Shown here piece by piece: positions 1 to 64,000 of a stretch of DNA of 64,000 nucleotides (its first letter is position 1; the number at the start of each line of letters is the position of its first letter). This DNA is from Maribacter sp. BPC-D8 (GTDB lineage Bacteria; Bacteroidota; Bacteroidia; Flavobacteriales; Flavobacteriaceae): the NCBI RefSeq assembly GCF_035207705.1, contig NZ_CP128187.1:310001-374000 (forward strand). The letters run 5' to 3'. Under the pieces are notes generated by a model. That model had not been told where the DNA came from and searched no databases. It worked only from the letters and a program-made list of their open reading frames with translations. The position numbers and the translations under genes are program-made.

Positions 1-717
1 CTCCAAATCAATACAACGCAAAATGTGAACCTTAATTATACTATTGTAAGTATAGGTGAACGAATTGTGGCATTTTTTATAGATGCATTTATATTGTATC
101 TCTATTATGTTCTAGTGAATTTAATCGGTGACGCCATTGGTTATATTTATGATGATGGATGGACGCAGAGAGGCATCGTCGGCTTAATATCTTTACCTGC
201 AATGTTTTACAGTTTGTTAATGCATATCATTTTTAATGGTAGAACTGTAGGCAAAATGATTATGAAAATGAGGGTGGTATCGGTTGATGGTTCACCGGTT
301 AATTGGAGTAATTATTTAATTCGATGGATGCTTCGTTTGGTCGATATTTGGATTTTTGTCGGATCTATTGGTCTTCTAACCATTCTATTCTCTGAAAAAA
401 GACAACGTTTAGGTGATGCGGCTGCGGGTACAGTAGTAATTAGCACAAAAAACAAGACTAAAGTTTCTCATACAATTTTAGAAGAGGTGGAAGATACCTA
501 TGTACCTAAATTTGTGAATGTTACCATACTGACCGATAAAGATGTAAGGCTGATCAAAGAAACCTTTAGTATAGCTCAGAAAAGCAATGATTTTAAAACG
601 ATGAAGGCGCTTAGAGATAAAGTAGATAGTATATTGCAGACGAATTCAGATTTGTACGATAAGCAGTATTTAGATACGGTCTTAAAAGATTATAATTATT
701 TTACCCAAAAGCTATAA
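1..717 (+). CDS. RDD family integral membrane protein (5' end cut by window edge)
   Basis: RDD-domain membrane protein; the function of this family is mostly unknown, with some members linked to ion transport. An arginine followed by an aspartate-containing hydrophobic segment (RIVAFFIDAF) opens the domain. Further hydrophobic segments follow, and a positively charged GKMIMKMRVV stretch typical of RDD proteins. The last ~75 residues are hydrophilic and probably cytoplasmic. A GTG at 25 could serve as start, but the frame is open to base 1 and the upstream codons read LQINTTQN, which resembles the usual N-terminus of flavobacterial RDD proteins. I therefore think the true start lies outside the window. 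The next gene starts 3 bp after this stop, suggesting an operon. Confidence 0.82.
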   Translation, partial: LQINTTQNVNLNYTIVSIGERIVAFFIDAFILYLYYVLVNLIGDAIGYIYDDGWTQRGIVGLISLPAMFYSLLMHIIFNGRTVGKMIMKMRVVSVDGSPVNWSNYLIRWMLRLVDIWIFVGSIGLLTILFSEKRQRLGDAAAGTVVISTKNKTKVSHTILEEVEDTYVPKFVNVTILTDKDVRLIKETFSIAQKSNDFKTMKALRDKVDSILQTNSDLYDKQYLDTVLKDYNYFTQKL

Positions 718-720
718 CCA

Positions 721-1332
721 ATGTTTTATTTCATCATTGATATTTTAGGAACCATTGCATTTGCCATATCGGGTGTATTGGTAGCGATGGATAAGAAGCT
801 GGATGTTTTTGGAGTGTTAATTGTAGCATTTGTAACTGCAGTGGGCGGCGGAACCTTGCGTGATATTCTAATAGGTAGTAAACCTGTAGGATGGTTGCAT
901 GCACCAATGCATCTATTGATAATCGTTGCAACAGTCATATTGGTAATCATCTTTATGAATAGAATGAAATATGTTTTAAAAACTTTGTTTTTATTTGATG
1001 CTATTGGAATTGGGTTGTACACTATGGTAGGTATAGAGAAAGGTTTAGCGGCAGACTTGTCACCTATTATGTGTATAGTTCTAGGAACTATTACTGCTTG
1101 TTTTGGAGGAGTTATTCGTGATATATTATGCAATGAGATTCCTGTAATTTTTAACAAAGAAATTTACGCTACGGTATGTATAACTGGTGGATTGGTCTAT
1201 TTTCTTTTAATTCAATTCCCTATTGATAACACTATTGCTTATTCTATGGCTATTGTCACCATAATAATTGTTAGAATTCTTGCAGTACGTTTTAAAATTT
1301 CGCTACCAAATATCTATCGTCAAGAAATGTGA
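721..1332 (+). CDS. TRIC/UPF0126-type membrane channel (YicG-like)
   Basis: Integral inner-membrane protein of 203 residues, the usual length for the UPF0126/TRIC family of trimeric intracellular cation channels. It shows the two tandem repeats of the family. Each repeat has a glycine-rich segment followed by RD: GGGTLRDILIG in the first half and GGVIRDILCNE in the second. About seven hydrophobic helices cover nearly the whole length. It starts 3 bp after the RDD protein's stop, so the two are probably co-transcribed. The bacterial physiological substrate is not settled. The product call is firm, the role is inferred from family. Confidence 0.88.
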   Translation: MFYFIIDILGTIAFAISGVLVAMDKKLDVFGVLIVAFVTAVGGGTLRDILIGSKPVGWLHAPMHLLIIVATVILVIIFMNRMKYVLKTLFLFDAIGIGLYTMVGIEKGLAADLSPIMCIVLGTITACFGGVIRDILCNEIPVIFNKEIYATVCITGGLVYFLLIQFPIDNTIAYSMAIVTIIIVRILAVRFKISLPNIYRQEM

Positions 1333-1373
1333 TTTTTTTACAATATTTAGCGAAGCTAAATAATCGTAATTCA

Positions 1374-1499
1374 GCCAAAAGCCAAAAGCCAAAAGCCAAA
1401 AGCCAAAAGCCAAAAGCCAAAAGCCAAAAGCCAAAAGCCAAAAGCCAAAAGCCAAAAGCCAAAAGCCAAAAGCCAAAAGCCAAAAGCCAAAAGCCAAAA
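1374..1499. repeat. Perfect heptanucleotide tandem repeat (GCCAAAA)18
   Basis: Exactly 18 uninterrupted copies of the 7-bp unit GCCAAAA occupy 126 bp between two convergent genes. The array begins 42 bp after the TRIC-type stop and ends 5 bp before the stop codon of the cyclophilin gene on the other strand. Because 7 is not a multiple of 3, every frame reads a 7-residue repeat, so open frames here are artefacts. Perfect copies suggest recent slippage and a likely variable-number locus. Confidence 0.97.
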
Positions 1500-1503
1500 G
1501 CTA

Positions 1504-2223
1504 TTATTTTAGTACTTCAGCCTTTTCAATGTAGATATTCTGCAAAGGCCAATCTCCTTTTTCAACAGGTACGTTGTTAATTTTGTCAACGACATCCATG
1601 CCTTCTATAATTCTACCGAATGGCGTGTATTCATTATCTAAATGATATGAGCCAGGATCGGTTACGACTATAAAAAATTCGAAAGGAGATGCTAGCATAT
1701 GAGGGTTATCCATTTCGCTACTAGGCATAGAAACGGTACCTCTGTGGTGCTTATGTCCTTTTCGAGTATCTGGTGGTAATAAGTATCTACCGATGTCATT
1801 TCTCTTTTTACCTGTTTTCTCATCATCAGAATTACCACCTTGAATAATGAAATTTTTCACTACTCTATGAAATTGCGTATAATCAAAATAACCCTTTTCA
1901 GTAAGGTAAATAAAGTTCGCTCGATGATAAGGTACATTATCAAATAGCTCTATGGTAAAACTGCCAAGATTGGTAGTAATTTTTACTTTATTTGATTTTA
2001 AAGTTTTTTCATAATTGAAAAAGAAATCAATGGCATTGTCTTCGGTAAGTTCAAAAGCTTCTTCTTGCTCGTCGTTTATAATTTCTTTTTCTGTAATTTT
2101 AGTAGAGTCTATAATTGTCTGTGCCGTAGAAGTTGTCGTATCAACTTTCTTAGAAGTATCTTTACAGCCAGCTAATACTGCAATTGCAATAGAAAGAAAT
2201 ATATAGAATTTAAGTAAACGCAT
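1504..2223 (-). CDS. Cyclophilin-type peptidyl-prolyl cis-trans isomerase, lipoprotein
   Basis: Predicted periplasmic or surface-anchored PPIase that would assist folding of exported proteins. The N-terminus is a lipoprotein signal peptide with an LAGC lipobox, followed by an acidic, low-complexity linker to about residue 85. The cyclophilin domain follows, with FHRVVKNFIIQGG as the clearest motif. I chose the ATG at 2223; a TTG at 2232 would add only three residues. That ATG overlaps the ATG of the divergent Nudix gene within a single CATG, so the promoter must lie inside the neighbouring coding sequence. The stop sits 5 bp from the heptanucleotide repeat. Confidence 0.88.
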   Translation of the reverse strand: MRLLKFYIFLSIAIAVLAGCKDTSKKVDTTTSTAQTIIDSTKITEKEIINDEQEEAFELTEDNAIDFFFNYEKTLKSNKVKITTNLGSFTIELFDNVPYHRANFIYLTEKGYFDYTQFHRVVKNFIIQGGNSDDEKTGKKRNDIGRYLLPPDTRKGHKHHRGTVSMPSSEMDNPHMLASPFEFFIVVTDPGSYHLDNEYTPFGRIIEGMDVVDKINNVPVEKGDWPLQNIYIEKAEVLK

Positions 2224-2863
2224 GGATTTCAATTTTTTTGAACAACAAATATCAAAAATAAAAGATCTACCGCTACCGGGAGAAGCTTCGCAGCATAAAA
2301 TGGCTCCAGAAATTCGTATAGAAGAGTTGCAGCGAATTAATCAGGCGAAAAAGAATCCGAGGAAAGCGGCAGTTATGGCATTGTTTTATCCATCGGTAAA
2401 TCAAAACACCAATCTATTGTTGATTCTGAGAAAAACGTATAAAGGTGTACATTCAAACCAAGTAGGTTTTCCGGGTGGTAAAGTAGAAAAATCAGATGAC
2501 GGCTTGCTTACTACTGCGTTACGCGAAACCTATGAAGAAGTAGGGGTAGAGCCCAAAGATGTTACCTTGGTGAAAGAAATTTCAGAAATTTTTATTCCTC
2601 CAAGTAATTTTATCGTTCAGCCATTTATAGGGCTGTATAAAGAGCCAAAACCTTTTGTAAAACAAGAATCAGAAGTAGAATTGATTCTAGAAGTTCCAAT
2701 TGTAGATTTTTTAGACGAATCAAAAATTGTATCCAAAAAAATAACAACCTCTTATGCTGTAGATATTGAAGTACCTGCCTTTAAACTAAACGGTTATATT
2801 GTTTGGGGTGCTACGGCAATGATGTTGAATGAGATTAAAGAGTTATTAAAGCAGGTGTTGTAA
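2222..2863 (+). CDS. CoA pyrophosphatase-type Nudix hydrolase
   Basis: Nudix hydrolase of 213 residues, probably cleaving CoA or related dinucleotides into phosphopantetheine and 3',5'-ADP. The Nudix box is complete (GGKVEKS followed by RETYEEVGV). It is preceded by the CoA-type signature LLILRKTYKGVH...GFPGG that marks the NudL/UPF0035 group. The start at 2222 matches the conserved N-terminus of flavobacterial homologues, and shares two bases with the start codon of the divergent PPIase gene. No independent upstream spacer exists, so its promoter lies within the PPIase coding sequence. It is followed by the acyltransferase 26 bp downstream. Confidence 0.9.
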   Translation: MDFNFFEQQISKIKDLPLPGEASQHKMAPEIRIEELQRINQAKKNPRKAAVMALFYPSVNQNTNLLLILRKTYKGVHSNQVGFPGGKVEKSDDGLLTTALRETYEEVGVEPKDVTLVKEISEIFIPPSNFIVQPFIGLYKEPKPFVKQESEVELILEVPIVDFLDESKIVSKKITTSYAVDIEVPAFKLNGYIVWGATAMMLNEIKELLKQVL

Positions 2864-2889
2864 GGCATATTTATTTATTTTAGCATTCT

Positions 2890-3696
2890 ATGGGATTATT
2901 TGACAAAAACCCTTTCGGGCATAATTTATATATTAAAAAATGGCTAATTCGTATTTTGGCCTTGCTTTCGCATCAGCGCTATAAAGGATTTAATACGTTA
3001 GAAATTGAAGGTTCTGATATTATTAGAAGCCTGCCAGATAGAAATGTACTATTTGTAAGTAACCATCAAACGTACTTTGCAGATGTAGTGGCGATGTTTC
3101 ATGTATTCAATGCTAGCTTAAGTGGGCGAGAAGATTCTATAAAAAACTTAGGGTATATCTGGCAGCCGAAATTGAACATGTATTATGTTGCGGCTGCAGA
3201 AACCATGAGAAAAAGTCTGTTGACGAAAATTATGGCCTATGCAGGTTCTGTAAGTGTTGAGAGAACATGGCGTTCTGAAGGTAAAGATGTAAAGCGTCAA
3301 GTAAAAATGAGCGATATATCTAGCATTGGTTTAGCTTTAAACGATGGTTGGGTTATTACTTTTCCTCAAGGGACTACAACACCTTGGAAACCTTTAAGAA
3401 AAGGTACTGCACATATTATTAAAAAGTACAAACCAGTTGTTGTACCAGTAGTAATTGACGGATTTAGACGTTCTTTTGATAAGAAAGGACTTCGTGTCAA
3501 GAAAAAAGGAATTCTTCAATCTATAATCATTAAAGAGCCATTACAAATAGATTATGAAAATGAATCTTCTGAGTCTATAATTGAAAAATTAGAATACGCC
3601 ATAGAGCAACATCCTTCATTTTTAAAGGTAATCTCCAAGAAGGATTTAATGGCTGTAGAAGAGGAAAATAAGCAGCGTAAGTGGAGAAATTCTTAA
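2890..3696 (+). CDS. 1-acyl-sn-glycerol-3-phosphate acyltransferase family protein (PlsC-like)
   Basis: Membrane-associated acyltransferase that would transfer a fatty acyl chain to a lysophospholipid or related acceptor. The catalytic HX4D motif is seen as NHQTYFAD near residue 60. The acceptor-binding motif appears as FPQGTT near residue 160, with Gln in place of the usual Glu. This 268-residue protein is longer than minimal PlsC enzymes and has a basic C-terminus. Its last four bases TTAA also hold the stop of the convergent gene. A second acyltransferase of this broad family is at 60826, so substrate specificity is open. Confidence 0.8.
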   Translation: MGLFDKNPFGHNLYIKKWLIRILALLSHQRYKGFNTLEIEGSDIIRSLPDRNVLFVSNHQTYFADVVAMFHVFNASLSGREDSIKNLGYIWQPKLNMYYVAAAETMRKSLLTKIMAYAGSVSVERTWRSEGKDVKRQVKMSDISSIGLALNDGWVITFPQGTTTPWKPLRKGTAHIIKKYKPVVVPVVIDGFRRSFDKKGLRVKKKGILQSIIIKEPLQIDYENESSESIIEKLEYAIEQHPSFLKVISKKDLMAVEEENKQRKWRNS

Positions 3697-4343
3697 ACTG
3701 CTAAATGCCTTAATTCGCTATAGTTTTTCTTTAGTTTTCTTAGTAGAAGACCATAAAGTAAAAAGTAAATTACTCCCATTAGTAAAGTTAAGATTATTCC
3801 GAAAATACCAATGGATAGCATTACGGTGATTTTCAACTTTTCTTGTGATATGTTTTCTAGACTACCCTTTAATTCTGGGAAAGCCGAAATTATATTATCG
3901 TTCAAATAAACACCAATAATCATAATTATAATGGTAACCATTATCATTGATAATGAAAAAATAACGTAGTACTTTACTGTTTTTCTTGTCTTTATAATTT
4001 TCTTCATCAAGTTTTTAGAATTATCTAAAACTGATATTTCTTTAAATCGCTTATAGAATTGAAATATGAAGTAAAATGCAACTGCATACGTAAATACAGA
4101 GATAATCATTAGATATTTAGATACGCCAATTTTATCATAGATTTCCATTCCATCACGCATTGAAGGTAAAAGGTATAAAAGATGAGGTACGGTAAATTCT
4201 AAAATACTAATAATCAATATCCATTTGACAATAGAAGAAGATTTCTTCCATATCATTTTGTGAATATCTTCATAGCTCAGCTTCGGAACATCAAATTCCT
4301 TCTTCTGCCAGTCTTTCTTTAATAATTCCAGTTCATCCGTCAT
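3693..4343 (-). CDS. Membrane protein encoded with an ECF sigma factor (possible anti-sigma partner)
   Basis: Protein of 216 residues with a cytoplasmic N-terminus of about 35 residues and four predicted transmembrane segments. It starts 4 bp after the sigma-factor stop, so the two are almost certainly co-transcribed and possibly translationally coupled. This layout is common in Flavobacteriia, and the membrane partner is thought to hold or sense for the sigma factor. No recognised anti-sigma (ZAS, FecR) motif is visible, so the regulatory role is inference from position. The stop overlaps the stop of the PlsC-like gene through a TTAA palindrome. Confidence 0.6.
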   Translation of the reverse strand: MTDELELLKKDWQKKEFDVPKLSYEDIHKMIWKKSSSIVKWILIISILEFTVPHLLYLLPSMRDGMEIYDKIGVSKYLMIISVFTYAVAFYFIFQFYKRFKEISVLDNSKNLMKKIIKTRKTVKYYVIFSLSMIMVTIIIMIIGVYLNDNIISAFPELKGSLENISQEKLKITVMLSIGIFGIILTLLMGVIYFLLYGLLLRKLKKNYSELRHLAV

Positions 4344-4347
4344 ATGC

Positions 4348-4842
4348 TTATGGATTCAAAATGGTTCTTAATTTTGTTTTGATACGGTTCATCTTCACTC
4401 GTGCATTTACTTCGGTAATACCCAATGTTTCAGAGATTTCAGTATAATTTTTATCCTCCAGATATAAAAAAACCAATGCTTTATCGATATCATTTAATTG
4501 CTTTACAGCTTTATACATTAGCTTCAATTGCAATTCTTCGGTCTCATCATATTCATCTGCCTTAATCTTAAAAATTATGGACTCGTAATCAGCAGTATCA
4601 ATTCTTCTTTTATTTTTTCGGTATAAGGTGATGGCGGTGTTCAATGCCACACGATACATCCACGTACTAAACTTTGCTTCGCCCCTAAATTTGGGGTAAG
4701 CTTTCCATAATTGAATAGTTATTTCTTGAAACAGATCATTGTGTGAGTCGCGGTCATTTGTATACAGGGTACACACTTTATGGACAATATTTTGATTGTC
4801 CTGCAGCTCGGTCACAAATTTGTGTTCAAGTTCTTTATTCAC
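4348..4842 (-). CDS. RNA polymerase ECF-type sigma-70 factor
   Basis: ECF sigma factor of 164 residues. Region 2 is visible with DLFQEITIQLWKAYPKFRG and FSTWMYRVALNTAI, matching the core-binding and -10 recognition helices. Region 4 is the C-terminal helix-turn-helix with YTEISETLGITEVNARVKMNR. It lies directly upstream of a four-helix membrane protein, the usual arrangement for a membrane-regulated ECF factor. The regulon cannot be told from this window. A second, unrelated ECF factor is at 24133. Confidence 0.92.
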   Translation of the reverse strand: MNKELEHKFVTELQDNQNIVHKVCTLYTNDRDSHNDLFQEITIQLWKAYPKFRGEAKFSTWMYRVALNTAITLYRKNKRRIDTADYESIIFKIKADEYDETEELQLKLMYKAVKQLNDIDKALVFLYLEDKNYTEISETLGITEVNARVKMNRIKTKLRTILNP

Positions 4843-4913
4843 TATTGGTTGGTTGTTCTTATCACGTTAGTCTATCGATAGTTTCTTTTGTTACAATAAA
4901 TCTACAAATACAT

Positions 4914-4943
4914 AAAAAAAAGTGCCAAAGAATTCTTTGGCAC
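4914..4943 (-). terminator. Rho-independent terminator of the M20 amidohydrolase gene
   Basis: A perfect 22-bp inverted repeat (GTGCCAAAGAA / TTCTTTGGCAC, 4922-4943) is followed on the minus strand by eight T residues (4914-4921). It lies 26 bp past the amidohydrolase stop and upstream of the sigma factor gene, so it separates the two minus-strand units. A five-T run on the other side may also let it work on the plus strand. Confidence 0.85.
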
Positions 4944-4968
4944 TTTTTAATATACTGGTAATGTAAAA

Positions 4969-6396
4969 CTAATTTCTATAATCTAAAGCAGGTGCTCTAT
5001 CCCCTAAAAGAGGAATGTATTTAAAATCGGCACCTCTTTTTTCAATGAATTCTTTCTTTGCGGTTTCAATCAGTTTTTTATCCTTGAATAAATCTATTGC
5101 AGTCATTGTTAATGTTTTTGCAGCAATCATCATCCCTTTATTCCCAATAGTAGTACCACCCGCGGCAACTGCTTGCCAGCTATGCGCCGGTGTGCCAGGT
5201 ACCCAAGTAGCAGTGCTGAAACCAACTGTTGGTACAGTAAAACTAACATCGCCAACATCGGTAGAACCAAATGCTTTAGCTTCGGTCTTGTAAGGTTGTA
5301 CATTTTTTGCAGTAGCAAGATCTGCTTTTTCTTGACCTAATGATTTAGCAATTTTATCGGCAAAAGCCTTCTCTTCTGCTGTATATTCCATTCCACCAAC
5401 TTCAGATAGGTTTTCATGCATCACTTTTTGTAAAGTAAGATTTGGTAGCAATTCATGTGTACCACCAATCATCTCATAATCCATCGTTGTACCTGTACCT
5501 AAAGCAGCACCTTCGGCAGCTTTTACCATACGGTCAAAAATTTCAATAACTACATCGCGTCGATTATGGCGAGCATAGTAATAAACTTCTGCAAAATCAG
5601 GAATAACGTTCGGTGCTTTACCGCCATCTGTAATAACATAATGAATTCTTGCTTCTTGTGGTATGTGCTCACGCATCATATTAATCATCATATCCATAGC
5701 TTCAACACCATCTAAAGCAGAACGACCTTTGTCTGGCGATGCGGCTGCATGTGCAGAAATACCATGAAATCTAAATTTAGCCGATTTATTTGCTAGAGCT
5801 GCGCCTGCACTTGCTGCATTTTGCGCACCAGGGTGCCAGTGTAAGGCAACATCTACATCATTAAAAAGTCCTTCACGAACCATATACACCTTACCAGAAC
5901 CACCTTCTTCTGCAGGTGTACCGTAAAAACGAATAGTACCTTTAGATTTGTTTGCTTCTAACCATTCTTTTGTTGAAATGGCAGCAGCTGTAGAAGCGGT
6001 ACCGAATAAATGGTGTCCGCATGCATGACCGGCAGCTGCACCTGCAGATTCCTTCTCACCTACCGCTTTTTGAGAAAGACCAGGTAAGGCGTCAAATTCA
6101 CCCATAATGGCAATTACCGGGCTACCACTACCATATTCTGCAATAAAAGCGGTTGGTATACCTGCAGCACCTTTTTTAATAGTGAAACCAGCATCTTGTA
6201 GTGTCTGTTGAAGAAGACCAGAGCTTTTTTCTTCTTGATACCCCATTTCTGCGAATTCCCAAATATTTTGAGCTATAATTCCGTATTCGGCACTTTTCTG
6301 CTCTAAATTTTTAATAATATCTTTTTCGCTCTTTTGAGCATTCATCGAATAATAGGAAGTACTTAGTACTGCCAATAAAATAAGGGTTTTACGCAT
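4969..6396 (-). CDS. Secreted M20-family amidohydrolase (AbgB/p-aminobenzoyl-glutamate hydrolase-like)
   Basis: Metal-dependent amidohydrolase of 475 residues with an N-terminal signal peptide ending near NAQ, so probably periplasmic. M20D hallmarks are visible: GHACGHHLFG carrying the metal-binding Cys/His near residue 125, and AEEGGSGK with the catalytic/metal glutamates near residue 165. A dimerisation insert and a C-terminal metal site region (SWQAVAAGG) complete the fold. The closest broad family is AbgB-like, which splits aminobenzoyl-glutamate, but exported versions in Bacteroidota may act on other N-acyl amino acids. It is monocistronic, with its own terminator and a TATCTTTA box about 30 bp upstream that nearly matches the -7 consensus. 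Confidence 0.85.
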   Translation of the reverse strand: MRKTLILLAVLSTSYYSMNAQKSEKDIIKNLEQKSAEYGIIAQNIWEFAEMGYQEEKSSGLLQQTLQDAGFTIKKGAAGIPTAFIAEYGSGSPVIAIMGEFDALPGLSQKAVGEKESAGAAAGHACGHHLFGTASTAAAISTKEWLEANKSKGTIRFYGTPAEEGGSGKVYMVREGLFNDVDVALHWHPGAQNAASAGAALANKSAKFRFHGISAHAAASPDKGRSALDGVEAMDMMINMMREHIPQEARIHYVITDGGKAPNVIPDFAEVYYYARHNRRDVVIEIFDRMVKAAEGAALGTGTTMDYEMIGGTHELLPNLTLQKVMHENLSEVGGMEYTAEEKAFADKIAKSLGQEKADLATAKNVQPYKTEAKAFGSTDVGDVSFTVPTVGFSTATWVPGTPAHSWQAVAAGGTTIGNKGMMIAAKTLTMTAIDLFKDKKLIETAKKEFIEKRGADFKYIPLLGDRAPALDYRN

Positions 6397-6496
6397 TTTG
6401 GTGTTTGTTTGAGTTAGACCTTAAAGATACTAAAAACACATTATTATTTTAAAGTAGAATACCATTTGTTTAATTTCGCAGTTAAGTATTCATACT

Positions 6497-7789
6497 ATGA
6501 ACATACCACTTTCGAGCTATCCTAGAATTGTAATAATAGGTGGTGGTTTTGGCGGAGTCTCTCTAGCTAAAAAATTAAGTAAGCAAGAAGTACAGGTCGT
6601 TCTTATCGATAAGAACAACTACCATACTTTTCAGCCCTTATTATATCAAGTATCTACAGGTGGTCTTGAACCAGATTCTATAGCATACCCACTACGTAAA
6701 GTTTTAATTGGGTATGATAATTTTTATTTCCGTTTAGCAGAAGTAGAGCGTATAGATACTGCCGGCAAGAAGTTGAATACAAATATTGGTGATTTAAGTT
6801 TTGACTATTTAGTAGTAGCAACAGGTTCTGAAACTAATTTCTTTGGAAATGAGGAGATAGAAAAGAATGCGATGTCTATGAAGTCGATTCCGCAATCATT
6901 AAATCTTCGTAGTTTAATTTTAGAGAACTTTGAACAGGCGCTTCTTACAGATGATTATCATGAAAGAGATGCTTTGATGAATTTCGTAATCGTAGGTGGC
7001 GGACCAACAGGGGTAGAACTATCTGGTGCTTTAGCAGAAATTAAGAAAGGTATTTTACCAAAAGATTACCCAGATTTAGATACAAGAAGAGCTCAGATAA
7101 ATATTGTACAAGGTGGCGATTGTTTATTGCCAGGTTTTAGCGCACAAGCTTCAAAAAAGGCTGAAGATTTCTTAGAAAAACTTGGAGTTCAAGTTTGGAA
7201 AGGTGTTCGGGTTACCGGTTACAATGGTAAAACGGTTACAACAAAAACAGATTTAAAATTCGATGCAGCTACTGTGGTTTGGGCAGCAGGGGTAAAAGGT
7301 GCCGGTATTAAAGGTTTAGATGCTGAAGGCGTAATTGCTGGTGGTAATAGAATAAATGTCAACGAATTCAACCAGGTAATAGGTCATCCAAATATATTTG
7401 CTATTGGCGATATTGCGTGCATGGCAACCGAAGATAATCCTCGTGGGCACCCAATGGTGGCACAACCTGCAATTCAGCAAGGCAAACTGCTAGGTAAAAA
7501 CTTGGTAAATTTATTGGAGAACAAACCCATGAAACCATTTGTCTATTTTGATAAAGGTAGCATGGCGACTATTGGTAGAAATAAAGCAGTTTGCGATATT
7601 AAGAAATTCAGATTTCAAGGAATTTTTGCTTGGTTTGTTTGGATGTTCGTACACCTGTTTTTCTTGATCGGATTTAGAAATAGAATGGTCGTATTTATCA
7701 ATTGGGTATATAACTACATTCGATTTGATCGCGAAGCACGACTAATCATCCGCCCATTTAAAAGAGACTATAGTCAGTTTAAAGATTAG
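6497..7789 (+). CDS. ndh: Type II NADH dehydrogenase (NDH-2 family FAD-dependent oxidoreductase)
   Basis: Single-subunit, non-proton-pumping NADH:quinone oxidoreductase of the inner-membrane respiratory chain. The FAD-binding GGGFGGVSLAKKL motif is at residues 14-26. The NDH-2 signature NYHTFQPLLYQVSTG follows, and a second Rossmann motif (VGGGPTGVELSG) binds NADH near residue 165. The C-terminus contains a hydrophobic, aromatic segment (IFAWFVWMFVHLFFLIGF) that probably anchors it to the membrane. Its length of 430 residues is normal. The divergent neighbour is the M20 amidohydrolase; no functional link is evident. Confidence 0.9.
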   Translation: MNIPLSSYPRIVIIGGGFGGVSLAKKLSKQEVQVVLIDKNNYHTFQPLLYQVSTGGLEPDSIAYPLRKVLIGYDNFYFRLAEVERIDTAGKKLNTNIGDLSFDYLVVATGSETNFFGNEEIEKNAMSMKSIPQSLNLRSLILENFEQALLTDDYHERDALMNFVIVGGGPTGVELSGALAEIKKGILPKDYPDLDTRRAQINIVQGGDCLLPGFSAQASKKAEDFLEKLGVQVWKGVRVTGYNGKTVTTKTDLKFDAATVVWAAGVKGAGIKGLDAEGVIAGGNRINVNEFNQVIGHPNIFAIGDIACMATEDNPRGHPMVAQPAIQQGKLLGKNLVNLLENKPMKPFVYFDKGSMATIGRNKAVCDIKKFRFQGIFAWFVWMFVHLFFLIGFRNRMVVFINWVYNYIRFDREARLIIRPFKRDYSQFKD

Positions 7790-7918
7790 GGTAGTTCAAT
7801 TTCTTTATTATGTTTTCTAATTACTAGGCAGTTAAATTTTTGCCAAGTATTTCGTTGGTTCTTATTTTTAAAATATCTTTTGTAGGAATTTATCTATAAT
7901 AACTAAGGTAACCAATCT

Positions 7919-8434
7919 ATGAAAGTACTTCTGTGTAGTTTTCTATTCTTGTTTGTAATTGTTTCTAAAGGTCAGACAATAGAAGAACCACCAGTATCGA
8001 ACCTACCTTCTTCATTAACCGGATTATCTATAACAGGGCACGCATATCCTGTTTCTGCAATAGGTGATGTTCATAAGTCTTTTATGGTGCAATACGGATT
8101 TTCAAAATCGTTACAATTAGAACTTCAAGGTTTTTATGACACGTACATATTGAGTGAAAGGTTCAGATCTAGTGTATTGGCTAAAGTGTATTTGAATGAA
8201 CGGTTATATCTACTTGGTGGAATAGAAGCAGAGATAGCTACAGAAAATGCAGGTGTTGGACAAACACCATATCGTATTGGCTTTGTTACTGGATTAGGGT
8301 ATGATTTCGATCCTAATTTAATGATTGAGTTGCAAGCTAATATTCAAATGAATAACCCGAGCATGGGTGCATTTGGTGAAAAGCATGTAGTAATGCCAGC
8401 TGCACTGATATTAGGTAGTAAGTGGAAATTTTAA
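7919..8434 (+). CDS. Exported small outer-membrane beta-barrel-like protein
   Basis: Protein of 171 residues that I do not recognise as a named family. It has a signal peptide (ending near SKGQ) and then alternating hydrophobic/hydrophilic stretches typical of beta strands. It ends in phenylalanine (SKWKF), as outer-membrane barrel proteins do. There are no cysteines after the signal peptide. Its stop overlaps the stop of the convergent xerD gene by four bases. A similar small barrel-like gene lies on the other side of xerD (9522). The function is unknown. Confidence 0.6.
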   Translation: MKVLLCSFLFLFVIVSKGQTIEEPPVSNLPSSLTGLSITGHAYPVSAIGDVHKSFMVQYGFSKSLQLELQGFYDTYILSERFRSSVLAKVYLNERLYLLGGIEAEIATENAGVGQTPYRIGFVTGLGYDFDPNLMIELQANIQMNNPSMGAFGEKHVVMPAALILGSKWKF

Positions 8435-9333
8435 TGACTCTTTCTAGGGTGATAGGTATTCATGACTTCAGCTAAGTGAGATCGGTCTACATGCATGTAT
8501 ATTTCTGTGGTAGTAATACTTTCATGCCCAAGCATTTGTTGAATTGATCGTAAGTCGGCACCATTTTCAAGTAAATGAGTAGCAAAAGAATGCCTAAACG
8601 TGTGCGGACTTATACTTTTTTCCAATCCGATTGTTACAGCTAAATTCTTTACAATAGTAAATATCATCGCTCGGGTAAGTTGCTTTCCGCGTCTATTAAG
8701 AAATAGAATATCTTGAAAACCTTCTTGAATATTAAGGTGAACTCTAATTTCATTTCTGTAAATATCAATGTATTTTTTGTTTACGGCACTAATTGGTACA
8801 AAACGTTGCTTGTTGCCTTTGCCTGTTACTTTAATAAAATCTTCCTCAAAAAATAGATCAGATATTTTTAACCCGATGAGTTCAGAAACTCTTAGTCCGC
8901 AGCCATATAAAGTTTCTAGCATAGCTCGGTTGCGCTCTCCTTCTGCAGAACTTAAATCTATGGCGCCAATCAATTTATCTATTTCATTTTCAGAAAGTGT
9001 ATCTGGTAATTTGCGTCCAATCTTTGGAGATTCGATTAAATCTAACGGATTATCTTTTCTATAATCTTCAAAAATTAGATAATTAAAAAAACTTTTGAGT
9101 CCCGATATAACTCGTGCTTGTGATCTAGGGTTGACCACTTTGGCAATTTCATAAATAAACTGTTGAACAGTGTTTTTGTCAATTAGAATTGGGGTAGTGT
9201 TTATGTCATGGGTTTCAAGAAAAGACATCAACTTTTCAATATCCATAGTATAGCTCTGTATAGAGTTTTTTGATAACCCTCGTTCAAGCTTAAGATATAC
9301 GGTGTAATCTTTTAACGCATGTTTCCAATTCAT
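8431..9333 (-). CDS. xerD: Site-specific tyrosine recombinase XerD
   Basis: Tyrosine recombinase of 300 residues, which resolves chromosome dimers at dif. The N-terminal SAM-like core-binding domain is followed by the catalytic domain. The first catalytic Arg lies in YGCGLRVSEL, the Lys in GKGNKQRFVPI, and HTFRHSFATHLLENG carries HxxR. LGH precedes the nucleophilic Tyr at about residue 279 (TTEIYMHVD). Length and motifs match XerD, and the absence of phage or integron genes argues for the housekeeping recombinase. It is close to aroQ, an arrangement I recall as common in Flavobacteriia. A TATCTTTA box about 5 bp upstream of its start resembles the -7 element. Confidence 0.92.
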   Translation of the reverse strand: MNWKHALKDYTVYLKLERGLSKNSIQSYTMDIEKLMSFLETHDINTTPILIDKNTVQQFIYEIAKVVNPRSQARVISGLKSFFNYLIFEDYRKDNPLDLIESPKIGRKLPDTLSENEIDKLIGAIDLSSAEGERNRAMLETLYGCGLRVSELIGLKISDLFFEEDFIKVTGKGNKQRFVPISAVNKKYIDIYRNEIRVHLNIQEGFQDILFLNRRGKQLTRAMIFTIVKNLAVTIGLEKSISPHTFRHSFATHLLENGADLRSIQQMLGHESITTTEIYMHVDRSHLAEVMNTYHPRKSH

Positions 9334-9470
9334 GGTTTAAAGATAAAGAATCCATTAATTAAGAATAGGATAATGTAGTAATATGGGATGTATTTAGAAG
9401 CTGTAAATTGATATGACCTATCTAAAAGTTAGCTGTACCACTACTTTCATGGTATTCACAACAAAGATGC

Positions 9471-9499
9471 TTGTAAGCTTAGTCTTACCTTTATTTTTG
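9471..9499 (+). promoter_or_regulatory. Bacteroidota-type promoter of the barrel protein gene at 9522
   Basis: TTG (9471-9473) and TATTTTTG (9492-9499), an exact TAnnTTTG -7 box, are separated by 18 bp. The predicted start of transcription is a few bases further on, giving a leader of about 18 nt. Confidence 0.7.
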
Positions 9500-9521
9500 T
9501 AAGAAATAAACCGACCAAACC

Positions 9522-10040
9522 ATGAATAAGTATTTCATTTTATTATTTGCCTTATGTCTTTCAACCGGAATTTTTGCTCAAGAAGGCTTCAAATTCGGTA
9601 TACAAGGAGGTATTCCACTAGATGATTACAATGAAGCGGTAAGTATTGTGCTTGCAGCAGATTTCTCATACATGTATCCGTTAGGTGAAGTAGTAGATGT
9701 CGGACCCGCAGTAGGTTATATTCATGGTTTTGCAGAAACCTTTCAAACAACGATTATTAGAGAAGAACAAGAAGCTGTTCAGTTTTTGCCATTGTCTGCA
9801 GGCGTTCGTTTTTGGACATCAAATTATTTCTCATTTGGTGGAAATATAGGTTATGCAATGGGAATAAATGATGGTAATGAAGGTGGTCTTTATTATAGAC
9901 CTACAATTGCTTATCTGATGAGTTCAAGCGTTGAGGTTAATTTATCATACACAGGTATAGATATTGAAGAAACGACTTGGTCTACAGTTACCTTGGGTAT
10001 CGTTTACAATTTTGAACCTAAATATAGAACTCGTCGCTAG
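9522..10040 (+). CDS. Outer-membrane beta-barrel protein (OmpX/OmpW-like porin fold)
   Basis: Exported protein of 172 residues with a clear signal peptide (cleavage after IFAQ). The mature part has alternating-residue strands beginning FKFGIQGGIPL, with aromatic girdle residues (FSYMYPLG, FSFGGNIGYAMG). It probably forms an eight-stranded barrel like many small flavobacterial outer-membrane proteins. The C-terminus ends in RTRR rather than an aromatic residue, which is slightly unusual for a barrel. It has its own well-formed promoter. The specific function is unknown. Confidence 0.7.
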   Translation: MNKYFILLFALCLSTGIFAQEGFKFGIQGGIPLDDYNEAVSIVLAADFSYMYPLGEVVDVGPAVGYIHGFAETFQTTIIREEQEAVQFLPLSAGVRFWTSNYFSFGGNIGYAMGINDGNEGGLYYRPTIAYLMSSSVEVNLSYTGIDIEETTWSTVTLGIVYNFEPKYRTRR

Positions 10041-10105
10041 ATAAAGACCGCTATCAAGTTTAATTTACTTCTAGTATTTGTAATTCATTGTACGGCAACA
10101 TTCGT

Positions 10106-10113
10106 TATTTTTG
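10106..10113 (+). promoter_or_regulatory. -7 box (TATTTTTG) immediately before aroQ
   Basis: Exact match to TAnnTTTG ending only 4 bp before the aroQ ATG at 10118. A TTG at 10088-10090 is 15 bp upstream, shorter than the usual spacing. If it is used, transcription would start at or next to the ATG, giving a leaderless mRNA. Confidence 0.45.
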
Positions 10114-10117
10114 ATGT

Positions 10118-10534
10118 ATGAAGATTATCATTATAAATGGCCCCAACTTAAATCTTTTAGGAAAAAGGGAGCCAGAAGTATACGGTTCAGAAACTTTTGA
10201 AGATTACTTTTCAAAATTACAATTCAAATTTAAAGATATTGAATTGGAATATTTTCAATCTAACATAGAAGGGGAGTTAATTTCAAAAATTCAAGAAACT
10301 GGCTTTTCTTATGACGGTATAGTGCTCAATGCGGCAGCTTATACACATACTTCGGTAGGTATTGGCGATGCGGTAAAAGCAGTTGAAACTCCTGTAATAG
10401 AAGTTCATATTTCTAATACACACCAACGCGAAGAGTTTAGACATATATCTTACATTTCACCTGCAGCAAGTGGAGTGATACTTGGCTTCGGTTTAAAAAG
10501 CTATGATCTCGCTATCGAGAGCTTTTTATTTTAA
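10118..10534 (+). CDS. aroQ: Type II 3-dehydroquinate dehydratase
   Basis: Shikimate pathway enzyme that dehydrates 3-dehydroquinate to 3-dehydroshikimate in the cytoplasm. At 138 residues it is the normal size for the dodecameric type II enzyme. The N-terminus carries the conserved NGPNLNLLGKREPEVYG, including the active-site Asn and Tyr. Later motifs are SNIEGELI, NAAAYTHTSVGIGDA, and EVHISNTHQREEFRH, which bears the catalytic His. It lies near xerD on the opposite strand. A -7-type box lies just 4 bp from the start codon, so the transcript may lack a leader. Confidence 0.96.
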   Translation: MKIIIINGPNLNLLGKREPEVYGSETFEDYFSKLQFKFKDIELEYFQSNIEGELISKIQETGFSYDGIVLNAAAYTHTSVGIGDAVKAVETPVIEVHISNTHQREEFRHISYISPAASGVILGFGLKSYDLAIESFLF

Positions 10535-10599
10535 CTCAAAAAATATTTTAACGTCTAGAGTAGTACTCTAATTCGTAAATAATAACAAAATACGTTGTT

Positions 10600-11787
10600 A
10601 TGAAAAGAATTGCTTCTGTACTATTAGGTGTTACCTCATTATTTTATATTTCTTGCAGTGATGCAGATGAATTGAATTTGACTCCTAATCCAGATGTGCA
10701 AATCGATTCTTTAGCAGTATTTACTGTTAACAATGCTTTTTCAAATCTATCTTTTAATAATCCTCTAGATCTTCAAGCTACCGGTGCAGATAGCACAAGA
10801 ATATTTGTAGCAGAGAAAGGCGGAATTATTAAGGTTTTCAATAATGTTGCTACGACAGAAGAAGTAACTACTTTTTTAGATATTTCTGCAAGAACGGCTA
10901 CGGCTAGTGAGCTGGGATTGTTAGGTTTTGCTTTTCATCCGCAGTACACCACAAACGGATTTTTATATGTTGTTTATACTCCAAATGAAGAGTTGGCCGT
11001 GGTATCTCGATTTAAAGTTTCTGAAACCGATGCAAATATGGTCGATGAAACCAGTGAGACTATATTACTCGAAATTCCGCAACCAGCAACCAATCATAAT
11101 GGTGGGCAATTAGCTTTTGGTCCTGACGGATTTTTATATATCGCCTCTGGTGACGGCGGTGGATCAGGTGACCCAGATGGCAATGCACAGAACCTAAGTA
11201 ATCTACTTGGTAAAATTTTACGAATTGATGTCGACGCTATGGATGAGGGATTGAATTATGCTATCCCATCAGATAATCCGTTCGTGGAAGAAGAAAATGC
11301 AAGAGGAGAGGTATTTGCCTACGGATTAAGAAATCCGTGGAGATTTAGTTTTGATAATCAAACAAATACCTTGTGGGCAGGTGATGTGGGTCAAGACGAG
11401 AAAGAAGAAATTAATTTAATAGTAAAAGGTGGTAACTACGGGTGGAATATTCTAGAAGGTACCTCATGCTTTCTTGAAAACGATTGTGACGATACAGGTT
11501 TAATAGCTCCCCTTTATGAATACGGTCGCACAGAAAACGATAAATCAGTTACCGGTGGGTATGTGTATAGAGGTGATGCCTTACCAGAATTACAGGGGTT
11601 ATATATTTATGGTGATTTTGTTTCCGGTAGAATTTGGGCTTTAGATCAAGCCGGTAATAACAAACTGATATTTGAAAGCGAATTAGCTATTTCATCATTT
11701 GGTTCAGATGCAAATAATGAACTGTACATATGTGCTTTTGATGGAAAAATCTATGAACTTGCCGAAGTAGCCGAAGTTCAGCCTTAA
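10600..11787 (+). CDS. PQQ-dependent sugar dehydrogenase family (glucose/sorbosone dehydrogenase) lipoprotein
   Basis: Exported six-bladed beta-propeller of the soluble glucose/sorbosone dehydrogenase family, which oxidises aldoses with PQQ. A lipobox (FYISC) near residue 20 predicts lipid anchoring. Catalytic and PQQ-site sequence is visible: NHNGGQLAFGPDGFLYIASGDGG with the family's His, then FAYGLRNPWRFSFD and GDVGQDEKEEIN. Four cysteines near residues 285-295 (CFLENDC) may form a disulfide. The length of 395 residues is typical. It overlaps the convergent DUF3817 gene by four bases. A larger relative with a fused cytochrome region starts at 61642. The substrate is not determinable. Confidence 0.85.
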   Translation: MKRIASVLLGVTSLFYISCSDADELNLTPNPDVQIDSLAVFTVNNAFSNLSFNNPLDLQATGADSTRIFVAEKGGIIKVFNNVATTEEVTTFLDISARTATASELGLLGFAFHPQYTTNGFLYVVYTPNEELAVVSRFKVSETDANMVDETSETILLEIPQPATNHNGGQLAFGPDGFLYIASGDGGGSGDPDGNAQNLSNLLGKILRIDVDAMDEGLNYAIPSDNPFVEEENARGEVFAYGLRNPWRFSFDNQTNTLWAGDVGQDEKEEINLIVKGGNYGWNILEGTSCFLENDCDDTGLIAPLYEYGRTENDKSVTGGYVYRGDALPELQGLYIYGDFVSGRIWALDQAGNNKLIFESELAISSFGSDANNELYICAFDGKIYELAEVAEVQP

Positions 11788-12071
11788 GCGTTGTCTTCTG
11801 GTCTTAAATATTTCTCTTCTACGTAGAATGTCGCAAACGGCAGAAGGGATGCTATACCGAAAATAAATACTTTTTTAAAGCTCCATTTGTGAGTGAAGCC
11901 TACTATTAGCGTAAGGGCTATAAAGGCAATAAACAAGAAACCGTGAGCATAGCCGACAAATTTATTTGGTTCTGGTATTTCTGCCCAATATTTTAAAGGC
12001 ATGGTTACCCCGAACAACGCCAAATAGGAGATTCCTTCTAAAATTGCCGTTGCTCGAAATAATTTTAACAT
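11784..12071 (-). CDS. DUF3817 small integral membrane protein
   Basis: Membrane protein of 95 residues with about three hydrophobic segments. It starts with the DUF3817 signature (FRATAILEGISYLALFG), followed by PLKYW and a histidine-containing YAHGFLF. The function of the family is unknown. It lies 21 bp downstream of lpdA on the same strand, so it may be co-transcribed with it. Its stop shares a TTAA palindrome with the convergent dehydrogenase gene. Confidence 0.8.
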   Translation of the reverse strand: MLKLFRATAILEGISYLALFGVTMPLKYWAEIPEPNKFVGYAHGFLFIAFIALTLIVGFTHKWSFKKVFIFGIASLLPFATFYVEEKYLRPEDNA

Positions 12072-12092
12072 GCTATAGTATATTGTAATTAA

Positions 12093-13484
12093 TTATAAGT
12101 GAATTACCTCGTCATAAGCAGCTGCAGTTGCTTCCATAACAGCTTCGCTCATAGTTGGGTGTGGGTGAATAGCTTTTAACACTTCATGCCCAGTAGTTTC
12201 TAGTTTACGACCAAGAACCGCTTCTGCAATCATATCTGTAACACCTGCGCCGATCATATGGCAACCTAGCCATTCGCCATACTTGGCATCGTATATAACT
12301 TTAACGAATCCTTCAGATGCACCAGAAGCTTGTGCTTTACCACTTGCAGAGAAAGGAAATTTACCAACTTTAATATCGATACCTTTTTCTCTAGCTTGTT
12401 TTTCGGTTAAACCAACAGAAGCAATTTCAGGAGAACAGTATGTACACCCTGGTATATTGCCATAATCTAATGGCTCAACATGCATTTCTGCTAATTTCTC
12501 AACACACAAAATACCTTCTGCAGATGCAACGTGTGCAAGTGCCGGACCTGGTGTAACATCACCAATTGCGAAATATCCTGGTATGTTCGTTTGGTAATAA
12601 TCATTTACCAAAATCTTATCTCTGTCGGTAGCGATACCAACATCTTCTAATCCTATATTTTCAATATTGGTTTTAATACCAACCGCAGACAATACGATAT
12701 CAGCTTCAAGAACTTTTTCTCCTTTTGCTGTTTTAACAGTAGCTTTTACACCATCGCCAGAAGTGTCAACCGAAGTAACTTCTGCAGAGGTCATAATTTT
12801 AACTCCCGCTTTTTTGAAACTTCTTTCCAATTGCTTAGAAATATCTTCGTCTTCAACAGGTACAATGTTCGGTAAATATTCAACTACAGTAACCTCAGTT
12901 CCCATAGAGTTGTAGAAGTAAGCGAATTCGATACCAATTGCACCACTACCAACAACAATCATTTTCTTAGGTTGTTTGTCTAAGGTCATTGCTTGTCTGT
13001 ACCCAATAATTTTCTTGCCATCTTGTGGTAAGCTAGGTAGTTCACGACTTCTCGCGCCAGTAGCAATGATAATATTTTTTGCACTGTATTCAGTAGTAGA
13101 ACCATCTTCAGCTTTAACTGAAACTTTCTTTCCTGCTTTTAAGGTTCCGTAACCTTTTATAACTTCAATTTTATTCTTCTTCATTAAGAACTGAACACCT
13201 TTGCTCATTCCTTCAGCAACGCCACGACTCCTTTTAACAACCGCATTAAAATCTTTATCGGCACCTTTAATTTTTAAACCGTAGTCTTCTGCATGTTTCA
13301 AGTATTCAAATACTTGTGCAGATTTCAACAAAGCTTTGGTAGGTATACAACCCCAATTTAAGCAAACGCCTCCTAAACTTTCTTTTTCAATAACGGCGGT
13401 CTTAAAGCCTAATTGTGCAGCCCTAATAGCGGTTACATATCCGCCAGGACCACTACCTAAAACAATAATATCGAAAGTGCTCAT
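12093..13484 (-). CDS. lpdA: Dihydrolipoyl dehydrogenase (E3)
   Basis: FAD-containing E3 subunit that reoxidises dihydrolipoamide in the pyruvate, 2-oxoglutarate and branched-chain oxo-acid dehydrogenase complexes and in glycine cleavage. The FAD motif (GSGPGGYVTAIRAAQLG) opens the protein. The redox-active disulfide is CLNWGC near residues 41-46, with Trp where Val is common. The NAD-binding GSGAIGIEFAYFYNS and the second FAD motif (AIGDV) are present. The interface HPHPTMSEAV with the catalytic His and Glu ends it. Length 463 is standard. A minus-strand CAAAAATA (-7 box) lies 32 bp upstream. Confidence 0.95.
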   Translation of the reverse strand: MSTFDIIVLGSGPGGYVTAIRAAQLGFKTAVIEKESLGGVCLNWGCIPTKALLKSAQVFEYLKHAEDYGLKIKGADKDFNAVVKRSRGVAEGMSKGVQFLMKKNKIEVIKGYGTLKAGKKVSVKAEDGSTTEYSAKNIIIATGARSRELPSLPQDGKKIIGYRQAMTLDKQPKKMIVVGSGAIGIEFAYFYNSMGTEVTVVEYLPNIVPVEDEDISKQLERSFKKAGVKIMTSAEVTSVDTSGDGVKATVKTAKGEKVLEADIVLSAVGIKTNIENIGLEDVGIATDRDKILVNDYYQTNIPGYFAIGDVTPGPALAHVASAEGILCVEKLAEMHVEPLDYGNIPGCTYCSPEIASVGLTEKQAREKGIDIKVGKFPFSASGKAQASGASEGFVKVIYDAKYGEWLGCHMIGAGVTDMIAEAVLGRKLETTGHEVLKAIHPHPTMSEAVMEATAAAYDEVIHL

Positions 13485-13515
13485 ATTCTGATTTTTTGTA
13501 GTTTTAATTGAAGAT

Positions 13516-13523
13516 CAAAAATA
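13516..13523 (-). promoter_or_regulatory. -7 box of the lpdA promoter
   Basis: On the minus strand this reads TATTTTTG, an exact TAnnTTTG. It predicts transcription starting near 13511 and a leader of about 27 nt. No clear TTG element was found 19 bp upstream. Confidence 0.55.
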
Positions 13524-13631
13524 CAAAACCTAATTGAGATTGCTCGCAGGTTTTTAAAATATGACCTTTAATATGAAATTGTGATATTTAGAAAAGAATC
13601 TAGTTTGTTTAATATGAATGTTATAGAAACA

Positions 13632-13659
13632 AACAAGAGGTCTAAATAGACCTCTTGTT
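13632..13659 (-). terminator. Rho-independent terminator of msrB
   Basis: A perfect 13-bp stem (AACAAGAGGTCTA / TAGACCTCTTGTT) with a two-base loop lies 23 bp past the msrB stop. On the minus strand it is followed by a T-rich stretch (TGTTTCT). It separates msrB from lpdA. Confidence 0.8.
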
Positions 13660-13682
13660 ATTATAAATTCTAATAAAAAAGT

Positions 13683-14180
13683 TTATTCTGCGGGTACAAA
13701 ATTTAAAGCTACACCATTAACACAGTGGCGTAAACCAGTTGGGTCTGGTCCGTCTTCAAAAACGTGACCTAAATGTCCGCCACACGTAGCGCAATGCTCT
13801 TCGGTTCTTTTGTAGCCAATTTTATAATCTACATCATAAGCAACGTTACCTTCAATTTCCTCATAGAAACTAGGCCATCCGGTACCAGAATCAAATTTTG
13901 TATAACTTTTAAATAGGGGAGTAGCGCATGCAGCACAAACGTAAGTCCCTTTTTCTTTGTTCTTTAAAAGCTCACTAGTAAATGGGTTTTCAGTAGCAGC
14001 TTCACGAAGTACATAGTATTCAGAATCGGTCAACTCTTTCTTCCATTCGCTATTCGTTTTTTGTACGGCAAATTCTTTTTTAGCACTCGTTTTTGTTGTG
14101 GTAGCCATCTCTTTTTCTTGAGAAGTGCCTTTACAGCTTACAAAAAGTACGAGTAGTGCAATTGCAAAATTTATTTTCAT
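13683..14180 (-). CDS. msrB: Peptide-methionine (R)-S-oxide reductase, lipoprotein
   Basis: Reduces methionine-R-sulfoxide in exported proteins. The protein begins with a lipoprotein signal (lipobox VSCKG), so it is predicted periplasmic. The zinc site is complete with CAAC and CATC pairs, and GTGWPSF is the substrate-binding motif. The catalytic Cys lies in RHCVNG near the C-terminus. I chose the ATG at 14180, which gives a normal signal peptide; the frame is open back to a TTG at 14228, which would add 16 charged residues before the signal and is unlikely. Monocistronic, with its own terminator. Confidence 0.92.
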   Translation of the reverse strand: MKINFAIALLVLFVSCKGTSQEKEMATTTKTSAKKEFAVQKTNSEWKKELTDSEYYVLREAATENPFTSELLKNKEKGTYVCAACATPLFKSYTKFDSGTGWPSFYEEIEGNVAYDVDYKIGYKRTEEHCATCGGHLGHVFEDGPDPTGLRHCVNGVALNFVPAE

Positions 14181-14282
14181 CTTTTCAATTTTTTTAGTTC
14201 TGTCGAATAAATTATGTATTCCTTTCAATGTATTGTATTTACGGAACTTTTAGCGTTAAGGTTTTAAAAGTAATATAAAAAA

Positions 14283-14307
14283 AGCCCCTGATAATTTATC
14301 AAGGGCT
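14283..14307 (-). terminator. Rho-independent terminator of the collagen-like lipoprotein gene
   Basis: AGCCC-TGATAA paired with TTATCA-GGGCT forms a 25-bp imperfect inverted repeat with one mismatch. On the minus strand it is followed by seven T residues, and it lies 31 bp after the gene's stop. Confidence 0.8.
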
Positions 14308-14338
14308 CTAACTTAAATAGGTTAACTATATATGGGTG

Positions 14339-14902
14339 CTATTCTATTTTTACTTTCTGTATACTATCTTCCGTTATGCCTAAATGTGCCATTACAGAAT
14401 TAATATTCGAGGTATCTAATTTACCTGTTGTAGATTCTGCTGGTAAAATGGCTATTCTAAAAACCTGATTGTCAGTATCACCTGCAGGTAGGGTTGATAG
14501 ATCAAAATCTGACTCCAAGAAAATATTAACATCTAAAAAGGTATAGTCAAAGTTATATTGAAGTAAGCCTTGGTCTAAAATTCGTGTTTGTGGCATCAGC
14601 CTCCAAATATCAACTAGTTCACCATTACTATCTTCGGTTACATCCCAAAGCATGTAAACTAAAACTACATCAGTTTCAAAAACTTCTATAGTTTGTGGAA
14701 ACTCGTAAAATATAGAATAGTCATTATCCGAGGTAAAGGTTCCTTCAATATCGACTACTTGACCTAAGATGTTAATTCCGTCTGCACCGTCAAATCCGTC
14801 TGCACCATCAAATCCATCAAAACCTGGAGGTCCCTGTGGTCCTTCACATGATATAAAAAATAATGCTGCAAGTGCTCCAATAAATAAATTGAGTTTTTTC
14901 AT
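14339..14902 (-). CDS. Lipoprotein with a short collagen-like Gly-X-Y segment
   Basis: Exported lipoprotein of 187 residues (lipobox FISCE). Directly after the anchor Cys comes a collagen-like run of eight Gly-X-Y triplets (GPQ GPP GFD GFD GAD GFD GAD GIN, residues ~21-44). A beta-rich domain of unknown family fills the rest. The triplets are rich in Asp and Phe rather than Pro, unlike vertebrate collagen. Similar short collagen-headed lipoproteins are common in Bacteroidota, and their role, perhaps trimerisation at the surface, is not established. Monocistronic, with a downstream terminator. Confidence 0.75.
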   Translation of the reverse strand: MKKLNLFIGALAALFFISCEGPQGPPGFDGFDGADGFDGADGINILGQVVDIEGTFTSDNDYSIFYEFPQTIEVFETDVVLVYMLWDVTEDSNGELVDIWRLMPQTRILDQGLLQYNFDYTFLDVNIFLESDFDLSTLPAGDTDNQVFRIAILPAESTTGKLDTSNINSVMAHLGITEDSIQKVKIE

Positions 14903-15075
14903 AATGTTATAATTATTCGGTTTACGTTTAAATTTTGAATAGTTGTTTCAAAAAGCGTTCCATTTTTGGTATTTAGATATTTAAATCGGATATTAACTGC
15001 TATATTATCAACAAAAAATAATTAGAGTCGAACGTCTTTAAAAGATGATTAGCTTTACCCAAATAAACCAATTAT

Positions 15076-16971
15076 ATGCCAAACGTAAAAGTACACTCAT
15101 TATTTACCGATTTTGATATTGATCTTTTTAAAGGTGGAAAGCATTATCGCCTGTATGAAAAGTTGGGTTCTCATTTGGTAGAAGTAGATGGTGTAGCCGG
15201 TACATACTTTGCCGTTTGGGCACCGTCTGCAAAATCTGTTTCTGTGGTTGGTAATTTTAATTCTTGGGATTCAGATGACCACAAGTTAAATGTTCGTTGG
15301 GATTCTAGCGGAATTTGGGAAGGTTTTATTCCCAACATAGGCAAAGGCGAAGTTTATAAATATAAAATACAGTCCAATAATAATGATATCTGGACAGAAA
15401 AAGCGGATCCTTTTGCAAGGTACTGCGAACACCCACCAAATACAGCATCTATTGTATGGACAGCCGAGCATGATTGGAAAGATGATGCTTGGATGGGGTA
15501 CAGAAAAGATAAAAACGGATTAGATAAACCATACTCCGTTTATGAAGTGCATTTAGGTTCATGGAAGAAAAATGCTGAGAATAAGTTTTTGACCTATAAA
15601 GAGTTTGCAATTGATCTTGTGAACTATGTAAAAGAAATGGGGTATACCCATGTAGAGTTTATGCCGATAATGGAATATCCATATGATCCATCTTGGGGGT
15701 ATCAGTTAACCGGTTATTTTGCGCCAACATCAAGATTTGGTTCTCCAGAAGAATTTAAGTTTTTGGTAGACGCTTTTCATCAAAACGATATAGGAGTAAT
15801 TTTAGACTGGGTACCTTCTCATTTTCCAGAAGATGCACATGGTCTTGGCTTCTTTGATGGTTCTAATTTATATGAACACCCAGATAGAAGAAAAGGCTAC
15901 CATACCGATTGGAAGAGTTTAATTTTCAATTATGGTAGAAATGAGGTTAGAGCGTTTCTAATAAGTAATGCCATATTTTGGTTAGATCAATTTCATGTAG
16001 ATGGTCTTCGTGTAGATGCCGTTGCGTCTATGCTGTATTTAGATTATTCTAGAGAAGATGGTGAATGGGAGCCGAATATATATGGTAATAATGAGAATTT
16101 AGAAGCCATATCTTTTATTCGCGAATTGAATGAAGCGGTATATTCTAGTTTCGACGGTGTACAGACTATTGCCGAAGAATCTACAGCGTTTTCTGGGGTG
16201 TCTAAACCAGTTGAACATGGTGGTTTAGGTTTTGGTATGAAATGGATGATGGGCTGGATGCACGATACATTACAGTTTTTTCAAAAAGAACCTATATACA
16301 GAAAACACCACCAGAACGATTTAACTTTTAGTATGACCTATGCTTTTACCGAGAATTTTATGCTGCCTTTTTCGCATGATGAGGTAGTTTATGGTAAGCA
16401 GTCATTAGTATATAGAATGCCAGGTGATGAATGGCAGCGATTTGCAAATCTGAGGTTGTTATTCGGGTATATGTTTACCCACCCAGGTACCAAACTAATG
16501 TTCATGGGTGGCGAATTTGGACAAACTGCAGAGTGGAATTTTGAACAAAGTTTAGACTGGCATTTATTAAAGTACGATGGTCATAAAGGAATTCAAGATT
16601 TTGTAAAAGATTTAAACCATCTATACAAAAGTGCACCTGCATTATATGAAAAGCAATTTAGTCCAGAAGGTTTTCAATGGATAGATTATGGCGATCACGA
16701 AAATTCTGTTTTAACCTATGTACGTAAAGGTCATGATGAGAAAAACGATTTGATCATTGCATGTAATTTTACACCTGTACCTAGAGAAAATTATAGAATT
16801 GGTAATCCTAAAAAAGGAAAATTAACAGAAGTTTTAAATAGTGATGATGCCAAATATGGTGGCGGCGGAAATTTAAATACTAAAATAAAATCGTCTACCA
16901 AACCGGCTCATGGACATAAAAAGTCCATAGAAATTACTATTCCTCCTTTAGGTATAGTAATACTGAAATAA
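15076..16971 (+). CDS. glgB: 1,4-alpha-glucan branching enzyme (GH13)
   Basis: Introduces alpha-1,6 branches into glycogen in the cytoplasm. The N-terminal CBM48-type domain (YFAVWAPSAKSVSVVGNFNSWD) is followed by the GH13 barrel. The nucleophile Asp lies in DGLRVDAVASMLY near residue 314, the acid/base Glu in AEEST near 365, and the third Asp in FSHDEVVYGK. The length of 631 residues is typical for a type-2 branching enzyme. It lies 79 bp before a GH31 alpha-glucosidase on the same strand, suggesting a shared role in glucan turnover. glgA and glgC are not in the window. A TAGCTTTA box (7 of 8 matches to the -7 element) lies ~20 bp upstream. Confidence 0.95.
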   Translation: MPNVKVHSLFTDFDIDLFKGGKHYRLYEKLGSHLVEVDGVAGTYFAVWAPSAKSVSVVGNFNSWDSDDHKLNVRWDSSGIWEGFIPNIGKGEVYKYKIQSNNNDIWTEKADPFARYCEHPPNTASIVWTAEHDWKDDAWMGYRKDKNGLDKPYSVYEVHLGSWKKNAENKFLTYKEFAIDLVNYVKEMGYTHVEFMPIMEYPYDPSWGYQLTGYFAPTSRFGSPEEFKFLVDAFHQNDIGVILDWVPSHFPEDAHGLGFFDGSNLYEHPDRRKGYHTDWKSLIFNYGRNEVRAFLISNAIFWLDQFHVDGLRVDAVASMLYLDYSREDGEWEPNIYGNNENLEAISFIRELNEAVYSSFDGVQTIAEESTAFSGVSKPVEHGGLGFGMKWMMGWMHDTLQFFQKEPIYRKHHQNDLTFSMTYAFTENFMLPFSHDEVVYGKQSLVYRMPGDEWQRFANLRLLFGYMFTHPGTKLMFMGGEFGQTAEWNFEQSLDWHLLKYDGHKGIQDFVKDLNHLYKSAPALYEKQFSPEGFQWIDYGDHENSVLTYVRKGHDEKNDLIIACNFTPVPRENYRIGNPKKGKLTEVLNSDDAKYGGGGNLNTKIKSSTKPAHGHKKSIEITIPPLGIVILK

Positions 16972-17050
16972 TTTGAAGTAGTTTTTGTTTAAGTCTGCTT
17001 TAAAGAATTTCTTTGATAGTAATAATTGATATTTTTTAATTTATAAGTTC

Positions 17051-19453
17051 ATGATCACAAATACAGAGCTTGAGTATAAAGGTAATTTATACCCAAACCA
17101 TATCGTTGAATTTTCACAAGACTCAGATAAATTATACTTCACAACAGACAACGGTGTTGTTTTACAAATAACAATATTAAGAGGTAGTATTATTCGTTTT
17201 AGGTATGCTACCAACTATAATTTCGAACCAGATTTTTCATACGCTATTGACCCAGATGCAACCATGGGTTATAGTAAGTTAGAAATTGTAGAGAACGATA
17301 CAGAGTATGTAGTGGCTACTGCGCGGTTAAGTATTCTGGTAGATAAAAAGACATTACGCACTCAAATTTCAGATTTAGAGGGAAATATCATTAGTGAAGA
17401 CGAGCTAGGTTTTCATTGGGAAGAGAACTACGAATATGGTGGTAATACTGTAAAATTGAGTAAAATTACCCAGTCGGGCGAGAGTTTTTATGGCATGGGC
17501 GATAAAGCTATGCATAGTAACCTAAAGGGTAAAAGAGTAGAGAATTGGGTTACCGATCAATTTGCTTTTGCAAAAGAGCAAGATCCGCTCTACAAGGCAA
17601 TACCGTTTTACGTTGGCTTAAATAAAGGAAAGGCTTACGGTATATATTTTGACAATAGTTTTAGAACAGGTTTCGATTTTTCGCAAGAGCGAAGAAATAT
17701 AACGAGCTTTTGGGCCGATGGTGGCGAAATGAATTATTACTTCATTTTCGGACCAGATATGTCAAAAGTAGTGAGTTCATATTCAAGTCTTACCGGTACG
17801 CCAGAATTACCTCCAATGTGGGCATTAGGCTTTCATCAGTCTAAATGGAGTTACTATCCAGAGAGCAATGTAAAAGAAATAGCTAGTGATTTTAGAAAAC
17901 ATCGAATTCCGTGTGATGCCATCTATTTAGATATAGATTACATGGACGGGTTTAGATGTTTTACATGGGATAAAAACCATTTTCCGGATCCAAAGAGGAT
18001 GATTTCAGAATTGGAGGAAGATGGCTTTAAGACTGTAGTAATGATCGATCCGGGTATAAAAGTGGATCGTGATTATTGGATATATAAAGAAGCATTAGAA
18101 AACGATTATTTCTGTAAAAGGGGAGATGGACCGTTAATGCATGGTAAGGTATGGCCAGGGGAATGTAATTTTCCAGATTTTACCAATCCCGTAGTTCGAG
18201 AATGGTGGGCAGAATTGTATAAAGAATTTATGTCAGAATTGGGAGTTCATGCCGTTTGGAATGATATGAACGAACCAGCAGTAATGGAAGTGCCAACAAA
18301 AACGGCGCCTTTGGATACCCGTCATAATTATGACGGACACCCATGTACACACCGAAAAGCGCACAACGTTTACGGTATGCAAATGGTTCGGGCAACTTAT
18401 GAAGGTGTTAAGAAGTATGTATATCCAAAGCGACCATTTGTAATAACAAGAGCCGCATTTGCAGGTACACAACGATATGCCTCTACATGGACAGGCGATA
18501 ATGTAGCTACTTGGGAGCATTTATGGATAGCGAACGTACAGGTACAGCGTATGTGTTTAAGTGGTTATTCATTTGTAGGTTCAGATATCGGCGGATTTGC
18601 CGAACAACCAGATGGCGAATTATTTGCCAGATGGATACAATTAGGAATTTTTCATCCGTTTTGTAGAGTACATTCAAGTGGTGATCATGGCGATCAAGAA
18701 CCATGGTCATTTGGTTCAGAGATAACAGATATCGTTAGAAAGTTTATAAACCTTCGCTATCAGTTGTTGCCGTATTTGTATACCATGTTCTATAAATACA
18801 CGAAAGAGAACATACCTATGATTCAGTCTTTAGTGTTCTTTGATCAAGAAGATAATCAGACACACTTTAGAACTGATGAGTTTATTTTCGGAGAAAAAAT
18901 ACTGGTTTGTCCTATACAAGAACCGAATGCACAAGGGCGTAGAATGTATATACCTCGTGGAGAGTGGTACGATTTTTGGACCAACGAACATGTAATAGGA
19001 GGTAAAGAGAAATGGGTAGCGGCAGAAATCGATATGCTTCCAATTTTTGTGAAAGCGGGAGCTATAATTCCGAAGTATCCTATTCAACAATATGTAGGGG
19101 AAAAGAAAATAGAAGAATTAGTTTTAGAAGTATATTATAAAGAAGGAACAGAAGCATCTGAGGTATATGAAGATTCAGACGATGGGTATGATTATAAGAA
19201 AGGGCGGTATTCGTTGAGTAATTATAAGTTAACAGGTAAAGAAAACTCATTGACCATTCAGTTATTTAAAGATGGAACTTTCGATACAGAATATAAGATG
19301 ATAAGGCTTAATTTTCATGGGCTTCCTTTTGAAGTTGATAGCGTTATGATAGATAATGAAAAAATAGCTTTAGATAGTATAACGGTTAACGAAAACAATG
19401 ATTTGTTAATAGACAAAAACTTTACGCTATTGCATTTATCAGGAAAACAATAA
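17051..19453 (+). CDS. Glycoside hydrolase family 31 alpha-glucosidase
   Basis: GH31 enzyme of 800 residues that releases glucose from alpha-linked oligosaccharides; no signal peptide is visible, so probably cytoplasmic. An N-terminal beta-sandwich (with YGMGDKA) precedes the barrel. The catalytic nucleophile is in WNDMNEP at about residue 405 and the acid/base Asp in TGDNVATWEHL at about residue 485. The C-terminal sandwich domains resemble the DUF5110 region (EVYEDSDDGYDYKKG). It follows glgB on the same strand, so glycogen or maltodextrin breakdown is the likeliest job. alpha-Xylosidase activity cannot be excluded by sequence alone. Confidence 0.9.
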   Translation: MITNTELEYKGNLYPNHIVEFSQDSDKLYFTTDNGVVLQITILRGSIIRFRYATNYNFEPDFSYAIDPDATMGYSKLEIVENDTEYVVATARLSILVDKKTLRTQISDLEGNIISEDELGFHWEENYEYGGNTVKLSKITQSGESFYGMGDKAMHSNLKGKRVENWVTDQFAFAKEQDPLYKAIPFYVGLNKGKAYGIYFDNSFRTGFDFSQERRNITSFWADGGEMNYYFIFGPDMSKVVSSYSSLTGTPELPPMWALGFHQSKWSYYPESNVKEIASDFRKHRIPCDAIYLDIDYMDGFRCFTWDKNHFPDPKRMISELEEDGFKTVVMIDPGIKVDRDYWIYKEALENDYFCKRGDGPLMHGKVWPGECNFPDFTNPVVREWWAELYKEFMSELGVHAVWNDMNEPAVMEVPTKTAPLDTRHNYDGHPCTHRKAHNVYGMQMVRATYEGVKKYVYPKRPFVITRAAFAGTQRYASTWTGDNVATWEHLWIANVQVQRMCLSGYSFVGSDIGGFAEQPDGELFARWIQLGIFHPFCRVHSSGDHGDQEPWSFGSEITDIVRKFINLRYQLLPYLYTMFYKYTKENIPMIQSLVFFDQEDNQTHFRTDEFIFGEKILVCPIQEPNAQGRRMYIPRGEWYDFWTNEHVIGGKEKWVAAEIDMLPIFVKAGAIIPKYPIQQYVGEKKIEELVLEVYYKEGTEASEVYEDSDDGYDYKKGRYSLSNYKLTGKENSLTIQLFKDGTFDTEYKMIRLNFHGLPFEVDSVMIDNEKIALDSITVNENNDLLIDKNFTLLHLSGKQ

Positions 19454-19458
19454 CTTTG
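19430..19458 (+). promoter_or_regulatory. Promoter of the M48 protease gene
   Basis: TTG (19430-19432), an 18-bp spacer and TAACTTTG (19451-19458) make an exact Bacteroidota promoter. It overlaps the end of the GH31 gene, whose TAA stop forms the first bases of the -7 box. The predicted leader is ~27 nt. Confidence 0.75.
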
Positions 19459-19489
19459 TAGCTTATTACCATTAACTAAAATTAACAAT

Positions 19490-20299
19490 ATGAGAAAATT
19501 AGTATTAATAGTATTTGTATTTATAGGCGTTTCAGCTTGTAAAGTAAACCCGTTTACGGGTCAGAAAACATTAAATTTTTATCCGAATAGTCAGGTGTTC
19601 CCTTCTGCCTTTGCGCAATACGACACATTTTTAACTGAGAATAATGTTGTCACCGGTACAGCAGATGCTCAAATGATTACTAGAGTGGGTCAACGTATAT
19701 CTTCTGCAGCAGAACGTTGGTTGACTGCAAACGGACACCCAGGTTACTTAGCAGACTATAAGTGGGAATATAACTTGGTAAAAGATGAAACTGTAAATGC
19801 TTGGTGTATGCCAGGTGGTAAGATTGTATTTTATACAGGTATACTACCTATTACACAAAGTGAAACTGGTGTAGCAGTAGTAATGGGTCATGAAGTAGCA
19901 CATGCTCTTGCTGATCATGGTGCGCAACGTATGAGCGCAGGTACATTACAACAAGTAGGTGCTGTGGCAGGTAATGTTGCAATTAAAAATCAACAAACTT
20001 TAGGCTTGTTCAATCAAGCTTATGGTGTTGGTACACAGTATTTAGGTATGTTGCCATTTAGTAGAAGTCACGAAACCGAGGCAGATAGAATCGGATTACA
20101 AATAATGGCTATTGCAGGTTACGATCCTTACGAAGCTGCAGAGTTGTGGAAACGTATGAAGGCAAACAGTGGAGGAGAAGCACCGCCAGAATTCATGAGT
20201 ACGCACCCTTCTAATGATACAAGAATAAATAATCTAACAGCTTGGGCACCAGATGCCGAGGCAGAAGCTGCGAAATTTGGAGTAACTAAATTCCAATAA
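19490..20299 (+). CDS. M48-family zinc metalloprotease, lipoprotein
   Basis: Predicted periplasmic lipoprotein protease (lipobox VSACK) related to the LoiP/YcaL/BepA group, which handles misfolded envelope proteins. The zinc motif HEVAHALADH near residue 140 and the third ligand in ETEADRIGLQIM are intact. The C-terminal MSTHPSNDTRINNL is the family's usual ending. At 269 residues it lacks the TPR domain found in BepA. It has its own promoter overlapping the end of the GH31 gene and a strong terminator, so it is monocistronic. Confidence 0.9.
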   Translation: MRKLVLIVFVFIGVSACKVNPFTGQKTLNFYPNSQVFPSAFAQYDTFLTENNVVTGTADAQMITRVGQRISSAAERWLTANGHPGYLADYKWEYNLVKDETVNAWCMPGGKIVFYTGILPITQSETGVAVVMGHEVAHALADHGAQRMSAGTLQQVGAVAGNVAIKNQQTLGLFNQAYGVGTQYLGMLPFSRSHETEADRIGLQIMAIAGYDPYEAAELWKRMKANSGGEAPPEFMSTHPSNDTRINNLTAWAPDAEAEAAKFGVTKFQ

Positions 20300-20323
20300 A
20301 ACGTTAAGGATTATTGTATATTG

Positions 20324-20350
20324 AAGCCGTTCAGAAATGAACGGCTTTTT
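20324..20350 (+). terminator. Rho-independent terminator of the M48 protease gene
   Basis: AAGCCGTTC / GAACGGCTT forms a perfect 9-bp stem with loop AGAAAT, followed by TTTTATTTTT. The hairpin contains an ATG (20337) in frame with the MFS gene, which should not be taken as that gene's start. Confidence 0.88.
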
Positions 20351-20360
20351 ATTTTTATAT

Positions 20361-21701
20361 ATGGGGAAGACACTAGTTGCAAAAGGAAGTAAAAAATTAT
20401 TGAACGCATGGGCCTTTTATGACTGGGCAAATTCAGTGTATACGCTGACTATAGCCTCTTCTATTTTTCCTATCTATTATTCTTCACTTTTTGCTTCTAA
20501 AGATGAGTTGGTTTCGGCTTTCGGTTTCGATATGAAACAGACCGTACTCATTTCAATAGTTACTGCTTTTACTTTTCTTGTGGTAGCATTTTTATCACCG
20601 GTATTATCGGGCATTGCAGATTATGTTGGTAATAAGAAAATGTTCATGAAGTTTTTCTGCTACACCGGTAGTATAGGCTGTATGGGTTTGTATTGGTTCG
20701 ATTTAGAACAAATTCATGTAAGTCTACTGTTCTATTTTATGGGATTAATAGGATATTGGGGAAGTCTGGTTTTTTATAATTCTTATTTACCTGATATTGC
20801 TTTTGAAGATCAGCAAGATAGTATTAGCGCAAAAGGATTTTCTTTAGGGTATTTTGGTAGTGTTCTTTTGTTGTTATTGAATTTAGCCATGGTTATGAAG
20901 CCTGAATGGTTCGGATTTGATATTGGTGAAACGGAAGACACACTAAATGCAGCTAAAGTAGAAGCGATGAGAATATCGTTTATAACTGTTGGTGTTTGGT
21001 GGTTGCTTTTTAGTCAATATACATTTTGGGTTTTACCAAAAGGGGTAGGTAAAGGTCATAAAATTACCCGCGACGTTCTCTTTAACGGTCTTAAAGAGCT
21101 CAAGGTAGTTTGGGGTCAATTGAAAGAAAATGAAAGACTAAAGCGATATCTATATGCCTTTTTTGTGTTCAGCATGGCGGTACAGACAATTATGTTAGTT
21201 GCCGTGTATTTTGGAGAAAAAGAAATTGCTTGGGTTTCTGCAAGTGAAAAAACTACAGGTTTAATCATTAGTGTCTTGGTAATTCAATTGGTAGCAATTG
21301 CTGGTGCTATAATCACCTCGAAGGCATCTGATAAATTTGGTAATATAAAAACCTTAATAGTAGTTAATGCAATTTGGATGCTACTATGTGTTTACGCTTA
21401 TTTTATGGTTACACCGACTCAATTCTACATCGCCGCCGGTTTTGTAGGTTTGGTAATGGGAGGTGTTCAATCTTTAGGGCGATCTACATATTCGAAATTT
21501 TTACCAGAAACAGAAGACACTACTTCATACTTTAGTTTTTATGACGTAGCTGAGAAAATAGGTATTGTTATCGGTATGGCACTCTTTGCTATAATAGACC
21601 AGGTAAGCAACATGCGATATGCCATTTTGTTTTTATTCGTATTCTTTTTAGGCGGTATTATATTGTTATTTAAGGTAGATGAATCAAAAAAGCCTCTATA
21701 A
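20361..21701 (+). CDS. MFS transporter, UMF1 family
   Basis: Twelve-helix inner-membrane transporter. Its N-terminal AWAFYDWANSVYTL motif is the signature of the UMF1 (Atg22-like) branch of the major facilitator superfamily, and the GGVQSLGRSTYSKFLP segment in the second half is also typical. I chose ATG 20361 (protein starts MGKTLVAKGS); the upstream in-frame ATG at 20337 sits in the terminator hairpin of the previous gene. A TATTTTTA box lies only a few bases before this ATG. Amino-acid export is known for the yeast homologue, but the bacterial substrate is unknown. Confidence 0.87.
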   Translation: MGKTLVAKGSKKLLNAWAFYDWANSVYTLTIASSIFPIYYSSLFASKDELVSAFGFDMKQTVLISIVTAFTFLVVAFLSPVLSGIADYVGNKKMFMKFFCYTGSIGCMGLYWFDLEQIHVSLLFYFMGLIGYWGSLVFYNSYLPDIAFEDQQDSISAKGFSLGYFGSVLLLLLNLAMVMKPEWFGFDIGETEDTLNAAKVEAMRISFITVGVWWLLFSQYTFWVLPKGVGKGHKITRDVLFNGLKELKVVWGQLKENERLKRYLYAFFVFSMAVQTIMLVAVYFGEKEIAWVSASEKTTGLIISVLVIQLVAIAGAIITSKASDKFGNIKTLIVVNAIWMLLCVYAYFMVTPTQFYIAAGFVGLVMGGVQSLGRSTYSKFLPETEDTTSYFSFYDVAEKIGIVIGMALFAIIDQVSNMRYAILFLFVFFLGGIILLFKVDESKKPL

Positions 21702-21710
21702 AAGAGGCTT
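21690..21710 (-). terminator. Terminator of the DUF2807 operon, overlapping the MFS gene end
   Basis: AAGCCTCT / AGAGGCTT with a five-base loop. On the minus strand it is followed by TTTTT. It overlaps the last codons and stop of the convergent MFS gene, and lies 34 bp after the DUF2807 stop. Confidence 0.75.
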
Positions 21711-21744
21711 CGTTGAATTGATTGTTCGCTATTTTGATTATATA

Positions 21745-22479
21745 TTATCCTTTAGAAATGTCGCCTGAACCAGAAGTTTTAGTATTTACTTTTTCAGGAT
21801 TGCCTTTATAAGAGATATCTCCAGAGCCAGACACACGAGCTTTAATAGATTTGTTTGCAGTTACTTGTATATCTGCAGAGCCGGAAACAGTGGCTTCAAC
21901 ATTATCAGCTTCAAGGTCATACGCTTCAATATCGCCACTGCCAGAAATTGTAGCTTCAAAATCGGTAGTACTACCGCTTAACGAAATATCTCCGGATCCA
22001 GACATCGTAGCAGAAATAGAGCTCGTTTCAATATCTAAGGTGATATCACCAGATCCAGACATTGCTGTACTGAATTTATCTGCTTTAATTTTTGTTTTAC
22101 CAACTATATCTCCTGATCCAGACATAGCCACAGAACTTATAGATTCTACAGGTACGGTAATGTGAATTCCAGATTTCCAGTTACTTGATTTTAAGTTGAC
22201 CCCTTTTTCAGTTTTAATAACCAGTTTGCCATCTTTTACTTCGGTGATAATATACTCTAGAAGGTTTTCTTCACCTTTCAAAGTAATCTCTCCTTCGCTG
22301 CCAGAAACTAGGTCAACATCGAACCAGCCAGAAACTGCTACCCCGTCATAATCTCCCGTGTTTCTTTCAATGGTAACATTGTTTCCGTTTCCTTTTATGG
22401 TCTTTCCCCATTGTGCTGAACAAGAAAGAGATAAAAGACCTGCACATACTAATACACTTAATTTTCTCATGATTTTCAT
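21745..22479 (-). CDS. DUF2807 (head-GIN domain) exported protein
   Basis: Exported protein of 244 residues with a probable lipobox (LSLSC). The mature part is a DUF2807 'putative auto-transporter adhesin, head GIN' domain, predicted to be a right-handed beta-helix. A motif SGSGDI (or SGSADI) recurs about eight times at ~20-residue intervals, the last near the C-terminus, consistent with one repeat per helix coil. It is the last gene of the sigma/anti-sigma operon, 18 bp after the DUF4097-like gene. It has no known enzymatic role; surface adhesion is a guess from the domain name. Confidence 0.82.
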   Translation of the reverse strand: MKIMRKLSVLVCAGLLSLSCSAQWGKTIKGNGNNVTIERNTGDYDGVAVSGWFDVDLVSGSEGEITLKGEENLLEYIITEVKDGKLVIKTEKGVNLKSSNWKSGIHITVPVESISSVAMSGSGDIVGKTKIKADKFSTAMSGSGDITLDIETSSISATMSGSGDISLSGSTTDFEATISGSGDIEAYDLEADNVEATVSGSADIQVTANKSIKARVSGSGDISYKGNPEKVNTKTSGSGDISKG

Positions 22480-22497
22480 ATTTAATTGATTGATTGA

Positions 22498-23589
22498 TTA
22501 TTTTTTGGTAAAACTTATTCCGCCATAATCACTTGATAGCGTCATTTTGTTTCCACTTCCTTTAGAACCATAAAAACCTTCGTAGTGTTTATCAGAAGAT
22601 TTTTCGGTACTGATATTAATAGTGAAATCGTCTTTTCCGCTAACTCCAGCATAACTGGTCGAAATATCGAAATCGAAATGATAATCGCTATGGTATCCTA
22701 TTTTAATTCCTGTATAATCTGTTCTTATATTTACATTACCGGCATCAGCTGCAAGTTCATTTATACGTATTGATCCATAGTCAGCGATAATAGAAACATC
22801 ACCATGTACGGTACCTAATTTTACGGTAATATAATCGCCGTTACCATCAATACTTTTTAGTTCGTCGATATCCATATTGCCATAGTCGCTAGTGTATTCT
22901 AGGTCATCCATAGTGCCAATACTTACACTGGTATAGTCTGCATTTATAGCAAGGTTGCCTGCTTTTTCTATGGTAAAACCTGAATAGTCTGCTCTTATTT
23001 GTCCACTATTGATATACCCAATCGTAGATTTTGAGGTGTAATCGAAATTTAAACGATTATTACGACCTCTTAGTTCGCCTAAATCTAACCTTCCGTAGTC
23101 ACAATTGATTCTAGCATGACCATCAATTCTATCGAGGCTAATATTGCCGTAATCATTACTTAGGTCAACATTGTTCTTTACAGGAACTTTAATGGTGTAG
23201 TTAATCTGCATATTAACATTATTATTGTTTCCCCAGCTCCATCCCCAGCCATTACTATTTTTATTGAAAATAGTTTCTGCAGAAACACGTTCGCTACTGG
23301 CTTCAAAATCAATAGAAATTTCATCTAATTTTTTCTGAACCTTTTCTTCGTTGTTACCATTCGTTTTAATGTGAACTTCGATAACGACCCTATTCTCGTT
23401 CCAAGAAGTAATATTTAAATTACCGTAAGAGTTATTGATTTTTAGCAATGCATTAGCATTAACATTAAATTCTTTTTTAATGGTTTTTTCTTTAGTATGC
23501 TTACCATCAAAAGAAGTATCATTTGCAGTTGCTACAGTAGTAAAAGCAAGTAAAAGTAGCCACGTGTATTTATATAGTATAGTTTTCAT
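22498..23589 (-). CDS. Exported DUF4097-like beta-helix protein
   Basis: Exported protein (signal peptide ending near VATA) of 363 residues with repeated short beta-strand motifs (DYGN, DYTS, DYGS) at about 20-residue spacing, giving a beta-helix or solenoid. It resembles DUF4097/head-GIN families, and pairs with the DUF2807 protein downstream. I chose ATG 23589, which gives a clean signal peptide; the frame extends to a TTG at 23622. The gene starts inside the end of the anti-sigma-like gene (20 bp overlap), indicating translational coupling. The function is unknown. Confidence 0.75.
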   Translation of the reverse strand: MKTILYKYTWLLLLAFTTVATANDTSFDGKHTKEKTIKKEFNVNANALLKINNSYGNLNITSWNENRVVIEVHIKTNGNNEEKVQKKLDEISIDFEASSERVSAETIFNKNSNGWGWSWGNNNNVNMQINYTIKVPVKNNVDLSNDYGNISLDRIDGHARINCDYGRLDLGELRGRNNRLNFDYTSKSTIGYINSGQIRADYSGFTIEKAGNLAINADYTSVSIGTMDDLEYTSDYGNMDIDELKSIDGNGDYITVKLGTVHGDVSIIADYGSIRINELAADAGNVNIRTDYTGIKIGYHSDYHFDFDISTSYAGVSGKDDFTINISTEKSSDKHYEGFYGSKGSGNKMTLSSDYGGISFTKK

Positions 23590-24133
23590 TGTTCGATTTT
23601 TTAATTGATTTAATATTTTCAATTTGTATCATTACCTCGTTTAAAAGGTCTATTCTGGTTTGGAAATTAGTAATCATAGCACTTAATATAAGTTTGCTAT
23701 TACCACCGTTTAAAAGGTCTTGTTCCATTTTGGTATAATTCAATTGAAGTTTTTTCAATTGAGTCATGGTGTCATTAATAATTTTTTCTGTTTCTGGTGA
23801 TTTTTCAGAATTCAGTTCGTTGATCTGCTCTTCGATTAAATTGGCGAAGTAAAATTGGGTCTTAGAAGCTTCTGGTGAAATTTCGGCAACCTGATCTTCA
23901 ATACTACTTGCCTTATTAAGTTGAAATAATCCAACAGATAATAGAATAGCAATAGAAGCGGCAACAGATAAAAAGAGCATCCAAGGATTCTTTTTCTTTG
24001 GTGCAAGCGTCGCCACGCCTTTAGATTCATTTAGTTTTTCTAAAAAACGTTGTTGGTGACCACTATTGGGTTCCGCATAATCCATTTTGTCCTGTAGCTC
24101 AATAAAAAGCTCGTCAATAGTATCTTTCTTCAT
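23570..24133 (-). CDS. Single-pass membrane protein, probable anti-sigma factor
   Basis: Protein of 187 residues with a ~45-residue cytoplasmic N-terminus, one transmembrane helix (WMLFLSVAASIAILLSVGLF) and a helical C-terminal part rich in Gln/Glu/Asn. The N-terminus lacks the zinc-binding HxxxCxxC of ZAS anti-sigmas. The start codon shares one base with the sigma-factor stop, so the pair is translationally coupled. Topology and position argue for an anti-sigma factor that sequesters the ECF sigma factor, but no direct motif proves it. Confidence 0.65.
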   Translation of the reverse strand: MKKDTIDELFIELQDKMDYAEPNSGHQQRFLEKLNESKGVATLAPKKKNPWMLFLSVAASIAILLSVGLFQLNKASSIEDQVAEISPEASKTQFYFANLIEEQINELNSEKSPETEKIINDTMTQLKKLQLNYTKMEQDLLNGGNSKLILSAMITNFQTRIDLLNEVMIQIENIKSIKKSNNENYTI

Positions 24134-24687
24134 TAGACTGCGAGTATTAATTTTTTTCTAAGACTTTCTTTCGCTCTTGAAACAGTAGTTCTGCAATTGG
24201 CATAACTAATGTTCATGATTTCGCAAATTTCATCATAATCAAACCCTTCGATTAGATGTAAGGTCAAAGAAATTCTGTAATTGTCTTTTAAATCTTTCAT
24301 GGTTTCCATCACTTTTTGAGCCTTTAGTTCTGTAAACACAAGGTCAGATGCAATTCCGTCATTATCTTCGACCTTGTACAATACTTCATCTAAAGCAACT
24401 TCATTCTTTTTCTGTTGCTTTCTATATTGATGTATGCTGTTGTTAATAACAATGCGCTTCAACCAAGATCCAAAAGTTACTTCCCCTTTAAAAGTATGCA
24501 GTTTCGTAAATGCGCTTAGAAACGATTCTTGCATAATGTCTTCTGCTTGGGCAGTGTCTTTTACGATTCTTAGAGATGTATTGAACATAGCCTTGTAATA
24601 CCTATTGTACACTTCTAGTTGTGCACTCTGTTTACCGGCCATGCACAATTGCACTAGCTCATCAATATGTTCTCTTTGTTGGCTCAA
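24133..24687 (-). CDS. RNA polymerase ECF-type sigma-70 factor
   Basis: ECF sigma factor of 184 residues. Region 2 is visible as AEDIMQESFLSAFTKLHTFKGEVTFGSWLKRIVINN (split by the core-binding helix). Region 4 is DYDEICEIMNISYANCRTTVSRAKESLRKKL. The start appears to be TTG at 24687; no in-frame ATG or GTG lies between it and the upstream stop, and the next Met (residue 16) would cut region 2 short. It heads a tightly packed operon with an anti-sigma-like protein and two exported beta-helix proteins, which are probably part of its target or sensing system. Confidence 0.9.
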   Translation of the reverse strand: MSQQREHIDELVQLCMAGKQSAQLEVYNRYYKAMFNTSLRIVKDTAQAEDIMQESFLSAFTKLHTFKGEVTFGSWLKRIVINNSIHQYRKQQKKNEVALDEVLYKVEDNDGIASDLVFTELKAQKVMETMKDLKDNYRISLTLHLIEGFDYDEICEIMNISYANCRTTVSRAKESLRKKLILAV

Positions 24688-25014
24688 AAAGTGATTGGTT
24701 TTATTGAAAGATGATTCAATTTACGGTTTGTTACAGTTTAGTAAAATTTATATTAAATATTCTTTACTTTTTAACGAGCATCTGATTTATAAAAGGGCTT
24801 ATTATATGAGCTTTGTGGGTATGAACTGAGGTTAGACTACTTTAATGCAATCTAAATTTTCAATGAATTAATTCTCTTGGCACAAGAATTGAAATACCTA
24901 AATGCAAATGAAGCTTCAAAAGCTGCATTCGCTATGTTTTCATTGCTATTACAGCATTTATGTATAATTTATAAAAATAAAATTCTGTTGGTTTAATGAC
25001 AGAATGACCGATAT
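24688..25014. other. Divergent intergenic region between the sigma operon and lon
   Basis: A 327-bp AT-rich stretch with no convincing gene. It contains a sigma-54-like -24/-12 element reading toward lon (24877-24893), an inverted repeat AATGCA...TGCATT around a TGAAGCTTCA palindrome (24901-24929), and ATTCTGT / ACAGAAT (24982-25005) ending 9 bp before the lon start. Confidence 0.6.
24877..24893 (+). promoter_or_regulatory. Sigma-54-like (-24/-12) promoter element upstream of lon
   Basis: TTGGCAC, five bases, then TTGAA. The GG and GA dinucleotides are separated by 10 bp, the fixed spacing of sigma-54 promoters. The -24 part matches the consensus and the -12 part differs by one base (TTGA for TTGC). 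It would start transcription near 24903 and give a ~110-nt lon leader. Confidence 0.5.
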
Positions 25015-27471
25015 ATGAGTATGGGAGATTCTAAATTTTCAAATTTTGACAATATGTCTTTACAAGGAATAGATCAAGATTCTGAGCTTATACCACTATT
25101 GACCCCCGAAGATGAGGAGGAAATGAATAGTGAGACATTGCCAGAAACCTTGCCAATATTGCCTTTAAGAAATACAGTGCTTTTTCCTGGTGTGGTAATT
25201 CCGATTACTGCGGGTAGAGATAAAAGTATTCGCTTAATAAAAGATGCTAATAATGGTTCTAAAGTCATTGGTGTAGTTTCTCAGAAAGATGAGGAAACTG
25301 AAAATCCTGATGTGCAGGATATCAATACTTTGGGCACGGTAGCCAAAATATTACGTGTGCTTCAAATGCCCGATGGTAATACAACTGTCATTATTCAGGG
25401 TAAAAAACGTTTTGAGGTTGCCGAAATCTTGACTAAAAAGCCATATTTAACAGCTACAGTTAGAGAGACCGAAGAAGTTAGACCAAAAAAGAATGACAAG
25501 GAGTTTTTAGCTATTATTGAGTCGATTAAAGAATTGGCTTTAAAAATAATTAGAGACAATCCGAATATTCCGAGTGAGGCATCTTTTGCAATTAAAAATA
25601 TTCAAAGCGATTCTTTCTTAATCAACTTTGTATCGTCTAATCTTAATTTAGATGTTAAGGCAAAGCAAGAATTATTAGAGATCGGTAGCTTACAAGAAAG
25701 AGCATTGGCAACATTGAAATATATGAATGTTGAAATGCAAAAATTGGAGCTTAAGAACGATATACAGTCTAAAGTTAGAAATGACTTAGATCAACAGCAG
25801 AGAGAATATTTCTTACATCAGCAAATGAAAACTATTCAAGAAGAATTAGGTGGTGTTTCGTATGATGAGGAGTTAGAGGAGATGAAAATCAAGTCTAAAA
25901 AGAAAAAATGGGGCAAGAAAGTTAAAGAGCATTTTGATAAAGAATTAGCAAAAATGAAGCGGATGAATCCGCAGGTAGCGGAATATTCTATTCAAAGAAA
26001 TTATTTAGATCTTATGCTAGATCTACCTTGGAAAGAGTTTTCGAAAGATAAATTCGATTTAAAAAGAGCACAAAGAATATTAGACCGTGACCATTATGGT
26101 TTAGAAGATGTCAAGAAAAGAATCATAGAGTATCTAGCGGTATTAAAACTGCGTAATGATATGAAATCTCCGATTTTATGTCTGTACGGACCTCCGGGAG
26201 TTGGTAAAACCTCTTTAGGTAAATCTGTTGCAGAAGCATTAGGTAGAGAATATGTAAGAATGTCTTTAGGTGGTTTGCGTGATGAAGCTGAAATTAGAGG
26301 GCATCGTAAAACCTACATTGGTGCTATGCCAGGTAGAATTATTCAAAGTCTTAAGAAGGCAGGTACCTCAAATCCTGTTTTTATACTAGATGAGATAGAT
26401 AAGTTGTCTAATAGTAATCAAGGTGATCCATCTTCAGCAATGTTAGAGGTGTTGGATCCTGAGCAGAATAGTGATTTTCACGATAATTTTTTAGAGTTAG
26501 GTTATGACCTATCTAAAGTGATGTTCGTTGCTACCGCAAATAACTTAGGTAGTATTCAGCCGGCACTTAGGGATCGTATGGAGATTATTCATGTAAGTGG
26601 TTATACCATTGAAGAAAAAGTAGAGATAGCCAAAAAGCATTTACTACCAAAGCAATTAACTGAGCATGGTTTAGATTCTAGTCATTTAAAAATAGGTAAG
26701 CCACAATTAGAGAAAATTGTTGAAGGGTACACCCGTGAATCTGGAGTACGTTCTTTAGAGAAGCAAATTGCCAAAATGGTACGTTACGCGGCTAAGTCTA
26801 TCGCTACAGAAGAGGAATATGAGATAAAGGTTAGTAATGAGATTATTATAGAAGTATTGGGCGCACCAAAAATGGAACGTGACAAGTATGAAAATAATGA
26901 AGTTGCAGGTGTAGTAACAGGTCTTGCTTGGACCAGTGTTGGTGGTGATATATTGTTTATTGAATCTATACTTTCAAAAGGTAAAGGTAATATGACAATT
27001 ACCGGTAACCTTGGTAAGGTGATGAAAGAATCGGCTACCATTGCAATGGAATACATAAAATCTAATGCTGAACGATTCGGAATTGATCCAACGGTTTTTG
27101 AAAAGTACAATGTACATATTCACGTACCAGAGGGTGCAACCCCTAAAGATGGTCCGAGTGCGGGTGTAACTATGTTGACTTCTTTAGTTTCGTTGTTTAC
27201 TCAAAAACGTATTAAAAAGAGCTTGGCAATGACAGGCGAAATTACGTTACGTGGTAAAGTGTTGCCTGTAGGCGGAATAAAAGAAAAAATTCTTGCGGCT
27301 AAAAGAGCGAAAATTAAAGAGATAATTCTTTGTGCAGATAATGAGCGTGATATTAAGGAAATCAAAGAATCATACTTAAAAGGATTGACTTTTCACTATG
27401 TAAAAGAAATGTCTGAAGTAATTGATATTGCAATTACTGACGCTAAAGTAAAACACGCGAAGGAGCTATAG
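25015..27471 (+). CDS. lon: ATP-dependent Lon protease
   Basis: Cytoplasmic AAA+ protease that degrades misfolded and regulatory proteins. The order is N-terminal substrate domain ([19 protein letters not shown]), coiled-coil region, AAA+ module (Walker [10 protein letters not shown] near residue 393, Walker [10 protein letters not shown]), and a C-terminal protease domain. The catalytic dyad is Ser715 in DGPSAGV and Lys758 in GGIKEK, with the 43-residue spacing seen in E. coli Lon. The 818-residue length is typical. The first ~35 residues are acidic and extended. Upstream is a sigma-54-like element; cmk follows 28 bp downstream. Confidence 0.96.
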
Positions 27472-27486
27472 TATAGCTTTTCTTTA

Positions 27487-27494
27487 TATTTTTG
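27487..27494 (+). promoter_or_regulatory. -7 box (TATTTTTG) just before cmk
   Basis: Exact TAnnTTTG ending 5 bp before the cmk ATG. No TTG element is seen at the right distance upstream. If active it would give a leaderless or nearly leaderless cmk mRNA; otherwise cmk may be read through from lon. Confidence 0.4.
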
Positions 27495-27499
27495 GAACA

Positions 27500-28198
27500 A
27501 TGAAAAAAATCACTATTGCAATCGACGGATTCTCTTCTACAGGAAAGAGTACTTTGGCTAAGCAGTTAGCTAAAAAGCTAGAATATGTTTATGTAGATAC
27601 TGGGGCAATGTACCGCGCAGTTACGCTATTTGCTATGAAGTCCGGTTTTGTAGAAGCGGGTGAAGTTGATGAAGATTCATTGGTGAAATCATTAGGTGAT
27701 ATTGAATTGAATTTTATTTTTAATTCAGATTTAGGATATGCCGAAATGTATTTGAATGGTGAAAATGTAGAGAAGGAAATAAGAACTATGCCTGTGTCAA
27801 AAAATGTGAGTCAGGTTTCGGTTATAGCAGCTGTACGAGAAAAATTGGTAGCCATGCAACAAGCAATGGGTATTGATAAAGGTCTTGTTATGGACGGTAG
27901 AGATATCGGTACTGTAGTTTTTCCTGATGCTGAACTTAAAATTTTCATGACGGCTTCACCAGAAAAACGTGCGGTAAGAAGATATAAAGAATTGTTAGAT
28001 AGGGGAGAAGATGTGGTTTATGCAGATATTCTTGAAAATGTTGAAAAGCGAGATTATATAGATAGTAACCGTACAATTTCACCTTTGAAGAGAGCAGACG
28101 ATGCTATTGAGTTTGATAATAGTGATTTAGGACTAGAGGATCAGTTTCAAAGAATCTATGAACATTCGCTTCGGGTTATTGAAAAACATCAAGCATAA
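27500..28198 (+). CDS. cmk: Cytidylate kinase
   Basis: Phosphorylates CMP and dCMP in pyrimidine nucleotide metabolism. The P-loop is IDGFSSTGKSTLAKQLAKKL at the N-terminus (Ser/Thr form GFSSTGKS). The CMP-binding DTGAMYRAVTL and the later MDGRDIGTVVFPDAELKIFMTAS are both present, and the lid region carries ERD-type sequence (EKRDYIDSNR). Its 232-residue length is normal. It sits between lon and a strong bidirectional terminator; rpsA is nearby, recalling the cmk-rpsA pair of other bacteria, but here a minus-strand gene intervenes. Confidence 0.95.
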   Translation: MKKITIAIDGFSSTGKSTLAKQLAKKLEYVYVDTGAMYRAVTLFAMKSGFVEAGEVDEDSLVKSLGDIELNFIFNSDLGYAEMYLNGENVEKEIRTMPVSKNVSQVSVIAAVREKLVAMQQAMGIDKGLVMDGRDIGTVVFPDAELKIFMTASPEKRAVRRYKELLDRGEDVVYADILENVEKRDYIDSNRTISPLKRADDAIEFDNSDLGLEDQFQRIYEHSLRVIEKHQA

Positions 28199-28229
28199 AA
28201 AAAGAGGTTAGCAATGCTAACCTCTTTTT
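28199..28229. terminator. Bidirectional terminator between cmk and the BON-LysM gene
   Basis: AAAAAGAGGTTAGC / GCTAACCTCTTTTT with a three-base loop is a perfect 14-bp stem. T runs on both strands allow it to end both cmk (plus) and the LysM gene (minus). Confidence 0.9.
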
Positions 28230-28247
28230 ATTTATATAGTATCGATA

Positions 28248-28628
28248 CTATTTGTTTGGAATAACCAATACTTGATCTGGATGAATAACATCTGGACTTT
28301 TTAAGATACCAGTGTTCGCTTCAAAAATAGCTTTGTATTGCATAGCATCACCGTAGTAGTGCTTTGCTATTTTACTTAAAGACTCACCACCTTTAACTAC
28401 GTGTCTGTGATATACAGAATCATCTTCAACAGAGATATTAGCTTTAATGTCAGAAGGACTTTCGCCACCAGCTTGTTTTATTTTATCCCACATTAGGTCT
28501 TTTTCATAAGGTGTTTTTGCTTGCCCTTTTATTTTAAGAACATCACCTTCAACAGTTACGTTACCGTCTTTTATACCTAATTGCTCACCAAGATCTAAAA
28601 CACCTTGATATTTTGCCTTAACACTCAT
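28248..28628 (-). CDS. BON and LysM domain protein (Kbp/YgaU-like)
   Basis: Small protein of 126 residues without a signal peptide. The N-terminal half is a BON-like domain (VTVEGDVLKIKGQAKTPYEKDL) and the C-terminal half a LysM domain (HVVKGGESLSKIAKHYYGD ... VLVIPNK). This two-domain layout matches E. coli Kbp (YgaU), a cytoplasmic potassium-binding protein. It is slightly shorter than Kbp, and a potassium role here is inference. Convergent with cmk, sharing its terminator. Confidence 0.83.
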   Translation of the reverse strand: MSVKAKYQGVLDLGEQLGIKDGNVTVEGDVLKIKGQAKTPYEKDLMWDKIKQAGGESPSDIKANISVEDDSVYHRHVVKGGESLSKIAKHYYGDAMQYKAIFEANTGILKSPDVIHPDQVLVIPNK

Positions 28629-28740
28629 AATTTTACTTTTTTTAATGGTTATTATAATACTTCTAAGATAAGCATATTTAAGATGTTTAACTCTAAAATC
28701 GTGCCATATTCCTTAAATGAACGTGTAATACTTAGTTGTG

Positions 28741-28771
28741 TTGTCTAATTTAAATAAAATGATTATTTTTG
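28741..28771 (+). promoter_or_regulatory. Promoter of rpsA
   Basis: TTG (28741-28743), 20 bp, then TATTTTTG (28764-28771): an exact match to the Bacteroidota housekeeping promoter. Predicted transcription starts near 28776, about 120 nt before the rpsA start. Confidence 0.78.
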
Positions 28772-28775
28772 CACA

Positions 28776-28895
28776 CCTTTTTTGCAAGGAAGTCAAGAGA
28801 AAAAAGGGAATTAGATAAAAAAATAAATATAACTACTTTCATAGTCGTTGCCTAAGTCTTGATAAGGTTATGAAATACAAATTATTAATCAGCAA
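28776..28895 (+). promoter_or_regulatory. Long 5' leader of rpsA with a hairpin
   Basis: The predicted 120-nt leader holds TTTCATA (28837-28843) pairing with TATGAAA (28869-28875), with a shorter inner CCT/AGG stem. It ends 20 nt before the start. A long structured leader on a ribosomal protein gene suggests autogenous control, which I infer rather than recognise as a named RNA family. Confidence 0.4.
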
Positions 28896-30737
28896 ATGGC
28901 TGAAGAAAAAACAAACGCAGAGGTAGAAGCTACTACCGAAGCAACACAACAAGCTGTTGAAACTCCACAGCAAGATCCACAAGAATTTTTAGAAAGTTTC
29001 AATTGGGAAAAATACGAGCAAGGAATTGAGCGTGTTGATGATTCTAAATTGAAAGAATTCGAAAAATTAGTTGCCGAAAATTTTGTAGATACTGCCGATG
29101 AGGAAGTAGTGCAAGGTACGGTAGTTTATATCACAGATAGAGAAGCTATTATTGATATCAACGCAAAATCTGAAGGTGTAATTTCGTTAAACGAATTTCG
29201 TTACAACCCAGGTTTAAAAGTTGGTGACAAAGTAGAGGTATTGATCGATATTCGTGAAGACAAAAGTGGTCAACTAGTATTATCTCACAGAAAGGCGAGA
29301 ACTATTATGGCTTGGGATCGTGTTAACGCGGCTCATGACAAAGAAGAAATCGTTAGTGGTTTTGTTAAGTGCAGAACTAAAGGTGGTATGATCGTTGACG
29401 TATTTGGTATTGAAGCTTTCTTACCAGGTTCTCAAATCGATGTTAAGCCTATTCGTGATTACGATCAGTATGTTAACAAAACAATGGAATTTAAGGTTGT
29501 AAAAATCAACCACGAATTTAAAAACGTTGTTGTTTCTCATAAAGCTCTTATTGAAGCTGATATTGAAGAACAGAAGAAAGAAATCATTAGCCAATTAGAA
29601 AAAGGACAAGTATTAGAAGGTGTTGTTAAAAACATTACTTCTTATGGTGTGTTTATTGATCTTGGTGGTGTTGATGGTTTAGTTCACATTACTGACCTTT
29701 CTTGGAGCAGAATCAACCACCCGAACGAGGTTGTTGAACTTGACCAGAAATTAAATGTTGTAATTCTTGATTTTGATGAAAACAAATCTAGAATACAATT
29801 AGGTCTTAAGCAATTAGAGAAGCACCCTTGGGAAGCTTTATCTGATGAAATTAAGATTGGTGATAAAGTAAAAGGTAAGGTAGTTGTTATAGCTGATTAC
29901 GGCGCATTCATCGAAGTTGTTGAAGGTGTTGAAGGTCTTATCCACGTTTCTGAAATGTCTTGGTCTACGCACTTGCGTTCTGCACAAGATTTCGTAAAAG
30001 TTGGTGATGAGGTTGAAGCAGTTGTATTGACATTGGATCGTGAAGATCGTAAAATGTCTCTTGGTATCAAGCAATTGACTCCAGACCCTTGGACTGATAT
30101 TACTACTAAATATCCTGTAGGTTCTAAGCATAAAGGTATTGTAAGAAACTTTACAAACTTTGGTGTTTTTGTTGAACTAGAAGAAGGTATTGATGGTTTA
30201 ATTTATATCTCTGATCTTTCTTGGACTAAGAAAATCAAGCATCCATCTGAGTTTACCAATGTTGGTGATACATTAGAGGTAGAGGTGTTAGAATTAGATG
30301 TTGATGGTCGTAAGTTAAGCTTAGGTCATAAACAAACTACTGAAAACCCTTGGGATAAATATGAAACTGAGTTCGCAATGGGTACAGTTCATACAGCAAC
30401 CATTTCTGATGTAGTTGATAAAGGTGCAACAATTGAATTTAACGAAGATATTACTGCATTCATTCCTCAACGTCATTTAGAGAAAGAAGATGGTAAAAAA
30501 CTAGGTAAAGGCGATGAAGCTGAATTCAAGATTATTGAGTTCAATAAAGACTTCAAACGTGTAGTAGCTAGTCATACTGCTATTTTCCGTGAAGAAGAGC
30601 AACGTAATGTAAAAGCAGCTGTTAAAAGACAGACTACTAGTACAGAGGAAGCTAAAACTACTTTAGGGGATGCTAATGATGCGTTACAAGCATTGAAGGA
30701 GAAAATGGAAGCAGCTGATTCTAAAAAGAAGAAGTAA
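28896..30737 (+). CDS. rpsA: 30S ribosomal protein S1
   Basis: RNA-binding ribosomal protein that helps load mRNAs onto the 30S subunit, important in Bacteroidota where Shine-Dalgarno use is weak. Six S1 repeats are recognisable, for example GVVKNITSYGVFIDLGGVDGLVH, KVVVIADYGAFIEV and GIVRNFTNFGVFVEL (quoted in part). The N-terminus has an acidic, Gln-rich extension of about 70 residues and the C-terminus a lysine-rich tail (KKKK). Its 613 residues exceed the E. coli protein (557) because of these extensions. It is transcribed from its own promoter with a long leader and ended by a strong hairpin. Confidence 0.96.
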   Translation: MAEEKTNAEVEATTEATQQAVETPQQDPQEFLESFNWEKYEQGIERVDDSKLKEFEKLVAENFVDTADEEVVQGTVVYITDREAIIDINAKSEGVISLNEFRYNPGLKVGDKVEVLIDIREDKSGQLVLSHRKARTIMAWDRVNAAHDKEEIVSGFVKCRTKGGMIVDVFGIEAFLPGSQIDVKPIRDYDQYVNKTMEFKVVKINHEFKNVVVSHKALIEADIEEQKKEIISQLEKGQVLEGVVKNITSYGVFIDLGGVDGLVHITDLSWSRINHPNEVVELDQKLNVVILDFDENKSRIQLGLKQLEKHPWEALSDEIKIGDKVKGKVVVIADYGAFIEVVEGVEGLIHVSEMSWSTHLRSAQDFVKVGDEVEAVVLTLDREDRKMSLGIKQLTPDPWTDITTKYPVGSKHKGIVRNFTNFGVFVELEEGIDGLIYISDLSWTKKIKHPSEFTNVGDTLEVEVLELDVDGRKLSLGHKQTTENPWDKYETEFAMGTVHTATISDVVDKGATIEFNEDITAFIPQRHLEKEDGKKLGKGDEAEFKIIEFNKDFKRVVASHTAIFREEEQRNVKAAVKRQTTSTEEAKTTLGDANDALQALKEKMEAADSKKKK

Positions 30738-30772
30738 TTTCATAGTATAGACCCTTTGTAAGGGTCAAAAGT

Positions 30773-30804
30773 AAAAGCCCGGATATGTATCCGGGCTTTT
30801 TTTG
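30773..30804 (+). terminator. Rho-independent terminator of rpsA
   Basis: AAAAGCCCGGATA / TATCCGGGCTTTT is a perfect 13-bp stem with a two-base loop followed by three more T. It lies 35 bp after the rpsA stop. Confidence 0.92.
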
Positions 30805-30884
30805 TATCTATTATTTTTACTTTTACGTTGTGATAAAGTGAGTTGCTAAAGGGGATGCTGATAAAGAGATTTGAATAACTTTAG

Positions 30885-30930
<46 letters not shown>

Positions 30931-30987
30931 ATTCGGTATTTTCTTGCCTTAATTTGACAACATATATCTTAGGAAAGTATCAAAAGT

Positions 30988-31018
30988 AAAAGCCCAGAAA
31001 CTAATCTGGGCTTTTTTT
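30988..31018. terminator. Second terminator, near-copy of the rpsA terminator
   Basis: AAAAGCCCAGA / TCTGGGCTTTT with a six-base loop and a T run on the plus strand. On the minus strand it is followed by TTTTACTTTTG, so it can end the minus-strand outer-membrane-protein operon (stop at 31148). It shares the 16-bp 5' flank TCAAAAGTAAAAGCCC with the rpsA terminator. Confidence 0.82.
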
Positions 31019-31147
31019 AATATCCACAATTCTCAGTTCCTATTAGGGTTCCAAAAAAAATGAATTACTAATGGAGATTTTAATACCAGAAGTTTAAATT
31101 CACTTCTAGATAAATGCTAGTAGTTAGTGTTTAGTATAGTACTTTAA

Positions 31148-32398
31148 TTAGTAAACCTTTTTCTTCACAAACCAGATGTCTTCTAAACTCAAGTTTAACG
31201 TAATTAGGTGAAAATTCTCTTTCACCAATACGTTTTGTAAAAGCCCTTTTGAACCATAACTATAAGAAAGATTGATCATGGAGTGTGTACCTCTACTGGT
31301 GGGTATACCTATACCCGCTGTAAAATTATAGCCTTCTACTTTTTTATCGCTTATTGCCAAGTATCCGTTGTCATAATTGTATCCTAATCTGTACGCAAGT
31401 CTTTGACCGTATTTGTAACTGGTAGGATCTTGAATAAATTCTAGACCAAAGGCGTAAATATCTTGATCTTCGTAGCTGCCAATGTTTTCTGATTGATTAG
31501 TGTCTGACCAGAAATTTTTCTTGTAATCTGCACTAAAGGTCAGCTCTTCAATAGGTTTTATGCTCATACCAAAACCGAACTCTAAAGGAAGTTTAAAGTC
31601 AGAAACATTATCAGAGCTTTCATCTTCCACAGAAATTGCAATTCCTGATATTGATTTGTCGACAGATCGTTTTAGGTTTCCGTTTAAACTTGTTGGCAGT
31701 TGAACGGTACTACCAATAGTTATTTTGTCATTAACATCATATTGAAGTCCGAAACCTAATCTTGCACCACTATAATTAGTTTGCTCTACAGATTCGAATG
31801 TAGAAGTGCTATAAAAGAAAGATTCCGTTTCTTCGATATTTCCGAATAAAAACGAGGCACTTAAACCTAATCTCAATTTTGGCATTAGGGCGTAACCAAC
31901 ATTAAGTTTAATATCATTTAACCCGCCCAATCCGGCAACATTACTTTCAAAAGACTCTGTAGATCCTTCAATGTTGCTACTAACGCCAAGTAGCGAATAG
32001 CCAACATCGCTATAGGGTGTCATAGTAATACCGGCACCTAAGTTTTCCATAATTCTAAATCCGAAGGCTAAATTAGAAAAGTTTACATTCGACTTTTCGT
32101 CAGAAGAAGAAGTGTTGCTGTAACTGTTAAATTCACCGGTGACACCTATATCATATAAGAAGGAGTTTTGTGGGATTAGTGCATAATTCGCCGGATTTAA
32201 ATTGTTTATCTCGTACGGAGATTTAATACCGATACCACTGTAGCCTAAACCATTGAATTTACCAATACTGGTTTGGTTAATGACTCCTAATCCGTAAAGT
32301 GAATATGGTGAACTCGTTAAAGCTTCAGACTGTGCCGAAGACTGGTAAAAAGCTAACAATGCTGTTATGGTAAAAAATAGTATTTGATTAATCTTCAT
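31148..32398 (-). CDS. Outer-membrane beta-barrel protein (FadL/PorV-like fold), partner of DUF4270
   Basis: Exported protein of 416 residues with a signal peptide ending near SSAQ. The mature N-terminus (YSLYGLGVINQTSIGKFNGLGYSG) and the later strands resemble FadL/PorV-type barrels common in Bacteroidota. Repeated AxGFRIM and LGLSASFLFG strands alternate with polar loops. It begins inside the end of the DUF4270 gene (11 bp overlap), implying translational coupling and a shared job at the outer membrane. The transported substrate, if any, is unknown. Confidence 0.72.
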   Translation of the reverse strand: MKINQILFFTITALLAFYQSSAQSEALTSSPYSLYGLGVINQTSIGKFNGLGYSGIGIKSPYEINNLNPANYALIPQNSFLYDIGVTGEFNSYSNTSSSDEKSNVNFSNLAFGFRIMENLGAGITMTPYSDVGYSLLGVSSNIEGSTESFESNVAGLGGLNDIKLNVGYALMPKLRLGLSASFLFGNIEETESFFYSTSTFESVEQTNYSGARLGFGLQYDVNDKITIGSTVQLPTSLNGNLKRSVDKSISGIAISVEDESSDNVSDFKLPLEFGFGMSIKPIEELTFSADYKKNFWSDTNQSENIGSYEDQDIYAFGLEFIQDPTSYKYGQRLAYRLGYNYDNGYLAISDKKVEGYNFTAGIGIPTSRGTHSMINLSYSYGSKGLLQNVLVKENFHLITLNLSLEDIWFVKKKVY

Positions 32399-33728
32399 CG
32401 TATATACCGTATGTTAATTCTAAAATTGTTTCGTTTTCGCCATTGCCGTTCCCGTTCAAAATAAATCTATCGATCGTTGAGTTATAATCTGCAGGAAGCA
32501 GTATCAGTGCATCATCAATATCTCTATCTTTCAACTGTAATTCTTCTAAGTAATAGGCTATTGGTATTTCGTAATAGATGTCATTAAATTCTTGATTGTC
32601 TCTATTGAGAATAGCATATGAAGTAGATGTGAGCGTCTCAATTAAATCATTGTTTTGGTCAACCACGTAAACGGCAAGTGTGTCTCTCAGTTTTAGATGA
32701 TCATCATAAGATTGAGGTGTTGGTTTAATTTTTAAGACTCCGTCTAAAATAGTTCCACTGCCAGGTATGTCATAAAGACTAGTAATACTGGGGAATTGTA
32801 CACGCATGGCAATACCAACACCCGACTGAATATAGCTTTGGTTATTAGCATCTGAACTTTCTAAATTTACCTTACTATCGGTCAAAGTTTGCAAAGGAGT
32901 AATAGGGTCATCTGCTGTAATTCTATTGAAAAATGGAATAGGGAAAGTTGCAGCATTAATTTGAACATCTAAATATTCTGACTCAGATTCGAGTTCGGTA
33001 TCTGTACTATAATATAAACGCATATAGGTTTTTTCAGAAGATTTAGAAAAACCTATAACAGAACCATCATCAACATCATCTGGCAAGAGGGCAATACCTT
33101 TAAAGTAATCTCGATACTCATCAATGTTTATAATATCTTTTTCTTGAAGTTTAGAAAACACGTCAGTACCAAAATCGTCTACGAGTTTTATAGTTATAGA
33201 ATCGCCTGCCAATGGTCTAGGGTTATATTCAAAAAAGCCTAAGTCATCTTCATCATAACCAATATTGCTTGTATTGTAGAAATAATCATCACTTTCTGGT
33301 TTTAGATTTTCATTAATTTTTTTAATATGAATAGTGTTTTTCTGTAGCGTATCATTATAATAATAGTTGTCATAACCCAATACCATAACAATACTATCAA
33401 AAACTGCCTCTGAATCTATCGTGTAAGTTTCTGGCAGAAACTGCATATAACTAGATGCCGTAACGGTACCGAATACGTTGTCTGTATATTTTCCTAATAA
33501 TATTCTTGTAGATTCTGAAGTGACAATACTGTCAAACTTCATAGTAGATGTACTGACCGTTAAAGTGTCTATCAGTATAAGTCGAATGTTGCTGTCGGTA
33601 AAAGTTTCGCCGGCAACAAATTCAGAATCATTATAAATATCATCGCTGCAAGAATGAGCGGCAAAAGCGATGAAACCGCCTACTATAATGATATAGAGCG
33701 CACGTAGTTTGTTTAGGAACACCTTCAT
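32388..33728 (-). CDS. DUF4270 family lipoprotein
   Basis: Exported lipoprotein of 446 residues (lipobox AHSCSDD) of the Bacteroidota-specific DUF4270 family, whose function is unknown. It is mostly beta-rich with no metal or catalytic motif visible. The conserved N-terminal region (SNIRLILIDTLTVSTSTMKFDSI, quoted in part) and repeated LKIKP-type strands match the family. It is co-transcribed with the barrel protein that follows. A minus-strand TAGCTTTG -7 box lies 19 bp upstream. Confidence 0.82.
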   Translation of the reverse strand: MKVFLNKLRALYIIIVGGFIAFAAHSCSDDIYNDSEFVAGETFTDSNIRLILIDTLTVSTSTMKFDSIVTSESTRILLGKYTDNVFGTVTASSYMQFLPETYTIDSEAVFDSIVMVLGYDNYYYNDTLQKNTIHIKKINENLKPESDDYFYNTSNIGYDEDDLGFFEYNPRPLAGDSITIKLVDDFGTDVFSKLQEKDIINIDEYRDYFKGIALLPDDVDDGSVIGFSKSSEKTYMRLYYSTDTELESESEYLDVQINAATFPIPFFNRITADDPITPLQTLTDSKVNLESSDANNQSYIQSGVGIAMRVQFPSITSLYDIPGSGTILDGVLKIKPTPQSYDDHLKLRDTLAVYVVDQNNDLIETLTSTSYAILNRDNQEFNDIYYEIPIAYYLEELQLKDRDIDDALILLPADYNSTIDRFILNGNGNGENETILELTYGIYDED

Positions 33729-33746
33729 TTAGAAATTAATTTTTCT

Positions 33747-33754
33747 CAAAGCTA
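33747..33754 (-). promoter_or_regulatory. -7 box of the DUF4270 operon promoter
   Basis: Minus-strand TAGCTTTG is an exact TAnnTTTG. The predicted start near 33742 leaves a leader of ~14 nt. No matching TTG element was found. Confidence 0.5.
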
Positions 33755-33968
33755 AATACCAAGCACGTTTGTAAAAACCTGAATAGACGAATCGTGAATG
33801 TTAAGGGATAAACCCTGTAATTTGAACTATTAATCAAAAGTTTGTGTTCGTAGATAAAAACTAGGGTTTGGTATGTTAAAAATCAATTTTAATCTATTGT
33901 GTTTTTTGAACGGAAGGGTGTCTAGTAGATTTGATCTTGAAAAGAAAAATCATAAAACAAAAAAACTA

Positions 33969-34958
33969 ATGAATAAAAGAAAATCGTATATGTATAAAAT
34001 TACCGGTATGGCTATGCTTGCTATGGTAATTACAAGTTGTTCAAGTGATGATGATGAAAATTTAGGTAACTGGGTAGATAAATCTATATTTGATGGTAGC
34101 CCAAGAAGTAGTGTGTCTGGCTTTACAATTGACAATGTTGGTTATATGGGCGTTGGATATGATGGCGATGATTATTTGGCTTCATTTTGGGCATATGATA
34201 TAGAAGGAGATTACTGGTCTCAGAAAGCAGATTTCCCCGGTGCTGCCAGAAATGCAGCCGTTGGATTTGAAATTGATGGTACAGGTTATATTGGTTCTGG
34301 TTATGATGGGGTTGATGAATTAACAGATTTTTACAGCTATAATACGGCATCAAATACATGGACAGAAATTGCGTCTTTAACTACTGCTAGAAGAAATGCG
34401 GTTGGTTTTGGTGCCAACGGATTTGGTTATGTTGGAACTGGTTATGATGGTGAAAATGATAGGAAAGATTTTTGGAAATATAATCCAGCCAATGATACTT
34501 GGACAGAACTAGTAGGCTTTGGAGGAAATAAAAGAATATCAGCAACGACCTTTACTATTGATGGTTTGGTGTATTTAGGTACTGGTATTTCTAACGGAGT
34601 TTACTTGGATGATTTCTGGGTGTTTGATCCAACAACAGAAAGCTGGACACAGAAATTAGATTTAGATGAAGAAGATGATTATGCTATACAAAGAAGTAAT
34701 GCTGTTGGTTTTACTTTAAATGGATACGGTTATATAGCAACAGGTGAATTAGGTGGTGCTACCAATACGGTTTGGGAGTATGATCCAGTATCGGATGAAT
34801 GGGAGCAAAAAACTTCTTTTGAAGGAGCGACAAGACAAGATGCGATAGCCTTTTCTAATGGTAGTCGTGTATTTATAGGAATGGGTAGAACAGGTACTTT
34901 ATACCTAGATGATTTAGATGAATTCTTTCCTCAAGATGAGTACGAAGAGGAAGATTAA
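33969..34958 (+). CDS. Kelch-repeat lipoprotein
   Basis: Surface or periplasmic lipoprotein (lipobox ITSCSS) made of about six Kelch repeats of ~48 residues, predicted to form a beta-propeller. Each repeat has a G-Y-x-G-x-G-Y-D-G strand (GYMGVGYDG, GYIGSGYDG, GYVGTGYDG) followed by a Trp in a W-x-Y or TWTE motif. The acidic C-terminus ends EEED. I chose ATG 33969, giving a short N-region before the hydrophobic core; the frame opens at ATG 33873 but that would place 30 charged residues ahead of the signal. It heads a gene group with DUF4907 and a LytS/LytTR pair. Confidence 0.82.
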   Translation: MNKRKSYMYKITGMAMLAMVITSCSSDDDENLGNWVDKSIFDGSPRSSVSGFTIDNVGYMGVGYDGDDYLASFWAYDIEGDYWSQKADFPGAARNAAVGFEIDGTGYIGSGYDGVDELTDFYSYNTASNTWTEIASLTTARRNAVGFGANGFGYVGTGYDGENDRKDFWKYNPANDTWTELVGFGGNKRISATTFTIDGLVYLGTGISNGVYLDDFWVFDPTTESWTQKLDLDEEDDYAIQRSNAVGFTLNGYGYIATGELGGATNTVWEYDPVSDEWEQKTSFEGATRQDAIAFSNGSRVFIGMGRTGTLYLDDLDEFFPQDEYEEED

Positions 34959-34990
34959 CTTTTCATAGTGAGTGCAATTGTTAATTTTTT

Positions 34991-35020
34991 GGGTCAATCT
35001 GAGTGGATTGGCCCATTTTT
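34991..35020 (+). terminator. Terminator of the Kelch lipoprotein gene
   Basis: GGGTCAATC / GATTGGCCC (one G-T pair) with a six-base loop, then ATTTTT. A GTG in the loop is in frame with the DUF4907 gene, but is unlikely to be its start. Confidence 0.75.
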
Positions 35021-35032
35021 AAACATTTATTT

Positions 35033-35374
35033 ATGATTTCGACTGCAAAATATTGGGTCTTACTTGTGTTATTTTTGGCACTTGTGTTAGGCTATTCATT
35101 TTATAATCAAACGTTCATTAATCAAAACCAAACTTTTCATAGTCAGGTGGTAGATTTAAATGATGGTTATGGCTATCAGATTATGAGAGGAGAAAAAATA
35201 GTGATTTTACAAGAATATATACCAGGTTTTCCAGGTAAGCAAAAGTTTGCTACCGAGGGTCAGGCCTTAAAAACTGCAGATGTTGTAATAACAAAATTGG
35301 AAGAAGGTAAGTCGCCAATTTTATTACCAACAGATTTAGCAGAATTAAATATTGCTATTGCGACAAGTCGCTAA
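35033..35374 (+). CDS. DUF4907 family membrane-anchored protein
   Basis: Protein of 113 residues with one N-terminal hydrophobic helix (YWVLLVLFLALVLGYSF) and an extracytoplasmic domain of the DUF4907 family. The core motif GYGYQIMRGEKIVILQEYIPG is shared with other flavobacterial members. I chose ATG 35033 rather than the in-frame GTG at 35003, which lies in the terminator hairpin of the Kelch gene. It ends 7 bp before the histidine kinase start, so the two are probably in one operon. Function unknown. Confidence 0.75.
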   Translation: MISTAKYWVLLVLFLALVLGYSFYNQTFINQNQTFHSQVVDLNDGYGYQIMRGEKIVILQEYIPGFPGKQKFATEGQALKTADVVITKLEEGKSPILLPTDLAELNIAIATSR

Positions 35375-35381
35375 TTTCTTT

Positions 35382-36416
35382 ATGAAATCGATTATTAAAA
35401 ATAGGGTTCAAATAGTTGTTCATATTAGTATATGGATATTGTTATACGGACTCACTTTTTATCCGATTTTGAATGATGCAAGACCAATTCCTTCAGATGT
35501 TTTTCCGAAGCTGATTGTTATAATCGTGCTGTTTTATTTCAACTACTTCTATCTAGTACCAGAGTATCTGTTGAAAAAAAGCGTGCTGTTTTACCTGTTG
35601 GTCTCATTGGGTTTGTTGGTGGCTTCTGTGATGCTGCTAAATCATTTTTACGAACCAAAGTTTCCAGAGAATTTTATAATGGATTTTCAACGCCCAAGAG
35701 GTTTTGGTTATATGCCTATTTATAGATCGTTCGTAAATCTTGGTATACCCTATGTAATTAGTGCTATTTTAAGAATATATGTAGAGTGGAAACGTAATGA
35801 GAATTTACGGTTATCAGTTGAAAAAGAGAGTATTAAGTCAGAGTTGCAATTTTTAAAAGCGCAGTTGAATCCGCATTTTTTATTCAATACACTGAATACA
35901 ATTTATGCGCTTTCGGTAAAAAAATCGCCAGATACTTCTGAGGCTATTGTTGATTTGTCTGAGTTAATGAGGTATATGATTTACGAGGCCGATAAAGACT
36001 TGGTGCCATTGAACAAAGAAATAGATTATATAAAAAGTTACATTCAATTACAGCGATTGCGATTATCTGATAGTGAAAATGTTTCTTTAAAAATAACAGG
36101 AGAAGATAGGGGTAGAGCAGTGCCGCCTTTGCTTTTTATTTCTTTTATTGAAAATGCATTTAAGTACGGTACCGACTATAAAGGTAAGACCTATGTGAAA
36201 ATTGCTTTAATTATTACAGATGCCTCAGTCTATTTAAATGTTAAGAATAAAATAGGGGTGTTTAGAGAGCCCACAAAGAATTCTGGAATTGGTTTAGAAA
36301 ATATTAGAAACCAATTAAAGCTAATTTACCCAGGCTTGCATGATCTTGAAGTTGACAATGACGGAAAAGATTACGAAGTATCGTTAACTATTTACCAAAA
36401 ACAAGCTAGCCTATGA
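35382..36416 (+). CDS. LytS-type sensor histidine kinase
   Basis: Membrane histidine kinase with four N-terminal transmembrane segments, a short coiled linker, and a His_kinase (LytS/YehU-type) domain. The phosphoacceptor region is QLNPHFLFNTLN near residue 170. The ATP-binding part is visible as PPLLFISFIENAFKYG and SGIGLENIRNQL. I chose ATG 35382; the upstream in-frame TTG at 35352 overlaps the DUF4907 gene. The stop overlaps the response-regulator start by four bases, a classic coupled pair. Confidence 0.92.
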   Translation: MKSIIKNRVQIVVHISIWILLYGLTFYPILNDARPIPSDVFPKLIVIIVLFYFNYFYLVPEYLLKKSVLFYLLVSLGLLVASVMLLNHFYEPKFPENFIMDFQRPRGFGYMPIYRSFVNLGIPYVISAILRIYVEWKRNENLRLSVEKESIKSELQFLKAQLNPHFLFNTLNTIYALSVKKSPDTSEAIVDLSELMRYMIYEADKDLVPLNKEIDYIKSYIQLQRLRLSDSENVSLKITGEDRGRAVPPLLFISFIENAFKYGTDYKGKTYVKIALIITDASVYLNVKNKIGVFREPTKNSGIGLENIRNQLKLIYPGLHDLEVDNDGKDYEVSLTIYQKQASL

Positions 36417-37141
36417 AATGTATAATTATAGATGATGAGCCATTAGCAATAGAAATACTTTCAGGTTATTGCGAAAAGTTAGATTTTATCGATTTGGTAA
36501 AAACCTACACCAATCCGTTAGATGCTATTAGTGATATAAAGGAGAAGAAAATCGATTTAATTTTTTGCGATATCGAAATGCCTCAAATTAACGGGATTGA
36601 TTTTATGGGCACTTTAGATAATAAGCCATTTTTCATATTTACTACAGCCTATTCTCAATATGCCGTTGAAGGCTTTGAGTTAAATGCCGTTGATTATCTA
36701 GTAAAACCGATACCATACCATCGTTTTATAAAATCAGTATCACGAGTACAAGATTTAATATCTAAAAAACAAAAAACTATTATGGAAGCAAACGTATTTT
36801 CATCGGCCGGCGATAATTCAGTAGATAAAAAGTTCATTTTTGTAAAGGCGGAATATGAAAGTATAAAAATCGATTTAGATCAAATCGAATATGTACAGGG
36901 TCTAAAAGATTATTTAAAGATTCATATTGTTAATACGAACAAAACCATTCTTACACTCATGAGTTTTAAAGAGATTATGGGTAAATTACCTTCTAATCAG
37001 TTTCTTAGAGTACATAAATCTTACCTAGTAAACGTAAATTTCATTAAAACTGTACAGCGTAATAGAATAGTAATAAACGATATGCGAATTCCTATTGGTG
37101 AAAGTCATAAAGAGGCTTTTTTCTCTATACTAGGGTTGTAG
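36413..37141 (+). CDS. LytTR family response regulator
   Basis: Response regulator of 242 residues. The receiver domain has acidic residues D7/D8, the phosphorylation site D53 (FCDIEMP), and a conserved Lys (VDYLVKPI). The C-terminal LytTR DNA-binding domain begins near residue 140 (FVKAEYESIKID; YVQGLKDYLKIH; FLRVHKSYLVN). It overlaps the kinase gene by four bases. Targets are unknown, though the adjacent Kelch and DUF4907 genes are natural candidates. Confidence 0.93.
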   Translation: MKCIIIDDEPLAIEILSGYCEKLDFIDLVKTYTNPLDAISDIKEKKIDLIFCDIEMPQINGIDFMGTLDNKPFFIFTTAYSQYAVEGFELNAVDYLVKPIPYHRFIKSVSRVQDLISKKQKTIMEANVFSSAGDNSVDKKFIFVKAEYESIKIDLDQIEYVQGLKDYLKIHIVNTNKTILTLMSFKEIMGKLPSNQFLRVHKSYLVNVNFIKTVQRNRIVINDMRIPIGESHKEAFFSILGL

Positions 37142-37220
37142 ATTTCCCAGATAGGTGCCTAAATTTATTCTTTCGTTTTTACTTCCTAACTTAAGCTATC
37201 AAAGTTTAGATAGAATTCTC

Positions 37221-37228
37221 TATTTTTG
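37221..37228 (+). promoter_or_regulatory. -7 box of the pyrR operon promoter
   Basis: Exact TATTTTTG. Predicted transcription starts near 37233, about 22 nt before the pyrR start. No clear -33 TTG. No PyrR-binding or attenuator hairpin was seen in this short leader. Confidence 0.5.
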
Positions 37229-37254
37229 TTTAGCTAAAAGCACGGGTGCATATT

Positions 37255-37794
37255 ATGAGTCAAAAAGTTTTACTCTCTTCCAAAGAAATAAATATCATCC
37301 TGCATCGATTGGCTTGTCAGCTTCTTGAAAACCATTTAAGCTTTGAAAATACTGTTTTAATAGGTATTCAACCTAGAGGTAAGTTTCTCGCTAAGCGCTT
37401 GACCAAAATTCTAAAAGAAGAATATAAAGTAAAGCAAATTGATCTTGGTTTCTTAGATATCACTTTTTATCGTGATGATTTTAGAAGAGGAGACAAGACC
37501 TTAGAAGCTACAAAAACAAAAATCGATTTTTTAATAGAAGATAAGAACGTGGTCTTAATAGATGATGTTCTATATACCGGTAGAAGTATTAATGCAGCTT
37601 TGACTGCTCTACAGTCTTTTGGTAGGCCAAAGGATGTAGAACTGTTGTGCTTAATTGACCGTAGATTTAGTAGACATTTGCCTATACAACCTAATTATAG
37701 AGGTCGCCAGGTAGATGCTATTAATGATGAAAAAGTAAAGGTGATGTGGGAAGAAAATGACGGGGAGGATATTATATATTTAGTAAATAGATAA
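37255..37794 (+). CDS. pyrR: PyrR-type phosphoribosyltransferase
   Basis: Phosphoribosyltransferase of 179 residues of the PyrR type (pyrimidine operon attenuator/uracil phosphoribosyltransferase). The PRPP loop is VVLIDDVLYTGRSINAAL near residue 100, and the N-terminal LIGIQPRGKFLAKRL and C-terminal LIDRRFSRHLPIQPNYRGRQV segments match. The neighbour pyrB supports a pyrimidine role. ATG 37255 is preferred over a GTG at 37246. RNA-binding regulation as in Bacillus is not evident, since the upstream leader is very short. pyrB starts 4 bp after. Confidence 0.88.
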   Translation: MSQKVLLSSKEINIILHRLACQLLENHLSFENTVLIGIQPRGKFLAKRLTKILKEEYKVKQIDLGFLDITFYRDDFRRGDKTLEATKTKIDFLIEDKNVVLIDDVLYTGRSINAALTALQSFGRPKDVELLCLIDRRFSRHLPIQPNYRGRQVDAINDEKVKVMWEENDGEDIIYLVNR

Positions 37795-37798
37795 GAAA

Positions 37799-38725
37799 AT
37801 GAGCGAACTGAGTGTTAAACACTTACTGGGAATTAAATATCTAAAGGAAACCGATATTCAGCTTATTTTTGAAACTGCAGATCATTTTAAGGAAGTGATC
37901 AATCGCTCTATTAAAAAAGTGCCTTCACTTCGAGATATTACTATTGCCAATATATTTTTTGAGAATAGTACCAGAACAAAATTATCTTTTGAGCTTGCTG
38001 AAAAACGACTATCTGCAGATGTGCTTAATTTTTCTGCTAGTCAGTCTTCAGTAAAAAAAGGAGAAACCTTAATAGATACCGTAAATAACATTTTATCTAT
38101 GAAAGTAGATATGGTGGTCATGCGGCATCCAAATCCTGGGGCGGGTATATTCTTATCAAAGCATGTAAACGCTTCTATTATAAATGCTGGCGATGGGGCA
38201 CACGAACATCCTACGCAGGCATTATTAGATTCTTACTCTATTCGTGAAAAACTGGGCGATGTTGCTGGTAAAAATGTGGTAATTGTTGGTGATATATTGC
38301 ACTCAAGAGTAGCACTTTCAAATATTTTTGCACTAAAATTACAAGGTGCAAATGTTAAAGTGTGCGGACCTAAAACTTTGTTGCCTAAATATATAGAATC
38401 TTTAGGTGTAGGTGTTGAAACCAATTTGAGAAAAGCCTTAGAGTGGTGCGATGTGGCAAATATGTTGCGAATACAGAACGAAAGGTTAGATATATCTTAT
38501 TTTCCGACTACAAGAGAATACACTCAGCAATTCGGAGTCAATAAAAAACTACTGGATAGTTTAGATAAAGAAATTGTAATTATGCACCCCGGACCAATAA
38601 ATAGGGGGGTTGAAATTACAAGTGATGTTGCTGATTCAAAACAATCTATAATTTTGAATCAAGTTGAAAACGGAGTAGCCATACGCATGGCAGTGATTTA
38701 TTTGTTAGCATCTAAAATTAAATGA
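37799..38725 (+). CDS. pyrB: Aspartate carbamoyltransferase catalytic subunit
   Basis: Condenses carbamoyl phosphate and aspartate in pyrimidine synthesis. The carbamoyl-phosphate loop STRT is at residues 57-60, with the active-site Lys in QSSVKKGET near 85. RHPNPGAG and HPTQALLDSYSI follow, and the aspartate-binding PGPINRGVEI is near the C-terminus. The length of 308 is standard. It follows pyrR by 4 bp. The regulatory subunit pyrI is not adjacent, as in bacteria with a PyrI-independent enzyme. Confidence 0.96.
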   Translation: MSELSVKHLLGIKYLKETDIQLIFETADHFKEVINRSIKKVPSLRDITIANIFFENSTRTKLSFELAEKRLSADVLNFSASQSSVKKGETLIDTVNNILSMKVDMVVMRHPNPGAGIFLSKHVNASIINAGDGAHEHPTQALLDSYSIREKLGDVAGKNVVIVGDILHSRVALSNIFALKLQGANVKVCGPKTLLPKYIESLGVGVETNLRKALEWCDVANMLRIQNERLDISYFPTTREYTQQFGVNKKLLDSLDKEIVIMHPGPINRGVEITSDVADSKQSIILNQVENGVAIRMAVIYLLASKIK

Positions 38726-38726
38726 T

Positions 38727-39059
38727 ATGATTTTTACTAAAGAAGGATCGTTGATCATCGTCTCTCAAGAAAAAATTTCTATTGAACTTTTTTTCCAAAA
38801 TTTAGAGAAGGAATATGACAAGTTTAAGAATGATAATCTCGTGTTAGATTTATTGAGTTTCTCAGAACTGACACCTTACAATGTTATTTCATTTTTAGAA
38901 ATAGCTAGAAAGCATAAAAAGAATGGTAAGTCATTCGTATTGGTATCAAATCAGGTGTCATATGACGATGTGCCAGAAGAAATAAATTTAGTTCCGTCAC
39001 TTCAAGAAGCACGCGATGTAGTTGAAATGGAAGAAATTGAACGCGATTTAGGGCTGTAA
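38727..39059 (+). CDS. Small conserved protein between pyrB and rnz (STAS-like fold suspected)
   Basis: Cytoplasmic protein of 110 residues with no transmembrane segment. The pattern of strands and helices (LIIVSQEKISI; LVLDLLSF; FLEIARKHKKNGKSFVLVSNQ) resembles a STAS domain, but no diagnostic motif is present. It starts 1 bp after pyrB and lies 35 bp before rnz, so co-transcription is very likely. The same small gene often accompanies rnz in Flavobacteriia, as I recall. No function is assigned. Confidence 0.65.
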   Translation: MIFTKEGSLIIVSQEKISIELFFQNLEKEYDKFKNDNLVLDLLSFSELTPYNVISFLEIARKHKKNGKSFVLVSNQVSYDDVPEEINLVPSLQEARDVVEMEEIERDLGL

Positions 39060-39094
39060 CAGGCTATATCAAGAAATTATAGAATACAATTATT

Positions 39095-40000
39095 ATGCAC
39101 CTTACTGTATTGGGCTGTTATGCGGCAACACCAAGAACATTTACGAACCCAACATCTCAAGTTCTAGAAATCAATAACCATATTGTGTTAATTGATTGTG
39201 GTGAGGGAACACAAGTCGAACTCAGAAGGCATAAAATAAAGTTCTCAAGAATTAATCATATTTTCATCTCACACCTTCATGGAGACCACTTTTTTGGTCT
39301 GCCAGGTTTCATTTCTACGATGAGATTACTAGGTAGAGAGAAGGAGCTTCATGTATACGGACCAAAAGGAATCAAAGAAGCTATTACATTACTTTTAAAA
39401 TTAGGCGATTCATGGACGAACTATCCTTTATTATTTCATGAACTTACAAGTAAAGAGTCTGAGCTTATTTTTGAGGATACTAAAATTAGTGTTACGACAA
39501 TACCGCTAGATCATAGGATTTACACAAATGGCTATTTGTTTAGGGAAAAAGTTGGAAAAAGAAAGCTGAATATAGAAGCTGTCGAGAAGTATGGTATAGA
39601 TAAAGCCTATTATCAGAATATAAAAAATGGTAAAGATATCACCCTAGATAATGGAGAGGTAATTAGTAATAGTGAATTGACTTATGATCCGCCTAAGCCA
39701 AAATCTTATGCCTTTTGTAGTGATACAATTTATGATGAAAGCTTAGCTGCGAAAATTAAAGATGTTGATGTTTTATATCATGAATCTACCTTTTTAGAGT
39801 CAGAAGCCGAATTGGCAACGAAAACAAAGCATGCAACTGCAATGCAAGCTGCAAAAGTAGCAAAAGCGGCCGACGTAAAAACCTTAGTATTAGGTCATTA
39901 TTCTACACGTTATAAATCTATTGAGCTTTTTAAAGAAGAAGCATCAACTATATTTAAGAATGTGCTACTTGCCGATGATGGTAAGACTTTCGATTTTTAA
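39095..40000 (+). CDS. rnz: Ribonuclease Z
   Basis: Metallo-beta-lactamase-fold endonuclease that trims the 3' end of pre-tRNAs. The zinc motif HLHGDH is at residues 60-65. The exosite arm region (YPLLFHELTSKESELIF) and the later FCSDTIYDESLA and HYSTRY metal ligands are present. Length 301 is typical for bacterial RNase Z. It is part of the pyrR-to-ppx co-directional run. Confidence 0.94.
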   Translation: MHLTVLGCYAATPRTFTNPTSQVLEINNHIVLIDCGEGTQVELRRHKIKFSRINHIFISHLHGDHFFGLPGFISTMRLLGREKELHVYGPKGIKEAITLLLKLGDSWTNYPLLFHELTSKESELIFEDTKISVTTIPLDHRIYTNGYLFREKVGKRKLNIEAVEKYGIDKAYYQNIKNGKDITLDNGEVISNSELTYDPPKPKSYAFCSDTIYDESLAAKIKDVDVLYHESTFLESEAELATKTKHATAMQAAKVAKAADVKTLVLGHYSTRYKSIELFKEEASTIFKNVLLADDGKTFDF

Positions 40001-40075
40001 ATGTTTTAATACATTTTTATACCGTTTATTTTCCTTTCTTTTTAGAACTTTGTTTATCTTGTTTTTAACACGAAA

Positions 40076-40726
40076 ATGATGCAAAAAGATTTAGGAGATT
40101 ATAGAAAATCATACGAGAAAAGCGCGTTGATGGAAGATAGTATATCTGACAACCCTATTCAGCTATTTCAAACTTGGTTTTACGAAGTTGAAAAGTCTGA
40201 CGGAGTCGATGAGCCTAATGCCATGACTGTTTCTACGGTGGGTGTAGATGGTTTTCCAAAAAGCAGGGTTGTTCTTCTTAAAAAATACACACACGAAGGT
40301 TTTATTTTTTACACCAATTATAATAGTGAGAAAGGAAGAGCGATAAGTGAAAACCCTAAAATTTGTATTTCTTTTTTCTGGGCGAATTTAGAACGCCAAA
40401 TAATTATAAAAGGTACCGCTGAGAAATTGTCGAAAAATCTCTCTGATGGTTATTTTGAATCACGACCAGACGGAAGTAAATTAGGAGCTTTAGTTTCTGA
40501 TCAAAGCACTGTTATAGATTCTAGGTCTGTGTTAGAAAATAAACTTACCGAGTTAGAGAAAGAGTATGAGGGTAAGGAAATTGAAAGACCAGAACATTGG
40601 GGCGGATATTTGGTGAGACCAGTGTCAATGGAGTTTTGGCAGGGTAGACCTAATAGATTGCATGATCGTATTCGATATACCCTTACAGATGATTTTGATT
40701 GGAAAATGGAACGATTGGCTCCTTAA
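40076..40726 (+). CDS. pdxH: Pyridoxamine 5'-phosphate oxidase
   Basis: FMN-dependent oxidase that makes pyridoxal 5'-phosphate from pyridoxine or pyridoxamine 5'-phosphate. The FMN-binding GFPKSRVVLLKKY and FYTNYNSEKGRAI motifs, then the C-terminal EFWQGRPNRLHDRIRY, are diagnostic. Length 216 is standard. ATG 40076 and ATG 40079 are both possible starts and differ by one residue. It is followed 15 bp later by the SixA-like gene. Confidence 0.96.
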   Translation: MMQKDLGDYRKSYEKSALMEDSISDNPIQLFQTWFYEVEKSDGVDEPNAMTVSTVGVDGFPKSRVVLLKKYTHEGFIFYTNYNSEKGRAISENPKICISFFWANLERQIIIKGTAEKLSKNLSDGYFESRPDGSKLGALVSDQSTVIDSRSVLENKLTELEKEYEGKEIERPEHWGGYLVRPVSMEFWQGRPNRLHDRIRYTLTDDFDWKMERLAP

Positions 40727-40741
40727 ATTTTATTAAGCTAT

Positions 40742-41230
40742 ATGAAGAATTTATATTTAATGCGACATGGTAAGTCTTCTTGGGAACTAAATGTTAGTGA
40801 TCAAGACAGGTCATTATTACAAAGAGGTATTTTCGATGCGCATTTGGTTGGGGAAGAAGTAGCAAGAAAGAATTTAAAAATAGACCATGTTTATACGAGT
40901 CCGGCAAACAGGGCGTTTCATACCTGTATGATTTGCTTACGAGCACTTCAATATCCTCTTGAGGATTGTAATATAACTTCAGAGTTGTATGATTTTTCAG
41001 GAGACCAGGTACTCGAATTTATTAAGAATTTAGATGATAATTTAGACAATGTTCTTCTTTTTGGGCACAACCATACCTTTACCCATTTGGCAAATTCATT
41101 AGGAGATAAGCATATTATTAATGTGCCTACTAGCGGATTTGTTCATTTACAATTTAATGAAATTACGTGGGCTACTATTTCAAAAGGCTCAACAATACAA
41201 ACCATTTTTCCGAAGCAACTAAAAGCATGA
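40742..41230 (+). CDS. SixA-like histidine phosphatase
   Basis: Histidine phosphatase superfamily protein of 162 residues. The catalytic LMRHGKSSWE opens the protein, with Arg and His in the phosphate pocket. The second catalytic His is in LLFGHNHTFTHLAN. SixA in E. coli dephosphorylates phosphohistidine in ArcB or NPr; here the neighbours are polyphosphate genes, so a related role is possible but unproven. Its stop overlaps the ppk1 start (ATGA). Confidence 0.85.
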   Translation: MKNLYLMRHGKSSWELNVSDQDRSLLQRGIFDAHLVGEEVARKNLKIDHVYTSPANRAFHTCMICLRALQYPLEDCNITSELYDFSGDQVLEFIKNLDDNLDNVLLFGHNHTFTHLANSLGDKHIINVPTSGFVHLQFNEITWATISKGSTIQTIFPKQLKA

Positions 41231-43293
41231 TAAAAAATAACAACCAGTACGTAAATAGAGAGATAAGTTGGTTATGGTTCAACGAGCGTGTATTACAAGA
41301 AAGCGCAGATAAGAATGTTCCATTAATTGAAAGACTTCGTTTTTTAGGAATTTTCTCTAACAACCTAGATGAGTTTTTTAAAGTTAGGTATGCAACGGTA
41401 AAGCGTATAGTTGAAGCAGGTAAAACTGGTAAAAGTGTATTGGGTGGTGAAAAGGCTAAAGATCTCTTAGAAGAGATTACAAATATTGTAATAGAGCAGC
41501 AAACTAAAAGTTTAACGATTCTTAGAAGAATTGAGCATGAGTTAGAGGGTAAGAATATCTTTATAATTAAAGAAACAGAGCTAAACGAAAACCAAAAGGA
41601 ATTTGCAAAAGCCTATTTCTTGAAAGAGGTGAGTCCGCAGTTAATGACAATCATTCTAAACGATCTTACTCGTTTTCCAACCTTAAAAGATACTGCAGCA
41701 TATTTGGCAGTAAAAATGGTCATTAAAAGTGAAGAAAGTAAGAAAGAGAAACGATATGCATTAATTGAAATTCCGAAGGGAATAGACCGTTTTGTTGTTT
41801 TGCCAGATGAAGGCGAAAAGAGTTATATCATTATTCTAGATGATTTGATCAGATATTGCTTAGACAATATTTTTACCATGTTTGAATACGAGTCTATTTC
41901 GGCTCATATGATAAAGATAACGAGAGATGCCGAGCTAGATATCGACAACGATTTAAGTAAGAGTTTTATTGAGAAAATATCATCTAGTGTAGAACACAGA
42001 AAAATAGGTGATCCGGTTCGTTTTGTCTATGATAAGAGTATAGGTAGAGATACCTTAACTTTTCTAAAAGAGAAGATGAATATTGAAGATACCGATAGTG
42101 TAATACCTGGCGGCAGATATCATAACCGTAGAGATTATATGGGCTTTCCGAGCTTGGGTAGAAAAGATTTACTGTACGATAAAATTATCCCGTTACCGGT
42201 AAAAGGCTTAAGTGTAGAAGGTAGTATTTTAGAAAGTATCGCTAAAAAAGATTATCTGCAATATACTCCATATCATACCTTTACATATATTTTAAAGTTT
42301 TTGCGTGAAGCTGCTTTAGATCCTAAAGTACGTACTATTAAGATTACGGTATATAGGCTGGCAAGAAACTCTCAAATTGCCGCATCTTTAATTAATGCAG
42401 TTAAAAATGGTAAACAAGTTACCGTACAAATTGAGCTTCAAGCTCGTTTTGATGAGCAAGCCAATATTGAATATGCAGAGCAGTTACAGGGAGAAGGTGT
42501 AAAACTAATTTTTGGTGTACCGGGTTTAAAAGTACATAGTAAAATATGTTTGATAGAAAGAGAAGAAGCTGGTTCAATAAAGAGATATGGTTTCGTAAGC
42601 ACAGGTAATTTCAATGAATCTACAGCAAGAATTTATACTGATTTTACACTCTTTACAGCAGATGATTCTATACTAAAAGAGTTGAACAAGGTTTTCGACT
42701 TCTTTGAGACTACCTATAAAATCAATAAATACAAACACCTTATTGTTTCTCCGCATTATACTAAAAATGCGTTCATGAAATTAATTGATAATGAGATAGC
42801 AAATGCCGAGCAAGGTAAAGTAGCTTTTATTAAAATAAAAATGAACAGTTTTACATCTTATAAGATGGTAGATAAACTGTATGAAGCAAGTAGAGCAGGG
42901 GTAAAGATCCAGTTGATCATAAGAGGTATATGTTGCTTAATACCAGGTATTGAGGGTATGAGTGAAAACATAGAAGCTATAAGTGTAATAGATAAATTTT
43001 TAGAACACACACGTATTTTTGCATTCGCTAATGGTGGTGATACTAAAATATATATATCGTCTGCAGATTGGATGACTAGAAACCTCGATTATAGAGTTGA
43101 AGTTGGTTGCCCAATTTATGATGAGGAAATTAAAAAAGAATTGATGGATACATTTGATATCTGTTGGAAAGATAACATGAAAGCACGTGTATTCAACGCA
43201 GCTCAAGATAATGCGTATAGAAAGACAACATTACCTAGAATTAGGTCACAATTTGCAACCTATGAGTATTATGCGAATAAACAAGAATCTTAA
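41227..43293 (+). CDS. ppk1: Polyphosphate kinase 1
   Basis: Makes inorganic polyphosphate from ATP. All four domains are present in 688 residues. The N-terminal REISWLWFNERVLQE and NLDEFFKVR are diagnostic. The autophosphorylated His is His437 in VHSKICL, aligning with His435 of E. coli, and the second active-site His is near residue 594 (LEHTRIFAF). I chose ATG 41227, which overlaps the SixA stop as ATGA, rather than an upstream GTG at 41167. ppx follows 12 bp downstream. Confidence 0.96.
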   Translation: MIKNNNQYVNREISWLWFNERVLQESADKNVPLIERLRFLGIFSNNLDEFFKVRYATVKRIVEAGKTGKSVLGGEKAKDLLEEITNIVIEQQTKSLTILRRIEHELEGKNIFIIKETELNENQKEFAKAYFLKEVSPQLMTIILNDLTRFPTLKDTAAYLAVKMVIKSEESKKEKRYALIEIPKGIDRFVVLPDEGEKSYIIILDDLIRYCLDNIFTMFEYESISAHMIKITRDAELDIDNDLSKSFIEKISSSVEHRKIGDPVRFVYDKSIGRDTLTFLKEKMNIEDTDSVIPGGRYHNRRDYMGFPSLGRKDLLYDKIIPLPVKGLSVEGSILESIAKKDYLQYTPYHTFTYILKFLREAALDPKVRTIKITVYRLARNSQIAASLINAVKNGKQVTVQIELQARFDEQANIEYAEQLQGEGVKLIFGVPGLKVHSKICLIEREEAGSIKRYGFVSTGNFNESTARIYTDFTLFTADDSILKELNKVFDFFETTYKINKYKHLIVSPHYTKNAFMKLIDNEIANAEQGKVAFIKIKMNSFTSYKMVDKLYEASRAGVKIQLIIRGICCLIPGIEGMSENIEAISVIDKFLEHTRIFAFANGGDTKIYISSADWMTRNLDYRVEVGCPIYDEEIKKELMDTFDICWKDNMKARVFNAAQDNAYRKTTLPRIRSQFATYEYYANKQES

Positions 43294-43305
43294 AAAAAAG
43301 GTCTT

Positions 43306-44196
43306 TTGAAGGTAAGAAAATTTGCAGCGATTGATATAGGTTCCAATGCCATCAGGTTGCTAACGCATAACGTGATTGAGGATAAGGGTAAAAAGACCCA
43401 ATTCAGAAAAAGCGCTTTGGTTAGGGTGCCTGTGCGTTTAGGTGAAGATTCATTTACGGTAGGTGAAATTTCTGAGGTAAATGAAACTAGGTTAATAAGT
43501 ACCATGAAGGCTTTTAAATTGTTGATGGAAGTTGCAGGAGTAGAAAAATACAGAGCTTGCGCCACTTCGGCAATGAGAGAAGCCAATAATGGAAATGAGA
43601 TTATAAAAAAAGTAGCTGAGGAATCAGGTATTCAAATAGATTTGATAGATGGTAAGCAGGAAGCAGCTATAATAGCCGCGACAGATTTAAAGAGTCTTAT
43701 TAAAGAGGATCAATCTTATTTATACATTGATGTTGGTGGGGGAAGTACAGAATTCACCTTATTTTCAAATGGTGAAATTCAAGTTTCTAAGTCGTTTAAA
43801 TTAGGTACGGTTAGACTTTTGAACGATATGGTAAAACCCGAGACCTGGAATAAATTAGAAGTATGGATTAAACTAATTCTCAAAGACAAGCCAAAATTAT
43901 CTATTATTGGCTCAGGTGGTAATATCAATAAGTTGCATAAGCTTTCAGGAAGAAAAGAAGGTGAGCCCTTATCTTATATCTGGTTGAACGCTCAATATCA
44001 TTTTTTAGATAGCTTAAGTTATGATGATCGTATATCAGAATTAGGGTTAAATCCAGATAGGGCAGATGTTATTATACCGGCAACCAAAATTTTTCTTTCA
44101 GCTGCCAAATGGAGTGGAGCGAAGAAAATTCATGTTCCTAAAATCGGACTTTCAGATGGTATAATTAAAGATTTATACAATTCTGAAAATAAGTAA
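43306..44196 (+). CDS. ppx: Ppx/GppA exopolyphosphatase family protein
   Basis: Hydrolyses terminal phosphates of polyphosphate (Ppx) or pppGpp (GppA). The ASKHA-fold ATPase motifs are visible: AAIDIGSNAIRLL, ACATSAMREANN, IDVGGGSTEF and IGSGGNINKL. The only possible start is TTG 43306: it is 12 bp after the ppk1 stop, and the next in-frame Met is in the middle of the domain. At 296 residues it is the short form lacking the C-terminal HD domain. Position right after ppk1 favours Ppx over GppA. Confidence 0.88.
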   Translation: MKVRKFAAIDIGSNAIRLLTHNVIEDKGKKTQFRKSALVRVPVRLGEDSFTVGEISEVNETRLISTMKAFKLLMEVAGVEKYRACATSAMREANNGNEIIKKVAEESGIQIDLIDGKQEAAIIAATDLKSLIKEDQSYLYIDVGGGSTEFTLFSNGEIQVSKSFKLGTVRLLNDMVKPETWNKLEVWIKLILKDKPKLSIIGSGGNINKLHKLSGRKEGEPLSYIWLNAQYHFLDSLSYDDRISELGLNPDRADVIIPATKIFLSAAKWSGAKKIHVPKIGLSDGIIKDLYNSENK

Positions 44197-44204
44197 TCTG
44201 AGAT

Positions 44205-44786
44205 TTAACCGTGAATAGATTCTTTGGTGCCTAAATCTTTCATGATTTGAGCTTCATATTCCAGAAGACTGTCCCATTTTTTATTCACCTCTTCTAATTC
44301 CCCATATTTACGGGCAAATTTTAAGAACATAGTATAATGTCCGGCTTCACTAATCATTAATTTATGATAGAATTCGGCTAATTTTTTGTCTTCTAACTCT
44401 TCAGATAATAATCTAAATCGCTCACAACTGCGCGCTTCAATTAATCCTGCGTACAATAATCTATGAACCAACTGTGTAGTTCTGCTTCCTCCCTTTGGAA
44501 AGAATTTGATTAGTTGAATTACATAATCATCTTTACGATCTCGACCTAAAGTATTACCACGTTTTAATATAAGGTCATGCACCATTTTAAAATGACCCAT
44601 TTCTTCTCTAGATAGGGCAACCATTTCTTCAACAAGCTCTGTATATTCAGGGAAAGATACAATTAGCGATATGGCAGTACTCGCAGCTTTTTGCTCACAA
44701 TACGCATGATCAGTAAGTATTTCATCAATATTTTTCTCTACAATATTTACCCATCTTGGATCAGTAGGTAGTTTTAAGCCTAGCAT
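44205..44786 (-). CDS. miaE: tRNA-(ms2io6A)-hydroxylase
   Basis: Di-iron oxygenase that hydroxylates the isopentenyl group of ms2i6A37 in tRNA. The ferritin-like iron ligands are visible in YCEQKAAS, SREEMGHFKM, EARSCERF and EAGHYTMF. The length of 193 residues is normal. It is convergent with ppx (8 bp between stops) and divergent from the ebo cluster. Its promoter (minus CAAAATTA with CAA 21 bp further) is in the shared upstream region. Confidence 0.92.
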   Translation of the reverse strand: MLGLKLPTDPRWVNIVEKNIDEILTDHAYCEQKAASTAISLIVSFPEYTELVEEMVALSREEMGHFKMVHDLILKRGNTLGRDRKDDYVIQLIKFFPKGGSRTTQLVHRLLYAGLIEARSCERFRLLSEELEDKKLAEFYHKLMISEAGHYTMFLKFARKYGELEEVNKKWDSLLEYEAQIMKDLGTKESIHG

Positions 44787-44800
44787 AGTTTACTTTTTTT

Positions 44801-44832
44801 CAAAATTAGAAAAGATTTCGAGACCGAGCCAA
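44801..44832 (-). promoter_or_regulatory. Promoter of miaE
   Basis: On the minus strand TTG (44832-44830), 21 bp, TAATTTTG (44808-44801), an exact -7 match. The predicted leader is ~12 nt. Confidence 0.62.
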
Positions 44833-44873
44833 TTATAATCAAGAACCTAGACAACTTACTGCTGAATAATAAT

Positions 44874-44881
44874 TATTTTTG
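44874..44881 (+). promoter_or_regulatory. -7 box of the ebo operon promoter
   Basis: Exact TATTTTTG, 24 bp before the eboA ATG. Predicted start near 44886 and a ~20-nt leader. No exact TTG at the -33 position; CTTAC sits in that area. It is back-to-back with the miaE promoter. Confidence 0.58.
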
Positions 44882-44905
44882 ATGTAAAGTCAATCTTATT
44901 ACAAA

Positions 44906-45757
44906 ATGCACAATCAAAAAGACATTCAAAATATTTTAATCCAATTTGGAGCACCAGAAAGTGTAAGTTGGTTAGAAGGTAAAATAGAGAAGCTGGCTAG
45001 TGATAAGTCTTCAAAAGATTTATTCATGAGCTATAGCCTTCTAAATGTGAAATTTGATGCGGTAAAACCAATTTCATTTAAACAATTAGATACTGAAAGT
45101 ACTAGCTATTTCAGCGCACATAAAGCAAATATTCTACAAGTAGCGCGTATTTATTTGTTGTCGGAAGTTCTAGGGCATGATCAGGAATATTATACACCTA
45201 AAGTCGCAAACATTATACAAGTGGCTGATACTAGTGAGTTAGAAACTTTTCTAAAATACTTGATTTTATTGCCAAACCCAGAAGCTTATAAACAAACAGC
45301 GGTAGAAGCTTTAAGAACGAACATTGCTACGATTTTTGATGCAATTTCATTGAACAATCCATATCCGGCGAAATATTTCAATGATCAACAATGGAATCAG
45401 ATGTTTTTAAAAGCTGCATTTATGGAGCGAGATCTTTCGCAAATAGAATCTGTTGATGAAAGAGCAAATGCTGATTTAACTAGAATAATATCTGATTATG
45501 CACATGAAAGGTGGGCTGCAGGCAGAAAAATAGACCCATTATTTTGGAGACCCGTTTCGAAATTTTTGAATGAGGAACTATTGAATGATATGAAGACACT
45601 TCTTGATAGTGATGATGTATTAGAAAATAATTCAGGAGCCCTTTGTTGTTATCATTCAGAAAATGATAAGGCATTGGCACTTTTGAATAGTAAACCAGAG
45701 CTAAAACATAAAATAGCAGACCAACAGATAACTTGGAATACGATTAAACAACAATAG
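44906..45757 (+). CDS. eboA: EboA domain protein
   Basis: First gene of the ebo cluster, 283 residues, mainly alpha-helical, no signal peptide or transmembrane segment. It has no catalytic motif I can name; it is assigned by similarity to EboA proteins (N-terminal SVSWLEGKIEKLASDKSSKDLFMSYSLL, quoted in part) and by its six ordered partners. Position-conserved Trp/Arg residues (HERWAAGRKIDPLFWRPVSK) are typical. Its stop is 1 bp before eboB, so the operon is tight. Role in the pathway is not known. Confidence 0.85.
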   Translation: MHNQKDIQNILIQFGAPESVSWLEGKIEKLASDKSSKDLFMSYSLLNVKFDAVKPISFKQLDTESTSYFSAHKANILQVARIYLLSEVLGHDQEYYTPKVANIIQVADTSELETFLKYLILLPNPEAYKQTAVEALRTNIATIFDAISLNNPYPAKYFNDQQWNQMFLKAAFMERDLSQIESVDERANADLTRIISDYAHERWAAGRKIDPLFWRPVSKFLNEELLNDMKTLLDSDDVLENNSGALCCYHSENDKALALLNSKPELKHKIADQQITWNTIKQQ

Positions 45758-45758
45758 A

Positions 45759-46667
45759 ATGGAAGATAAAATGATGATTATTGACCCGCATGTTCACATG
45801 ACGTCAAGAACAACAGATGATTATGAAGCAATGGCGGCAGCGGGAGTTGTTGCGATAATAGAACCTTCATTTTGGTTGGGTCAACCTAGAACCCAAGTTG
45901 GTTCTTTTCAAGATTACTTTAGTAGTCTTGTTGGTTGGGAACCTTTTAGAGCTAGCCAATTTGGTATTAAGCATTATTGCACTATTGGCTTAAATTCTAA
46001 AGAGGCTAACAATGAGGCTTTAGCGGAACAAGTTATAGAATTGTTGCCTTTATACTTACATAAAGAGAATGTAGTTGCCATTGGTGAAATTGGTTATGAT
46101 GACCAAACACCTGCAGAAGATAAGTTTTTCAGAATGCAATTAGATATGGCAAAAGAATTGGACATGACGGTTCAAGTGCATACACCACATCGCGATAAGA
46201 AAGCCGGTACCATTAAGAGTATGGAAGTTTGTTTAGAACACGGTTTAGATCCTGCCAATGTCATTATTGACCATAATAACGAAGAAACGGTAAAAGAGGT
46301 TCTTGACCGCGGATTTATAGCTGCATTTACTATTTACCCAAAAACAAAGATGGGTAATGAACGTATGGTAGAAGTAGTGAAGAAATTTGGTAGTTCTAAT
46401 ATTATCGTAGATAGCTCTGCAGACTGGGGTGTAAGTGATCCATTGGCAGTGCCGAAAACGGCTTCTTTAATGTTGAAAAGAGGTATTTCTATAGAAGATG
46501 TTAGAAAAACCTGTTACCAAAATGCGTTAGATGCTTTTAGTAAAAACGGAAAAATGAAAGAAGCGCATTGGTTACAGCCAGATAGCATTAATCAATCGCA
46601 ACTATTTAATGATAATAGTGTTTTAAGAGGTCAGAAGCCAAGAATAGACGAAGACCAAATCACCTAA
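45759..46667 (+). CDS. eboB: TatD-family metal-dependent hydrolase EboB
   Basis: Amidohydrolase-superfamily TIM barrel of 302 residues, with the first metal site in DPHVHM (residues ~9-14). Later ligands are GEIGYDDQ (Glu), QVHTPHRDK (His), DHNN and DSSADWG (Asp). It belongs to the TatD branch by sequence, but the ebo version has an unknown substrate. It is spaced 1 bp from eboA and eboC on each side, consistent with one polycistronic mRNA. Confidence 0.88.
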   Translation: MEDKMMIIDPHVHMTSRTTDDYEAMAAAGVVAIIEPSFWLGQPRTQVGSFQDYFSSLVGWEPFRASQFGIKHYCTIGLNSKEANNEALAEQVIELLPLYLHKENVVAIGEIGYDDQTPAEDKFFRMQLDMAKELDMTVQVHTPHRDKKAGTIKSMEVCLEHGLDPANVIIDHNNEETVKEVLDRGFIAAFTIYPKTKMGNERMVEVVKKFGSSNIIVDSSADWGVSDPLAVPKTASLMLKRGISIEDVRKTCYQNALDAFSKNGKMKEAHWLQPDSINQSQLFNDNSVLRGQKPRIDEDQIT

Positions 46668-46668
46668 A

Positions 46669-47568
46669 ATGAAAGAAAAGTTAATGGGTTTTGCTCGTTT
46701 GGCAAGACCCGCAAATTTGCCAACTGCCGCAGCAGATATTTTGGCGGGTATTGCTATTGCATTATATCTGCGGAATATAGACGTGCTTGGCTTTTTAACA
46801 GAGCAAAGCGGTGATATATTTTTATTGGTCTTTTCTTCGGTTGCTTTATATGCCGGCGGAGTTGTTTTTAATGATGTATTCGATGCAGAATTAGATGCTA
46901 TTGAAAGACCGGAAAGAGCCATACCAAGCGGATTAGTGCCTAAGCGTGAGGCAATTTATTTCGGAACTATATTAATGTTGATAGGCGTTACCTTGGCATT
47001 CAAGTGTAATATGCTTGCAGGGATAATATCCGTAATCTTGACTATTGCTATTCTAACGTATGATGGGTATTTTAAGCAATTCGGTTTCGCCGGACCTTTG
47101 AACATGGGTGTTTGTCGAGGATTAAATTTGTTAATGGGAATGTCTATTTTGGGTATGCTCTCTCATTGGTACATTGCGTTAGTGCCTGTAGTTTACATTT
47201 TTGCGATAACTTTAATCAGTAGAGGCGAAGTACATGGTAATAACAAAAAACACATTGTCTGGGCTGGCATTTTATATGCAATAGTTATAGTAGCTATATC
47301 ATTAGTTGTTATCCAACAGAAAGACAATTCGTTAATTCTTTTACCGTTTTTAATTTTGTTCGCATATTTAATTTTTAAACCACTTTTGAAAGCCTACAAA
47401 GAGAATTCACCTGAGAATATAAAGAAGGCGGTAATGGGCGGTGTACTATCGCTTGTTGTGATGAACGCTTGCTGGGTAGCAGGTTTTTCTAACTGGTATT
47501 TGGCGCTAGCAGTTTTATTATTATTGCCAGTATCAATACTTTTGTCTAAACTATTTGCAGTAACATAA
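46669..47568 (+). CDS. eboC: UbiA-like prenyltransferase EboC
   Basis: Integral membrane protein of 299 residues with about nine helices. The first Asp-rich motif of UbiA prenyltransferases is clear (NDVFDAELDAIERPERAIPSG, quoted as NDVFD..D..ERPERAIPSG). The second motif region reads YDGYFK and appears degenerate against the usual DxxxD. The ebo version may prenylate or carry an unknown small molecule, so the substrate is open. It is the membrane component of the cluster besides the downstream TMEM220-like protein. Confidence 0.87.
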   Translation: MKEKLMGFARLARPANLPTAAADILAGIAIALYLRNIDVLGFLTEQSGDIFLLVFSSVALYAGGVVFNDVFDAELDAIERPERAIPSGLVPKREAIYFGTILMLIGVTLAFKCNMLAGIISVILTIAILTYDGYFKQFGFAGPLNMGVCRGLNLLMGMSILGMLSHWYIALVPVVYIFAITLISRGEVHGNNKKHIVWAGILYAIVIVAISLVVIQQKDNSLILLPFLILFAYLIFKPLLKAYKENSPENIKKAVMGGVLSLVVMNACWVAGFSNWYLALAVLLLLPVSILLSKLFAVT

Positions 47569-47575
47569 AATACTT

Positions 47576-48736
47576 ATGCAATTACAACCTATAAAACAGT
47601 CTTTTCAAGTGCAATATGATTATCAATTGTACTTTACTTCGGGACTATTTGCTTTAGAGAATCCGTTATTCGAAAAATTAATTGCGAACTATAAGAGCTT
47701 TGAACCTGTCAAACTTTTGTTTGTGTTGGATGACGGAGTTAAAAACCATCACCCTGGGTTAATAAATCAGATTGAAGCCTATTGTAAAAAAAATCAGCAA
47801 ACTATAAAGTATACGAATACTTTGGTATTGCCAGGTGGCGAGCAAGTTAAAAATAGCGATGCAGCTATTGATTCTGTTTTAAAAGGTGTCAATGAAAACA
47901 AAATTTGTCGTCATTCATTTGTAGTTGTCATTGGTGGTGGTGCAGTAATCGATATGGTCGGTTATGCAGCTGCAATTGCGCATAGAGGTGTTAAGTTGAT
48001 ACGAATACCTACTACAGTATTATCTCAGAACGATTCTGCAGTAGGGGTGAAGAACAGTGTTAATGCTTTTAAAAAGAAAAATTTTTTAGGAACATTCGCT
48101 CCGCCTTTCGCAATTATCAACGACAGTAATTTTCTAGAAACTTTAGAGCAACGCGATTGGATTTCTGGTATTTCTGAAGCCATTAAAGTTGCCTTGATTA
48201 AGGATAGGTCTTTCTTTAAGTATATAGCCGATAATGCTACGGCACTTAAGAATAGAGAAATGGAACCCATGCAATATGTAATTTATAAATGTGCAGAAAT
48301 GCATATGCATCATATTGCGCAAGGCGGTGACCCATTTGAGTCGGGATCATCAAGACCATTAGATTTCGGGCATTGGGCAGCCCATAAGATGGAGTTTATG
48401 ACCAATTATGAATTGCGACATGGCGAAGCGGTAGCAAAAGGTATTGCGCTAGATGTGACTTATGCTCAATTAACCGGTTTAATTTCACAGGGGGATTTAC
48501 AGCATATTTTAGACGTGATGATTGCTATCGGTTTTGATCTTTCTCTTCCGGTAGAAAGCGCTGTAGAGATTCAATCTTTGTTAGATGGTATAGAAGAGTT
48601 TAGAGAGCATTTAGGGGGTCAGTTGACAATTACCCTAATTTCTGATTTAGGTGTTAAGCATGACGTTCATACTATCGATATGGAGCTAATGGCGCAAGCA
48701 GTTTCAAAGTTGAATCATCAATTCGCATTAAATTAA
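47576..48736 (+). CDS. eboD: Sugar-phosphate cyclase EboD (3-dehydroquinate synthase superfamily)
   Basis: NAD-dependent cyclase of the AroB superfamily. The NAD motif is VVIGGGAVIDMVGYAAA near residue 120. Metal ligands are Glu in GISEAIKVALIKD, His in RPLDFGHWAAHKME and His in LRHGEAVAKGI. Differences from true AroB (VGVKNSVNAFKKKNFLG instead of the DHQ-synthase form) place it with sugar-phosphate cyclases of the EboD/EEVS side, which close heptulose phosphates. 386 residues. It is not the shikimate-pathway AroB of this organism. Confidence 0.83.
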   Translation: MQLQPIKQSFQVQYDYQLYFTSGLFALENPLFEKLIANYKSFEPVKLLFVLDDGVKNHHPGLINQIEAYCKKNQQTIKYTNTLVLPGGEQVKNSDAAIDSVLKGVNENKICRHSFVVVIGGGAVIDMVGYAAAIAHRGVKLIRIPTTVLSQNDSAVGVKNSVNAFKKKNFLGTFAPPFAIINDSNFLETLEQRDWISGISEAIKVALIKDRSFFKYIADNATALKNREMEPMQYVIYKCAEMHMHHIAQGGDPFESGSSRPLDFGHWAAHKMEFMTNYELRHGEAVAKGIALDVTYAQLTGLISQGDLQHILDVMIAIGFDLSLPVESAVEIQSLLDGIEEFREHLGGQLTITLISDLGVKHDVHTIDMELMAQAVSKLNHQFALN

Positions 48737-48741
48737 GTTCA

Positions 48742-49935
48742 ATGCAGCTAAAAGAAAATCTTCATTTAACCTATTGTACAAATATTCATCCAGGTCAAGA
48801 TTGGAAAAGTACTTTTGAGAGTATTAAGAAACACGTTCCAGAGATAAAACAAGAAGTTTCAAAAGAACAACCATTTGGTCTGGGATTGCGATTATCTAAT
48901 AAAGCAAGTGAAGAACTTGATTTGGGAGATAATATGTCTGATTTCAAGAAGTGGCTAGATTCCAACAATCTATATGTTTTCACCATGAACGGATTCCCTT
49001 ATGGAAATTTTCATGATGAACGTGTAAAAGATATGGTGCATGCTCCAGATTGGACTACCGATGATCGATTGAAATATACAAAACGATTATTTCGTCAATT
49101 ATCCGAATTAATTCCGGCGGAAATGAATGGGGGAATTTCTACATCACCGATTACTTATAAATACTGGCATAAAACAGAAAACGAAACAAAAAACGCATTT
49201 CAGGTAGGAGCTAAAAATATGCTAGAGGTTGCCAAACAATTGTTTGAAATTGAGCAAGCTACAGGAACCTATTTGCATTTAGATATAGAACCAGAGCCAG
49301 ACGGATTGCTAGAGAATAGCGATGAAGTATTATCTTTTTATTCTGACTACTTATTACCGTTAGGAGCATCATTTCTTAAACAGGAATTAGGATTAGATCA
49401 GAAGGAATCTGAAAAGTTGATTAAAAAATACATCACCATTTGTTATGACGTTTGCCATTTTTCATTGGCGTATGAAGAACCTACAGATACTTTTGCTAAG
49501 TTTAAAAAAGAAAATATACGAGTTGGTAAGATTCAGGTTAGTGCAGCATTAAAAATTCTTTTTGGTGGTGGAAATGATGAGGTTATTTGGGAACAATTGT
49601 CTCAATTCAATGAACCAACCTATTTGCATCAAGTAACTGAGAAAATCGATGGCAAAGTAATAACGTATAGCGATTTACCTCTGGTATTAGAAGGAGATAG
49701 AAAGCACACTGAACTTAGGGCACATTATCATGTACCTATTTTCTTGGAGAAATATGGCGAGTTGTTCTCAACACAAGACCATATTTTGAAAACGATGGAT
49801 TATATTAAATCGAATGCGGTGTCAGAACATTTAGAAATAGAAACCTATACTTGGGATGTTCTTCCTTCAGATTTAAAACAAGATTTATCAGTATCTATAA
49901 TTAGAGAAATAGAGTGGTTTAAATCACACATGTAA
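48742..49935 (+). CDS. eboE: Metabolite traffic protein EboE (xylose isomerase-like TIM barrel)
   Basis: 397-residue protein of the xylose isomerase-like TIM-barrel superfamily. Likely metal-binding acidic residues and His are seen in YLHLDIEPEPDG, ICYDVCHFSLAY, and the late GKIQVSAALKILFG with LEGDRKHTELRAHYHVP. The N-terminus LHLTYCTNIHPG is diagnostic of EboE. No signal peptide. In cyanobacteria EboE is needed with the rest of the cluster for normal scytonemin monomer traffic. Six bp after eboD and 1 bp before eboF. Confidence 0.87.
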   Translation: MQLKENLHLTYCTNIHPGQDWKSTFESIKKHVPEIKQEVSKEQPFGLGLRLSNKASEELDLGDNMSDFKKWLDSNNLYVFTMNGFPYGNFHDERVKDMVHAPDWTTDDRLKYTKRLFRQLSELIPAEMNGGISTSPITYKYWHKTENETKNAFQVGAKNMLEVAKQLFEIEQATGTYLHLDIEPEPDGLLENSDEVLSFYSDYLLPLGASFLKQELGLDQKESEKLIKKYITICYDVCHFSLAYEEPTDTFAKFKKENIRVGKIQVSAALKILFGGGNDEVIWEQLSQFNEPTYLHQVTEKIDGKVITYSDLPLVLEGDRKHTELRAHYHVPIFLEKYGELFSTQDHILKTMDYIKSNAVSEHLEIETYTWDVLPSDLKQDLSVSIIREIEWFKSHM

Positions 49936-49936
49936 T

Positions 49937-51310
49937 ATGAAAAAAACGGTAGTCATAAATGTAGTTGGGTTAACGAAGCGATTGATAGGTGAGCATACTC
50001 CGTTTATAAAATCATTTTTAGAAAAAGGTCAATCATCATACATAGAACCTGTTTTGCCAGGTGTTACTTGTGCTGTGCAATCTACCTATGTAACGGGTAA
50101 ATGGCCATCAGAGCATGGTATTGTTGGTAATGGCTGGTATTTTAAAGATGAATGCGAAGTCAAGTTCTGGCGACAATCAAATAAACTGGTAGAGCAACCA
50201 AAAATATGGGACGATTTAAAAGAGCAACACCCTAATTTTACTTGCGCCAATCATTTTTGGTGGTATAATATGTATTCTAATGTTGATTATAGCCTTACGC
50301 CAAGACCAAATTATTTAGCAGACGGCAGAAAAATTCCCGATGTATATTCTTATCCGGCTGAGTTGCGAGACGATATGCAAAAAGCATTAGGTACTTTTCC
50401 GTTATTTGAATTTTGGGGACCTAAAACAACTATCAATTCTTCTAAATGGATAGCTGATGCCGCTTTATTAACAGATAAAAAGCACAATCCAGATTTAACC
50501 TTTATTTACCTTCCGCATTTAGATTATAATTTACAACGGTACGGTCTTGATTTTAAAGTGATTTCAAAAGACCTGAACGAAATAGATGCTGTAGTGAAGC
50601 AATTGGTGCAACATTATGAAGCACTAGATGCTAGAGTGATTCTGCTTTCAGAATACGGAATTACAAATGTAAACAGACCAATTCATCTTAATCGTGTATT
50701 AAGAAAAGAGGGAATGTTGGCTATTCGTGAAGAACGAGGATTAGAGCTTTTAGATGCAGGAGCCAGTGTTGCGTTTGCTGTAGCTGATCATCAAATAGCA
50801 CATGTGTATTGTAAGAATTCTAAAGATATTGAACGTGTTGCCGAATTGATGAAGTCAATTGACGGTGTAGAGAAAGTTCTTTACGGAGAAGATTTAAAGA
50901 CCTATCATATAGATCATGAGCGTTGTGGTGATATTGTGGTGGTTGCAGATAAAGATTCTTGGTTTACGTATTACTTCTGGCTAGATGATGCAAAGGCACC
51001 AGACTATGCAAGAATGGTAGATATTCATAAAAAGCCAGGTTATGATCCAGTTGAAATGTTGACAGATCCAAAAGATAAATTGGTGATGGCAAAAGTAGTG
51101 GGTAAGCTACTTAAGAAAAAAATGGGCTTTAGAACGGTCATGAATATTATACCAATTGATGCTACTTTGATAAAAGGATCACACGGTCGGTTGACTGAAG
51201 ATGTTGAAGATTTTCCTGTCTTTATAAGTAATCATATAATGGGTGATAACGATCAGAAGATTAGTGCAATACAAGTACGTGGTCTTATTGAAGATCACTT
51301 ATTAAACTAA
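49937..51310 (+). CDS. eboF: Alkaline phosphatase-superfamily nucleotide pyrophosphatase/phosphodiesterase EboF
   Basis: 457-residue phosphodiesterase-like protein without a signal peptide. The nucleophile region is PGVTCAVQSTYVTGKWPSEHG near residues 38-58, quoted here in part as VTCAVQSTYVTGKWPSEHG. Metal-site Asp/His appear in LPHLDYNLQRYG and KGSHGRL. The canonical metal motif xDHG reads SEYGI at residues 238-242 (Glu239, Tyr240), a deviation discussed as a finding. Final gene of the classical ebo set; the small membrane gene follows 6 bp later. Confidence 0.85.
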   Translation: MKKTVVINVVGLTKRLIGEHTPFIKSFLEKGQSSYIEPVLPGVTCAVQSTYVTGKWPSEHGIVGNGWYFKDECEVKFWRQSNKLVEQPKIWDDLKEQHPNFTCANHFWWYNMYSNVDYSLTPRPNYLADGRKIPDVYSYPAELRDDMQKALGTFPLFEFWGPKTTINSSKWIADAALLTDKKHNPDLTFIYLPHLDYNLQRYGLDFKVISKDLNEIDAVVKQLVQHYEALDARVILLSEYGITNVNRPIHLNRVLRKEGMLAIREERGLELLDAGASVAFAVADHQIAHVYCKNSKDIERVAELMKSIDGVEKVLYGEDLKTYHIDHERCGDIVVVADKDSWFTYYFWLDDAKAPDYARMVDIHKKPGYDPVEMLTDPKDKLVMAKVVGKLLKKKMGFRTVMNIIPIDATLIKGSHGRLTEDVEDFPVFISNHIMGDNDQKISAIQVRGLIEDHLLN

Positions 51311-51316
51311 ATTTAA

Positions 51317-51664
51317 ATGAATCTATTATTTAAGATATTAGGATACGTTTTTGCAGTTTTATTTACTGTAGGTGCAGTCTTGCAATACAATGATCCAGAC
51401 TCGTTAAATTGGATTGTTATTTACGGTGTTGCGGCTTTAATATCGTTATTATTCGCATTAAATAAAATAGGGTTTATAGTACCGTTGATATTTGGAGTTC
51501 TTGCTTTTATTGGCTTTATATATCTATATCCGTCAGATTTTCAAGGATTCGATTTAAATGATGGAGATATAGTTACTGTAGAGTTAGGAAGGGAAGCCTT
51601 CGGTCTTTTAATAATTTCAATAGTACTGTTAGTATTTGCTTTTCGAAGTAAAAGAAGGTTATAA
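51317..51664 (+). CDS. TMEM220-type small membrane protein, last gene of the ebo operon
   Basis: Membrane protein of 115 residues with four hydrophobic helices. LQYNDPDSLNWIVIYG is the conserved motif of the transmembrane-220 family, whose function is unknown. It starts 6 bp after eboF and converges with dnaX, overlapping it by six bases (TTATAA). Co-transcription with ebo is near certain from spacing, but a functional link is inference. Confidence 0.8.
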   Translation: MNLLFKILGYVFAVLFTVGAVLQYNDPDSLNWIVIYGVAALISLLFALNKIGFIVPLIFGVLAFIGFIYLYPSDFQGFDLNDGDIVTVELGREAFGLLIISIVLLVFAFRSKRRL

Positions 51665-53515
51665 ATACAGGTCGAACTCTGTTCTTAATAAATCGATAAC
51701 CGGATTCTTCTCTCTCAGTTTTTCGTATTTCTCTTCAGGCGTAAAGGCAAATTTCGTTGCAGTAGTTTCATTTACGGTAATGGCTAAATGAACGAAATGG
51801 TTGTTCAGTTTAGCACGTAGATATTCCATTAATTCGAACTGCTCACGCTCAATTTCTTTCTTCATGGTTCCGTTAGGAAGCTCTAAATGAATAGCAAAGC
51901 CTTCTTTTAATTTCGGAATATCTGAATGAAGGTTAGAAGCTAATATCTTTTGACCTTTTTTATCTATAATTTCTATAAAATCTGCCCAGTGCTTTCGAAG
52001 ATCTTCTTCAGTGAAATTATCTTTCGGTAAGTTGTTTTCATCAACAACAACTTCAATTTTATTAAGCTCGTGTTGCTTTTTGGCATTTAAGCTAGAAATA
52101 GAAAGTCCGGAAACTCTTTTGGTAGGGCGATTAATAATCGGTTTTTTACCATCAGTAGCAGTTTCTGCTGTTGGTGCTTTACTAATTTCCTGTTGAGATT
52201 CCTTAGGTTTTTCTGGAGCTACTTGTGCTTCAGTAGCCGGTTTTGATACTGCTGGCGTTTCAGTAGTCGTATTCGGAGTAATTATTTTGTTACCAACTTC
52301 GACTTCAGATTTTGTAGCAGCTGGTTGATTTCCAGTTACTGGTTTTACCTCAGATTCTTTAGTGGGTGCTTTGGGTACTTGATTGTAAAATGCTGAAGGA
52401 GCAATAAAATCGATAGTCTTGTTATTAAGAGCTACGGATTCAGGATTTTTTTTTTCTCCATCAAAATTGATAGAGGCAAGTTTCATAAGTGTAAGCTCAA
52501 CGAGTAAGCGTTGATTCTTACTTGTTTTGTACTTTAAATCACAGTCATTTGAAATATCTAAACCCTTAAGCAGAAAGGAGGGAGACGTTTTTTTGCTCTG
52601 GTCTCTGTATAGTTGCTGTGCGGCTTCACCAACCTCTAATAACGTAATAGTATCTGGGTGTTGGCATACCATTAAATCTCTAAAATGAGACGCTAGTCCA
52701 GATATAAAGTGGTGTCCGTCAAACCCAAGTGATAGGGTTTTATTGAACAACAAGAGTAATCCTGGTATATTATGTTCTAATATTAAATCTGTAGCCTCAA
52801 AATAAGTATCATAGTCTAAGACATTTAAATTTTCGGTAACTGCTTTACGTGTAAGCTCTGAACCAGAAAAACTAACTACTCTATCAAAAATCGATAAAGC
52901 ATCACGCATGGCTCCATCAGCTTTTTGGGCAATGATGTGCAATGCATCTTCTTCAGCATTTATACCTTGGTTTTCAGCAATATACTTTAAATATTCAGCA
53001 GCATCTTTTACGGTAATCCTTTTGAAATCAAAAATTTGACATCTAGAAAGAATCGTTGGTATAATCTTATGCTTTTCAGTAGTCGCTAATATGAAAATTG
53101 CATGCTTTGGTGGCTCTTCTAACGTTTTTAGAAATGCGTTGAAAGCAGACTGAGACAACATATGTACCTCATCAATAATATATACTTTGTATTTACCTAC
53201 CTGTGGTGGTATACGTACTTGATCAATTAGATTACGAATATCATCGACCGAGTTGTTAGAAGCGGCATCAAGCTCAAAAATATTGAAAGCAAAATCTTCA
53301 TCTTCTTGTTCTGTGCCATCAGAATTTATCTGTTTGGCCAAAATACGGGCGCAGGTAGTTTTACCAACACCTCTTGGTCCGCAGAATAATAACGCTTGCG
53401 CAAGGTGATTTTGGTCTATTGCATTTTGTAATGTATTGGTAATAGATTGTTGACCCACAACATCCTTAAATGTCTGGGGTCTATACTTTCTAGCCGATAC
53501 AATAAATGGTTCCAA
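51659..53515 (-). CDS. dnaX: DNA polymerase III subunit gamma/tau
   Basis: Clamp-loader ATPase, 618 residues. Walker A is GPRGVGKTTCARILAKQ and the Walker B/sensor is IIDEVHMLSQSAF. The zinc-finger four-Cys insert usual in gamma/tau is missing; this is, as I recall, normal for Flavobacteriia. A low-complexity Pro/Thr/Lys-rich linker (residues ~370-480) precedes the C-terminal tau-like part. I saw no clear slippage site that would make gamma. Minus-strand TATATTTG (-7 box) is 25 bp upstream. Confidence 0.95.
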   Translation of the reverse strand: MEPFIVSARKYRPQTFKDVVGQQSITNTLQNAIDQNHLAQALLFCGPRGVGKTTCARILAKQINSDGTEQEDEDFAFNIFELDAASNNSVDDIRNLIDQVRIPPQVGKYKVYIIDEVHMLSQSAFNAFLKTLEEPPKHAIFILATTEKHKIIPTILSRCQIFDFKRITVKDAAEYLKYIAENQGINAEEDALHIIAQKADGAMRDALSIFDRVVSFSGSELTRKAVTENLNVLDYDTYFEATDLILEHNIPGLLLLFNKTLSLGFDGHHFISGLASHFRDLMVCQHPDTITLLEVGEAAQQLYRDQSKKTSPSFLLKGLDISNDCDLKYKTSKNQRLLVELTLMKLASINFDGEKKNPESVALNNKTIDFIAPSAFYNQVPKAPTKESEVKPVTGNQPAATKSEVEVGNKIITPNTTTETPAVSKPATEAQVAPEKPKESQQEISKAPTAETATDGKKPIINRPTKRVSGLSISSLNAKKQHELNKIEVVVDENNLPKDNFTEEDLRKHWADFIEIIDKKGQKILASNLHSDIPKLKEGFAIHLELPNGTMKKEIEREQFELMEYLRAKLNNHFVHLAITVNETTATKFAFTPEEKYEKLREKNPVIDLLRTEFDLYL

Positions 53516-53540
53516 ATTGCTACTTCTGTTTATTCTTATA

Positions 53541-53548
53541 CAAATATA
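53541..53548 (-). promoter_or_regulatory. -7 box of dnaX
   Basis: Minus strand TATATTTG is an exact TAnnTTTG, placing the predicted start near 53536 with a ~20-nt leader. Confidence 0.5.
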
Positions 53549-53613
53549 ATTATAGCCTTTAATTCTAACGAGAATTAAGAAAAGAGATCATCCTTAGTTA
53601 TCAACAATTGCAG

Positions 53614-53621
53614 TACATTTG
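53614..53621 (+). promoter_or_regulatory. -7 box of the rnpB promoter
   Basis: Exact TACATTTG. It predicts transcription starting about 5 bp later, at the first base of the rnpB P1 helix. Confidence 0.65.
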
Positions 53622-53626
53622 CGCTT

Positions 53627-53930
53627 AGCAGGCCACCTTATCGCTGCCAAGTAATTGGGAGAGGAAAGTCTGGACACCATAGTGCAGTATAGCGGGTAAC
53701 GCCCGTCCGCTGAGAAGTGAGGACAAGTGCAACAGAAAGCAAGTACAGTTCGGCTGTAGTGAAACCAGGTAAACTCTATACGGTGAAACGTCATGTAAAT
53801 CGGTGATTGAGGGCTGCACGCCCAAGTCGAAGGGTAGGCGGTTCGAGCTCTGGGGTAACCCTTTGCCTAGATAAATGATAAGGAATTCTGATTTTTTCAG
53901 AATACAGAATCCGGCTTATGGCCTGCTTTT
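53627..53930 (+). ncRNA. rnpB: RNase P RNA (M1-type)
   Basis: Catalytic RNA of RNase P, about 300 nt. The P4 strand GAGGAAAGTC lies at 53661-53670, AGTGCAACAGAAAG near 53727, and the 3' pairing partner ACAGAATCCGGCTTA near 53905-53918. P1 is a perfect AGCAGGCC (53627-53634) with GGCCTGCT (53920-53927), followed by a T run (53927-53932), so P1 itself probably acts as terminator. The box TACATTTG (53614) sits correctly for its start. Confidence 0.95.
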
Positions 53931-53960
53931 TTAATAATATTGTTAATATAGGATTATAGT

Positions 53961-53997
53961 CATCGAATTAGCACTTGATGTGGTCGATGAGTTTTTT
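53961..53997 (+). terminator. Possible second hairpin with T run downstream of rnpB
   Basis: CATCGA (53961-53966) pairs with TCGATG (53984-53989), with an inner CAC/GTG; a T6 run follows at 53992-53997. It may back up the P1-terminator of rnpB. The stem is short with a mixed loop. Confidence 0.35.
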
Positions 53998-54025
53998 GAT
54001 GTGAAAAGACTTTATTTTTTGAATT

Positions 54026-54562
54026 TTACTTCTCAAAAAAACTAAAAACACTGCCGCCGTATTTTCTAGAGTTTTTATAATGTGGAAATTCAGCTAGGCT
54101 AGTACGGTTCGAATGTTCAATGATTAATACTCCGTCTTCTAGCAGAAGGTCATTTTCAAAAACTAACTCTGGTAGTTTTTCGAAATCAGTAAGCCCCATA
54201 TCGTAGAAAGGATCAGCAAATATGATATCGAATTTCTCGGTATTTCTTTGTAGAAAGCTAAATACATCACTTTTTAAAGTGCGAATATTCATATCTAACA
54301 TTTCAACTGTCTTGTCAATAAATTCTATGCAGCCAGAGTGTGCATCAATAGCAAGTACGTCATCAACACCTCTTGATGAAAATTCATAACTGATATTACC
54401 GGTGCCGGCAAAAAGGTCAAGAACTTTAAGGTCTGGAAAATAGTAGCTATTGTTCAAAATATTGAACAAGCTCTCTTTGGCCATATCTTTTGTAGGCCTT
54501 ACAGGTAGTTTTTTAGGTGCCATTAAGTGGCGTCCTTTATGTTTTCCTGATATGATGCGCAT
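54026..54562 (-). CDS. rsmD: 16S rRNA (guanine(966)-N(2))-methyltransferase RsmD
   Basis: SAM-dependent methyltransferase of 178 residues. The N-terminal ISGKHKGRHL and RPTKDMAKESLFNIL, then VLDLFAGTGNISYEFSSRG, are diagnostic. The catalytic motif reads FADPFYD, where most RsmD proteins have DPPY/DPPF. Its first codon overlaps the DUF3822 stop by one base, so the genes are translationally coupled. Confidence 0.9.
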   Translation of the reverse strand: MRIISGKHKGRHLMAPKKLPVRPTKDMAKESLFNILNNSYYFPDLKVLDLFAGTGNISYEFSSRGVDDVLAIDAHSGCIEFIDKTVEMLDMNIRTLKSDVFSFLQRNTEKFDIIFADPFYDMGLTDFEKLPELVFENDLLLEDGVLIIEHSNRTSLAEFPHYKNSRKYGGSVFSFFEK

Positions 54563-55398
54563 TATATAGTATTAATAAGGGTGAAGTCTATAGAGCCTGT
54601 TGGGGTCTCTCCGAGTTTTAATAATTGAGCGGTCGATGGTTCGAAAATGCTGATATTCTGAATATAATTATAGCAAAGTTGAAAAATTTCATCATCTTCT
54701 TCAATGCTTCCAAATAGTTTTACAGTTACAGTTTTAGGGTCTAATTCTAATTGCTCAATTACAAATAGAAGGTAATAGACAAAGTCTTCTTTTGTGTGGT
54801 ATTTAAAACTATTATAGAGAAGTAGTTTGCGTTGGTTTAAAACTGTAATATCTAATTGTTCTTTGTTGACATGTACAAAACAAGTTATCTCTTGATTTTG
54901 TGTTTGGTTATTTAGCAAAGATTGCAGTAATACAGTGCCATTATGCATAAAGTCGAATTCACCAAAAAGATCGTAGATGTAATTATTGATGTTTACGTAT
55001 GGTACGTAGACATTAACTAAATCATGATTTTCAACTTCGTCATAAGCTAAAACATCATTTGCCAAAACCTTAGTATTGAATTTAAGGTATTCATTTAGGT
55101 TGTTCGGGTTGAATAAAGATTTAGGTACTAGTCCGAAAAGAGTGTTTCTATGAACAGCAACAACTTCATCAAACTGCATATTTTCTAAATCATGCTTTTG
55201 AAAAAGTTTTTCTAATTCATCTTTAGCGCTCATCGGATTTTTTTCATCAGAAAAATCCACTTTGTCAGAAATCAGTAATTTTTGCGAAACAGTATCTGCT
55301 ACACAAAAAGAAAGTCCATTCAAGCTAACCTGAATGGACAATTTCTTAAAATTTTTATCCGCTATATTTAAGCTACTATTTTTTAACTTTTTTGTCAT
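54562..55398 (-). CDS. DUF3822 family protein
   Basis: 278-residue protein of the Bacteroidota DUF3822 family (signature KLSIQVSLNGLSFCV near the N-terminus). It shows an ASKHA-like (actin-fold) pattern of alternating strands but no confirmed nucleotide-binding motif. The stop overlaps the rsmD start by one base, and the start overlaps the preceding gene by 23 bp. Coupling with rsmD is, as I recall, widespread in Bacteroidota; function unknown. Confidence 0.85.
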   Translation of the reverse strand: MTKKLKNSSLNIADKNFKKLSIQVSLNGLSFCVADTVSQKLLISDKVDFSDEKNPMSAKDELEKLFQKHDLENMQFDEVVAVHRNTLFGLVPKSLFNPNNLNEYLKFNTKVLANDVLAYDEVENHDLVNVYVPYVNINNYIYDLFGEFDFMHNGTVLLQSLLNNQTQNQEITCFVHVNKEQLDITVLNQRKLLLYNSFKYHTKEDFVYYLLFVIEQLELDPKTVTVKLFGSIEEDDEIFQLCYNYIQNISIFEPSTAQLLKLGETPTGSIDFTLINTI

Positions 55399-56026
55399 AT
55401 ATAGGAGGCCAGTTACCGCTTGTGCTTACATCATCTAAAGAACCCACATAAATAAATGGTCCATTTACTTCTTCTACACTTAAGGCTGCTTTTTCACGAG
55501 CTAATAAATCTTTTGGTTGATCGAAAAGAACAACTTCTTTGCCAACCTTTGCTTCAAATACAGGAGCTTTATAGCCACTCTTTTCAACAAAGCCAGCTTT
55601 CATTGTAAATTTTTCACCGTTTGCCGCTGTAGGTACATCCATTAAACTTTTGTATCTAGTATCGGTTTTGAAAAGTGAATCTTTTACAGAAACCATACCT
55701 AAAGTGTCAATGATTTTAACTTCTTTAAGCATTTCAATTCCGTATGCATCATTCATCTCTAAGAAAGAAGAATCTCTCTGTTGTGTAATCACATAGTTGC
55801 CAGTGTCGATAAAACGAATTAAGCTGTTGAAATCATTTGCGTACTTACCGTTTACGGTTTTGTAAGCTTCTTGAGAATTTTTAATGTCTTTTAATTTGGC
55901 AATAACTTGAGAAAAACGCTCCTCTTTTACCTCTTTAAATTTAATTGGTCCAGTAATGGAGTTGTAGATAAAGTATCCTAAGGCGATACATCCAATCCAA
56001 AGTACAATTTGTATAACGGTCTTCAT
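55376..56026 (-). CDS. Single-pass membrane protein of unknown function, upstream of DUF3822
   Basis: 216-residue protein with one N-terminal membrane helix (IQIVLWIGCIALGYFIYNSI) and a soluble, probably extracytoplasmic, domain. The region KNSQEAYKTVNGKYANDFNSL resembles the N-terminal part of type IV pseudopilins (YKTxNGxY), but no prepilin cleavage motif is present. The gene heads the DUF3822-rsmD operon, with a 23-bp overlap. No function is assigned. Confidence 0.6.
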   Translation of the reverse strand: MKTVIQIVLWIGCIALGYFIYNSITGPIKFKEVKEERFSQVIAKLKDIKNSQEAYKTVNGKYANDFNSLIRFIDTGNYVITQQRDSSFLEMNDAYGIEMLKEVKIIDTLGMVSVKDSLFKTDTRYKSLMDVPTAANGEKFTMKAGFVEKSGYKAPVFEAKVGKEVVLFDQPKDLLAREKAALSVEEVNGPFIYVGSLDDVSTSGNWPPIYDKKVKK

Positions 56027-56059
56027 TTCGTATGTGTTATTTTTATTTAGTGGTCTTCA

Positions 56060-56067
56060 CAAATTTA
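56060..56067 (-). promoter_or_regulatory. -7 box of the DUF3822/rsmD operon
   Basis: Minus strand TAAATTTG is an exact TAnnTTTG. Predicted start near 56055, leader ~29 nt. No convincing TTG element. Confidence 0.48.
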
Positions 56068-56112
56068 CATTTTTTTTTTAATCGTAAAAGTTTTTAGGCT
56101 AAAAATCATCTT

Positions 56113-56120
56113 TATCTTTG
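56113..56120 (+). promoter_or_regulatory. -7 box next to the RecD-like helicase start
   Basis: Exact TATCTTTG ending 7 bp before the ATG at 56128. It predicts a very short leader. TTTA at the expected -33 position is only a weak match. Confidence 0.42.
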
Positions 56121-56127
56121 AAAGCAC

Positions 56128-57561
56128 ATGAAACCAACAACACCCGCATCATTCTATAGTATACTAGAATCTAAATTTCCACATACACCAACTGCCACAC
56201 AATCAGTGGCTTTGCAGAAATTAGCTGAGTTCACCCTTTCGACAGTCAAGGATGAAGTTTTTTTGTTAAAAGGTTACGCCGGTACGGGTAAAACTACTTT
56301 AATAGGCACTTTAGTGAACAGTTTATGGAAAGTTCAGAAGAAAGCTGTGCTAATGGCGCCGACTGGTAGAGCGGCAAAAGTGATGTCGAATTATTCAAAA
56401 ACACAGGCGTTTACCATCCATAGAAAAATATATTTTCCGAAGAAGCAAAGTGGTGGGGGAGTGCAGTTTGTTTTAGCACCTAATAAACATAGAGATACTT
56501 TATTTATTGTCGATGAAGCATCTATGATACCAGATACTGCCGCTGACTCTAAATTATTCGAAAACGGTTCTTTATTAGATGATTTAATGATGTTCGTATA
56601 CTCTGGGCACAAATGTAAATTGTTATTAATAGGAGATACGGCGCAATTGCCACCCGTGCATTTAGTTTTGAGTCCTGCTTTAGATGGTGATAAACTTTCT
56701 TTGAACTATAATAAAGAAGTGGTTCATTTAGAATTGAATGAAGTAGTAAGGCAAGCAGGTGATTCAGGTATTTTGGCAAATGCAACCTTATTAAGAGAAC
56801 AATTACAAAGTGATTTCTTTGAAGATTTTAAATTTGATGTAGATCCCTTTACTGATATAGTACGATTAATAGATGGTAATGAAATTCAAGAAGCCATCGA
56901 TAGTTCATATTCAGAAAATGGAAAAGAAGAAACTGCATTTATAGTCCGCTCTAATAAACGTGCAAATCTTTACAATCAAAATATTAGAGAGCGAATTTTA
57001 TTTTTAGAGAATGATATTGCCGTAGGCGATTTTATGATGGTGGTGAAGAATAACTACTATTGGTTAAAGCCGAGCACAGAAGCAGGTTTTATTGCAAACG
57101 GAGATATTATAGAGATTTTAGAAATATTTGATATTAAAGAAATTTTCACCTTTAAATTTGCTGAGGTTAAGGTGAAAATGGTCGATTACCCTAATATGCC
57201 ACCTTTTGAAACTGTTTTATTATTAGATACCATTACGGCAGAATCTCCGTCCTTATCATATGAAGATGGTAATAGATTGTATCAAGAAGTCATGAAAGAC
57301 TTTGCACATGAAAGTTCTAAGTACAAGAAATTTTTAGGTGTAAAGAATAATAAGTACTTCAATGGTTTACAAGTGAAATTCTCATACGCAATAACCTGTC
57401 ATAAATCTCAAGGAGGACAATGGGATACTGTATTTATAGAACAGCCCTATTTGCCTAATGGTATAGATAAAGAATACTTAAGATGGTTGTATACTGCAGT
57501 TACAAGGGCAAAGAGTAAATTGTACCTTATAGGTTTTAAAGATGATTTTTTTCTTGATTAA
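56128..57561 (+). CDS. RecD-like ATP-dependent DNA helicase
   Basis: 477-residue superfamily 1 helicase of the RecD2/UvrD_C_2 type. Walker A is LKGYAGTGKTTLIG near residue 50, Walker B IVDEASM near 130, and the C-terminal motif FSYAITCHKSQGGQWDTVFIE (in part) binds DNA/ATP. It lacks the RecD2 N-terminal extension. It works presumably alone in repair or recombination, as no recBC is nearby. Confidence 0.85.
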   Translation: MKPTTPASFYSILESKFPHTPTATQSVALQKLAEFTLSTVKDEVFLLKGYAGTGKTTLIGTLVNSLWKVQKKAVLMAPTGRAAKVMSNYSKTQAFTIHRKIYFPKKQSGGGVQFVLAPNKHRDTLFIVDEASMIPDTAADSKLFENGSLLDDLMMFVYSGHKCKLLLIGDTAQLPPVHLVLSPALDGDKLSLNYNKEVVHLELNEVVRQAGDSGILANATLLREQLQSDFFEDFKFDVDPFTDIVRLIDGNEIQEAIDSSYSENGKEETAFIVRSNKRANLYNQNIRERILFLENDIAVGDFMMVVKNNYYWLKPSTEAGFIANGDIIEILEIFDIKEIFTFKFAEVKVKMVDYPNMPPFETVLLLDTITAESPSLSYEDGNRLYQEVMKDFAHESSKYKKFLGVKNNKYFNGLQVKFSYAITCHKSQGGQWDTVFIEQPYLPNGIDKEYLRWLYTAVTRAKSKLYLIGFKDDFFLD

Positions 57562-57624
57562 GAAAATGTTATTTTAGTAATTATTGATATATAGGAAATG
57601 ATATTTTCTAATAGTAAATAGAAT

Positions 57625-58194
57625 ATGACAACAGATACGGTATTAAGTATATTTTTAGGAATAGGATTAGCGGCATCTGTAGGATTTAGAGTTTTTCTAC
57701 CCTTATTTGCCCTGAGTTTAGCGTCATATTTCGGAGTATGGGAACTGAATGATAATTGGCAATGGATAGGAAGTTTAGTAGCGGTTCTGACTCTAGGTGT
57801 TGCGACATTATTAGAAATATTTGCCTATTTCATCCCTTGGTTCGATAATTTATTAGATAGTATAGCGGTGCCTTTAGCAGCAATAGCAGGTACTGCGGTT
57901 ATGGTTTCTACAGTAGCAGATTTAGATCCGGTAATAACTTGGTCTTTGGCAATAATAGCTGGTGGTGGTACTGCCACTGCAATTAAAGGAGCAGGGGCGA
58001 CAGGTCGTTTGGCATCTACTGCAACTACTGGTGGGTTGGCGAATCCGTTAATAACTACGGTAGAAACAGGTACAGCCGTAGTCGTGTCTGTAGCTTCAAT
58101 ATTTGCCCCTATCTTAGCAGCTGTTTTGGTTATTATAATTTTAGTGATAATCTTTAGAATATATAGAAGCTTACGACCAAAGGCAAAAACATAA
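57625..58194 (+). CDS. DUF4126 family membrane protein
   Basis: 189-residue protein with about five hydrophobic segments. Gly-rich TM motifs (GLAASVGFRVFLPLFALSLASYFG, in part) and AGGGTATAIKGAGATGRLAST near the middle match DUF4126. Function unknown. It is 63 bp after the helicase and 11 bp before kdsB. Confidence 0.8.
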   Translation: MTTDTVLSIFLGIGLAASVGFRVFLPLFALSLASYFGVWELNDNWQWIGSLVAVLTLGVATLLEIFAYFIPWFDNLLDSIAVPLAAIAGTAVMVSTVADLDPVITWSLAIIAGGGTATAIKGAGATGRLASTATTGGLANPLITTVETGTAVVVSVASIFAPILAAVLVIIILVIIFRIYRSLRPKAKT

Positions 58195-58205
58195 AATAAA
58201 AGTAG

Positions 58206-58934
58206 TTGAAGAAAATAGCAATGATTCCTGCCCGTTATGCGGCATCGAGATTTCCTGCAAAATTAATGCAAGATTTAGCTGGTAAACCGGTCATTTTAAG
58301 AACGTATCAAGCTGCAGTACAAACCAAGTTATTTGATGAAGTATATGTAGTTACAGATAGCGAAGTTATCTATGATACCATTATTAAAGAAGGTGGTTTG
58401 GCTATTATGAGCCAAAAAGAACATGATTGTGGTAGTGATCGTATTGCAGAGGCCGTAATGCAGATGGATGTTGATATCATTGTAAATGTACAAGGCGATG
58501 AGCCGTTTACAGATAGAGAGAGCTTAGAAGGGGTGATGAAGGTTTTTGAAGATGATATTCACAAAGAAATTGATTTAGCCTCTTTAATGGTTAAAATTAC
58601 GGATGAAGAAGAAATTAATAATCCGAATACGGTAAAAGTAATAGTAGATAATAGAGATTTTGCTTTGTATTTTTCTAGATCACCGATACCTTATCCAAGA
58701 GCAAAAAGTGACCAGACCATATATTATAAGCATAAAGGTATCTATGCCTTTAGAAAAAGTGCGTTGATGGATTTTCAGCGTTTACCAATGCTACAATTAG
58801 AAGCGACAGAGAAAATTGAAGCCATACGTTATTTAGAATATGGTAAAAAGATTAAAATGGTAGAAACGAATGTTCAGGGTATAGAAATAGATACTCCTGA
58901 GGACTTAAAGAAAGCTCAAGCAGCATGGAAATAA
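58206..58934 (+). CDS. kdsB: 3-deoxy-manno-octulosonate cytidylyltransferase
   Basis: Activates Kdo with CTP to CMP-Kdo for the inner core of lipopolysaccharide. The [17 protein letters not shown]-terminus is the CTP-binding site, and [20 protein letters not shown] and NVQGDEPF are diagnostic. The start is TTG 58206, giving [11 protein letters not shown], because the stop of the previous frame is immediately upstream; ATG 58221 would leave too few residues before IPARY. It overlaps the HAD gene by ten bases. An enzyme of this family in Shewanella handles 8-amino-Kdo, relevant to the KdnB-like gene downstream. Confidence 0.93.
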
Positions 58935-59623
58935 ATTTTGACGGAATTAATGTAATCGGTTTCGATGCAGACGATACTTTGTGGGTAAATGAGACTTACT
59001 TTAGAGATACTGAAGATAAGTTTGCTAACTTGTTGGAGAAGTACGAAACCAAGAATAAAATAGATCAAGAGCTCTTTAGAACAGAAATAAAGAATTTAGA
59101 TTTATATGGTTATGGTATAAAAGGCTTTATGCTTTCTATGATCGAATGTGCTTTAGAACTTTCAAATAATGAGGTGTCAACTAAAACGTTAGGAGCACTT
59201 TTAGATTTGGGAAAAGAAATGATCACCCAGCCGGTAGAATTGTTGGACGGAGTAGAAAAGGTTTTACAGAGTTTAAAAGATAAATATCGTTTAATTGTTT
59301 TGACTAAAGGAGACCTTTTAGATCAAGAAAGAAAATTAGAACGATCAGGATTGTCGGAATATTTTCATCATGTAGAAGTGTTGAGTGATAAAAAAGAAAA
59401 AAATTATAGCGATCTTTTAGAACATTTGCAGATAGCACCAAGTGAGTTTTTAATGATCGGTAATTCTCTAAAATCAGATGTATTGCCATTAGTAGAAATA
59501 GGAGCAAGGGCAATACATGTACCTTTTCATACTACATGGGAGCATGAAGAGGTGAAAGGACCTATAGAGAATAAAGGATATATGACGATTTCGACCTTAA
59601 CTGATATATTGGAATATGTTTAA
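58925..59623 (+). CDS. HAD-superfamily hydrolase between kdsB and the KdnB-like gene
   Basis: 232-residue HAD-type phosphatase. Motif I is FDADDTLW near the N-terminus, motif II near VLTKGD, and motif [15 protein letters not shown]. It is longer than KdsC (Kdo-8-phosphate phosphatase, ~170-190 residues) and lacks the KdsC-type DVDGVLT motif; its place in the Kdo cluster hints at a related phosphatase step, but this is not proven. It overlaps both neighbours, by ten bases with kdsB and by one base with the KdnB-like gene. Confidence 0.8.
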
Positions 59624-60756
59624 TGAAAATGGACGTGAATAAACAAATGACATTGAAGAAAATACCAACGAAGGCGTCAGAGGAGTTTAGAAATTTCCCT
59701 ATGGTACCAAGAGTAGTTTATGGTAAAGGTAGTTTTGATACCCTGGGTGATATTTTAATGCCGAAAAGAAAGCACTCAGAAGCACCGATGATTTATTTGG
59801 TCGATGATGTATTTGAAAATACGGATCTCATTAATAGAATTCCGAGTATTTTTTGTGATCAAATTATTTTAATTTCTGCCGAAGAAGAGCCAAAAACCGA
59901 ACAAGTGGATGCTCTTGTGAAAATGATTCGAGAAAAGTTTACTGAACTACCATCTGGTATTATCGGTATTGGTGGTGGCACTTTATTAGATTTGGCAAAA
60001 GCCGTTGCGATTATGCTGACTAATAAAGGTAGCGCATCAGAATATCAAGGTTGGGACTTGGTCAATAAACAATCAATTTATCATGTAGGTATACCAACAA
60101 TTAGTGGAACAGGAGCAGAGGTTTCTAGAACCACGGTATTAATGGGTCCGGAAAAGAAATTAGGTATAAATTCAGATTATACCACTTTCGATCAGGTATT
60201 GTTAGATCCAGAATTAACTGTGGGAGTGCCAAAAGAACAATGGTTTTATACAGGTATGGATTGTTTTATACATTGTATAGAATCTCTAAATGGAACCTTC
60301 TTAAATGCGTTTAGTCAAAGTTATGGCGAGAAATCGCTAGAACTTTGCAAAGAAGTTTTTTTAGAAGATATAGAAGAATCAGAAAGTAGAGAGAAGTTGA
60401 TGATGGCATCTTGGCATGGCGGTATGAGTATTGCATATTCACAAGTAGGTGTGGCACATGCCATGAGTTATGGTTTGGGTTATGTTTTAGGTGTAAAACA
60501 CGGAATAGGCAATTGTCTTGTTTTTCAATATTTAGAAGAGTTTTATCCGGAGGGAGTATCTGTATTCAATAAAATGCTCCACAAGCATAATATAGTATTA
60601 CCAAAAGGGATATGTGCAAAGTTGTCGAATGCAGAAATGGATACGATGATTACTGTTGCAATGGGGATGGCTCCATTATGGGAAAATGCATTAGGCGAGG
60701 ACTGGAAGTCTGTAATTACCCCTGAAAAACTCAAGGCTATTTATCAAAAAATATAG
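59623..60756 (+). CDS. Iron-containing alcohol dehydrogenase family protein, KdnB-like
   Basis: 377-residue protein of the iron-containing alcohol dehydrogenase superfamily. The NAD-binding GIIGIGGGTLLDLAKA is near residue 110, SGTGAEVSRTTVL follows, and metal-binding His residues appear in MDCFIHCIESLNG, GVAHAMSYGLG and VKHGIGNC. It has the length of Shewanella KdnB (Kdo 8-oxidase of the 8-amino-Kdo pathway) and sits beside kdsB, which supports that call. Gene order rather than motif specificity drives the assignment. No KdnA-like aminotransferase is in the window. Confidence 0.7.
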   Translation: MKMDVNKQMTLKKIPTKASEEFRNFPMVPRVVYGKGSFDTLGDILMPKRKHSEAPMIYLVDDVFENTDLINRIPSIFCDQIILISAEEEPKTEQVDALVKMIREKFTELPSGIIGIGGGTLLDLAKAVAIMLTNKGSASEYQGWDLVNKQSIYHVGIPTISGTGAEVSRTTVLMGPEKKLGINSDYTTFDQVLLDPELTVGVPKEQWFYTGMDCFIHCIESLNGTFLNAFSQSYGEKSLELCKEVFLEDIEESESREKLMMASWHGGMSIAYSQVGVAHAMSYGLGYVLGVKHGIGNCLVFQYLEEFYPEGVSVFNKMLHKHNIVLPKGICAKLSNAEMDTMITVAMGMAPLWENALGEDWKSVITPEKLKAIYQKI

Positions 60757-60825
60757 TTCAATTTATTTCAATTATTTATTTAATTCGCATGATTTCTCAA
60801 TTGGGGGAATCTGCAATCATATTAT

Positions 60826-61353
60826 ATGCAACAAATAGCAAAATTTATATATTTTAAAATTCTAGGATGGAAACTGAAAGGAACGTTTCCTTCACACTTA
60901 GATAAATTTGTGGCCATTGTAGTGCCGCATACTAGTTGGTGGGATTTTTTATTGGCATTATTAATACGTGCAGTATGGCAAGAGGAAATAAACTTTGTAG
61001 GTAAAAAAAGTTTGTTCAAGCCTCCTTTCGGTTGGTTTTTTCGTTGGACAGGTGGTGCACCAATAGATCGTACCAAAACTAATGATACCGTAAAAGCTAC
61101 AGCAGAGATTTTCAGTAAACGTAAAAAGTTCAGGCTGGCATTATCTCCTGAAGGGACACGTAAAAAGGTGGAGAAATGGAAAACAGGTTTCTATTTTATA
61201 GCCAAAACTGCTAATGTACCCATAGTACTAGTTGCCTTTGATTACGGTAAAAAGGAAATAAAAATATCAGAACCTCTTTTACCTACAGAAGATAAAGAAG
61301 CCGATTTTAAAAAGTATCATGCTTTTTTTGAAGGGGTTGTGGGTAAGCATTGA
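60826..61353 (+). CDS. 1-acyl-sn-glycerol-3-phosphate acyltransferase family protein
   Basis: Short (175-residue) acyltransferase. The HX4D motif is PHTSWWDF (residues ~35-42) and the second motif is SPEGTRKK. The family uses acyl-CoA or acyl-ACP to acylate lysophospholipids, and related short forms are often in lipid A/aminolipid loci. Placed 69 bp after the KdnB-like gene. No terminator is evident downstream. Confidence 0.8.
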   Translation: MQQIAKFIYFKILGWKLKGTFPSHLDKFVAIVVPHTSWWDFLLALLIRAVWQEEINFVGKKSLFKPPFGWFFRWTGGAPIDRTKTNDTVKATAEIFSKRKKFRLALSPEGTRKKVEKWKTGFYFIAKTANVPIVLVAFDYGKKEIKISEPLLPTEDKEADFKKYHAFFEGVVGKH

Positions 61354-61641
61354 TGATTGATTTTTATTTTAAGCATTTATAAATAATGATTTAATTGTTC
61401 GATTTGTGAGAACATATTTTTTTAAATAAACCTAATATATTTAAAGTAAATTACGGTTCAACGATTATTTGTGAATTTTAACTGGTTTTTATATGTTAAT
61501 TTTTTATTAAAATCTTACTGTTGTAATTTTAATTAAGCAATTCACTTTTTTGATTTTCCCCTTTTTTTAAAATGATGTCTTTATCATATGTTGATTGCTA
61601 TTTGCAAACAATTGTTATGCAGATAATATATTTATCTATCT
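61354..61641. other. AT-rich upstream region of the PQQ dehydrogenase-cytochrome gene
   Basis: 288 bp with no gene. Very AT-rich, with several A/T runs. No exact TAnnTTTG -7 box was found, so the promoter of the next gene is unclear. Confidence 0.5.
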
Positions 61642-64000
61642 ATGAAAAAAAGGGATTTAAGCATTTGGTTAAAAATTAGTTTTGGCTCTGCGATGGTTTT
61701 TATTACTATGAGTTTTGGTTCTATTTTTTTTGGACCAGGATTAACAGAAGTAGTACCCATAAGTGCTTTTGTAAATGGAAATTTTCCTGATGTAAATCTT
61801 GATGCTGAGCCTTACGAGGTAGCTTATCCCAATATTAGATTTGATTGGCCTTTAACATTTACAATAGTTCCAGGTCAAACACGTGTTGTAGTTGGTCAAT
61901 TGGATGGTAAGATTTATTGGATGGATGACAATCAAACTACCACTACTAAGAATTTTTTAGTAGATTTTTCTGATGAAGTGGGAGATGCTGTGACACCAAA
62001 CCTTGAAGTTTGGGACGGAGGTCTTTTAGGATTAGAAATACACCCAAATTTTGGTGCGGTTGGGAATAACTACATATATATATATTACACTACAGAGTCG
62101 GAAACTGGTGATGATACTTTAAACAGCGGTGGTAATGGAACTTTTGGTTGTAACCTAGCTAACTTTCATGGTAACTATCTTCATTTAGATCGTTTCGAAG
62201 TAGATCCCTTAAATATGACATTTATCTCTAACTCTAGAAAACGAATGATGCGTCGTCGTATGTTGAATACAACCCATCGAGGAGGAGCTATGGAATTCGG
62301 AAATGACGGATTTCTATATATAGCTACAGGAGAACAAGGTAGGGCGATAAATGCACAAAATATTATTGATAACCTTGATGGCGGTGTTCTACGCATTGAT
62401 GTAGATATGGATGGATCTAAAAGCCATGCGCCTATACGAACTATGCCTGACGATGCAGGTCAAGATGATGAAATTACAGGTAATTTATATTGGATTCCAA
62501 ATGATAATCCTTTTCTAAGCACTTCAGGGGATAATTTCGAAGAGTATTATACTATAGGTAATCGTAGTCCTCATAGAATGAGTAAAGATTCTCAAACTGG
62601 CAATTTATATATAGGTGAAGTAGGGCAAAGTACGCATGACGAAATAAACATCGTGTCTAAAGGGGGGAATTATGGATGGCCTGTTTGGGAAGGTGAAGTT
62701 CCTGGACCCTTTAATCAGTGTTATATAGAAATGCTAAATGATATGGAACATCAAGTTCCGTTGACTGCATTTGTTCGGGATGATGCAAAATCAATAATCG
62801 GAGGTCAAGTATATCGGGGTAATGAATTTGCTACCTATAACGGTAAATATATTTCAGCAGATTGGCTAACTCAAAAAATTTTCTCTGTGGATATTCTTGA
62901 TGGTAGTTATGTGACTTTAGGCACCTTACCTAAAAGACCTATTTCTTTTGGGGAGGGCACTGACGGTAATATATACTATTTACTTCAAGGGAATAATGTA
63001 CAGTTACTCCGTTTTGTAGCTCCTAGTATACCAACAGGTATGCCTCAATTATTATCTGAAACAGGTGCATTTTCAGATTTGAGTAATTTAACCGTAACAG
63101 ATGGGTTTGTTCCTTACGAAATGATTGACGCATTTTGGTCTGACGGTGCCTCAAAGAAGCGTTGGATGGCGATACCAAATAATGGTACACATAATTCACC
63201 GCAGGAACAAATTCAATTCTCAGAAGATGGTAATTGGATTTTTCCTATTGGATCAGTTTTAATCAAACATTTTGATTATCCTGTAGATGAAAACAATCCT
63301 GAAGTTACTAAAAAGATAGAGACCCGTTTTTCTATCAAAAACAGTGATGATAATTGGACATTTTTATCGTATAAATGGAATTCGACACAAACTGAGGCTA
63401 ATTTAGTTAATATGACTACGGGAGGAGATGAGCCAATAGTCATTACGGAGATAAATGGGGGTACCCGAACCGAAATTTGGCGGTTCCCATCAACGAATGA
63501 GTGTTTAAATTGTCATAATGATGCATCACAAGGTACATTGGGACCTAGAACACGTTATCTAAATAGCGAATTTGACTACTCTACACATGCTATGAACGGT
63601 GTTCAAGCAAATCAATTAGTAACATTAAGTCACTTAGGTATCTTAGACCGGACAATTACTGATGTGGATACGCCAAATTTTATTACACATTCATCTATTG
63701 ATGATAATAATGCTAATATAGAGGATAAAGCTCGTTCCTATTTAGATTTGAACTGTGCTTATTGTCATCAGCCAGCAAACGGTATTCGAGCAGAATTTGA
63801 CTTACGCTTATTTAATTCTTTAGAAGAGACGGGTCTTTTAACGGCAGGTGTGGGGGAAACTGTTGAAGAAATAGGAAGTGATCAAAAAATTATTTATCCA
63901 GGAGATGCATCAAAATCCCAAATTTTTCATAGAGCAAATAGTGTAGATTCAGGAACAATGATGCCACCTCTGGCTAAGAATCAGATTGATGAAAAAGGAG
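61642..64000 (+). CDS. PQQ-type sugar dehydrogenase fused to a diheme c-type cytochrome region (3' end beyond window)
   Basis: Open frame from ATG 61642 to the window edge without a stop, at least 786 residues. The N-terminus is a signal/anchor segment (FGSAMVFITMSFGSIFF). A glucose/sorbosone dehydrogenase propeller follows (THRGGAMEFGNDGFLYIATGE near residue 215, GNRSPHRM, GEVGQSTHDEI, GNYGWPVWEG). The C-terminal part resembles SO2930-type diheme cytochromes (SETGAFSDLS, FWSDGASKKRW) with two heme motifs, CLNCH at 621-625 and CAYCH at 705-709, and a GTMMPP Met ligand candidate. The enzyme would oxidise a sugar and pass electrons straight to heme. The 3' end is cut by the window. Confidence 0.85.
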   Translation, partial: MKKRDLSIWLKISFGSAMVFITMSFGSIFFGPGLTEVVPISAFVNGNFPDVNLDAEPYEVAYPNIRFDWPLTFTIVPGQTRVVVGQLDGKIYWMDDNQTTTTKNFLVDFSDEVGDAVTPNLEVWDGGLLGLEIHPNFGAVGNNYIYIYYTTESETGDDTLNSGGNGTFGCNLANFHGNYLHLDRFEVDPLNMTFISNSRKRMMRRRMLNTTHRGGAMEFGNDGFLYIATGEQGRAINAQNIIDNLDGGVLRIDVDMDGSKSHAPIRTMPDDAGQDDEITGNLYWIPNDNPFLSTSGDNFEEYYTIGNRSPHRMSKDSQTGNLYIGEVGQSTHDEINIVSKGGNYGWPVWEGEVPGPFNQCYIEMLNDMEHQVPLTAFVRDDAKSIIGGQVYRGNEFATYNGKYISADWLTQKIFSVDILDGSYVTLGTLPKRPISFGEGTDGNIYYLLQGNNVQLLRFVAPSIPTGMPQLLSETGAFSDLSNLTVTDGFVPYEMIDAFWSDGASKKRWMAIPNNGTHNSPQEQIQFSEDGNWIFPIGSVLIKHFDYPVDENNPEVTKKIETRFSIKNSDDNWTFLSYKWNSTQTEANLVNMTTGGDEPIVITEINGGTRTEIWRFPSTNECLNCHNDASQGTLGPRTRYLNSEFDYSTHAMNGVQANQLVTLSHLGILDRTITDVDTPNFITHSSIDDNNANIEDKARSYLDLNCAYCHQPANGIRAEFDLRLFNSLEETGLLTAGVGETVEEIGSDQKIIYPGDASKSQIFHRANSVDSGTMMPPLAKNQIDEKG

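Follow-up and report, generated by a model that had tools for sequence, protein, structure and literature searches.

The window analysed here, a stretch of 64,000 nucleotides from the genome of the marine bacterium Maribacter sp. BPC-D8, contains the intact ebo genes A to F (44906-51310), followed by a gene of the TMEM220 family, hereafter T (51317-51664). All seven genes lie on the + strand, and the gaps between them, taken from the listing of open reading frames, are 1, 1, 7, 5, 1 and 6 bp. EboA (44906..45757, 283 aa) is a predicted all-helical solenoid, which exceeds the cut-off of the domain model NF035938 (154 bits against 50) and falls under that of the narrower EboA_family model NF035937 (172 bits against 320). 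EboB (45759..46667, 302 aa) is a TatD-like metallo-hydrolase, in which the 116 positions with an identity of at least 97% across 72 relatives are all unaltered; it passes the broader Pfam model PF01026 (TatD_DNase; 67.3 bits, cut-off 27), and its assignment as a TatD DNase proper was rejected (TIGR00010, 43.7 bits against 206). EboC (46669..47568, 299 aa) is a UbiA-like membrane prenyltransferase (equivalog NF035940, 370 bits, cut-off 250) that retains N68, D69, D72 and D76.

The product of eboD (47576..48736, 386 aa) is a sugar-phosphate cyclase of the dehydroquinate-synthase superfamily (PF01761, 119.5 bits; PRK06203, 555 bits, cut-off 333). It was rejected as a 3-dehydroquinate synthase AroB, since the equivalog TIGR01357 gave 227 bits against a cut-off of 305. 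When aligned to the solved structure 3okf of that enzyme, D263 of the window protein stands opposite N, and a KK pair near the C-end opposite R and E, at positions which we take to be substrate residues. EboE (48742..49935, 397 aa) is a TIM-barrel protein (equivalog NF035939, 482 bits, cut-off 250). EboF (49937..51310, 457 aa) belongs to the type I phosphodiesterase/pyrophosphatase superfamily (PF01663, Phosphodiest, 215 bits, cut-off 23) and was rejected as a PhnA phosphonoacetate hydrolase (TIGR02335, 43.1 bits against 407.55). T encodes 115 aa with four predicted transmembrane helices and is a member of TMEM220 by profile (PF15071, 69.9 bits, cut-off 27). The cluster is flanked upstream by a MiaE-family gene (44205..44786, - strand, divergent from eboA; PF06175, 141 bits) and downstream by a gene on the - strand (51659..53515 in the open reading frame listing), presumably dnaX as judged from its sequence, which is convergent with T and shares 6 bp with it (51659-51664). 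The open reading frames and family profiles thus bear out the original prediction of a complete eboABCDEF cluster in canonical order with gaps of 1-7 bp, an order also found on one strand in many of the mapped Bacteroidota loci.

The genes A to F and T look intact and under purifying selection, as judged by comparison with their relatives. Across positions at least 97% identical among these (n=71, 72, 72, 73, 79, 74 and 29 for A-F and T, respectively), the only departure is A to G at position 42 of EboF. Moreover, pairwise dN/dS against two Maribacter MAG loci was 0.013-0.089 over nine gene pairs (0.077 for T), a set that leaves aside EboE of one locus, L252, because of an ambiguous base. The original prediction had the operon start from a “-7 box”, and TATTTTTG is present at 44874; however, the window holds 81 copies of TANNTTTG where chance alone would give 92, and the box therefore provides no evidence of a promoter. 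Between 44500 and 52000 both promoter-like sites (30 against 29.8 expected) and terminator-like sites (5 against 4.0) were at chance level. A single transcript covering the cluster and T is plausible from the short gaps.

The ebo cluster is by itself ordinary and already published; the new element of the locus is T, as a recurrent companion of ebo in Bacteroidota. Away from the chromosomal site occupied in the window, no other non-ebo gene turns up near ebo as often as T, which is present at about 25 of 102 loci (27 of 104 when every locus lacking a MiaE gene is counted, before two truncated copies of the site were removed); the runner-up was found at 7 of 104. In the fetched loci, among which a few genomes were entered twice, T directly adjoins ebo, no other gene intervening, in one of five positions or orientations: downstream of eboF on the same strand (36 cases) or convergent (2), upstream of eboA on the same strand (15) or divergent from it (7), and before eboE (1). 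The gap was -38 to 26 bp in 43 of the 52 same-strand cases, which suggests shared transcription. Such adjacency is not confined to this genus, a restriction that would have counted against the original prediction, and was seen in several orientations in loci of Maribacter-like genera, Salegentibacter, Mucilaginibacter, Daejeonella, Chitinophaga, Hymenobacter and Cyclobacteriaceae.

Many genomes with EboE carry T far from ebo, and adjacency alone misses a T that is unlinked but present. In the scan of 80 loci, T was found adjacent or elsewhere in 71 of the 78 EboE genomes searched, and was absent from both cyanobacteria and from five non-cyanobacterial genomes. A literal tie of T to eboF, as the original prediction had it, does not hold: where the fetched ebo locus shows no T, the gene lies elsewhere in 43 of the 50 genomes searched (in one, G618, on a contig beside eboA), but it is still part of those genomes. 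In a draw of 199 genomes of the family, T was present in 29 of 31 EboE genomes and 14 of 168 others (Fisher 5e-22, with genomes treated as independent), and in a draw of 395 genomes of the phylum in 24 of 31 (with no T match in the remaining 7) and 26 of 364, respectively (Fisher 1e-18, on the same footing). By a hand count in Chitinophaga, T was present in 60/60 genomes, and in 57 it lay on the same contig as EboE and at most 26 kb from it. The co-occurrence in one family (T in 202/202 EboE genomes and 16/18 ebo-less genomes) is little informative (p 0.006), because T is nearly fixed there (218/220). Finally, the cyanobacterial phylum seems to lack T (0/194 genomes), in a search that was flagged for giving no match at all, although its profile did give matches in other searches. 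The proposal that T is a seventh member of the cluster consequently stands in part: co-occurrence and repeated adjacency make it an accessory of ebo in Bacteroidota, but T without EboE (in all three samples above) and its apparent absence from the cyanobacterial genomes speak against a core or exclusive member.

The arrangement miaE-ebo-T-dnaX seen in the window is one ancestral chromosomal site, and its many copies are therefore not independent. A MiaE relative occurs at 25 of the 31 ebo loci of the family draw, and a dnaX-like relative within three genes of T at 28 T loci. It could be that T is a resident of this site, irrelevant to ebo, and that ebo landed in front of it. T lies right after eboF in 22 of the 31 EboE genomes of the family draw, with the MiaE-family flank in all 22; it is kept at the site without EboE in four genomes (G184, G126, G037 and G032), and likewise in G018, L368 and L369, whose ebo lies elsewhere. 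Furthermore, T sequences from this site, whether or not ebo accompanies them, form one group in the T tree. We nevertheless consider such a coincidence improbable, given that T also lies next to ebo at different sites and in different layouts (upstream of eboA or divergent from it, convergent, or before eboE) and that it co-occurs with ebo even where the two are unlinked. Three adjacent cases among the 20 genomes with EboE and T outside the family of the window (phylum draw) would have a probability of about 2e-7 under random placement (2 in 3500). When the loci of the miaE-dnaX site were removed from the family draw, the association persisted, in few genomes (T in 5/6 against at most 10/168, p 1e-5), and one of these five, G018, has T itself at that site. 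Were T unrelated to ebo after all, the site would be a clear case of shared ancestry mimicking operon membership.

It is also conceivable, though in our view unlikely, that the same lifestyle (e.g. extracytoplasmic sugar oxidation) keeps both T and ebo, which would cluster without acting jointly. Genes of the Gfo/Idh/MocA, xylose-isomerase-like TIM, 3-keto-disaccharide hydrolase, ThuA/sorbosone-dehydrogenase and GMC types do occur beside some linked and unlinked T, and only the TIM type (2) appeared in 20 control stretches, all taken from the family of the window. However, in a same-region control the counts within 2 genes did not differ significantly from those at a distance of at least 5, either for ebo (37/425 against 22/306, p 0.49) or for T (32/247 against 5/67, p 0.29), and the tight same-strand spacing described above also argues against mere clustering. 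We favour, with a probability of roughly 0.6, the reading that the locus is an intact ebo cluster of the ABCDEF type with a clade-specific accessory T, which works with ebo but not exclusively so.

T is predicted to span the inner membrane with four helices and to direct its invariant polar residues toward the periplasm. Its structure model (pLDDT 91.8, pTM 0.84) places these residues at the end of TM1 and the starts of TM2 and TM4, and a fold comparison of the model returned no match that accounts for T. The topology follows from the charge rule applied to 30 sequences: the side with the N-terminus, loop 2-3 and the C-terminus holds more K+R in 22 proteins (the reverse in 8), and its D+E mean is 0.4 against 4.8. 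N25 and D26 are kept in 65/65 linked T, 55/55 unlinked T of ebo genomes and 36/37 T of ebo-less genomes, D28 in 65/65, 53/55 and 35/37, and E89, R92 and E93 in 64/65, 55/55 and 37/37, respectively. Given that T proteins from ebo-less genomes hardly ever differ at these residues, the family probably performs a single activity, which ebo draws on, and not a role confined to ebo.

The available part of the literature contains several related systems. The ebo operon of eustigmatophyte plastids and Bacteroidetes likewise has six genes, in the order ABCDEF described as ancestral in Bacteroidetes (Yurchenko 2016, PMC5133447), and TMEM220, present in the window besides, is unmentioned in the main text of that report. 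The ebo genes of Nostoc punctiforme are homologous to those of the window, with eboD outside the cluster proper whereas it lies inside here; their deletion mutants retain the scytonemin monomer in the cytoplasm, and ebo was reported to be needed for metabolite transfer to the periplasm (Klicki 2018, PMC6282210). The main text of this report does not mention TMEM220 either. Prenyltransferases of the same EboC family (UbiA-297/EboC, 299 aa) from the marine Flavobacteria Maribacter sp. MS6, Zobellia and Algoriphagus, with genes reported in an ebo neighbourhood, were the sole proteins assayed in PMC9235831, whose main text is also silent on TMEM220. The titles and abstracts on TMEM220 among the matches listed concern human or animal studies, with no bacterial function.

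From the protein families and this literature, EboD would convert a sugar phosphate to a cyclic polyol, EboB, EboE and EboF might process this polyol or a phosphorylated partner, EboC, itself in the inner membrane, would attach a prenyl chain there, and EboA may act as a scaffold or binding subunit built of helices; the resulting product, bound to the membrane, might serve transfer to the periplasm, or chemistry in that compartment. T, with N25, D26, D28, W32, Y36, E89, R92 and E93 at the periplasmic face of the inner membrane, may bind, modify or release the ebo lipid or its cargo. The transport part originally suggested is possible. A bolder and rather doubtful proposal is that TMEM220 proteins are periplasm-facing lipid handlers, which provide the missing membrane step of ebo in Bacteroidota by taking over, flipping, cleaving or unloading the prenyl lipid made by EboC. 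Under this proposal ebo would serve extracytoplasmic chemistry in general as a lipid-carrier or cofactor system, and the animal proteins that are also named TMEM220 should act on a similar lipid. The ebo cluster is widespread, and the step of cargo export in cyanobacteria is, in the literature available, only hypothesised. For a membrane step, a small membrane-protein gene that recurs with ebo throughout a phylum offers a concrete candidate, deletable in laboratory-tractable strains, and its link to ebo would offer TMEM220, a poorly understood family, a first biochemical context and a likely pathway.

A prenylated (isoprenoid) cyclitol as the ebo product, which the original prediction also put forward, is a published proposal, according to the available part of PMC5133447. 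It is just one candidate, since EboC orthologues farnesylate quinolines in vitro: in the portion of PMC9235831 available, those of Maribacter MS6, Zobellia and Algoriphagus farnesylated 8-hydroxyquinoline-2-carboxylic acid in membrane preparations, and that of Maribacter MS6 did so in E. coli culture as well. The product might accordingly be a farnesylated aromatic compound of the quinoline type and not a cyclitol lipid, with EboD merely supplying a ring precursor, which we regard as unlikely. That study reports 14 acceptors, all of them aromatic, and EboD, being under the AroB cut-off, is no true AroB. In addition, an inositol-3-phosphate synthase is annotated in all three Streptomyces ebo-like loci examined and a dehydroquinate-synthase-like gene in none of them, a pattern that favours a cyclitol.

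The genome of Maribacter sp. BPC-D8 is a single contig of 4.78 Mb (the window covers bases 310001-374000), in which profile searches returned one EboE and one TMEM220 match. At 44906-51664 of the window, the ORF map shows seven genes transcribed in one direction and 1-7 bp apart. Specific ebo profile models identified EboA, EboC and EboE; EboB, EboD and EboF were assigned by superfamily profiles, and the seventh gene (51317-51664, forward strand; hereafter T) belongs to the TMEM220 family (PF15071, 69.9 bits, cut-off 27). The gene map and profiles bear out the original prediction of a complete eboABCDEF cluster (44906-51310) with an adjoining TMEM220 gene. Among positions with 97% or higher identity in relatives, the window genes differ at one, and dN/dS values against loci of Maribacter MAGs were 0.013-0.089 (nine gene pairs). 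Judged from its sequence, the cluster is no relic. Conservation is very strong in EboB (45759-46667): 116 of its 302 residues show at least 97% identity across 72 relatives.

The ebo part of the locus is ordinary: the six-gene cluster, its gene order and the hypothesis of an isoprenoid-linked cyclitol have been published (PMC5133447). In Nostoc, deletion of each of five ebo genes abolishes scytonemin production and the scytonemin monomer remains cytoplasmic (PMC6282210), and in assays on membrane preparations EboC of Maribacter, Zobellia and Algoriphagus attached a farnesyl group to a quinoline acid (PMC9235831). TMEM220 is absent from the main text of all three papers. Searches of an open-licence literature library yielded no match for TMEM220 with Bacteroidetes and no link between T and ebo, and among the matches listed for TMEM220, PF15071 and bacteria, all were human or animal studies by title and abstract. 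The novelty lies in the association of T with ebo.

Among 199 genomes (198 genera) of the family, EboE was found in 31, T in 43 (42 above cut-off) and both in 29; the respective counts for 395 Bacteroidota genomes were 31, 50 (49 above cut-off) and 24. A scan of 80 named EboE loci showed T adjoining ebo in 28. T was present in 43 of the 50 searched among the other 52 genomes, and both cyanobacteria were among the seven without it. All 60 Chitinophaga genomes carry EboE and T, which share a contig and lie at most 26 kb apart in 57. In the family of a Dyadobacter MAG (G612), with EboE in 202 and T in 218 of 220 genomes, T occurs in every EboE genome and also in 16 of the 18 lacking EboE. T was found in 0 of 194 genomes of the cyanobacterial phylum, where ebo is known for the two that led to the search, and a profile scan did not find it near ebo in ten plasmid loci, nine of them outside Bacteroidota.

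Within the 31 EboE genomes of the family, T lies directly 3' of eboF in 22, directly 5' of eboA in four, farther downstream with two intervening genes in one, elsewhere in two, and is missing from two. Across all the loci compared, the layouts vary (after eboF on the same strand or convergent, before eboA on the same strand or divergent, or before eboE), and T proteins of differing layouts scatter over several parts of a poorly resolved tree. In Chitinophaga, T directly adjoins ebo in some genomes; in others, a TonB-dependent receptor gene and further genes intervene. In locus L363 they encode the receptor (1078 aa), a protein of 592 aa and one with FG-GAP repeats; L365 and L366 have genes of similar size there, and in L365 two genes separate eboC and eboD. 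In Salegentibacter (L260:433-5918), two different TMEM220 paralogues flank 3-keto-disaccharide hydrolase and cytochrome c domain genes, directly followed by eboA-F.

All 22 loci of the family with T directly downstream of eboF have a MiaE-family gene upstream and usually dnaX downstream (the exceptions being a contig end in G103, and another gene plus broken pieces in G135). Four genomes without EboE (G184, G126, G037, G032) retain T at this site, 63-118 bp from miaE, and in three further cases (G018, L368, L369) T is at the site and ebo elsewhere in the genome. The copies at this site are most sensibly counted as a single ancestral event, so T-ebo adjacency in this genome is by itself weak evidence. 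With the site excluded, T was still present in 5 of 6 EboE genomes of the family versus at most 10 of 168 others. It is also the commonest gene within two genes of ebo, in about 25 of 102 non-site loci (the scripted 27/104 minus L244 and L252, truncated contigs carrying the dnaX flank); the next families reach 7 of 104. Chance hardly accounts for T and ebo being joined repeatedly in differing layouts, but shared ecology or a third partner could still drive it. The proposal of a seventh member holds in a weaker version: T is a Bacteroidota companion of ebo and not one of its core genes, on co-occurrence and repeated adjacency in differing layouts and not on the window's site alone. Given that cyanobacteria seem to manage without it and that some genomes have T but no ebo, T is best seen as an accessory whose role extends beyond ebo. 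At the miaE-dnaX site of one locus (L144, genome G021), eboE was the only ebo gene recognised and T was not there; this eboE is a lone remnant whose reading frame is open.

Beyond the genes, intactness and association observed here, a mechanism can be proposed. In one cyanobacterium ebo works in the outward movement of a compound (PMC6282210), and EboC is a membrane prenyltransferase (PMC9235831). EboD would make a cyclitol-type ring; in favour of this are its score under the AroB cut-off and the gene content of Streptomyces loci. All three Streptomyces plasmid loci examined (L237, L407, L408) have annotated EboA, TatD, EboE, phosphodiesterase, prenyltransferase and inositol-3-phosphate synthase genes and no annotated dehydroquinate-synthase-like gene; our scan, which also missed some annotated ebo genes in these loci, did not find eboD there. 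We take the two cyclases to be unrelated enzymes. A non-homologous swap of the cyclase is possible, and if unrelated cyclases fill one role, a cyclitol would seem to be what matters. The prenyltransferase is of the SCO3242 type (SCO3242/SCO3243 are reportedly named in a Streptomyces transcriptome paper, PMC3610822), and an extra sugar phosphate isomerase is present.

Less surely than the EboD step, T may act at the periplasmic face, handling either the prenylated product or the cargo. Ten residues (F16, N25, D26, D28, W32, Y36, E89, R92, E93, G96) are invariant in 30 aligned T proteins, with few exceptions across 157, whether or not ebo is present. The structural model (pLDDT 91.8, pTM 0.84) has helices at 3-25, 29-47, 54-70 and 85-112, with most invariant polar residues at the end of helix 1 and the starts of helices 2 and 4; the predicted four-helix hairpin would place them on one membrane face. 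Basic residues are commoner on the opposite face in 22 of 30 proteins, and the polar face is therefore probably periplasmic. It looks like a binding or catalytic site and not a pure scaffold; a fold search with the model found no functional relative.

Other neighbours were also recorded. A large ThuA-type gene, tied with two other families among the next commonest neighbours, occurs in 7 of 104 non-site ebo loci from several genera (L115, L151, L263, L274, L279, L302, L317). Gfo/Idh/MocA, xylose-isomerase-like TIM, 3-keto-disaccharide hydrolase or GMC/gluconate-dehydrogenase genes lie near T in L115, L118, L188, L202 and L215, with ebo present or absent; their enrichment did not hold up when compared with more distant genes in the same loci. 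Plasmids of Aureibacter (L232) and Mycetohabitans (L410), which belong to two different phyla, both carry a ferritin-like gene and a hypothetical gene of about 590-675 aa directly 5' of ebo.
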